DNA from: a virus
Virus record (IMG/VR): IMGVR_UViG_3300049005_000046
Span: 1 to 25,282 of that record
Direction: 5' to 3' (one strand)
Length of the DNA: 25,282 nucleotides
The notes beneath the pieces were generated by a model. The model searched no databases. It was not told where the DNA came from and saw nothing but the letters and a program-made list of their open reading frames with translations. This document shows, piece by piece, positions 1-25,282 of this stretch. Within the stretch, counting starts at the first letter, position 1. Every line of letters starts with the position of its first letter. A program made the position numbers and the translations under genes.

Positions 1-64
1 GACGGCTCGCCGGCCCCGCTCCCCTTCCCCCCACGGAGGGTTCCTGGGCGGGGTCTTTCGGGCG

Positions 65-2068
65 TCAGGCGGCCGGGCAGAGCACGCTTTCCGCCGCGCC
101 TGTCGCACCGGACGCGCACAGCGGGACGGTCAGCAGCCTGGCGTCGTAGCACCTCTTCCCGACCATCAGCCCCTCCTCGGAAAAGAGGGCCGTGTACTTG
201 TTGGTCTCCAGGAGGGTGGAGTCGTAGATGCCGTCGAGCGTGATCACGCTCGCCTGGCCGGCGAAGAACGTGCCGGCCGGGTAGAGAAGGATCTTGACGG
301 TCGCCGGCCACGTCTTGCTGGGGGTCGCCCCGCCGATGTCGGTCGCCGTCCCGGAGATCAGCGCGTCCTGCCAGTCGTAGACGCGTTGGACGGCGACGCC
401 GCGCAGCGCCAACCACTGCGTGACCTGCTGGTCGGTGACGGACAGCATGTCCACGCCCGTCCTTTTCGCCAAGTCCGACCGCAGCACCCCATCGAGCCAG
501 TCGGGGATGATGCACTCCACCGTCGCTTCCTGCGGCAGCCGGTACTTGTACCGGATGTCGGTGACCTGCAACTCGATCAGCCCGAGGACCGACGCGGTCG
601 CGCCCGGCCCGTACGGCGCGTTGCCGGACCCGGGCACGGTGATGGTGACGGCGGTGGCGAGCGCCGCCATCCGCTTGATCTTCTCCGCGTTCACCCGGTG
701 GGCGTGCGCGATCAGCGCGTTCTCGGTGACGTACTTGACCATCTCCGGATACCCGACCTGCTGCAGGATGCCGGCCTGGATGCACAGGCCGACCGCGTCC
801 AGCCGCGTCTCGCTGAACGGCGGGCAGGTCACCTCGTAGCACGGCTTGACGTCGCCGGCGATATTCTGCGCCTCCGTCTGGATGAACCCGGTGGCCGAGT
901 AGATGGCGCTGAAGTCGGGCGGGGTCGGCCACCTCAGGCCGCCGCGCATCACGGTGACGGTGGGGATGTTCACCATCCCGTCCTCCGACGCCGTGCCGCA
1001 CAGGTCATACAGGACCTCGGACGGTGCGCACCAGCCGCCGGCGGCCACCAGGCTGCCGCCGGGGAGGGTCTTCTCGTTCGCGGCCCGCTCCACGGCCTGC
1101 CAGTCGCCTTCGTCCCGCACCGTCAGCCCTGGGTCGGAGTGGCGGCGGAGGGTGATGATGCCGGCCTGCATCTGCCGGTTGGCCCCCAGCCGGGCCATCG
1201 CCTGCATCTTCCGGGACACCGCGTCGACCACCTGGTCCATGTCGTCCAGGTCGGCGCCGGCCGGCACGCCGGGGATGTCGGCGGCGGCGATCGCCGTGTA
1301 CTTCCGCTGCGCCTTCCGCTGCGGCGGCCCGCTGGTCGGGATGGCGCCGAGGGGGACGCGGGGGCGGGGGACGCCGGCGGCCGCCACCGGCTCCGGGACC
1401 GGCTGGGCCGGAGGCGCCGGCGGTGCCTGCTGCTGGGGAGGTGCGGTCGGCGGCTGCCCGGCCGGCGGCGGTTGCGGTGGGGGCGGGGGCGGTGGCGGGT
1501 CGGCGGGCGGCGGCTGGGGCTGGCCGCCTGCCTGCCCGCCGTCGCCGGGGTCGGGCTGGTTCGGTGTGCCGCCGCCTTCGCCGCCTTCGCCGCCTTCGCC
1601 GCCTTCGCCGGCGGGATCGGCGGGGTCGGGGTCCGGCGGGGTGGTCGCGGCGTGGACGCGGGCAGCGATGTCGGCCGCCCGCTGCTGTGCCGCCGCGCGA
1701 GCTTCGTCGGCGGCGTGCCGCTCGGCCTGCACCGCCTCGACCACATCGGCCAGGGCCTCCATGGAGGCGAGGTCGGCGTCGGTGTGGTCGGTGCGGTCGG
1801 ACAGTCCCTGAAACTGGTCCAGGGCCTGCTGGCCGACCGAGTCGAGGTCGACCGCCACCTCGGGGTTGGCGAGGAAGGCGCGGAGCGCCGCCGCCCTGTC
1901 CTCGGGCGTGGAGGAAGCGTGCTGCCGGGCGACGTCGAGAAGCTGGCTGAGGAAGTCCACTGCTGCCCCCACGGACAGGGAGTCGACCGCGGTTTCCGTC
2001 GCGGTCCCGTCCTCCCGGCCCTCAGCCTGCGGAGCAACCTGCCCACACGTAGTGGGGCGGTTGTTCAC
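65..2068 (-). CDS. Major capsid protein with fused N-terminal scaffold-like region
   Basis: This is the phage major head protein, assembling the icosahedral shell. From the GTG chosen at 2068 it is 667 aa. The N-terminal part (about residues 30-150) is acidic, helical and rich in Ala/Glu/Gln, like a scaffold or delta domain. It is followed by a Gly/Pro-rich linker holding GGE repeats and long proline runs, and then by the shell domain (about residues 240-667), which contains VAAGGWCAPSEVLYDL, FIQTEAQNIAGDVKPCYEV and a C-terminal portion typical of actinophage HK97-fold capsid proteins. Start is uncertain: the frame is open to 2227, GTG 2068, 1972 and 1960 are alternatives, and none has a clear Shine-Dalgarno. 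The maturation protease, portal and terminase upstream on the same strand support the assignment. Oddly, the gene is separated from the protease by an oppositely oriented plus-strand cassette, so it probably has its own promoter; TACAGT just before GTG 2068 could be a -10 element. Family identity is inferred from sequence pattern, not from a search. Confidence 0.85.
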   Translation of the reverse strand: MNNRPTTCGQVAPQAEGREDGTATETAVDSLSVGAAVDFLSQLLDVARQHASSTPEDRAAALRAFLANPEVAVDLDSVGQQALDQFQGLSDRTDHTDADLASMEALADVVEAVQAERHAADEARAAAQQRAADIAARVHAATTPPDPDPADPAGEGGEGGEGGEGGGTPNQPDPGDGGQAGGQPQPPPADPPPPPPPPQPPPAGQPPTAPPQQQAPPAPPAQPVPEPVAAAGVPRPRVPLGAIPTSGPPQRKAQRKYTAIAAADIPGVPAGADLDDMDQVVDAVSRKMQAMARLGANRQMQAGIITLRRHSDPGLTVRDEGDWQAVERAANEKTLPGGSLVAAGGWCAPSEVLYDLCGTASEDGMVNIPTVTVMRGGLRWPTPPDFSAIYSATGFIQTEAQNIAGDVKPCYEVTCPPFSETRLDAVGLCIQAGILQQVGYPEMVKYVTENALIAHAHRVNAEKIKRMAALATAVTITVPGSGNAPYGPGATASVLGLIELQVTDIRYKYRLPQEATVECIIPDWLDGVLRSDLAKRTGVDMLSVTDQQVTQWLALRGVAVQRVYDWQDALISGTATDIGGATPSKTWPATVKILLYPAGTFFAGQASVITLDGIYDSTLLETNKYTALFSEEGLMVGKRCYDARLLTVPLCASGATGAAESVLCPAA
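1571..1606. repeat. 9-bp tandem repeat, four units, inside capsid gene
   Basis: The plus-strand unit GCCGCCTTC occurs four times in a row. On the coding (minus) strand it encodes repeated Glu-Gly-Gly in the linker between the scaffold-like and shell regions. The unit length is a multiple of three, so copy number changes would only lengthen or shorten the linker. Confidence 0.9.
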
Positions 2069-2174
2069 GACTGTAGCTGATGAGGCGCGGGTGGTTTGGG
2101 GGTTGCCGGCTGGCCTGTCGAGTGGCGGTGGGACTATTGGGGTGGTTTGGGTGTGAGAGAGCCGCACTACCTGC

Positions 2175-2795
2175 GTGAAGGGGTGCGGTGGTGTCCGTGC
2201 GGTGGTCTCCGCGGTGACGGCTCTCACCCCACCCCAGCACCCGCTCGTCTGGCGGGCGCTGAACCTCGCGCACGCCTTCTACCGGGGTCGGCGGCCGGCG
2301 GTGGGGCGGGAACCGCTGACGGCCCACACCATGCGCTTCCTTCGCCACCTTGAGCGCCACGTCGACGCGCCGGCGCCGGAGCTGGTCGCGGCCGCGCTCC
2401 TCCACCACGCGCTCGACGGGCCCGGCTCGCGCGAGGCCGCGCTGCGCGCTGTCGCACGAGGCTGCGGCTGGCAGGTCGCGCGGGTGGTCGAGGCGTTCCA
2501 AGACCAAGCCGATCGTGTCGGCCGGCCCGCCCCGCCCGGCCCGCCGACCACCCTCACAGAGTTGTGGGCGAGCTGGTTGGTGGCCTGCGAGCACCACGTG
2601 GTCCTGACCGCCCTCCTCCACCTCGCCCCGCCCGAGGAACTGGTGGCGACGGCCGACTGGTACCTGCCGGCCGTCCGCCGGTTCCTGGAAGGCAGCCGCG
2701 ACCACCTCCTCACCCTCCTCGCGGTTGAGCTGGCGGTGGCCATCGATGCCGTCGACCACGCCGCCGAGTGGGAAGCACGGAATGTGAGGGGTTGA
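2175..2795 (+). CDS. HD-like domain protein (degenerate metal motif), first gene of RiPP-like cassette
   Basis: This 206-aa, alpha-helical protein resembles the HD hydrolase fold of RelA/SpoT-type (p)ppGpp hydrolases: an early His-containing helix (LAHAFYRG), then HTMRFLRHL, then AAALLHHALDGPG where the family normally has L-L-H-D, and a later helix with ACEHH. The Asp of the hallmark HD doublet is replaced by His, so metal-dependent phosphohydrolase activity is doubtful. The GTG at 2175 has GAGAGAG 13 nt upstream; GTG 2202 and GTG 2214 are alternatives, and the recognisable domain begins just after them. It is divergent from the capsid gene and about 90 nt before the radical SAM gene, so it probably belongs to the same cassette. 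Its role is unknown; substrate binding, regulation or peptide processing are possible. Confidence 0.7.
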   Translation: MKGCGGVRAVVSAVTALTPPQHPLVWRALNLAHAFYRGRRPAVGREPLTAHTMRFLRHLERHVDAPAPELVAAALLHHALDGPGSREAALRAVARGCGWQVARVVEAFQDQADRVGRPAPPGPPTTLTELWASWLVACEHHVVLTALLHLAPPEELVATADWYLPAVRRFLEGSRDHLLTLLAVELAVAIDAVDHAAEWEARNVRG

Positions 2796-2861
2796 CGGCG
2801 GACGGTCGCCGGGGTGGGATAGGGCCGGGTTTGGGTGCTTTGGGGAGAGCCGAGTCCCTCG

Positions 2862-2878
2862 TGTCCGAATATCGGAGG
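2862..2878 (+). promoter_or_regulatory. Hairpin/ribosome-site module before radical SAM gene
   Basis: TGTCCGAATATCGGAGG contains a 5-bp inverted repeat (TCCGA/TCGGA, 3-nt gap) whose right arm runs into the Shine-Dalgarno GGAGG. It ends 7 nt before the TTG start of the radical SAM gene. The same 17 nt with one mismatch, at identical spacing, precede the gene at 22610. Confidence 0.6.
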
Positions 2879-2885
2879 AGGCAGG

Positions 2886-4046
2886 TTGAGCACCCCCACC
2901 ACCACACCGACCACCACCCCGACCAGGCTGGCCGGGCGGGAGCTGGTCGCCGCCCGCTTCCTCACCCACCACCTGATCGTCAGGCAGGGCAGCGAGCGCG
3001 GCCTCACCGTCCCCGCCGCCCACTACCGGGCGCTGGAGAGCGCGCCACCCGACAAGCCGCCGCCCGGATGGCTGGTCGACGCGGCCCGCGAAGCCTGGGG
3101 CGTCGACGTGGCCGACGACCTGGCCGACCGGCCGACCCGCCCCACCATCCTCTTCCGCGACCCATCACCGTACGGATACGGCAGGGCAAGCTACGAGCTC
3201 AACCTCGGCTGCAACTACGACTGCGAACACTGCTACCTCGGCCTGAAGCGGTTCGAGGGCCTGGCCTGGCCAGACCGGAAACGCCTCCTCCACCTGCTCG
3301 CCGACGCGGGGGTGGTGTGGTTGCAGTTGACCGGCGGGGAACCGCTGATCGATCGCCTCTTCCTCCCCACCTACCAGCTCGCCTGGCAGCTCGGGATGAT
3401 GATCACGATCTCCAGCAACGGGTCACGCCTCGCCAACCCCGACATCCTCCACACCCTCACCACCCACCGGCCATACCGGATCACGTTGAGCGTGTACGGG
3501 GCGACCGCGGACGCCTACGACTCCTTGACCCGCCGCCCCGGCTCCTACCGCAAGTTCATGAAGGGGCTGACCGCCGCCCACCACGCGGGTCTGCCGCTGC
3601 GCCTCAACCTCGTTCTCACCCGCCACAACGCCCACGAGGCCGACGCGATGGCCGCGATAGCCGACGGGCTCGGCATCCCCCACCACTCCTACAGCAACAT
3701 CTCGCCCACCATTTACGGCGGGGCGGAGGCGCTGCCGTCCCAGTCGACGGAGTACCTGAAGAAGCGGAAGCCGTTCACCGGCTGCAACGCCGGCCACACC
3801 TTCTTCCACGTCGACCCGCACGGCCGCGCCAGCATCTGCAAGATCGGCCGGGAGCCCAACGTCCCGCTGGTCGAGGAAGGCATCACCAGCCTGGCCCGCC
3901 TCGGGCACATCGCCGACGGCCTCCTGACCCGCCAGGGCGGCTGCTCCGGCTGCACCCTGTCCGGGTCGTGTGGGACGTGCATGCCGCTCGCCGCCCTCTA
4001 CCGGAAGGCCGGCGCGGACAAGACCGCCTACTGCCAGCACCGCTGA
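2886..4046 (+). CDS. Radical SAM/SPASM peptide maturase (RiPP-modifying)
   Basis: This 386-aa protein is a radical S-adenosylmethionine enzyme with a C-terminal SPASM domain, expected to modify a ribosomal peptide in the cytosol. The TTG at 2886 was chosen because GGAGGAG lies 5-6 nt upstream; an earlier in-frame start at 2835 lacks this. Residues 1-100 form an N-terminal region that could bind the precursor. The CX3CX2C cluster motif is C109-N-Y-D-C113-E-H-C116, followed by LTGGEPL (SAM binding) and ISSNGS. The C-terminus has the seven-cysteine SPASM pattern: C300, then a GX4C ending at C318, C353-X2-C356-X5-C362-X2-C365 and C383, ligands for two auxiliary 4Fe-4S clusters. The next gene, 30 nt downstream, encodes a 60-aa peptide with an ideal ribosome site, its likely substrate. 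The reaction (thioether, C-C link, epimerisation or other) cannot be read from sequence. An anaerobic sulfatase maturase was considered, but no sulfatase is nearby. Confidence 0.9.
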   Translation: MSTPTTTPTTTPTRLAGRELVAARFLTHHLIVRQGSERGLTVPAAHYRALESAPPDKPPPGWLVDAAREAWGVDVADDLADRPTRPTILFRDPSPYGYGRASYELNLGCNYDCEHCYLGLKRFEGLAWPDRKRLLHLLADAGVVWLQLTGGEPLIDRLFLPTYQLAWQLGMMITISSNGSRLANPDILHTLTTHRPYRITLSVYGATADAYDSLTRRPGSYRKFMKGLTAAHHAGLPLRLNLVLTRHNAHEADAMAAIADGLGIPHHSYSNISPTIYGGAEALPSQSTEYLKKRKPFTGCNAGHTFFHVDPHGRASICKIGREPNVPLVEEGITSLARLGHIADGLLTRQGGCSGCTLSGSCGTCMPLAALYRKAGADKTAYCQHR

Positions 4047-4076
4047 ACCGCCCCACGCTGAAGGAGGTACTCGCTC

Positions 4077-4259
4077 ATGCCACCTGTCCCCATCGCTCTC
4101 CTCACCCGCCCGCCCAGCTCCGACACCCCGCCGGCTGACGCCCCAGCTGACGAAATGGTCGGCGGGCTGATCGGCGAGGTGACCGTCATCGGTGACCTGG
4201 ACAAGGTGGTCGAGACCACCATGTGCAGCTGCGCGGCGGGCGACGACGCGCCCTACTGA
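4077..4259 (+). CDS. Putative RiPP precursor peptide (60 aa)
   Basis: This small peptide has a textbook Shine-Dalgarno (AAGGAGGT, 8 nt before ATG) and starts 30 nt after the radical SAM/SPASM gene. Its layout resembles a RiPP precursor: a Pro/Thr-rich N-terminus, a central leader-like stretch with IGEVTVIGDLDKVVETT, then a short C-terminal candidate core MCSCAAGDDAPY with two Cys, two Asp and a terminal Tyr. The segment DLDKVVE is reminiscent of the FxLD leader of actinobacterial lanthipeptides, but no lanthionine synthetase is present here, so this may be chance or a shared recognition motif. Likely modified residues are Cys, Asp, Thr or Tyr; which one is not known. No protease or exporter is evident in the cassette. 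Confidence that it is translated is high; that it is a precursor is inference from position, size and residues. Confidence 0.75.
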   Translation: MPPVPIALLTRPPSSDTPPADAPADEMVGGLIGEVTVIGDLDKVVETTMCSCAAGDDAPY

Positions 4260-4323
4260 ACCCCGCGCTGAAGCCGGCCGGCATCGGGCGTGTCGTTGCG
4301 ATAGCCACCCGCCAGCCGGCCAC

Positions 4324-4329
4324 TAGCCT
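4324..4329 (+). promoter_or_regulatory. Putative -10 of leaderless promoter for APH-like kinase
   Basis: TAGCCT matches the actinobacterial -10 pattern and ends 6 nt before the GTG at 4336. No Shine-Dalgarno is present. No convincing -35 was found at 17-19 nt. A GGCCGGC/GCCGGCC inverted repeat (4276-4282, 4315-4321) just upstream may end the preceding transcript. Confidence 0.4.
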
Positions 4330-4335
4330 GCCTCG

Positions 4336-5142
4336 GTGGCGTTGAGCCGTGTCGCGTGGGACGAGCTGGGCGACGAGGTGCGGGCAGCGGTCGCTGCTCG
4401 CACCGGCCGCCTGCTTGACGTGCAGATGGCGGGGGAAGGGATGAACTCACCCATCGCCTTCCACCTCACCACCCTCACCGGCCGCGTCTTCCTCAAGGGC
4501 CTCCACCGCGACCACCGCGGCGGTGTCGAGGCGCAGCAGCGGGAAGCCGCCGTCAACCCCTACGTCGCCCACCTCACCGCCCGCATCCTGTGGCAGGCGG
4601 AGGTGGCCGGCTGGCACCTGCTGGCCTTCGAGCACCTGCCGGGCCGGCACGCCGACTACCACCCCGACGCCCACGACCTCCCCCAGGTCGTCCGGCTCAT
4701 CGACCAGCTCACCGCCACCCCGCCGCCGCCTCACGACGTCCCGGTCAGGCAGGCCGGGCAGCGGTGGGCCGCCTACCTCCCGCCCGGCGCGGAGGAACTG
4801 CTCGACGGCACGACGCTCCTCCACACCGACCTCAGCCCCGACAACGTGCTGGTGGACGGCGACACCGCCCGCCTGATCGACTGGGCGTGGCCGACGGTCG
4901 GCGCGCCGTGGATCGACCCGGCCGTCCTTGCCTTCCAGCTCATCGCCGCCGGCCACCCACCCCGCCAGGCCGAGCAGTGGGCGGCCAGGACCGCCGCATG
5001 GTCGTGCGGGACGCGGGAAGCGGTCGACGCCTTCGCCGCGGCCAACAGCAGCCTGTGGGAGGAGATCGCGCGGCAGGACCCGACACCGTGGAAGAAGGAG
5101 CTGGCGGCCGCCGCGTACGCGTGGGCCGACTACCGCTTCTGA
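4336..5142 (+). CDS. APH/choline-kinase-fold phosphotransferase
   Basis: This 268-aa cytosolic kinase belongs to the aminoglycoside phosphotransferase (APH) superfamily. The N-lobe includes GEGMNSPIAFHL and RVFLKGLHRD; the C-lobe carries the catalytic Brenner motif H163-T-D165-L-S-P-D-N170 and the metal-binding IDW (D182), followed by GAPWIDPAVL, all as in active members. Length is normal for the family. The GTG at 4336 lacks a ribosome site, but a -10-like TAGCCT lies 6 nt upstream, suggesting leaderless translation. It follows the precursor-like peptide by 76 nt on the same strand, so it may phosphorylate the peptide, a cofactor or a small molecule; similarity to APH does not by itself show antibiotic resistance. 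It could also be an unrelated cargo gene. Confidence 0.85.
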   Translation: MALSRVAWDELGDEVRAAVAARTGRLLDVQMAGEGMNSPIAFHLTTLTGRVFLKGLHRDHRGGVEAQQREAAVNPYVAHLTARILWQAEVAGWHLLAFEHLPGRHADYHPDAHDLPQVVRLIDQLTATPPPPHDVPVRQAGQRWAAYLPPGAEELLDGTTLLHTDLSPDNVLVDGDTARLIDWAWPTVGAPWIDPAVLAFQLIAAGHPPRQAEQWAARTAAWSCGTREAVDAFAAANSSLWEEIARQDPTPWKKELAAAAYAWADYRF

Positions 5143-5184
5143 TCCGGAGTTCACACCCGGGCCGCCTCGCGGACCTATAGGGGT

Positions 5185-5364
5185 ATGGACGAGAACGAGC
5201 CGATCGCGGACGTCCTGCGGGACGTCCTTGATCTCATCGACCAGCTTGTCGCCCGGATCACGGACGACGAGATCGAGGAGCGCCGACGCCGCGTCCTCGC
5301 CCGCGCGCAAGGCCGGCCAGCCGGAAGGTGTCGGGCAGGCGGAACGCGAAAGCCGGCCGGGTGA
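5185..5364 (+). CDS. Small acidic helical protein (59 aa)
   Basis: The ATG at 5185 opens a 59-codon frame. The first 40 residues are strongly helical and amphipathic (DVLRDVLDLIDQLVARIT, then an acidic/basic EIEERRRRV segment), followed by a basic Gly/Arg tail. The upstream sequence CTATAGGGGT may combine a -10 and a weak AGGGG ribosome site. It lies 42 nt after the kinase on the same strand, and its stop codon is inside the left arm of the strong hairpin that ends the plus-strand cassette. Function unknown. Codon use (high G/C at third positions in the first 40 codons) supports coding. Confidence 0.6.
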   Translation: MDENEPIADVLRDVLDLIDQLVARITDDEIEERRRRVLARAQGRPAGRCRAGGTRKPAG

Positions 5365-5399
5365 AGTGGACGGCTCCTTGGAGCCTTCACCCGGCCGGC
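5352..5399. terminator. Bidirectional terminator-like hairpin
   Basis: A perfect 15-bp inverted repeat (GCCGGCCGGGTGAAG at 5352-5366, complement at 5385-5399) encloses a second stem GGCTCC/GGAGCC (5372-5377, 5380-5385). It lies between the convergent plus-strand cassette and the minus-strand head genes. There is no strong U tract, as is common in high-GC actinobacteria. Confidence 0.75.
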
Positions 5400-5435
5400 C
5401 GGCCTGCGACGCAGGACCCTTCCCTACCGCTCACG

Positions 5436-5627
5436 TTACCCGGTTGTGGTGATGGCGGGCAGGGGAGGTGGGTCCGGCTCAGCTCCCCACCTGCCGAGCA
5501 CGGCGCCGACCCACAGGCCCGCGACGCCGGCGAGCGCGAGCCAGAACAGGGTGCGGGCGAGCCGGCAGCGGGGCCGGTAGCGGGACCGGCTCACGCTCGC
5601 CATGCGGGCCCTCGGGCGGGCCTTCAT
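5436..5627 (-). CDS. Small membrane protein, single TM
   Basis: This 63-aa protein has a basic N-terminus (KARPRARMASVSRSRYRPRC), one hydrophobic segment (about residues 25-46, LARTLFWLALAGVAGLWVGAVL) and a short Pro-rich tail. Predicted topology is N-in with the tail outside. Its ATG overlaps the stop of the preceding small gene (ATGA), so translation is probably coupled. It is the last gene of the portal-protease operon before the terminator. Function unknown. Confidence 0.6.
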   Translation of the reverse strand: MKARPRARMASVSRSRYRPRCRLARTLFWLALAGVAGLWVGAVLGRWGAEPDPPPLPAITTTG

Positions 5628-5788
5628 GCCGGCTTGGTGACGACGACACCGCCGGTCGCCACCCGCGCCGCCTCCGCCTCGGCGGCTGTCAGATACGGGC
5701 CGTGCTCCTTCCCGTCCGGAGCCCGCACGACGTACTTCTCCCGCGCCGACCTGTTGCCGCTGTTGTTCCCGCCGCATCCGCAGCCCAT
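5624..5788 (-). CDS. Small Cys/Gly-rich N-terminus protein (DUF7196-like)
   Basis: This 54-aa protein begins MGCGCGGNNSGN and continues with KYVVRAPDGKEHGPYLTAAEAEAARVATGG, a compact beta-beta-alpha shape. Similar tiny proteins with a CxCGG start are common next to capsid protease genes in actinophages (DUF7196-like, from memory). The ATG at 5788 is preceded by GGGAG at a suitable distance and lies 1 nt after the protease stop. The two cysteines could bind metal. Function unknown, possibly a head accessory protein. Confidence 0.7.
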   Translation of the reverse strand: MGCGCGGNNSGNRSAREKYVVRAPDGKEHGPYLTAAEAEAARVATGGVVVTKPA

Positions 5789-5789
5789 G

Positions 5790-7781
5790 TCAGGCTCCCT
5801 TCCCGGCCCGCCCCGCCGCACGACCCACCCGCTCCCCGAGCAGCTGGACGCGGGTGTTGCGGACGCGGGCGGCGACCTCCTCGGCTCGCCGAGTGCGGGC
5901 CGCCTCGTCCTGCTGCTCGCCCATCAGCTCAACGACCCTGCGCGCGACCCGCTCCGCCGACACGTCGGGGGGCCGCCGGCCCGCCCGCCGTACCCGTACA
6001 CGGTGGGGGAGGGCGCCTGCCGCGACCAAGCTCAACGGCCGCCCTTCCTCGCCGGTGCGGAAGCGGGGGATGGGGAAGCCCGGCACGTTGACCGCCAACG
6101 CCGCCACCAGCTCAAGGTGCCCGCCGACCGGCCGCCAGTCGCCGGAGAGGGGCGAGCGGCGCAGCACGGCCACCTGCTCCTCGGTGAGGCCGGGCAGGAG
6201 GCTACCGGCGACCCAGATCCCATGCTCATCCTCGCCAGCGGCGACGGCGGCGGCCGCCGACCCGGTGTGGGCGTAGTGGGTCATCGTGTCGACCAGGCCG
6301 GCGGTGGGTTCGGCGTGCGTCGTGCCGGCGACGATCGTGCCGACCGGCACGTCCGCCCCCTCGGCCGTGCGGATGAGACCGGTGTGGAACAGGCCGTACC
6401 CGGTCGCGGAGTGGGGTGGGGTGCGGCAGTGGCCGGTGATCCCGGTGTGGCAGGTCTCCCACGTCGCGAGGTGCCCGTAGACGCGGCCGTCGTCGGTGAC
6501 GGCGAGCGGGGTCGGCCCGGCCAGCTTCGGGTCTGCGAACCAGGCGGCCGGCGGTGCGGCCGGGCCGCCGGCCGCCACCACCGGCGCGACCGGCCGGGTG
6601 GTGATCATGCCGCCGGACGCCGGGGCGAGGCTGCTCGCGCTCGAGTCTTCCCACGGCGGGGTGATGCTGGAGTCGTTGAACTCGCGCGCCGCCGCCCGGT
6701 ACAGGGCGGCCAGCTTCGCCTTCACCGCGTCCATCTCGCTGTCCGGGATGCCGACGCGGCCGCGCGCCGACGCGGCCGCGAACACACCGCGCAGGACGGC
6801 GCGGAGCTGGCCGTCCACGATGTCGGCGAAGCCCAGCTTGTACGCGCTCACGCTCATAGGCGGCTGGTCGGGGTCGCGCCACAGGAACGCGCGGCTGTAC
6901 TTGGTGGGGTCGATGGCGTTGCTGTCGCCCTTGGCCCAGTCGGCGACCCGCTGCGCCGCCGCCGCGCTGTCCCACGCGTGGTCGCGGGGGGCCCAGGGGA
7001 GGCCGGCGTCGCCGACCGCCCCGAAGCTCGGCGAGGTGCCGTGGGTGGACTGAAGGGACGCGGCGACCGGTGTCGTCCCCGCACCGACCGGCTGAGACCC
7101 GTTCGGGGGCACACCTGGTGGCATGTCCTGCGGCATGTCGTCGTAGACGGCTTCGATCTTCGCTTCCGCGAACGCGGGCTGCGCGACCAGCGTGGCGCTC
7201 ATCAGCCGCCACTCGACCGCGGCCTCCACCATCTCCAGCCCCTCGGGGACTTCGAGGATGATCCAGCCGTCGCCGTCATCGATCTCCTCGATCGCGGTCT
7301 CGCAGTCGACCTCCGCCCCGTCCTGGTAGCAGCGGGTTTCGAACGTCACGTTGTCGAGGTCGACCGACACCCACCCGGCCATCCCGCGCGCCAGCTTCCC
7401 CGCCACCTCCTGCGCTTGCGGGTTGACGAGGTCGAACGTGCCCTCACCCCACAGGAACCCGCCCTCGACCCACGCCCGCGTGATCTGGCCGACGTCGTAG
7501 GCGCCCGCATGCTCGCCCTCCAACGTCGGCTGGTACAGCAGGAGCATGGGGTAGGGGCGGGTCTGCGGTTGCCCGCCCGGCGGGGCGACGATCATCCGCC
7601 GGTCGCCGGACTGGGTGTCGAGGGGGGCCAGCCGGCCACGCCAGCCTGACGGCAAGCGGCTGCCGTCAGGACCGGTCGCTGGCGTGGCCGGCTGGGTGCC
7701 GCCCGCGTCCTGCTGGCCCGGTGGGGGGGTGGTGTCCACCGGCGGCGCGGCAGTCTGGGCGGCTTGGAGTTTGGTCATCAT
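5790..7781 (-). CDS. Capsid maturation protease
   Basis: This 663-aa protein is the prohead protease that processes scaffold and capsid during head assembly. ATG 7781 is preceded by GGGAGGG and overlaps the stop of the MuF gene (ATGA). The protease domain (about residues 30-190) shows MIVAPPGGQ, a probable catalytic His in TLEGEHAGAYDVG and a probable nucleophile Ser in GWVSVDLDN, as in actinophage serine proteases. A variable linker (about 215-400) leads to a conserved C-terminal region with YGHLATWETCHTGITGHC and the following GYGLFHTG, also typical of the actinophage family. At 663 aa it is long; the C-terminal half may be a structural or scaffolding domain released after cleavage. The catalytic residues are inferred from motif position, not from a structure. 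Confidence 0.85.
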   Translation of the reverse strand: MMTKLQAAQTAAPPVDTTPPPGQQDAGGTQPATPATGPDGSRLPSGWRGRLAPLDTQSGDRRMIVAPPGGQPQTRPYPMLLLYQPTLEGEHAGAYDVGQITRAWVEGGFLWGEGTFDLVNPQAQEVAGKLARGMAGWVSVDLDNVTFETRCYQDGAEVDCETAIEEIDDGDGWIILEVPEGLEMVEAAVEWRLMSATLVAQPAFAEAKIEAVYDDMPQDMPPGVPPNGSQPVGAGTTPVAASLQSTHGTSPSFGAVGDAGLPWAPRDHAWDSAAAAQRVADWAKGDSNAIDPTKYSRAFLWRDPDQPPMSVSAYKLGFADIVDGQLRAVLRGVFAAASARGRVGIPDSEMDAVKAKLAALYRAAAREFNDSSITPPWEDSSASSLAPASGGMITTRPVAPVVAAGGPAAPPAAWFADPKLAGPTPLAVTDDGRVYGHLATWETCHTGITGHCRTPPHSATGYGLFHTGLIRTAEGADVPVGTIVAGTTHAEPTAGLVDTMTHYAHTGSAAAAVAAGEDEHGIWVAGSLLPGLTEEQVAVLRRSPLSGDWRPVGGHLELVAALAVNVPGFPIPRFRTGEEGRPLSLVAAGALPHRVRVRRAGRRPPDVSAERVARRVVELMGEQQDEAARTRRAEEVAARVRNTRVQLLGERVGRAAGRAGKGA

Positions 7782-8824
7782 GCCCTCCCGGGGGCTGCGG
7801 CTGCTGTCTGTGCGTCCGGCCGCTCGGCCTGCTCCCGCACGGCTTCCTCCTCGGTGAGGAAGAGGCATGTGCAGCGGCAATTCACTACCTCGGACGCGGG
7901 CGCGCCGGCCGCGTGCGGGTGCTGCATCTCCCACCCGCCGACGAGGAACGGGTTGTCGAGCGGCTGGACTTGGCCGTGCGCCTGCTGGTGGTCGGGGCGG
8001 GTGCGGGGGTCGGCGGTGGCCCACCACTGCTTCCACATCGCGACGCCGGCGGCCTGCGAGTAGGCGACGGTGCCTTGATAGCTGCCGCCGTTCAGCGCCC
8101 CCATCGACTCGGTGCGCGCGATCCGCGTGGCCCGCTCCCGCCATACGCCCTCGGAGTCGCGGGCGGCGTCGTACAGGTCGCGGCGGCGGGCCCGCAGCCG
8201 CCCCGCTTCCGGTGCCGGCAGGTCGGGCTGGGCCAACTCCCGCTCCACATCGCCGATGTCGGCGCGGATGGCGCGGGTGGGGGCGTCGAGGTTGAGGACG
8301 CGGCCGACGCGGGCCCGCAACTGGTCGACCGTCTCGCCGGCCGCCGTCCCTTCCAGCAGCTCATACCGGACTTCTTCGAACACGCCACGCGGCCACAGGC
8401 GGGGGGAGAGCCGGTCGGGCACCTCCGCGAGGTAGGCGAGGCGGTACGGCTCATCCGCGATCTGCGCGCGGATGGCGTACTCGGCGAACGCGGTACCGAA
8501 CACGTTCCCGATCACCGGGACGACCCGCGACTCCACCAGCGACAGCCAAATCCGGTCATCCGGCCACAGCGACAGGTCGGGCGGCGGCTCGCCGCCGGCC
8601 GCGATCAGCCCGGCAGCAGGCAGGCCGGCGGCGGTCGTCGCGGCGGACGCGGCCCGCGTGGTGGGGGCGGGCAGGTGGAGGACGGCGGCGCGGGCCTGCG
8701 TCAGGAACGTGCCCATCGCCGGCAGGACGGCCGCGACCACCTTCTGCTCGGCGGCCGAGACCTGCGCGACCCGCCGCATCCGCCCCGTGAGCCACGGGTC
8801 GTCAAGCCCTGATTCACGCGGCAT
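7778..8824 (-). CDS. MuF-like minor capsid protein
   Basis: This 348-aa minor head protein of the phage Mu F/SPP1 gp7 type attaches near the portal and may travel with the DNA. The N-terminal two thirds is helical; the C-terminal MuF domain shows RIARTESMGALNGGSYQG, then WWATADPRTRPDHQQAHGQ, DNPFLVGGWEMQHPHAAG and NCRCTCLF, the family pattern R-T-E, D-x-R-T-R-x-x-H and N-C-R-C. ATG 8824 is preceded by GGGAGGGG. It overlaps the portal stop by 11 nt and the protease start by 4 nt. No toxin domain is fused at its C-terminus, which some MuF proteins carry. Confidence 0.9.
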   Translation of the reverse strand: MPRESGLDDPWLTGRMRRVAQVSAAEQKVVAAVLPAMGTFLTQARAAVLHLPAPTTRAASAATTAAGLPAAGLIAAGGEPPPDLSLWPDDRIWLSLVESRVVPVIGNVFGTAFAEYAIRAQIADEPYRLAYLAEVPDRLSPRLWPRGVFEEVRYELLEGTAAGETVDQLRARVGRVLNLDAPTRAIRADIGDVERELAQPDLPAPEAGRLRARRRDLYDAARDSEGVWRERATRIARTESMGALNGGSYQGTVAYSQAAGVAMWKQWWATADPRTRPDHQQAHGQVQPLDNPFLVGGWEMQHPHAAGAPASEVVNCRCTCLFLTEEEAVREQAERPDAQTAAAAPGRA

Positions 8825-10676
8825 GCGCACACCCCTCCCGCTCCAGGTAGGCGGCGAGGTAGCCGCGCTGGTGCGGCTCCCCCGCCCGCAGCAGGTCGAG
8901 GACGTATTCGTGGACGGCGCGGTGGACGCACGGCTGGTCGGGCAGAGCCGCTTCGAGGACGGTGTAGGCGCCGTCGAGCAGGCGGTCGAGGTCGCGGCCG
9001 TGGGTGGAGATGACGGTGTGGAGTTCCCACGCCGGCACGTCGGGGTGCTGGTGGCGGGCCCGCCGGTCGAGGAGCCGCTTGCCGGCGACCTCCAGGGCGC
9101 GCAGCGTGCCGGCTTCCGCGGCCGCGATGAGTGAAGCCGCCGCACCACCCCGCCCCCCCGAGGGAGGTGGTGGGGCGGCCGACTCGGGGTTGGGGCCGGC
9201 CGGGGGCTCGTCGCGCGACCCGGGCTCGACCTGCGGCTGCCCACCAGCCCCCCCGTCGGCGCCCCCGTCCGGCCCGCCGGCCGGTGCGGTTGGGGCGGCC
9301 GGCAGAGGGAGGGCGACCGGGATGTCGAGGGCGCGGAGGAGTTCGGGGGCGAGCTGCGGCGCCCGCTGGAGAAGCTGGACCAGCAGCCACCGCCGCCACT
9401 CCGCCGGCGTCGGGGCGTCCTGGTCACCGAACCCGTTCTCCCGCCGCGCCGCGTCCTCCGACAGCAGGCCCTGCTGGTACAGGGTGATCGCTTCCGGCCC
9501 CTGGTTGGGGCGCTGCGCGAGCTGGGAGGTGTCGAACCAGACGACGTAGTCGGTCGGGTTGGGGACGCGGAGAGCGGTGAGCGCGGGCCGCAGGAACCGC
9601 TCCGTCAACGCCGCGCAGATGACCCCCAGCAGCGGCTCGACGTGCAGCTTGATCGCCGACTCATCGATCGCCCACGCGTTCCAATGGTTGCTCGACTGCC
9701 CCACCCCGAGGAGCACTTCGGGGGGGATGTCGACGCCGAGCGCCAGGCGGCGGATCGCGCTCGCCCGCAACGGCTCGATCTGCGCGTCGAACGGCGTCGC
9801 GAGGCTGAGGTGCTGGATCTTCCCGATCGCCGCGTCCGGGACGCGGATGAGGATGGGGACGACGGCGGAGGCGTTGTCGCGGTCGGTGATCGGGGTGACC
9901 ATGGCGTCGATCAAGCTGGCCATGAAGGGGTCTTCGTGGAGGGGGTTGGCGGTCCCTTCCGACTCCTGCGGCGCCGGCGTCGACGCCGACTCAGGCACCG
10001 CGAGGATGCCGGCACCGGCCAGCCGCGAGTCGACGGTGGCCAGGATGTGGCCGGACAGCGCGGCCAGCTCGGCGAGCGTGCCGAGGAGCGGCCGGCAGGG
10101 CGAGTCGGCACCGCGGACGTCGTTGGCGTGGGGCCGCCAGATGCGCACGATGGTCGACTTGGCGGGGTCGAGCCTGAGCGGCTGGTCGCGGTCGGCGACC
10201 ACGACGGCCAACTGCCCGCCCGCCTTCGCTTGCAGCTCGTTCTGCGACGCCACCACCCACGCCCGCTGCCCGGTGTCGGGGTCGTCGTAGCCGACCAGGT
10301 AGGACTCGCCGGGGACGGTGAGGTGGGTGGCGAGGCGGCGCAGCATCTCGGCCTGCGCCGTCATCCCCCCGCCCCACTCCTCCAAAGGCACCCGCACCTG
10401 CTCGTCCTCGACCGGCGTCGGGTCGCCCTCGCCGTTGGGGTCGGGGGTGCCGACGAAGAGGCGCGAGCGGGACAGGGCGTTTGCGAGCCAGGTGGTGGCG
10501 AACCGCAGCTCACCCACCGAGTCGTAGTAGCCCCAGGCGCGGGTCTGCCAGTCCTGCTGCCGCACCACCCTCCGCACCTGCGACTGGGAGACGAGGACGG
10601 CGGAGGCGATGATCGCGTCCCGCCTTTGGCCGCTGCGCGGGTCGTGCGTGCTGTAGCGGTGCCGGCGGATGCCCAA
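8814..10676 (-). CDS. Portal protein
   Basis: This 620-aa protein forms the dodecameric ring through which DNA is packaged. The sequence has typical portal features: N-terminal SQSQVRRVVRQQDWQTRAWGYYD, ELRFATTWLANALSRSRLFVG, SYLVGYDD, and a central GVDIPPEVLLGVGQSSNHWNAW followed by a stem helix region and LAQRPNQGPEAITLYQQGLLSEDAARRENGFG. Residues about 445-500 are a low-complexity Gly/Pro linker; a helical C-terminal region (about 510-620) follows, longer than in minimal portals. The start is a TTG at 10676 with AGGGGGG upstream. It precedes MuF and protease in the usual order and is 27 nt downstream of the DUF1360-like gene. Confidence 0.9.
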   Translation of the reverse strand: MGIRRHRYSTHDPRSGQRRDAIIASAVLVSQSQVRRVVRQQDWQTRAWGYYDSVGELRFATTWLANALSRSRLFVGTPDPNGEGDPTPVEDEQVRVPLEEWGGGMTAQAEMLRRLATHLTVPGESYLVGYDDPDTGQRAWVVASQNELQAKAGGQLAVVVADRDQPLRLDPAKSTIVRIWRPHANDVRGADSPCRPLLGTLAELAALSGHILATVDSRLAGAGILAVPESASTPAPQESEGTANPLHEDPFMASLIDAMVTPITDRDNASAVVPILIRVPDAAIGKIQHLSLATPFDAQIEPLRASAIRRLALGVDIPPEVLLGVGQSSNHWNAWAIDESAIKLHVEPLLGVICAALTERFLRPALTALRVPNPTDYVVWFDTSQLAQRPNQGPEAITLYQQGLLSEDAARRENGFGDQDAPTPAEWRRWLLVQLLQRAPQLAPELLRALDIPVALPLPAAPTAPAGGPDGGADGGAGGQPQVEPGSRDEPPAGPNPESAAPPPPSGGRGGAAASLIAAAEAGTLRALEVAGKRLLDRRARHQHPDVPAWELHTVISTHGRDLDRLLDGAYTVLEAALPDQPCVHRAVHEYVLDLLRAGEPHQRGYLAAYLEREGCAHAA

Positions 10677-10703
10677 CGGTCCCCCCTGTTCCGTCGTGGT
10701 CGG

Positions 10704-10994
10704 TCAGCCGTCCAGCTTGTCGAGGAGGCCGACGGCGTGGGAGGCGGTGAGGGTGAGAGCCGGCAGGCCCCACCACCAGGCGTCGCGGGCCCACCAGCCC
10801 GACGCGGCCACGGCGGCGCACAGCCAGAACCCCGCACACCACGGGCAGGTCAGGAGGGTGGCCGGCTTGGAGTCCGGGCCCCAGCGGCGGATCGTCCAGG
10901 CACGGACGGGGCTGGTGAGGGTGTCGCGGGTGACGAGGCGGGTGAGGCGGGCGGACGCGCCCACCACCAGCACCACCAGCCACAACAGCGACAT
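10704..10994 (-). CDS. DUF1360-like small membrane protein
   Basis: This 96-aa protein has a hydrophobic N-terminus (SLLWLVVLVVGASARLTRLV), the motif TCPWCAGFW at about residues 49-57 typical of DUF1360-like proteins, and two more hydrophobic stretches (about 58-67 and 71-82). Such proteins are found in actinophage head regions; their role is unknown. ATG 10994 has no Shine-Dalgarno, but TACGAT lies 7 nt upstream, so it may be leaderless and mark the promoter for the portal operon. It is divergent from the gene at 11109. Confidence 0.75.
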   Translation of the reverse strand: MSLLWLVVLVVGASARLTRLVTRDTLTSPVRAWTIRRWGPDSKPATLLTCPWCAGFWLCAAVAASGWWARDAWWWGLPALTLTASHAVGLLDKLDG

Positions 10995-11001
10995 GTGACA
11001 A

Positions 11002-11007
11002 ATCGTA
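11002..11007 (-). promoter_or_regulatory. Putative -10 for minus-strand portal operon
   Basis: On the minus strand TACGAT ends 7 nt before ATG 10994, with a weak -35 candidate CTGACC 16 nt further up. Two copies of GACCTG (11008-11013 and 11030-11035) flank it and could be regulator half-sites. Confidence 0.4.
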
Positions 11008-11072
11008 GACCTGTCGTTGCGCTAGGTCAGACCTGGTGGGCGGCGCGTCGAGTGTCCGGAAAAGCGGAATAC

Positions 11073-11102
11073 TTGACAAGAACAGTCTGTACACGTTAAA
11101 CT
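11073..11102 (+). promoter_or_regulatory. Strong promoter, leaderless, for 11109 gene
   Basis: A perfect -35 TTGACA (11073-11078), an 18-nt spacer and a -10 TAAACT (11097-11102) are followed after 6 nt by ATG 11109. No Shine-Dalgarno is present, so the transcript probably begins at or next to the start codon. This is the clearest consensus promoter in the window. Confidence 0.7.
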
Positions 11103-11108
11103 ATTGGC

Positions 11109-11408
11109 ATGACGGAGACGACGGAAGCCACGAAGGTCGGGATCGACATCACGGTCAACCCCACCGGGGTCGACATGAACGCCCTGACGAACACGTTCAA
11201 GCGGATCGCCCGCGACGCGGGCGGCACGATCCTCGGCGCGGGGTGGCGGGACCAGACGCCGCAGCAGTCGAGGATCACGATCACGGTCAACCTCCCCGCC
11301 GAGGGCGGCGAGGCCGTGGACTACCTGGCGAACGTCCTGGTCACGGTCTTCAGGCGGGCCTGCCTCGACGCCGGGGCCACGGTCCTCGGCGCCGGCTTCC
11401 GCCACTAG
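11109..11408 (+). CDS. Small protein with duplicated halves, unknown function
   Basis: This 99-aa protein consists of two similar halves. The first (about residues 12-47) reads DITVNPTGVDM, a helix, then DAGGTILGAGWR; the second (about 55-99) reads ITITVNLPAEGG, a helix, then DAGATVLGAGFR. Each half looks like a beta-alpha-beta unit. The product is probably soluble and could be a pseudo-dimer. It is expressed from its own strong leaderless promoter and followed by a hairpin at 11411-11447, so it is a stand-alone unit opposite to the head genes, consistent with accessory cargo. The family was not recognised. Confidence 0.75.
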   Translation: MTETTEATKVGIDITVNPTGVDMNALTNTFKRIARDAGGTILGAGWRDQTPQQSRITITVNLPAEGGEAVDYLANVLVTVFRRACLDAGATVLGAGFRH

Positions 11409-11410
11409 CC

Positions 11411-11447
11411 CGGATGCCGGCCGGAGGAGGGGCCCGGCCGGCATCCG
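11411..11447 (+). terminator. Intergenic hairpin
   Basis: A perfect 14-bp inverted repeat (CGGATGCCGGCCGG and complement, 9-nt loop) begins 2 nt after the stop of the preceding gene. Followed by a C-rich run, not a T tract. It probably terminates or attenuates transcription towards the 11481 gene. Confidence 0.6.
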
Positions 11448-11480
11448 CCCCCCCACAGAACGGAAGGACGGACCCAGACA

Positions 11481-11819
11481 ATGGCATCCCCACACACCCT
11501 GCCCTACGACCTCGTATCCAGCGCCTGCGAGGCCGCCGGCGTCGACCCCGACCTCGACCTCCGCACCGACTACAACGGCCGCGCGATGATGGGCGACACC
11601 TGCTGGGGCGTCGTGCTCACCGACGGTTCCCGGCTCGGTGTCTTCGCGGCCGAGCTGATGGTCGCGGCGATCGATGAGTTCGGGGTGTCGAGGGAAGACC
11701 CGGGCGAGGACGCTGAACTCAGCACCCGCCCCGTTCGCGAGATGCTCGCCGCCGCGCGCCTCGACCAGATGGGCACCGGCGTGATCGTCTACTTCCCCGG
11801 CTGGCAACTCGCCGACTAA
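11481..11819 (+). CDS. Small acidic protein of unknown function
   Basis: This 112-aa soluble protein has balanced composition and high G/C at third codon positions. It starts MASPHTLPYDLVSSACEAAG, with GWGVVL-like and LGVFAAELMVAAIDEFG segments that suggest a mixed alpha/beta fold. GGAAGGACGG lies upstream of ATG 11481, at slightly long spacing. It is flanked by hairpins on both sides and lies on the strand opposite to the head genes. No family was recognised. Confidence 0.7.
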   Translation: MASPHTLPYDLVSSACEAAGVDPDLDLRTDYNGRAMMGDTCWGVVLTDGSRLGVFAAELMVAAIDEFGVSREDPGEDAELSTRPVREMLAAARLDQMGTGVIVYFPGWQLAD

Positions 11820-11910
11820 ACCTCTGAATTACGCCCCACCAACCGCATCACGGCGGGTAACGTTCCACCTCGGTTCCCCGCCGAACCGAGGGATGTCCTA
11901 TATCGACCAG

Positions 11911-11952
11911 ACCGGCAGGCCCCCCCACATCGCGCCTGGGGGGCCTGCCGGT
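11911..11952. terminator. Bidirectional terminator-like hairpin
   Basis: A perfect 15-bp inverted repeat (ACCGGCAGGCCCCCC at 11911-11925, complement at 11938-11952) with a 12-nt loop lies between the convergent genes at 11481 (+) and 11966 (-). On the plus strand it is followed by TTCC. Confidence 0.8.
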
Positions 11953-11965
11953 TTCCTGCGTCTCG

Positions 11966-12433
11966 TCAGGACAGGCCGGGTAGCCCGGGGGCGGTAGCGT
12001 CAGCCGTGTCGGCCGCATCGTCACGCGCCCGCTGAGCCCCCAGCCGGAGCCACTTCGCCAGCAGGCCGACCTGGAGCAGCGCGATCAGCAGCGTGCCCGC
12101 CCACCACGCCTGGACGTGCAGGTGTGCGGGCAGCGTCGCCAGCGCCCCTATGCCCAGCGCGTAGCCGGCCACCTGCTCGGCGAGGGCGCCGATGTTCTCA
12201 GCGTCCGCGATCAGCGCGCGGTCGGCCTCATCCGGCTCCGCCGCCGTCCCGAACCTAGGGCGGGCGTAGAGGTAGGAGTAGCACGCCGCCGCCGGCACGC
12301 CGGCGAGCACGGGGAGGGAGACGTACAGCGCCACCCCGCCGTGCCGGCTGATGGCGAAGGCGAGCGCGAGCACCGCGGTGCCCGCGGCCACGCCGACGAG
12401 CGTGGCGACAAGCCAGAAGGCGACATGCTTCAT
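11966..12433 (-). CDS. Membrane protein with about four TM helices
   Basis: This 155-aa protein has predicted membrane segments at about residues 4-28, 33-56, 85-105 and 110-128, with an acidic loop (EPDEADRALIADAENIG) between the second and third and a charged C-terminal tail. Its ATG overlaps the stop of the XRE regulator gene (ATGA), so the two are translationally coupled. It ends just before a strong bidirectional terminator. Function unknown; an XRE regulator with a coupled membrane protein suggests a lysogeny, immunity or exclusion cargo unit, but this is inference. Confidence 0.75.
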   Translation of the reverse strand: MKHVAFWLVATLVGVAAGTAVLALAFAISRHGGVALYVSLPVLAGVPAAACYSYLYARPRFGTAAEPDEADRALIADAENIGALAEQVAGYALGIGALATLPAHLHVQAWWAGTLLIALLQVGLLAKWLRLGAQRARDDAADTADATAPGLPGLS

Positions 12434-12690
12434 CGTGACTCCGTGATCAGTGGGAAGGAGTCGAGGGCGAACAGGTCCTCGACCCGGCAGTCGAAGGCGG
12501 CGGCGAGGCGGAGCGCGAGGCCCAGGCTGGGCTCGTACTCGTACCGCTCGATCCGCCCGATGGTGGCCGGGTGGCAGCCGGCCAGCTCCGCCAGCTCGCT
12601 CCGCGACCAGCCGCGGTCGACGCGCGCCGCCGCGAGACGGTTGAAGACCTGCCCGCCCCGGGAAGTGGAAGCGTCCATGCAGCAGAACAT
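12430..12690 (-). CDS. XRE-family helix-turn-helix regulator
   Basis: From ATG 12690 this is an 86-aa DNA-binding protein of the Cro/CI-XRE type. The HTH lies at about residues 16-60 (FNRLAAARVDRGWSRSELAELAG, CHPATIGRIERYEYEPSLGLALRLAAAF), ending DCRVEDLF as in Xre proteins. The frame is open to an ATG at 12720; 12690 is preferred because TACATT lies 6 nt upstream without a ribosome site, suggesting a leaderless message; ATG 12678 is another option. It is the first gene of a two-gene unit with the membrane protein and probably controls its own promoter. It could be a phage repressor, though only one weak operator candidate region is seen near it. Confidence 0.85.
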   Translation of the reverse strand: MFCCMDASTSRGGQVFNRLAAARVDRGWSRSELAELAGCHPATIGRIERYEYEPSLGLALRLAAAFDCRVEDLFALDSFPLITESR

Positions 12691-12696
12691 AGCATT

Positions 12697-12727
12697 AATG
12701 TAACGAAAAGGCTCATTCATGCTACAA
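12697..12727 (-). promoter_or_regulatory. Putative promoter of XRE/membrane pair
   Basis: On the minus strand TTGTAG (12727-12722), a 19-nt spacer and TACATT (12702-12697) precede ATG 12690 by 6 nt. The spacer is slightly long. The region is noticeably AT-richer than its surroundings. Confidence 0.45.
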
Positions 12728-12730
12728 CGA

Positions 12731-12766
12731 GGGGGCTTCCGGACCGGATTCTGGGCGGAAGCCCCC
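12731..12766 (-). terminator. Terminator-like hairpin after lipoprotein gene
   Basis: An 11-bp perfect inverted repeat (GGGGGCTTCCG and complement, 14-nt loop) lies 32 nt after the stop of the lipoprotein gene and before the XRE promoter, separating the two units. Confidence 0.7.
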
Positions 12767-12798
12767 TCGGGGCGGGCAGACCTACAGGCGGGTGCCGG

Positions 12799-14007
12799 TC
12801 AGAACCCGACGCCCTGCTTCAGGAACTCGCCGGTGTACAGGTCCTCGTACTTCAGGCCCGTTTTGAAGTGCTGATGGAGGGTGGCCGCGACGGCTTGCTG
12901 CTGGGTGATGAAGGCGGTGACGCGGCCGTGGTCGAACGCGCCGACCGTCTTGCCCGGCCCGTCCGACATCAGCAGTTGCTGCTTCATCGTCTTCACCGCG
13001 AACGCCGCCCGCTCGACCGGGTAGGGATATTCGGCGTAGAAGTCGGCCGAGTTGAGTTTTGACATGAACTCGTTCGTCTTCGTCGGGTTGCGCGTGTAGT
13101 CGACCTCGGCGTCCTGAAGGATCGGCACCAGCTTGCGCAGGCACGCTGTTTCCTGATGGAGCTTCGAGGCGAGCACGGAGATGACGTTGACGTACGGGTC
13201 GTACAACTGCATCCCCTGCCACAGGACAACGGCCTTCACCGGCTTGTGCCAGCGCGGGTCCTTCCGCAACTCATCCGTCTCATTCGACACGTAGCCCTCG
13301 AAGATCCAGTCCGGGTGGGCGAGGAACGGGGCGATTGAGCCGTCAGCATCGGCGACGATCTGCCCCTGCTTCAGCACCCCCAGCGCGACCAGGGCGGTCG
13401 CATACGACGAGGACGCCGAGGTGTGGACTCGCGCTGACGGGTCCTGGCCGATGTCGGCGACCGAGTGGAAGCCTGGCCAGCGCTTCGGGTCGAAGATCAA
13501 CGAGATCGGAGAGTGGTTCAGCGGCGCGAACACGCCGATCACCGGCTGTTTCGCCGGGTCGCTGTTGACGCCGGTCGCATAGTCACCATCGACGGCGGCC
13601 GCGAAGATCTGGTCCGGGCTCGCCTCCATCAGGTCGGCGGCCTTCGCGTAGTTGACCGCAGGCCCACCCGACCTCAACTCCAGGTCGACGCCGGTATCGA
13701 CGTTGCCGGCGATCAGGTCGCCGACCACCTTCTTGTGGGCGCTGTCGATCAGGACGTGTTGCCCGCCGATCAAGTCGTAGAACGGCCCATCGCTCGCCTC
13801 CGGGAACCAGCCGAGCTGGAACACGATCCTGCTCGGGCAAACCCCCCTCAGCGACTCGGCGGCGGACGCCTGCCGGCCTTCCTTCCCATGAACGGTCTTG
13901 GTACCGCTGTCGCACCCCGCCGCACTGGCCAGCGGCAGGGCGGCGGCAAGGACACCGGCGGCGAGCCGACGCCGCCAACGCCAGCCTTGACGGCTGAAAA
14001 ATCCCAT
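12799..14007 (-). CDS. Secreted lipoprotein, ABC-type (NMT1/SsuA-like) substrate-binding protein
   Basis: This 402-aa protein resembles periplasmic-type substrate-binding proteins of the NMT1/THI5/SsuA group, which bind small molecules for ABC importers. The N-terminus has a basic region, a hydrophobic core (LAAGVLAAALPLASA) and a lipobox-like AAGC with Cys32, predicting a lipid-anchored surface protein. The mature part opens with IVFQLGWFPEASDGPFYDL, matching the L-x-W-x-x-x-A-x-x-x-P-x-Y start of this family, followed by VDTGVDLELRSGGPAVNYAKA and later motifs of a two-lobe binding fold. ATG 14007 has AGGAG 8 nt upstream. No permease or ATPase gene is next to it. It lies between terL and portal, behind a 28-bp palindrome and before a terminator, so it looks like a self-contained cargo unit. 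It could help the lysogen, decoy a receptor or exclude other phages; none is shown. Confidence 0.85.
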   Translation of the reverse strand: MGFFSRQGWRWRRRLAAGVLAAALPLASAAGCDSGTKTVHGKEGRQASAAESLRGVCPSRIVFQLGWFPEASDGPFYDLIGGQHVLIDSAHKKVVGDLIAGNVDTGVDLELRSGGPAVNYAKAADLMEASPDQIFAAAVDGDYATGVNSDPAKQPVIGVFAPLNHSPISLIFDPKRWPGFHSVADIGQDPSARVHTSASSSYATALVALGVLKQGQIVADADGSIAPFLAHPDWIFEGYVSNETDELRKDPRWHKPVKAVVLWQGMQLYDPYVNVISVLASKLHQETACLRKLVPILQDAEVDYTRNPTKTNEFMSKLNSADFYAEYPYPVERAAFAVKTMKQQLLMSDGPGKTVGAFDHGRVTAFITQQQAVAATLHQHFKTGLKYEDLYTGEFLKQGVGF

Positions 14008-14070
14008 CTCGGGCTCCTGAAACGTTGAATTCCCCCCGGGCAACCCGACACCGTATGGCCGTATCCAGCT

Positions 14071-14098
14071 ATTGGTGGTGCATATATGCACCACCAAT
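14071..14098. promoter_or_regulatory. 28-bp perfect palindrome, candidate operator
   Basis: The half-site is ATTGGTGGTGCATA, followed directly by its exact complement, so there is no spacer and the centre is TATA. It lies 64 nt upstream of the lipoprotein ATG and 27 nt after the terL stop. Such a palindrome fits a dimeric repressor site (GntR or TetR type) better than a terminator, because a hairpin would have no free loop. Confidence 0.65.
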
Positions 14099-14124
14099 CT
14101 GCTCGGGCGACAAAGCACCCCAAA

Positions 14125-15654
14125 TCAGTAGGGGCGGCGGGGGACCTGCCTGCCCTGCGGCGGCCGGGCCTGTGCCGCCTGCCTCGACACCGACGTCGCC
14201 GTGGACACCATCCCCGCCGCGCCGGGGATCGGTAGGAGGCTGTACGCCAGATGCACGCTGGCGTCGATGCGGCCGGGGGACTCCTTACCCGGCTGCCACG
14301 TCGCCCACTCCTCCTCCAGCTCAGGCAGGTAGGCGCCCAGGCGGATCCGGTCTTCGATCACCTGCTGCGCCACCGGCTCCGCGCGCAGCAGCTTCCCGCG
14401 CCGCGAGTGGGCGAGGATGCGACGCGGGGGGAGCCGGTCATACGGGTTCGCCTCCCCGGGGTGGGCTTCCGCATACTCCCGCAGCAGGGCCTGCCACGCC
14501 GTCCGGATCACCAGGGCGGCCATGTCGCCGCCGAAGTTGCTCTCGATCACGATCCGGTCGGCGTCGATCTCGGCCGCAAGCCCGCAGACCCGCCGCGCCC
14601 ACCACTCGGACGGGCCGGCGTCGGAGTAGTCGTGGGTCCAGTACAGCCGCCCGTCCTCGCCCAAGTACCCGCCGACGATGCCGGCGACGTCGCGGCCGCC
14701 GCCGGAAGGGTCGACGGCGACACCAACCTTCAGCGGCTTCGTGGCCGGGTGGTAGTCGCGGCGGTCGCGGAGGACGTCGCGGGTCAGCAGCGCGCCCTCG
14801 GCCGGCTTCGGGTCGCCCATGTACAGGGCAGCCCAGTCGCGGACGTGTGACTTCCGCCTCTTTTCCGCCCAGTGCGCCCGAGCCGAGTCTGTGTCGTGGG
14901 CGGGGATGCGGGGGTGGGGGAGCGGCGCGCCGTAGGGGCGGCCGAGCGGGTCGCGGTCGGGGTCGGTGCAGAACGCGGGGAGGTGGATGACGCGCCAGTC
15001 GCCGCCGTCCTCCTCCCGCCCTTCTTCCTTCAGCAGTCGTCCCGCCAGGTCGTCGTCGTTCCAGCGGGTCAGGATGATGACCTCGGGCGCGCCGGGGGAG
15101 CCACGCGAGCGGAGGGTTGAGGAGTGCCAGTCGGCTACGGCGTCCCGGATCCGCTTGCTGTCCGCCTCCAGCCGGTTCTTGTGGGGGTCGTCCACGATCA
15201 GCCAGTCGCCGGGGTGCCCGGTCAGGCCGGAGCCGACGCCGCACGCTTTCATCCCCCCGCCGGTCGTCACCTGCCAGTCGCCGGCGGCGCGGGTGGCGGG
15301 GTCGAGCTTGAGGCCGTACCGGGCCCCGTACCTTTCGATCAGCCGGCGGGTGTTCAGGCCCCGCTTCTTCGCCAGGTCGTCGCCGTAGGAGCCGAGGACG
15401 ATGCGGGCGGTCGGCCGCAGCGCCAGCAGCCAGAACGGCGCCCACTCGCCCGCGGTCGTGCTCTTACCGACCTGCGGCGGCGTCATGATCAGCAGGTGTT
15501 TGATCACGCCGTTGAGCAGGTCGCGGAACGCGTCGCCGATCAGGACGAGGTGGGGGCGGACGGCGTAGGTCCTGTCGAGGTGGGTGGCCAGCGTGACCGG
15601 GGTGCCCAGCGCGGCGCGGTCGGCCCGCGTCCGCTGCTCCTCAACCGCCCCCAT
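14125..15654 (-). CDS. terL: Terminase large subunit (TerL)
   Basis: This 509-aa protein is the ATP-driven DNA packaging motor with a C-terminal headful or cos nuclease. The ATPase domain has a Walker A MTPPQVGKST (about residues 58-67), an adenine-binding Gln region upstream, and a Walker B WLIVDDP (about residues 154-160) with catalytic Asp/Glu. The RNase H-like nuclease has VAVDPSGGG, IVIESNFGGD and RIDASVHLAYSL acid residues. ATG 15654 lies 21 nt after the terS stop; the ribosome site is weak (GTGACGG). It ends the long modification-packaging operon. Confidence 0.92.
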   Translation of the reverse strand: MGAVEEQRTRADRAALGTPVTLATHLDRTYAVRPHLVLIGDAFRDLLNGVIKHLLIMTPPQVGKSTTAGEWAPFWLLALRPTARIVLGSYGDDLAKKRGLNTRRLIERYGARYGLKLDPATRAAGDWQVTTGGGMKACGVGSGLTGHPGDWLIVDDPHKNRLEADSKRIRDAVADWHSSTLRSRGSPGAPEVIILTRWNDDDLAGRLLKEEGREEDGGDWRVIHLPAFCTDPDRDPLGRPYGAPLPHPRIPAHDTDSARAHWAEKRRKSHVRDWAALYMGDPKPAEGALLTRDVLRDRRDYHPATKPLKVGVAVDPSGGGRDVAGIVGGYLGEDGRLYWTHDYSDAGPSEWWARRVCGLAAEIDADRIVIESNFGGDMAALVIRTAWQALLREYAEAHPGEANPYDRLPPRRILAHSRRGKLLRAEPVAQQVIEDRIRLGAYLPELEEEWATWQPGKESPGRIDASVHLAYSLLPIPGAAGMVSTATSVSRQAAQARPPQGRQVPRRPY

Positions 15655-15675
15655 CCGTCACTCTGACACGCCCCA

Positions 15676-16311
15676 TCACTCCGACACACCCAGGGCTTCG
15701 AGCTGGCGGGTGACGGCATCGCGGATCTCGCGCAGCTCCCGCACCTGCTCCTCCGGGCTCATGGCCACGGGGTCGGGCAGCTCGGGCCCGGCGCCGGCCG
15801 GCACGCCCGCGCCGGTGGTACCGGGGGTGGTGGGGGGGCGGTGGCCGCCGGCCCCCGGCAGTATGCCGACGCCGTACGCGTCGTGCAGCCAGCGCATGGC
15901 GGTGTCGGCGCAGCGGATGACGTCGAGCAGGGGTACGCGGTCGACGTCGGTGTCGGTGAGGCGGGCCAGCCGGCCGGCCGCCCGCCTGACGACGGCCCAG
16001 GCGAGGCCGGCTTCCCGCTCGGCCAACTCCCGCCGCCGCTCGACCATCCGCTCCGCGTACAGCCGGTCCTGTTCCCGGTCCCACCCCGCCGCCCTGTCCA
16101 CCCACGACCAGCGGGCGGCGAGGTTGCGGGTGTGGCCGTAGGACAGGCTGGCACCCATGGCTGTCAGCGCCTCGGCTGCGTTTGCCAGCGTCCTCGCGCG
16201 CCCCATGTCCCGATAGTGGGTGAAATACGAGTAGTGCCGCTCCGGCTCACCGGGCTGGCGGTCCCACGGCTCGATGTCGGGGGAGAGGGGGCGGGGCGTG
16301 TACCGGCCCAC
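15676..16311 (-). CDS. terS: Terminase small subunit (TerS)
   Basis: This 211-aa protein is the probable DNA-recognition subunit. It has a Trp/Tyr-rich N-terminus (EPERHYSYFTHYRDMG), a predicted helix-turn-helix (AAEALTAMGASLSYGHTRNLAARWSWVDRAAGWDRE), a long central helix for oligomerisation (DRLYAERMVERRRELAEREAG) and a C-terminal helix after a Gly/Pro linker. The W-x-W-V-x-R-A-x-x-W-D pattern is common in actinophage TerS. GTG 16311 is preceded by GGAAGGG and lies 7 nt after the folE stop, showing the packaging genes are in the base-modification operon. Confidence 0.85.
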   Translation of the reverse strand: MGRYTPRPLSPDIEPWDRQPGEPERHYSYFTHYRDMGRARTLANAAEALTAMGASLSYGHTRNLAARWSWVDRAAGWDREQDRLYAERMVERRRELAEREAGLAWAVVRRAAGRLARLTDTDVDRVPLLDVIRCADTAMRWLHDAYGVGILPGAGGHRPPTTPGTTGAGVPAGAGPELPDPVAMSPEEQVRELREIRDAVTRQLEALGVSE

Positions 16312-16318
16312 AGCGCTG

Positions 16319-16951
16319 TCAGCCCTTCCGGCCGGCCAGCGCGAAGAACTCGGCCCGCGTCTCCGCCTGCTTTCGGAACGCTCCGCGCAGGGCGGAGGTG
16401 TGGAAGGCCGCGCTGCGCTTCCGCGCCCCCCGCACCGTCATGCACGTGTGTACCGCTTCCAGCACCACACCCACCCCTGACGGCTTCAGGTGGTCTTCGA
16501 TGGCGTCGGCGACCTGGTTGGTCAGCCGTTCCTGCACTTGCAGGCCGCGTGAGTAGGCGTCGACGACGCGGGCCAGCTTGGACAGGCCGACGATCCGCCT
16601 GCTGAGCGGCAGGTAGGCGACCCACGCATGCCCGTAGAAGGGGAGGAGGTGGTGTTCGCACAGCGACACGAACTCGACGGGCCCGCAGCAGACCATCTGG
16701 TCGACCTCGCCGGCGTCCTCGAACTGGACGGCCAGCAGCTCGCCGACCGTGCGGTCCGGTGGCGTGGTCATTTCCTCAAGGGCTGCGATGACCCGGTCGG
16801 GGGTGCGGGCGAGGCCGGGGCGGTCCGGGTCGTCGCCGGCGAGCTGGAGGAGGGCACGCACCCCGTCCCGCGCCGCCTCCACCGGGCTGTGGGGGCGGCG
16901 CATGCTGGTCGCGGGTGGGGTGGTGGATGCGGGGGCACCGATCTGGGTCAT
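16319..16951 (-). CDS. folE: GTP cyclohydrolase I (FolE)
   Basis: This 210-aa enzyme converts GTP to dihydroneopterin triphosphate, the first step of 7-deazaguanine synthesis. Zinc ligands C98 and H101 (in LCEHHLLPFYGHAWVAYLP) and C170 (in HTCMTVRGARK) are all present, as is the substrate loop around QVQERLT. A 25-residue N-terminal extension is poorly conserved. ATG 16951 shares one base with the queE stop (TGATG), which sets the start. Its place next to queE and queD shows it supplies the phage pathway and not only folate. Confidence 0.95.
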   Translation of the reverse strand: MTQIGAPASTTPPATSMRRPHSPVEAARDGVRALLQLAGDDPDRPGLARTPDRVIAALEEMTTPPDRTVGELLAVQFEDAGEVDQMVCCGPVEFVSLCEHHLLPFYGHAWVAYLPLSRRIVGLSKLARVVDAYSRGLQVQERLTNQVADAIEDHLKPSGVGVVLEAVHTCMTVRGARKRSAAFHTSALRGAFRKQAETRAEFFALAGRKG

Positions 16952-17727
16952 CAGCGGCCCTTCTGATCGTCGTAGAGGAGGGTGTGGAGGCGGGTGGTGG
17001 TGTGGAAGCCGTGCGCGTGGATGGCGGCGGCGATGGCGCGGTGCGTCTCTACCACCGCGGCGGCGGTCGTCCCCTCCGGCATGATCCACACCGCGTCGGC
17101 CGGCAGGTGGTGGGCGGCAGCCAGCTCGGCGGCCTCGCGTACGTCGAGGATGCTGGTGCAGACGAACTTGAAGCAGGCCCGGCCGTCCTCGGCCAGCTCG
17201 CGGAACGCGGCGAGCGGTTTCGACTTGACCCGCTGCCGCTCCGCCACCCCGCTGTTGCCGAGCTTGGGGGAGACCGTCCAGTGGTCGACCCGCTCAGCGA
17301 GCCATGGCCGGGGCACCAGCGTTCCGTTCGTCTCGACATGCCACCGGCCCTGCCAGCCGGTCACCAGGGCGCTGAGACCCTCCCGCGACTGCCACAGGAG
17401 CGGCTCACCGCCGGTCATGACGCACAGGGTGGTGCGGTGGCCGAGGAGGGCGCCGAGGACGGCGGTGACCGACGTTTCCGGGCAGGTCTGGGTGAGGTCG
17501 TGGCGGGCGGCGTCCCACGTCTCCGGCTGATCACACCAGGCGCAGTCGAGGTTGCAGTGGCCGAGGCGGAGGAAGGAGCAGCGGCGGCCGGCGTGCGGGC
17601 CTTCCCCCTGCCACACCGGCCCGTACACCTCGGCGACGGGGAGCGTGATCGGGCCGCCGATCTGGGACGGGGGTGGTGGCGGGATGGCGACCGGCACCCC
17701 CGGCGGCAGCGGCGGCGGATAGCTCAT
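16951..17727 (-). CDS. queE: 7-carboxy-7-deazaguanine synthase (QueE), radical SAM
   Basis: This 258-aa radical SAM enzyme rearranges 6-carboxytetrahydropterin to 7-carboxy-7-deazaguanine. The cluster motif is C58-N-L-D-C62-A-W-C65, followed by VMTGGEPLL, VETNGT and VSPKLGNSG, all QueE hallmarks. The first 30 residues are a Pro-rich extension. ATG 17727 overlaps the queD stop by 4 nt (ATGA). Length is near normal for QueE (about 210-250). Confidence 0.93.
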   Translation of the reverse strand: MSYPPPLPPGVPVAIPPPPPSQIGGPITLPVAEVYGPVWQGEGPHAGRRCSFLRLGHCNLDCAWCDQPETWDAARHDLTQTCPETSVTAVLGALLGHRTTLCVMTGGEPLLWQSREGLSALVTGWQGRWHVETNGTLVPRPWLAERVDHWTVSPKLGNSGVAERQRVKSKPLAAFRELAEDGRACFKFVCTSILDVREAAELAAAHHLPADAVWIMPEGTTAAAVVETHRAIAAAIHAHGFHTTTRLHTLLYDDQKGR

Positions 17728-18269
17728 CGCCCGGCTCCGTTGGCGGCGGCCGCCGGCGTGGCCACCACGCTCGCGGAGTTGGTCTGCGTCTCCCGCACCC
17801 GCACCCGCGACACGCACGCGCCGGGCGCGGGTGCGGTGGTCGCCGCGAGGGCATGCCCGGCCAGCCGGTGGAGGAGGCCGGCGACCTCCTCCACCGTCGG
17901 CCACAGCTGCCCGGCGGTGGTGAACTGGCTGCGCTCCTGGTCGCCGAAGACGAAGACCTTGCAGCCCTGCGCGATGAGGATCGAGGTGAGCGGGTCGTCG
18001 CGGCCCAGCATGCTGCCGTGGTCGAGGTAGCCGTCGATGAGGCCGCGGAGGCGGGCCTTGAACTCGCCGAACTCCACCACCGTCCCCAGCGGGGTGAGCT
18101 CGGGCGCTGAGACGGCGATGTCGACCCGCCACGAGTGGCCGTGGAGGCTGGCGCACTTCCCGCCGAGGTGGGGGAGGCGGTGGGCGGCCTCCCACGTGTG
18201 GCTGACGGTGATGACGTGCCGGACGGCCGCCGGCGTCGCTGCGCGGCTTGTCACCTGATGTCGCGTCAC
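17724..18269 (-). CDS. queD: 6-carboxytetrahydropterin synthase (QueD)
   Basis: This 181-aa enzyme converts dihydroneopterin triphosphate to 6-carboxytetrahydropterin. Zinc ligands H30 (EAAHRLP), H43 and H45 (LHGHSW) and catalytic C39 (GGKCASLHGH) are visible, plus VVEFGEFK and YLDHGSMLG, matching the D-F and L-D-H motifs of the family. A 25-30-residue C-terminal tail is Ala/Thr-rich and probably disordered. The GTG at 18269 overlaps the queC stop (GTGA). Confidence 0.93.
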   Translation of the reverse strand: MTRHQVTSRAATPAAVRHVITVSHTWEAAHRLPHLGGKCASLHGHSWRVDIAVSAPELTPLGTVVEFGEFKARLRGLIDGYLDHGSMLGRDDPLTSILIAQGCKVFVFGDQERSQFTTAGQLWPTVEEVAGLLHRLAGHALAATTAPAPGACVSRVRVRETQTNSASVVATPAAAANGAGR

Positions 18270-19489
18270 GCCGGGCCTTCCAGGGAGAGCGGCGCGACGG
18301 TGGTGGTCGGCTGGTCATCCGCCCACCAGTCGGGGCCGTACCCGATCCGCGCCATGATCACGTAGGCGGTGGCGTCGCGGCCGACCCGCTGCCCAGACCG
18401 CACCCGCGCGTCGTGCTTGGCCCAGAAGTCGCGGGCCGGGCCGTCCAGCTTCAGCCCGCCGGGGAAGGTCGCGGTGACCTCATCGAGGAAACCGGCGCCG
18501 CCGAACGCCAGGACCCGCTGGAGGCACGCCCAGCACGCCCCGCAGTGCGAGGTGTCGGGCTGGTAGCAGGTGCGGGTGGCGAGGGCTTCGTCCAGCCGGC
18601 CGCGCTCCGCCCACCAGCGGACCAGGTCCATCTTGCTGAGCCCCTGGAGGGGGTGGGTGAGGTGGAAGTCGAAGCCGGCGGCCGTCATCAGCTGCTGCAG
18701 GGTGGTGTGGAAGCGGAGGCTCTTGTCGCCGGCCGCCAGCTTCGTCTCATCGCCCCGGTTGCCGACCCAGATCTCCCCCCACTGGCCGCGGTGGGCTTCG
18801 GCGACCGTCCACAGGATCGCCGCGTTCCGGCCGCCCTGAATGTGCTGGTAGGTGCGTTTGTAGGCGAGGGGGCGGGTGATGACGGACAGGTCGGGGGCGA
18901 AGAGGCGGGCGGTCTTGATCTCCTCCTCGGCGTACGGGATGCCGGTGTCGATGTAGACGGCGATGCGGGGCAGTTCCAGCTCGCACGCCATCGCCCACGC
19001 GGTGGTGGAGTCGAGGCCGCCGGTCAGCGGGACGACGACCACCGCGCCCGGCGCGTGGTCGCCGGTGGACTCGGGGTTTTCGGCGCAGTTGTCCATCGCC
19101 GCCCGGAAGGGGGTGTCGACCGGGCCGCCCACCCACTCCGCCACCGGGTCGATGTCGTCGGGGGCGAGGCGGACCCACTCCTCCTGCGCGGCCGGTGGGA
19201 GGAGCAGCCCGCGGTCGTCCATGTAGACGTCGCCGTTGACCTTCCCGTAGGTGAGCTGGTGGTAGGGGACGTGGTGGAGGTGGAGCCAGTAGGCCAGCTC
19301 GCTGTGGTGGGCCGGGGGGCGGGAAGTCTGGATGACGATGCGGAACCCGGCGACCTCCAGCCGCTTGAGGAGGGCGATGAGGCCGGGGCGGGGCGGGCCG
19401 GGGGCTTCCCGCTGCGTGTCGACACAGACGGTCCCGTCGAAGTCGATGACGAGGGTCGGCTCGTGGTACCAGTTCCGGACGCCGTTCAC
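18266..19489 (-). CDS. queC: HAD-phosphatase/7-cyano-7-deazaguanine synthase (QueC) fusion
   Basis: This 407-aa protein joins two enzymes. Residues 1-110 form a small HAD-type domain with D16-F-D18-G-T, a motif II Ser/Thr in IVIQTSRPP, and YGKVNGDVYMDDRG supplying Lys and the acidic pair. Residues 148-407 are QueC, which makes preQ0 from 7-carboxy-7-deazaguanine with ATP and ammonia: PP-loop TGGLDST at 156-162, DTGIPYAEEE, and the zinc site C308, C316, C319, C322 in TCYQPDTSHCGACWACLQR. QueC alone is about 220-240 aa, so the N-terminus is an added domain. GTG 19489 has GGAGG upstream and overlaps the preceding stop (GTGA). The HAD substrate is unknown. Confidence 0.92.
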   Translation of the reverse strand: MNGVRNWYHEPTLVIDFDGTVCVDTQREAPGPPRPGLIALLKRLEVAGFRIVIQTSRPPAHHSELAYWLHLHHVPYHQLTYGKVNGDVYMDDRGLLLPPAAQEEWVRLAPDDIDPVAEWVGGPVDTPFRAAMDNCAENPESTGDHAPGAVVVVPLTGGLDSTTAWAMACELELPRIAVYIDTGIPYAEEEIKTARLFAPDLSVITRPLAYKRTYQHIQGGRNAAILWTVAEAHRGQWGEIWVGNRGDETKLAAGDKSLRFHTTLQQLMTAAGFDFHLTHPLQGLSKMDLVRWWAERGRLDEALATRTCYQPDTSHCGACWACLQRVLAFGGAGFLDEVTATFPGGLKLDGPARDFWAKHDARVRSGQRVGRDATAYVIMARIGYGPDWWADDQPTTTVAPLSLEGPA

Positions 19490-19995
19490 GCGACACCTCC
19501 CGCCTGCTGGCCGGCTGCCGTGCTGGCTGCCTGGCTGCGGTCTGAGCCGCCGGGGTCGCGGAACGCGGCCTCCGGCAGCGGGTGGCCGGTCGCGAGCGCC
19601 CACCAGCCGGCGCAGACCATGTAGCCGAGCGGCATGCCGGCCGCCCACGCCGCCGGCTGGTAGCCGGTGCCTTCGGCCTGGTCCTGCCTGAGCATCCCGT
19701 GGTGGCAGAAGAAGGCGGTGTCGGGGCCGGGGCGGCGGGCGTCTTCCTCCTCGGGGCTGCCCGGCCGGTAGGCGCAGTCGACGCACGGACTCTTCATCAC
19801 GGCGGGCGGTCGGGGAAGCGCCACCACCTCTTCCGGGCTGTAGCCGGCGATGTCGTCGGTGGTCCCGGAGCCGTGGCAGTGCAGGCACTTCTCGCCCGAC
19901 TCCCACCGCCCGTTGTCGCAGTATGGGCAGCGGTAGCGGCTGAGCCTGACCGTCCCAGCCGCCGGGCTCGGTACCGAGTAGTTGACGCAGTTCAT
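19486..19995 (-). CDS. Cys-rich zinc-binding protein within modification operon
   Basis: This 169-aa protein has a DnaJ-like zinc knuckle, C23-P-Y-C26 and C37-L-H-C40-H-G-S-G, then a second cluster C71-V-D-C74-A-Y-R-P-G-S-P with C97-H-H and C128 (AFFCHHGM, YMVCAGWW). These suggest two metal sites. It lies between dpdA and queC with 4-nt overlaps on both sides and an ideal GGAGG ribosome site, so it is made together with the modification enzymes and may be a further base-modifying enzyme or DNA-targeting partner. The C-terminal 35 residues are low-complexity. No named family was recognised with certainty. Confidence 0.8.
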   Translation of the reverse strand: MNCVNYSVPSPAAGTVRLSRYRCPYCDNGRWESGEKCLHCHGSGTTDDIAGYSPEEVVALPRPPAVMKSPCVDCAYRPGSPEEEDARRPGPDTAFFCHHGMLRQDQAEGTGYQPAAWAAGMPLGYMVCAGWWALATGHPLPEAAFRDPGGSDRSQAASTAAGQQAGGVA

Positions 19996-20900
19996 GACAC
20001 TTCAACCTCCTGGGGTGGGCAGGGGGTGACGGGCAGGCTGCCGGCGACCGCGTACTTCCACTCGTCGGGGCCGACGGCGAGGTACAGCTTGGTGCCGAGT
20101 TCGGCGGGTGGCAGGTCGCGCGGCGGGGTGACGCGGTGGCGGCGGACGAGGTACTGCCCCCACGCGGCGAAGGAGCGGGCGGCGGCGACGACCAGCTTCA
20201 CCCGGTCGTCAGACGCCTCGCCGTACCGGCGGAAGTCGGGCTGGAGGACGCGGTGGGCTGGCAGGTCGTAGGCACGCAGCAGGGCGGCGTGCCGCGCGAC
20301 GTCTTCCCGCCTGCGGTAGTACACGCGGGTGAGCCGCATCCGCCGCTCATCCCACAGGGTCACCAGCGGGCAGCGGATGGACATGGTGAACGTCGATGAG
20401 TCGACGGAGTACAAGGGCATCCTGTTGAGCAAGCCCGGCGCGGTGATACCGAACGCGTGGAACCGCGCCCCATGCTCGCCGCCGACGCGGAGGCAGCGGA
20501 GCAGCCACGCGCCGATGGCCCGCCGTGATGGACGGCCGCCGGCCAGGCCGCCGAGCGCGATGTAGGGGTAGGTGCGGCAGAGCGCGGCCAGCTCGTCCCA
20601 CGGCTCCCCTCCGTGGAAGACGGGGAAGACGTGGCAGCCCCGCCGCTCCATCTCGTGCAGGTTGCGGCGTGACGCGGCGTGGTCGCCGACCACGTCGAGG
20701 TTGGCGGCGGTGGTGAACAGGCCGTCCCAGTCGCGCAGCCAGGCCGCGTACTCGCCCGGCTTGATCACCGCCCCCGTCGTGTACGCGCTGTACGCGCCGG
20801 AGTCGGCGAACAGGTCGACGCCGCCCGGCACCCGGTCGACCAGCGCGGCCAGGTCGACGGTGCGGAAGTAGTGGTAGCTGACGAGGATCTGCGGCTTCAC
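19992..20900 (-). CDS. dpdA: DpdA-like DNA transglycosylase (7-deazaguanine insertion into DNA)
   Basis: This 302-aa protein resembles phage DpdA, a tRNA-guanine transglycosylase (TGT) relative that swaps guanine in DNA for a 7-deazaguanine. TGT-like motifs in order: DLFADSGAYSAY (D33, first catalytic Asp), NLDVVGD (D69), FPVFHGGEP, IALGGLAGGR (117-123, base-binding loop), FHAFGITAP and YSVDSSTF with D167, the probable nucleophile. The CxCxxC-H zinc site of true TGT is absent, as expected for phage DpdA. GTG 20900 overlaps the ParB-like stop (GTGA). Being in one operon with folE, queD, queE and queC makes the DNA role very likely. Confidence 0.88.
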   Translation of the reverse strand: MKPQILVSYHYFRTVDLAALVDRVPGGVDLFADSGAYSAYTTGAVIKPGEYAAWLRDWDGLFTTAANLDVVGDHAASRRNLHEMERRGCHVFPVFHGGEPWDELAALCRTYPYIALGGLAGGRPSRRAIGAWLLRCLRVGGEHGARFHAFGITAPGLLNRMPLYSVDSSTFTMSIRCPLVTLWDERRMRLTRVYYRRREDVARHAALLRAYDLPAHRVLQPDFRRYGEASDDRVKLVVAAARSFAAWGQYLVRRHRVTPPRDLPPAELGTKLYLAVGPDEWKYAVAGSLPVTPCPPQEVEVS

Positions 20901-21535
20901 CCCACCCTCTCTTCCTGCCAGCCGGCCTGGCGGAGGAGGTAGAGGAAGCGGGCCGTGTCGTCGTCGCCGGCGGGCTCGGTGACGTCGTAGAACCCGGCCC
21001 GCGCGTGCTGGGGGACGCGGAATCGCAGGACCGGCCACAGGTCGTCGTCCTTCGGCTCCCCGAACTCGTCGGCCAGGCTGTCGAGGGTGTCGGGGTTGTC
21101 GAGGATGGCGATCAGGTCGGCCAGGTCGTCGTCGCCGTAGCCGGTGCCGTCCAGGCCGTCTTCGGTCTCGGCGAAGCCGCGCAGGAGGCCGAGCAGGGAT
21201 TCCTTGTCGTAGTCGCCCTTGTCGTGGGTGGCGTTGTCGACGGCGAGGATGCGGAGGGCGGCGTCGGAGGTCGGGTCGAGGTCGAGGTGGACGGCGGCGA
21301 CCTCGGTCCAGCCGAGTTCGCGGCAGGCCATCCACGTGTGGTTGCCGGCGAGCAGGGTGCCGTCGCGGGCGGCGACGAGCGGCTTGTACTGGCCGTGCCG
21401 GATCAGGCTGTGCCGGATGTCGGTGAGGGAGCCTCGGCGGGGGTTGTCGGGGTGGCAGCGGAGGCTGTCCAGCGGCACCGCCAGGTGCCGCAGCTCGTCA
21501 CGGATCCCACCAGTCACACTCCGCACAGTAGTCAT
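20897..21535 (-). CDS. ParB/Srx-domain protein, first gene of modification operon
   Basis: This 212-aa protein has an N-terminal ParB/sulfiredoxin-like nucleotide-binding domain: VPLDSLRCHPDNPRRGSLTDI, then SLIRHGQYKPLVA, GTLLAGNHTWMACRELG (in place of the usual G-N-x-R), and DAALRILAVDNATHDKGDYD. Such proteins often accompany DNA methylases and DpdA in phages and may nick or target DNA, but the role is unproven. The C-terminal half is acidic (TEDGLDGTGYGDDDLADL) without a clear HTH. The frame is open to GTG 21883, but the extra residues are Gly/Arg/His-rich and look non-coding, so ATG 21535 is preferred; it lacks a good ribosome site. Confidence 0.8.
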   Translation of the reverse strand: MTTVRSVTGGIRDELRHLAVPLDSLRCHPDNPRRGSLTDIRHSLIRHGQYKPLVAARDGTLLAGNHTWMACRELGWTEVAAVHLDLDPTSDAALRILAVDNATHDKGDYDKESLLGLLRGFAETEDGLDGTGYGDDDLADLIAILDNPDTLDSLADEFGEPKDDDLWPVLRFRVPQHARAGFYDVTEPAGDDDTARFLYLLRQAGWQEERVG

Positions 21536-21627
21536 GCGGGCGGTTTCGGCGGGGAACCGACCCGAACGCCGCCCCCCGCCCCCACCCCGGACGGTAGTGA
21601 TATGCGCACGGACAGCCGTTGCTGCTG

Positions 21628-21870
21628 CTAGGGTCCTGTCTGCCGGGCATGGAGGGCCCGGTACGGACCCACCGCGAGGCACCCCCCGGCCTCGCCGGCC
21701 CCCAGGCGACCCGCCGTGACCCGCCGGCCGCCGCGCCCCCGGGTGTGGCGCACCCGTTTCACGGCCCCCCGCCTGCTGGCCCCCATTGGCCGGGCGGCAG
21801 CCCTGCTGGGGCCGGCCGCGGAGGTGGGGACGGAGGGCATACCGGGCATGCCAGGGATGCCAGACACCAC
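21628..21870 (-). CDS. Possible small basic protein (uncertain)
   Basis: An 80-codon frame from GTG 21870 has strongly G/C-biased third positions, unlike the other frames here, and encodes a Pro/Met-rich start (SGIPGMPGMPSVP) and an Arg-rich middle (SRRGAVKRVRHTRGRGGRR) that could bind nucleic acid. No good ribosome site is seen and no family is recognised. It lies just upstream of the ParB-like gene on the same strand. Confidence 0.3.
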   Translation of the reverse strand: MVSGIPGMPGMPSVPTSAAGPSRAAARPMGASRRGAVKRVRHTRGRGGRRVTAGRLGAGEAGGCLAVGPYRALHARQTGP

Positions 21871-22320
21871 ACCGTTCGGTCACGGGTGCTTCGTGCCGCC
21901 GGGGATGCCGACCCCCGCCACAGCCCCCGCTGACCCTTCCATCGTCCGCGGATCGGGTCGGCGTAGCCGCCTGCCCGTCTCCGGAGTCGTCATCACTTCC
22001 GCCCAGAACCGCCCCGGAAGGCGGCGGGCCGTGGTGGCGTGCTCCTGACCCACAGCACCAACCCCGGTATTCAACGAAGCACGATCACCCGACACGAAGC
22101 CAGCCAGTCGGAGAGGAGGCGGGTCGCATGCTCCGCCGAACCCGCCCCACGCCTACCCCGGAGGCGATGGGGACGAGGCGGCGGACCGCCCGCAATTCCT
22201 TCTCGCGAAGCAGTCGACTGTGCGAGCTGAACGACAGTGGGGGGGCGCGATCAGCCCGTCGCCCAAGGGCACGGGCGGCGGCACGCGTTCACACCCCCGC
22301 ACGTCCGCGGACGGTGGTCG
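21871..22320. other. Stretch with no firm gene
   Basis: Frames at 21880..22095 (-) and from ATG 22128 (+, preceded by GGAGAGGAGGCGGG) are open but have mixed third-position composition and basic, low-complexity products, so neither is accepted as a gene. The strong purine-rich ribosome-site-like sequence at 22110-22122 is the only clear signal. Confidence 0.5.
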
Positions 22321-22364
22321 TGACGGGCGGTGCGGTCCAGTCAACTGCCGCGCACCGCCCGTCA
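22321..22364. terminator. 14-bp perfect inverted repeat
   Basis: TGACGGGCGGTGCG (22321-22334) and its exact complement (22351-22364) enclose a 16-nt loop. It is followed on the plus strand by an AT-rich segment (GTTGTCAATATATGG). It may be a terminator, an operator or part of an origin-like region. Confidence 0.5.
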
Positions 22365-22395
22365 CTGTTGTCAATATATGGCAGCAGCGTCACAT

Positions 22396-22468
22396 GTAAA
22401 CCACAGGCAAGACCGGTTTACAGATCCCTTACCGCCTGTCTTGCCGGCGACTCGGCATACATATAACA
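22396..22468 (+). promoter_or_regulatory. AT-richer regulatory region with nested repeats and promoter
   Basis: GTAAACC/GGTTTAC (22396-22402, 22415-22421) and GGCAAGAC/GTCTTGCC (22406-22413, 22438-22445) are interlocking inverted repeats. TTGCCG (22441-22446) and TATAAC (22463-22468) with a 16-nt spacer form a possible promoter for the 22610 gene, overlapped by the second repeat, which suits repression. Confidence 0.45.
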
Positions 22469-22576
22469 GGCCCATTCAGGCCCCATCACAACCACACCTC
22501 CAGTCCCAGCCACCTCACCACCAGCATCGACGCCGGGGGAGGTGGTCGGTCGGCGTACGGTGACACGGCGGCGTTT

Positions 22577-22592
22577 TCGAACGTATGTCCGA
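22577..22592. promoter_or_regulatory. LexA (SOS) box-like site
   Basis: TCGAACGTATGTCCGA matches the actinobacterial SOS box TCGAAC-N4-GTTCGA with one mismatch. It lies 17 nt upstream of GTG 22610, where a bound repressor would block transcription. Confidence 0.5.
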
Positions 22593-22602
22593 AGATCGGA
22601 GG
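22586..22602 (+). promoter_or_regulatory. Hairpin/ribosome-site module before 22610 gene
   Basis: TGTCCGAAGATCGGAGG contains TCCGA/TCGGA and the Shine-Dalgarno GGAGG, ending 7 nt before the start. It differs by one base from the site before the radical SAM gene at 2886, with the same spacing. Confidence 0.6.
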
Positions 22603-22609
22603 TGTCCGC

Positions 22610-22936
22610 GTGGTGAGCGGCGGCGGCAGTGGCGACGTCGAGGTGTTGCGGCGGCTCGCGGCCCACGTCCGCGGGCTGCCGGACGTGGACATCCAGGCGC
22701 TCCGGGGGCAGTTGCGCACGCTGCTGCCCGACGATCCGCCGTGGGTCGGCCGGTTCGGCAGGCTGCTGGGCGGGTTCTGCGGCTATGCCCACCGCGTTGA
22801 CCCAGGCTCGCTCGAACCGGTACACGCGACGGAGCGGCTGTTCGCGCGGGGGCCGGAGGCGACCGCCGACGTCATCCTCGACTACGCCGGCGAGCTGGCG
22901 GCCGCGGCGTCCTCGACGCTCGGCGACGGGGGCTGA
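22610..22936 (+). CDS. Orphan 108-aa protein, possibly SOS-regulated
   Basis: This predicted soluble, helical protein begins at GTG 22610 (or GTG 22613) after a clear GGAGG. Segments include DVEVLRRLAAHVRGLPDVD, QALRGQLRTLLPDDPPWVGRFGRLLGGF and ATADVILDYAGELAAAASS. No family was recognised. It stands alone on the plus strand, with a LexA-like site and possible promoter upstream and a large hairpin downstream, so it may be a damage-induced accessory protein, but this is inference. Confidence 0.7.
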   Translation: MVSGGGSGDVEVLRRLAAHVRGLPDVDIQALRGQLRTLLPDDPPWVGRFGRLLGGFCGYAHRVDPGSLEPVHATERLFARGPEATADVILDYAGELAAAASSTLGDGG

Positions 22937-22949
22937 CCAGCCGGGGAGT

Positions 22950-23048
22950 GGGGTGGGGAGCGACCAGCGGCTGCTGCACGGCTACGCGCCCAGCCAGCCC
23001 GACGCGCAGCCGCTGGTTCTGACCTGGCTGTCCCGGCGTCCCCACCCC
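22950..23048. terminator. Elaborate nested hairpin between convergent genes
   Basis: A 10-bp outer stem (GGGGTGGGGA at 22950-22959 with its complement at 23039-23048) encloses a 12-bp inner stem (ACCAGCGGCTGC at 22963-22974 with its complement at 23006-23017). It lies between the 22610 gene (+) and the 23080 gene (-). It is larger than needed for a terminator and could be a structured RNA. Confidence 0.55.
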
Positions 23049-23079
23049 TCTCGCCGAGACCGTACAGCGCGGGCGGGGG

Positions 23080-23400
23080 TCAGCGATTCCCGCGGCGTTG
23101 GCGGCGTCCGTGGTGGATGGCGAGGGCCGTGAGGCAGGCCGCACTGCCCGCCGTCCACGCCCCGAAGGTCGCCCAGATGACGATCACGGCGCGCGTGAGG
23201 ATCGCGTCCTGGAGGTGGAGGGGCAGGAAGATCAGGAAGGGGCTCGCGGCGATGACGGCTGCGAGTTCCGCGAGGAGCAGCAGCCCGCCTGCGGCGACGC
23301 CGCTGGCGATGATGAAGTTGGCCCGCTTGGCCCGGTCGTGCTTGGTTGATCGCCAGATGCGGACGTAGGGGTGGGGCGGCCGGCACGTCTTGCGCCTCAT
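23080..23400 (-). CDS. Small two-TM membrane protein
   Basis: This 106-aa protein has a basic N-terminus (MRRKTCRPPHPYVRIWRSTKHDRAKRA would be cytosolic), two hydrophobic segments at about residues 28-60 and 67-95, and a basic tail (HHGRRQRRGNR). Both ends are predicted inside. ATG 23400 overlaps the HAD gene stop (ATGA), indicating translational coupling. Function unknown. Confidence 0.7.
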   Translation of the reverse strand: MRRKTCRPPHPYVRIWRSTKHDRAKRANFIIASGVAAGGLLLLAELAAVIAASPFLIFLPLHLQDAILTRAVIVIWATFGAWTAGSAACLTALAIHHGRRQRRGNR

Positions 23401-24110
23401 GCTGGTTGGGTGAGCTGGCGGAGGGTTGTCAGGTGGTGGTGGCCGCCGGCGCGGGCGCAGAGCTGGTAGGGGTCGAAGTGGTAGGCGTGGATGCCGGCCG
23501 CCTGCGCGCCCTGGACGTCGGTGCGGAGGCTGTCGCCGACGTGGATGGTGTGGGCGGGGATGACGCCGAGGCGGTCGACGGCGAGGGCGTAGATGACCCG
23601 GTCGGGCTTGGCGACGCCGACGACGGCGGAGTCGATGATGGTGGTGACCGGGGTGCCGGGGCCTGGGCCGACCTGGCAGAGCCGCATGTCGCGGAGGGCG
23701 TCTTCCAGCCGGCCGTCGCCGTTGGAGATGATCGCGACGCGGTAGCGGGCGGTGAGCGCGGCGAGGGCTTCCCGGGCGCCGGGGACGAGGCACCACCAGC
23801 CGAAGTCGCGGGCGAATTCGGCGGCGAGAGCTTCGGCCGTGTCATCGAGGTGGAGTGGTGGGACGCCGCAGGCCCGCGCGTACTCGTACCAGTAGGAGGT
23901 GGGGGCGGCTCCGCCGGTGGGGATGCCGGCGGGGCTGGTGGTTTGGTCGGTGGCGTGGACGGCGGCGTAGTGGGCCTGGGTGAGCACGTTGCGGTCGGCG
24001 GTGACGCCGGCGGCCGCGAGTAGCGGGGTGACGAGGTTGGGGGAGGGGAGGAGCAGCACGCCGCCGGCGTCGAGGCAGATCGCGTGGAGCTGGATGGGTG
24101 GGGTAGTCAT
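23397..24110 (-). CDS. HAD-superfamily hydrolase (phosphatase)
   Basis: This 237-aa enzyme is a class I HAD phosphatase. Motif I is ICLDAGGVLL, with the nucleophile Asp kept but the second Asp replaced by Gly, as in the D-x-G-G-V subgroup; motif II is IISNGDG; motif III Lys lies in VVGVAKPD; motif IV is HVGDSLRTDVQGAQAAG. The cap region lies between motifs I and II. Length is usual for subfamily IA. ATG 24110 has no ribosome site; CAAAAT 7 nt upstream may be a -10 for leaderless translation, with a GTTCACGTGAAC palindrome near the -35. The substrate is unknown. Confidence 0.85.
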   Translation of the reverse strand: MTTPPIQLHAICLDAGGVLLLPSPNLVTPLLAAAGVTADRNVLTQAHYAAVHATDQTTSPAGIPTGGAAPTSYWYEYARACGVPPLHLDDTAEALAAEFARDFGWWCLVPGAREALAALTARYRVAIISNGDGRLEDALRDMRLCQVGPGPGTPVTTIIDSAVVGVAKPDRVIYALAVDRLGVIPAHTIHVGDSLRTDVQGAQAAGIHAYHFDPYQLCARAGGHHHLTTLRQLTQPA

Positions 24111-24136
24111 CGGCCGTATTTTGACATGACCCGGCT

Positions 24137-24148
24137 GTTCACGTGAAC
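24137..24148. promoter_or_regulatory. 12-bp palindrome, candidate operator
   Basis: GTTCACGTGAAC is a perfect palindrome lying 26 nt upstream of the HAD gene start, about where a -35 element would be, and ahead of the leader of the 24439 gene. Confidence 0.4.
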
Positions 24149-24186
24149 CCGCCGCGCCGGTTCTGTCGCCGCGTGTCGGGTTTCGC

Positions 24187-24438
24187 TAGGGTTGGCGTCC
24201 CTGCGTTGGAAGCGCGGAGCAAGTTGTTCTGGGGTTGCGGGTCGGCGTGCTGAGGAGGCCGTCATGACCGTCGAGCCGTGAGGTACGCGGGTGTGGGGGA
24301 GGGCTGTCGACTTCCCCGCACGACCGCCAGTTGCTGCGCCGTGGGTGCAGCGTTGATTCCAGGCAGAGGGGGGTCTGTTCTCGCGGGCGGGAGCAGACCC
24401 CCTTCGGCTTTCCCCCAGAGAGGTGGGTGTCTTCCAGC
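24187..24438 (+). promoter_or_regulatory. Long leader of EEP gene with 5-codon ORF
   Basis: TAGGGT at 24187-24192 is a plausible -10. The following leader has no long gene. At 24264-24281 a five-codon ORF (Met-Thr-Val-Glu-Pro) follows a strong GAGGAGG ribosome site. The hairpin at 24370-24403 comes next, then the EEP start. This arrangement is compatible with attenuation, but could also be the remnant of a gene. Confidence 0.35.
24370..24403 (+). terminator. Terminator-like hairpin in leader
   Basis: GGGGGTCTG (24370-24378) pairs with CAGACCCCC (24395-24403), with a further CTC/GAG pairing inside; TTCGGCTTT follows. It would end the leader transcript before the 24439 gene unless disrupted. 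Confidence 0.6.
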
Positions 24439-25282
24439 GTGACGGTGTTGACGGTCGGCACGTACAACCACTGGCGCGGCGGCGTCGGTGACGGTGGCGG
24501 GTACGACCGGTTGCGGGCGCAGGTCGAGAGGTTGGCCGGATACGAGTTCGACGTGCTGGTGTCCACAGAGGGCTACTCCTGGGGCGCGGACGGCGGCGAG
24601 GTCTTGTGGGTCGCCGCCAACCGGCTCGGGATGTGGCCGCTGAGCGCGCCGGCGATCCGTGGCCAGCACCATGTGGTCGTGTGGGTGCGGCCGGGCCGGG
24701 TCAGGGTGCTACGGCACGTGTTCCTGACGTGGTGGCCGCACTGGCACGCGCAGGCCCGCGTCTGGGTCGAGGTCGACGGGGTCGAGTTCGCGGTGGTCGG
24801 GGCACACATGAGCCCGAACGCGGCGGATGATCGGCGGCGGGAGTGTGAGGTGACCGGCGCGCAGATGGGCAGGGAGCCGACCCTCCTGCTCGGCGACCTG
24901 AACGATCCGGGGCGTGGCGAGCAGACGGACGTCGACTGGGCCGGCGCGCCGCCGTGGCTGTTCCGGCATGGGCCGGATGAGCGTGGCCGGACGACCGGCG
25001 ACCATCTGGCCCGGTTCGGGTTCGTGGATGTGGCCGAGCAGGCCGAGCCGGATCCCGCGCGTAGGGCGGCGACGGCCGGCTTCCACCACGAGATCGCGGA
25101 GCCGCAGCGGCGGGACCGGGTTCTGCACGCGGGCCTGGAGGTGGAGGTGTTGGAGTATGAGGTCGGCGCCGACGATGGGCTGTCCGATCATCGGCTGGTG
25201 CGGGCCCGCCTCCAGGTCGCGCGGGCGGCCCCCGAGGCGGGAGGCGCGGGTAGCGCGCGTGTAGAGTCGGCGGTCGCGGTAC
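24439..25282 (+). CDS. Endonuclease/exonuclease/phosphatase (EEP) family protein, partial
   Basis: The frame runs open to the window edge (281 codons seen, no stop). It has the full DNase I-like EEP active-site series: VGTYNHW (Asn), VSTEGYSW (Glu), VVGAHMSP (His), LLLGDLND (Asp, Asn) and GLSDHRLV (Asp-His). It could be a nuclease or a phosphoesterase; no signal peptide is evident. GTG 24439 was taken; GTG 24427, nearer AGAGAGG, is an alternative. The gene is on the plus strand, opposite to the HAD pair, behind a long leader with a terminator-like hairpin. Confidence 0.85.
   Translation, partial: MTVLTVGTYNHWRGGVGDGGGYDRLRAQVERLAGYEFDVLVSTEGYSWGADGGEVLWVAANRLGMWPLSAPAIRGQHHVVVWVRPGRVRVLRHVFLTWWPHWHAQARVWVEVDGVEFAVVGAHMSPNAADDRRRECEVTGAQMGREPTLLLGDLNDPGRGEQTDVDWAGAPPWLFRHGPDERGRTTGDHLARFGFVDVAEQAEPDPARRAATAGFHHEIAEPQRRDRVLHAGLEVEVLEYEVGADDGLSDHRLVRARLQVARAAPEAGGAGSARVESAVAV

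Follow-up and report, generated by a model that had tools for sequence, protein, structure and literature searches.

Gene content of the locus

The window, the whole stretch of DNA analysed here, is phage DNA; it comes from IMG/VR, where it is listed as a virus record 25,282 bases long. Between two minus-strand head genes, for the major capsid protein and the maturation protease, the plus strand carries an HD-like ORF, a radical SAM gene, a 60-aa ORF, an APH-fold kinase gene and a 59-aa ORF in this order, followed by a stem. The features are as follows:

65-2227, minus strand (start at 2068 or 2227): phage major capsid protein, left flank
2202-2795, plus strand (GTG start at 2175 or 2202): HD-fold-like protein with a degenerate HD motif (LLHHALD), adjacent to the module and probably outside it
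2886-4046, plus strand: putative radical SAM/SPASM peptide maturase of 386 aa, with a TTG start after GGAGGAGG; predicted recognition-element-like N-terminal domain (residues 20-81), radical SAM core and seven-Cys SPASM-type C-terminus
4077-4259, plus strand: putative precursor peptide of 60 aa with core TTMCSCAAGDDAPY; Shine-Dalgarno sequence AAGGAGGT at 4061-4068
4336-5142, plus strand: APH-fold kinase
5185-5364, plus strand: 59-aa ORF
5352-5399, no strand assigned: strong stem-loop between the convergent cassette and phage genes, a possible bidirectional terminator
5790-7778, minus strand: phage head maturation protease/head protein, right flank

The capsid protein matches NCBIfam MCP_Sipho (NF033847, 8.8e-184) and the PHROG major head protein (phrog_777, 1.3e-167). 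The protease/head protein, which matches phrog_859, phrog_18402 and phrog_29860, is followed on the same minus strand by a MuF-type head morphogenesis protein and the portal, with the terminase further on. These matches bear out the placement proposed in a first, sequence-only reading of this DNA, which had put a plus-strand cassette between minus-strand protease and capsid genes. A GC content of 0.717 versus 0.715-0.745, together with the intact flanking genes, argues against a chimeric contig.

All three genes at window positions 2886-5142, those for the radical SAM enzyme, the small peptide and the kinase, are real. The HD-like protein, which the sequence-only reading had counted as part of the cassette, does adjoin these genes on the same strand, but its HD_4 match (E 0.002) is below the Pfam cut-off and its remaining similarity is a weak one to the HD part of RelA/SpoT-size proteins. 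No relative of it was found near any other locus of the radical SAM gene, and searches of phages, plasmids and viral contigs gave none either; we rejected it as a module member. Membership of the 59-aa ORF, for which no relative was found, is likewise unsupported. The stem at the end of the cassette is perfect over 15 bp (arms 5352-5366 and 5385-5399; z -3.3 versus shuffles). It had been read as a bidirectional terminator; the strong stem is there, but a T-run is absent and none of the scans, including a consensus scan, called a terminator at this position, so that the assignment is plausible but unproven.

A radical SAM/SPASM enzyme paired with a conserved small peptide

The product of the radical SAM gene matches Pfam Radical_SAM (5.5e-12) and, in an alignment with relatives, shows an invariant CxxxCxxC motif at C109, C113 and C116. 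Its C-terminal part contains seven SPASM-type cysteines (C300, C318, C353, C356, C362, C365 and C383), six of which are invariant and one, C353, nearly so among 49-50 relatives, which agrees with the earlier assignment as a radical SAM/SPASM protein with the full set of SPASM cysteines. No curated NCBIfam model fits the enzyme, since the best match scores 71 bits where the cut-off is 500; the mycofactocin maturase model is likewise not reached (65 bits, cut-off 265). An AlphaFold2 model of the window enzyme, built with 49 relatives, has a pLDDT of 85. Residues 20-81 are predicted to form three strands followed by three helices, a topology like that of RiPP recognition elements, and the long, near full-length Foldseek matches of the model are SkfB, SuiB and CteB, all of them RiPP maturases. 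We therefore predict an N-terminal domain resembling a RiPP recognition element, on the basis of topology and Foldseek, there being no Pfam match for such a domain in the protein. A viperin-type defence enzyme (PADLOC pVip) was considered and rejected: the profile covers only the radical SAM core (residues 103-251), and both the SPASM region and a peptide partner are foreign to viperins. PADLOC returned only weak generic viperin matches and no specific defence match.

Relatives were collected with the radical SAM protein as the only query, which yielded 102 loci: 80 from GTDB genomes (the best 80 of 219 GTDB loci), about 20 IMG/VR contigs, the Streptomyces phage Success and the window, with four near-duplicate contigs among them. 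Listing the short ORFs 3' of the first 15 radical SAM genes, before any motif was imposed, already revealed a peptide with a common C-terminus. A short peptide with the conserved core lies 3' of the radical SAM gene at every one of the 102 loci. One hundred of these peptides were found by pattern, although at one locus (L069) the right ORF differs from the pattern pick; the two others are an ORF running to the end of a short contig (L070) and, in Streptomyces sp. APSN-46.1 (L083), an in-frame fusion of enzyme and peptide. The commonest junction between the two genes is a 4-bp overlap of the ATGA type (34/100). The enzyme was thus never seen without the peptide when gene order was compared across actinobacterial and phage genomes, and the small ORF is conserved among relatives.

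Two core types can be distinguished. Class A follows the consensus C-S-C-x-A-[GS]-D-D-[NQ]-P-[YHF], with both cysteines invariant (70/70); the window peptide ends in CSCAAGDDAPY. Class B, G-C-[GNS]-[DNE]-D-N-P-Y, has one cysteine and a shorter spacing, keeps GC...DNPY in 27/27 members and often extends one or two residues beyond the tyrosine. Across 18 close pairs the peptide has a pN/pS of 0.35, falling to about 0.12 in the last 14 codons, and the core a pN of 0.023 versus a pS of 0.193. By these codon comparisons the peptide is under purifying selection, which together with its conservation at the 102 loci rules out a chance ORF. The precursor-like peptide with a ribosome site that had been noticed in the window, where AAGGAGGT precedes the ORF, hence belongs to a conserved family.

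Upstream of the core, the peptides share a hydrophobic-acidic leader motif, V-x-[FVI]-[VI]-x-D-[LVM]-D (VTVIGDLD in the window). In a structure prediction of the L083 fusion, available as pLDDT values without coordinates, the block with this motif (residues 391-400, EDIQIIDNID) has a pLDDT of 77 and its neighbours 47 and 40; the leader stretch had no alignment partners in this model. Read from these values of one prediction, the leader motif may dock on the radical SAM enzyme. A joint alignment of peptide and enzyme rows misplaced the peptides and was excluded from folding.

A kinase or an acetyltransferase as third gene

The protein encoded at 4336-5142 matches Pfam APH (4e-9), and its catalytic motifs are intact (HTDLSPDN and LIDWAW), which upholds its original designation as an APH-fold kinase. 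The same motifs, HTDxxxxN and [LIV][LIV]DWAW, are intact in most relatives. Among 98 loci, the third gene is a kinase orthologue at 73 and a GNAT acetyltransferase at 27, both being present within the examined stretch in five. The exchange goes along with the last core residue: tyrosine is found at 73/73 kinase loci, and histidine or phenylalanine at 19/22 loci with GNAT only. The association of kinase and tyrosine is strong by Fisher's test (p 3e-17), but the sequences are related and three changes of the third gene suffice on the tree; one GNAT clade keeps the tyrosine in some members, and a formal independent-pairs test of the link has one to three pairs and thus low power. In the simplest reading of this covariation, the kinase would act on the core tyrosine or on a product made from it.

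That the kinase is instead a stand-alone aminoglycoside-resistance enzyme, with the radical SAM gene and the small ORF as unrelated neighbours, is suggested by the APH fold itself. We consider this extremely improbable and rejected it, given that an orthologue stands 3' of the radical SAM-peptide pair at 73/98 loci and that its presence tracks the last aromatic residue of the peptide.

Carriage by phages and distribution

Comparison with related phages lacking the cassette shows the same head gene order, portal, head morphogenesis, protease, a variable gap and capsid. In this gap, Bakery and Clown have an RNA ligase plus a small gene, Hendrix has a single small gene, and Pam4 has eight. These phages were found by tblastn; a single-sequence query, which reaches close relatives only, gave no capsid relatives among viral contigs. 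The window cassette lies antisense in this gap and is absent from the related phages, which marks it as phage cargo (a 'moron'). The proposal that a RiPP module travels as cargo among the head genes is in this respect corroborated, the radical SAM enzyme always being accompanied by the conserved peptide; the notion that such an insertion is unusual holds less well, for the location in the head gene block is confirmed but carriage is recurrent and the window no single oddity.

Integrase, endolysin, tape measure or portal genes lie close to the cassette in other carriers among the IMG/VR contigs, and in two of these (L101 and L114) it sits between lysis genes and the integrase. The set forms gp1-gp3 of Success, an isolated phage of Streptomyces lividans, which makes the module accessible in a laboratory strain, and it is also carried by phiDSM40276, a 21-kb element of S. 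nigrescens. On well-supported branches of the radical SAM tree, phage and host labels change at least 12 times, so carriage has been gained or lost many times. Most loci are bacterial rather than viral, and the module therefore need not serve phages. At bacterial loci, regulatory genes of the XRE/DUF5753, DUF397, DUF6879-like or HATPase kinds are frequent upstream of it; none of these is present in the window. In the roughly 6 kb of flanking sequence, no gene for an exporter, an immunity membrane protein or a (leader) peptidase is conserved near any of the 98 loci. Many actinobacteria and their prophages contain the set of enzyme, small conserved peptide and kinase or acetyltransferase, and within the phylum the family is sparse (6/397 genomes).

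Relation to known systems

In predicted domain order, in the seven-Cys SPASM-type C-terminus and in the near full-length Foldseek match, the enzyme resembles SkfB, SuiB and CteB, radical SAM/SPASM maturases with a recognition-element domain, which likewise have a small adjacent Cys-containing precursor with a conserved leader motif. It differs from them in its precursor family, in the kinase or GNAT partner, in a cluster free of exporter and peptidase genes, and in the distance to curated models noted above. With mycofactocin and PQQ it has in common a radical SAM/SPASM enzyme, of detectable similarity, encoded beside a short precursor whose aromatic C-terminal end is conserved; unlike these, its precursor core has a strictly conserved Cys and DD, and no mycofactocin or PQQ partner genes are nearby. 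Ranthipeptides carry thioethers from Cys to a carbon other than the alpha carbon. The radical SAM enzyme PapB makes Cys-X3-Asp/Glu thioethers and tolerates n = 0-6 (PMC9413430). The class A core contains Cys-X3-Asp, and the range tolerated by PapB would also cover class B. PapB ranthipeptides differ in having six repeated motifs as opposed to a single core, and in their case there is no counterpart to the kinase or GNAT partner.

According to our analysis, the module is of a known, RiPP-type kind, but its precursor family, its enzyme family and the exchange of kinase and GNAT are apparently undescribed. We found no curated family for them. In the open-access literature, the titles and abstracts listed gave no description of the module, and nothing relevant came up for the core motif strings; an earlier account outside open access is possible.

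Proposed mechanism and alternatives

The pairing of peptide and enzyme, the swap of the third gene and the carriage by phages are demonstrated by sequence comparison, and the cassette in the capsid gene block very likely yields a chemically modified peptide. We propose that the recognition-element-like domain of the enzyme would bind the leader motif (V-x-[FVI]-[VI]-x-D-[LVM]-D; VTVIGDLD in the window), whereupon the radical SAM/SPASM centre would modify the C-terminal core, CSCxAGDDxPY. From the C-x3-D spacing and the analogy with PapB, the modification is most likely a Cys-to-Asp thioether. The APH-fold kinase may then phosphorylate the core tyrosine or a group derived from it, a GNAT acetyltransferase taking its place at sister loci where this residue is mostly His or Phe. 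As a dedicated exporter or protease is lacking, the product would remain inside the infected cell or lysogen and benefit phage and host together, most likely by acting against competing phages or as a regulator. We infer thioether formation, tyrosine phosphorylation and intracellular action; the chemistry, a Cys-Asp thioether followed by phosphorylation of Tyr, is a guess by analogy, and so is the role inside the lysogen, possibly against other phages, which is the weakest step. This role is favoured because of the analogy with anti-phage lanthipeptides of Actinomycetota/Streptomyces, intracellular RiPPs linked to phage defence (PMC12360287, section 2.1.8). These are also actinobacterial, and the loci of the module are similarly devoid of exporters and in some cases located in prophages; they depend, however, on lanthipeptide synthetases as opposed to a radical SAM enzyme, and for the module a link to defence is drawn by analogy (PMC12360287). 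That the genes at 2886-5142 form a compact RiPP-type module which is cargo of an actinobacterial phage and works as outlined is, in our judgement, reasonably probable.

Other products would fit parts of the same evidence. The RiPP-like anatomy and the regulatory genes frequent at host loci (XRE/DUF5753, DUF397, HATPase) are compatible with a peptide that, once cleaved, leaves the cell through host machinery encoded elsewhere and then kills other actinobacteria or signals to them; the kinase or acetyltransferase would serve its maturation or self-immunity. A bacteriocin or signal role had been suggested from the window alone, and it gained no direct support: genes for export, immunity and leader cleavage are not conserved around the loci, and the core is strongly conserved, while bacteriocin cores usually diversify. 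We regard such an exported product as unlikely. Strong conservation of the core is in keeping with a peptide that, as in PQQ or mycofactocin, is a scaffold for a small molecule or cofactor. The radical SAM enzyme would then modify the C-terminal aromatic end, a host protease would release a small product, and the kinase or GNAT would act on it. The sequence matches of the enzyme, which include mycofactocin and PQQ enzymes, the conserved ...PY/PH/PF end and the fact that small molecules are the usual targets of kinase and acetyltransferase folds all point in this direction. On the other hand, class B peptides often continue past the tyrosine, neither a release protease nor a dehydrogenase partner is conserved, and the strict conservation of Cys suggests that this residue is in use; we hold this explanation, too, to be rather improbable.

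In its boldest form, our preferred reading of a RiPP modified and retained inside the cell would amount to a new RiPP class, with a Cys-Asp macrocycle installed by the radical SAM enzyme and a phosphate then added to the Tyr of the same core by an APH-fold kinase (GNAT where the Tyr is lost). Actinobacterial phages would have captured it repeatedly, as a weapon that acts inside the cell against their rivals. Taken as a whole, this is a long shot.

Implications

When actinobacterial prophages were surveyed with antiSMASH, putative clusters turned up in only 0.6%, several of them class I lanthipeptides (PMC10023795). Our comparison shows small RiPP modules riding repeatedly on actinobacterial phages. 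It also provides a defined, testable radical SAM peptide family that has two types of core and in which a natural swap of enzymes would indicate the target residue of the kinase.

Other genes of the window

Outside the cassette, three features of the phage sequence were considered, which are as follows:

12799-14007, minus strand, product of 402 aa that apparently carries a lipoprotein signal (LPLASAAGC)
16319-19489, consecutive GTP cyclohydrolase I, QueE-like radical SAM protein, QueD (PTPS) and QueC-domain genes
19992-20900, protein resembling the DpdA type

The gene row at 16319-19489 is a preQ0/7-deazaguanine pathway, which probably has a role in DNA modification by the same phage. Neither the 402-aa protein nor the DpdA-like protein had a match in the Pfam search.

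Genomic context of related loci

The radical SAM (rSAM) enzyme of Pseudofrankia (L028) clusters with that of the window (SH-aLRT 89). The precursor core contains a conserved Asp-Asp. At this Pseudofrankia locus (4757-5980), the rSAM gene is preceded at a distance of 15 bases by what looks like a protein-isoaspartate methyltransferase gene, and genes resembling the latter occur near L019 and L020.

Immediately 3' of the kinase, 11 loci with class B peptides (L029, L030, L045, L049, L051, L052, L064, L071, L108, L110 and L111) carry a conserved protein of approximately 147 aa (cluster 9), which had no match in the Pfam search. The cassette is also present on the 20.9 kb S. nigrescens 'plasmid phiDSM40276' (L129, NZ_CP114204.1), accompanied by DUF5753/DUF397 regulators and a recombinase; the 20.9 kb sequence is apparently an integrative or phage-like element.

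In Streptomyces sp. APSN-46.1, a single unbroken frame (L083, 6079-7329) encodes both the rSAM enzyme and the precursor peptide, a natural fusion that is of use in structural work.

What the first reader, a model, noticed from the sequence alone, without database searches (positions are those of the whole stretch)
4077..4259. Precursor-like peptide with CSC core and FxLD-like leader segment but no lanthionine synthetase
The peptide ends in MCSCAAGDDAPY, and its middle has DLDKVVE, reminiscent of FxLD lanthipeptide leaders. Here the partner is a SPASM enzyme and a kinase, not a LanM-type enzyme, so the chemistry may differ from known classes.
Basis: partly seen in the sequence, partly recalled or inferred. 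Interest (0 to 1): 0.72.

Follow-up and report, generated by a model that had tools for sequence, protein, structure and literature searches.

The report
Phage-borne radical-SAM peptide with tyrosine kinase
A small gene beside a radical enzyme and a kinase in this phage fragment encodes the raw peptide of a widespread, apparently undescribed family of chemically modified actinobacterial peptides, whose conserved tail (two cysteines, two aspartates, Pro-Tyr) shows where the enzymes probably act.

Summary
Of 201 distinct full-length homologues of that enzyme, 200 have a small peptide immediately downstream ending in C-x-C-x3-D-D-[NQ]-P-[YHFN] or x-C-x-[DNE]-D-N-P-[YF]; in one the peptide is fused to the enzyme. 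It is not an FxLD lanthipeptide (no family hit), although a conserved acidic-hydrophobic leader motif is real. The family is frequent in Actinomycetia (69 of 392 genomes sampled from the genus of a Streptomyces genome) and also sits in phages and plasmids. The third gene is an APH-like kinase, a GNAT acetyltransferase, or both. Whenever the kinase is present the residue after Pro is Tyr (147 of 147); without it Tyr is mostly absent (48 of 53). On the enzyme tree the two traits never change in opposite directions, though few independent changes keep that test marginal. Best reading: the enzyme makes Cys-to-Asp thioether link(s), as PapB does (chemistry inferred), and the kinase phosphorylates the Tyr. 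No published description was found in the open library searched. In the window the cassette is an inverted insertion between phage head genes. Product activity is unknown.

The parts
4077..4259 (+). precursor peptide, 60 aa; leader about residues 1-49, core CSCAAGDDAPY residues 50-60
   Evidence: same small ORF downstream of 200 of 201 homologous radical SAM genes
4224..4256 (+). core codons C50-S-C52-A-A-G-D56-D57-A-P59-Y60; C52-X3-D56 spacing
   Evidence: in 113 distinct CxC-type tails both Cys 113/113, D(-3) 107, D(-2) 108, Pro 112
4062..4067 (+). Shine-Dalgarno AGGAGG of the peptide gene
   Evidence: read directly
2835..4046 (+). radical SAM/SPASM maturase (start uncertain; homology begins at about 2940); CX3CX2C and seven-Cys SPASM pattern
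   Evidence: PF04055 E 6e-12; invariant C91 C95 C98, C282 G295 C300 C335 C338 C344 C347 C365, numbered from nt 2940
4336..5142 (+). APH-family kinase with HTDLSPDN and IDW motifs; proposed to phosphorylate Tyr60
   Evidence: PF01636 E 4e-9
2175..2795 (+). HD_4-like protein (weak), part of the same inserted + strand segment; role unknown, not found at other loci
   Evidence: HD_4 E 0.002, below cut-off; no homologue near any other radical SAM locus
65..2227 (-). phage major capsid protein bordering the cassette on one side
   Evidence: (NF033847, 612.7 bits)
5624..5821 (-). small phage head-module ORF bordering the cassette on the other side (by position like the ~80 aa gene before the capsid gene in relatives)
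   Evidence: homology of the small proteins not tested

Best explanation
A three-gene cassette making a radical-SAM RiPP: the SPASM enzyme modifies the C-terminal core of the 60-aa precursor, most likely by joining core Cys to a downstream Asp through a radical thioether (ranthipeptide-like), guided by the conserved leader segment; the APH-family kinase then (or before) phosphorylates the Tyr that follows Pro. Related loci use a GNAT acetyltransferase instead of, or together with, the kinase. In this window the cassette is cargo (a moron) between phage head genes. Shown: the precursor-enzyme pairing, core conservation, kinase-Tyr coupling, phage setting. Inferred: thioether chemistry (about 0.5), Tyr as the kinase's target (about 0.65), and everything about biological activity.
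For: Peptide immediately behind 200 of 201 distinct radical SAM homologues; pattern nowhere else in the first 106 loci; peptide fused to the enzyme's C-terminus in L094. Two-Cys cores (113 distinct tails) have two nearly invariant Asp, one-Cys cores (65) have one strictly invariant Asp (65/65), fitting one-to-one Cys-Asp pairing, with spacings CX2D to CX6D; PapB makes Cys-Xn-Asp thioethers for n = 0-6 (PMC9413430). Seven-Cys SPASM pattern invariant. Kinase present: Tyr 147/147; kinase absent: non-Tyr 48/53; two kinase-less one-Cys loci, L020 and L201, both read DNPF while their nearest kinase-bearing relatives read DNPY. On the tree the two traits change together in about 4-5 of 6-7 independent pairs and never in opposite directions. 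Kinase keeps HxDxxxxN in 132 of 147. Precedent: PadeK phosphorylates the conserved C-terminal Ser of the paeninodin precursor (PMC9266682).
Against: No chemistry was measured. The sign test on independent pairs is marginal (p about 0.06-0.125), because there are few independent changes, and L020 and L201 are each other's nearest relatives. Some two-Cys cores have only one Asp (Ser or Asn at -3 or -2 in about 10 of 113 tails). No leader-binding (RRE) domain was recognised by sequence in the N-terminal region. No dedicated protease or transporter recurs. The enzyme's best profile hits include cofactor enzymes (AhbD, NirJ, mycofactocin), not only peptide maturases.
Confidence: 0.6

Rival explanations
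1. Same precursor and maturase, but the radical chemistry differs: alpha-thioether (sactipeptide), a carbon-carbon or carbon-oxygen crosslink, or another oxidation, with Cys needed for other reasons such as binding to an auxiliary cluster or metal.
For: Solved relatives include SkfB (sactipeptide maturase), PqqE (carbon-carbon bond), SuiB-type and YydG (epimerase); invariant Asn and Pro in one-Cys cores (65/65) are unexplained by a Cys-Asp link.
Against: Cys and Asp are the invariant pair in both core types, and their numbers match.
Confidence: 0.3
2. The kinase and the acetyltransferase are self-protection or inactivation enzymes (as in antibiotic resistance) that modify a toxic mature peptide, not biosynthetic tailoring enzymes.
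For: APH and GNAT are the classic resistance-enzyme families and replace each other here; cassette is carried on phages and plasmids; no other immunity gene recurs.
Against: No transporter or export gene recurs beside it; many loci have a divergent regulator, which fits a signalling or regulatory product as well.
Confidence: 0.2
3. A PQQ- or mycofactocin-like small cofactor cut from the peptide's C-terminus.
For: Enzyme profile hits to mycofactocin MftC, PqqE, heme enzymes; small number of genes; C-terminal aromatic residue.
Against: Tyr is replaced by His, Phe or Asn in 48 loci and is followed by further residues (R, N, Q, K, T) in 51 of 65 one-Cys tails, so no fixed C-terminal Tyr chemistry; invariance centres on Cys and Asp.
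Confidence: 0.08
4. FxLD-type lanthipeptide precursor.
For: DLDKVVE in the leader.
Against: No hit to any NCBIfam or Pfam model; no LanB/C/M-like gene at the locus; core Ser is replaceable (S99 N9 A4 F1) and absent from one-Cys cores.
Confidence: 0.01
5. Prokaryotic viperin-like antiviral system (radical SAM enzyme with kinase), the small ORF being incidental.
For: Weak PADLOC pVip hits (51 bits, 'viperins associated with kinases').
Against: Viperin NCBIfam model scores 44.8 against a cut-off of 180; the SPASM Cys set is present; the peptide is the most constant neighbour.
Confidence: 0.02

Closest known systems
Ranthipeptides made by PapB (PapA; Cys-Xn-Asp thioethers to the Asp beta-carbon)
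   Same: SPASM radical SAM enzyme with a Cys- and Asp-bearing precursor; C-X3-D spacing occurs in the two-Cys cores; PapB accepts n = 0-6 (PMC9413430)
   Different: Single short core at the very C-terminus, conserved Asn/Gln-Pro-Tyr tail, kinase or acetyltransferase partner, Actinomycetia and phages; bond type unmeasured
Lasso peptide kinases PadeK/ThcoK and the acetyltransferase AlbT
   Same: A kinase whose presence goes with a hydroxyl residue at the precursor's end; acetylation as alternative tailoring in another lasso peptide (PMC9266682)
   Different: Here Tyr, APH-family kinase, radical SAM scaffold, and kinase and GNAT interchange within one family
APH-like kinases of kintamdin, thioamitide and class V lanthipeptide pathways
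   Same: Phosphotransferase acting on a RiPP precursor (kintamdin: PMC9415263; the other two from the same paper's introduction and from general knowledge)
   Different: No HopA1-type lyase recurs beside it; core Ser/Thr not conserved, so not dehydration
Mycofactocin / PQQ systems
   Same: Small precursor, SPASM radical SAM enzyme
   Different: Conservation centres on Cys and Asp, Tyr is replaceable, other pathway genes were not among recurrent neighbours

Membership tests
Radical SAM/SPASM RiPP maturase plus precursor | CX3CX2C motif and seven-Cys SPASM pattern | tested here: met
   invariant in 15 aligned homologues
Radical SAM/SPASM RiPP maturase plus precursor | Small precursor encoded next to the enzyme with conserved leader and core | tested here: met
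Radical SAM/SPASM RiPP maturase plus precursor | RiPP recognition element in the enzyme | tested here: inconclusive
Ranthipeptide | Cys and Asp/Glu at CXnD spacing in the core | tested here: met
Ranthipeptide | Cys sulphur bound to a non-alpha carbon | not testable with these tools
   needs mass spectrometry or NMR
FxLD lanthipeptide | Hit to a lanthipeptide precursor model | tested here: not met
   no NCBIfam hit at E<1
FxLD lanthipeptide | Lanthionine synthetase nearby | tested here: not met
   recurrent neighbours are kinase, GNAT and regulators only
Prokaryotic viperin | Score over the curated viperin cut-off | tested here: not met
   44.8 against 180
APH-family kinase | HxDxxxxN catalytic motif | tested here: met
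   132 of 147 (several of the rest are truncated); window HTDLSPDN

The most novel reading that the evidence does not exclude
A previously undescribed, widespread actinobacterial RiPP family in which a radical enzyme ties Cys to Asp and a dedicated APH-family kinase puts a phosphate on a Pro-Tyr tyrosine, with an acetyltransferase as evolutionary substitute, spread in part by phages and plasmids and often next to divergent helix-turn-helix regulators: possibly a phosphotyrosine peptide signal or toxin.
Probability: 0.4. Interest if true: 0.8.

Novelty: new variant of a known kind. Interest (0 to 1): 0.66.

Why it matters
It would add a common but apparently unnoticed peptide product class to Streptomyces and relatives, give a natural set of one-Cys and two-Cys substrates for studying radical thioether enzymes, and offer a candidate dedicated kinase for a RiPP tyrosine. 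The interchange of kinase and acetyltransferase, tracked by one residue of the peptide, makes the tailoring site directly testable. Phage and plasmid carriage raises the question whether mobile elements use such peptides to manage host or competitors.

Tried and rejected
Peptide-only scan of viral contigs gave nothing (too short). FxLD lanthipeptide: no model hit. Viperin: below cut-off. RRE by sequence: no match. Literature searches for the core motif and for radical SAM with APH/GNAT found no description; only the open-access part of PubMed Central is held, so this is weak evidence of novelty. The HD-like gene was considered part of the system but occurs at no other locus. Close relatives of the window's capsid gene were not found in viral contigs, so the empty site was judged only from distant phages. 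The apparent window member of the fourth-gene family (4590-5180) is a shadow frame of the kinase. Two rows labelled 'P' are a regex artefact (V-P-Y); both are Tyr and are counted so.

Full report
What is there. The window is a 25,282-base virus record with phage terminase, portal, head-morphogenesis, protease and capsid genes on the minus strand. On the plus strand, between a small head-module ORF (5624-5821) and the capsid gene (65-2227), lie an HD-like ORF (2175-2795), a radical SAM/SPASM ORF (2835-4046), the reported peptide (4077-4259) and an APH-family kinase (4336-5142). In the distantly related phages Nicole72 and Hendrix the corresponding protease-capsid interval holds only one small gene and gaps of some 160-290 bases, so the plus-strand genes look like inserted cargo.

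Is the peptide real. It has a good ribosome-binding site. Homologues of the radical SAM gene were collected from viral contigs, a Streptomyces phage (Success gp3-gp2-gp1), plasmids and genomes. Nearly all carry a peptide of roughly 38-75 residues right behind the enzyme. A core pattern was written from the first sets; it ends 104 of 39,955 stop-delimited frames in 106 loci and all of them are this ORF. In 201 distinct full-length enzymes, 200 have it under a slightly wider pattern; the one left, L085, has it in a frame that runs on near a contig end. In L094 the peptide is fused to the enzyme, independent support that it is the substrate.

Anatomy of the peptide. Counting from the Pro (0), two-Cys cores (113 distinct tails) read C(-9) S/N/A C(-7) x A/S G/S D(-3) D(-2) N/Q P and then Y, H, F or N; both Cys are invariant, the Asp are at 107 and 108 of 113. 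One-Cys cores (65 tails) read G C(-5) G/N D/N/E D(-2) N P Y/F, with Cys, D(-2), N and P all invariant, often followed by one or more further residues. So one Cys goes with one invariant Asp, two with two. The Cys and Asp columns are in part built into the search pattern, so the strongest tests of conservation are the positions the pattern left free or nearly free and the fact that it finds one ORF per locus and none elsewhere. The window's DDAPY is a minor variant (Ala at -1 in 5 of 113 tails).

The third gene. Recurrent downstream genes fall into an APH-like kinase family (80 loci of the first set) and a GNAT acetyltransferase family (27 loci), a few loci having both. In the enlarged set of 200: kinase present, 147, all with Tyr after Pro; kinase absent, 53, of which 48 have His (34), Phe (11) or Asn (3), and 5 Tyr. 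The residue after Pro was left free in that pattern. The kinase keeps its catalytic HxDxxxxN in 132 of 147. L020 and L201, one-Cys loci without a kinase, have Phe where their closest kinase-bearing relatives have Tyr; L103 and L104, GNAT-only phage loci 92% identical in the enzyme, differ as Phe and Tyr, as expected if the position is free once the kinase is gone. On enzyme trees kinase presence changes at least 7-8 times and Tyr at least 6; in independent pairs the traits move together in about 4-5 and never oppositely. The sign test is only marginal (p about 0.06-0.125) because changes are few. The simplest reading is that the kinase phosphorylates this Tyr.

Chemistry. The enzyme has CX3CX2C and the seven-Cys SPASM pattern. 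Solved sequence relatives are distant (BlsE, SkfB, PqqE, SuiB-type, YydG). PapB, a SPASM enzyme, forms Cys-Xn-Asp thioethers for n = 0-6 and accepts nested pairs (PMC9413430). The Cys/Asp arithmetic here makes a similar bond the best guess, but that is inference.

Spread and setting. Hits: 46 of 293 genomes in the order of a Streptomyces genome, 69 of 392 in its genus, 37 of 345 in the order of Actinomadura macra's genome, 8 of 348 in the order of an Amycolatopsis genome; up to three copies per genome. Group labels follow the named locus used as centre; the genomes themselves are unnamed. Of 108 loci with enough upstream sequence, 78 have a gene of the DUF5753, NsdA-like, helix-turn-helix or DUF6879 type within 3.3 kb, the NsdA-like ones nearly always divergent (31 of 33); DUF5753 and NsdA-family genes number about 10-58 and 17-44 per genome in ten genomes, so by rough arithmetic chance proximity would be a few percent. 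The window cassette lacks such a regulator and has the HD-like gene instead.

Novelty. No Pfam, NCBIfam or PHROG model covers the peptide, and no paper in the open library mentions the core motifs or the gene combination. The parts (SPASM maturase, APH kinase, GNAT) are known kinds; the combination, the core and the kinase-Tyr rule appear new. Hence 'new variant of a known kind'. Biological role remains open: toxin with modifying self-protection, regulated signal, or cofactor.

Noticed in passing
window 16319-17089 (-) and 18266-20005 (-): GTP cyclohydrolase and a QueC-like protein with a phosphoheptose-isomerase-like N-terminal part, suggesting 7-deazaguanine (PreQ0-type) DNA modification in this phage; the SIS-QueC join is odd.
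   Followed up: no
window 2175-2795 (+): HD_4-like protein in the same insertion, not found beside any other homologous radical SAM gene.
   Followed up: partly
L019:4281-4724, L081:7147-7620, L020:6340-6852 and others: A fourth-gene family of about 150 aa with an invariant CCQD motif, no Pfam match, downstream of the kinase in about a dozen one-Cys loci; it remains in kinase-less L020.
   Followed up: partly
L094:4941-6245: Peptide fused to the C-terminus of the radical SAM enzyme.
   Followed up: yes
upstream of many loci, e.g. L015:1756-3120 (-), L107:1485-2363 (-): NsdA-family or DUF5753 helix-turn-helix regulators, often divergent, suggest a regulated and perhaps signal-responsive operon.
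   Followed up: partly
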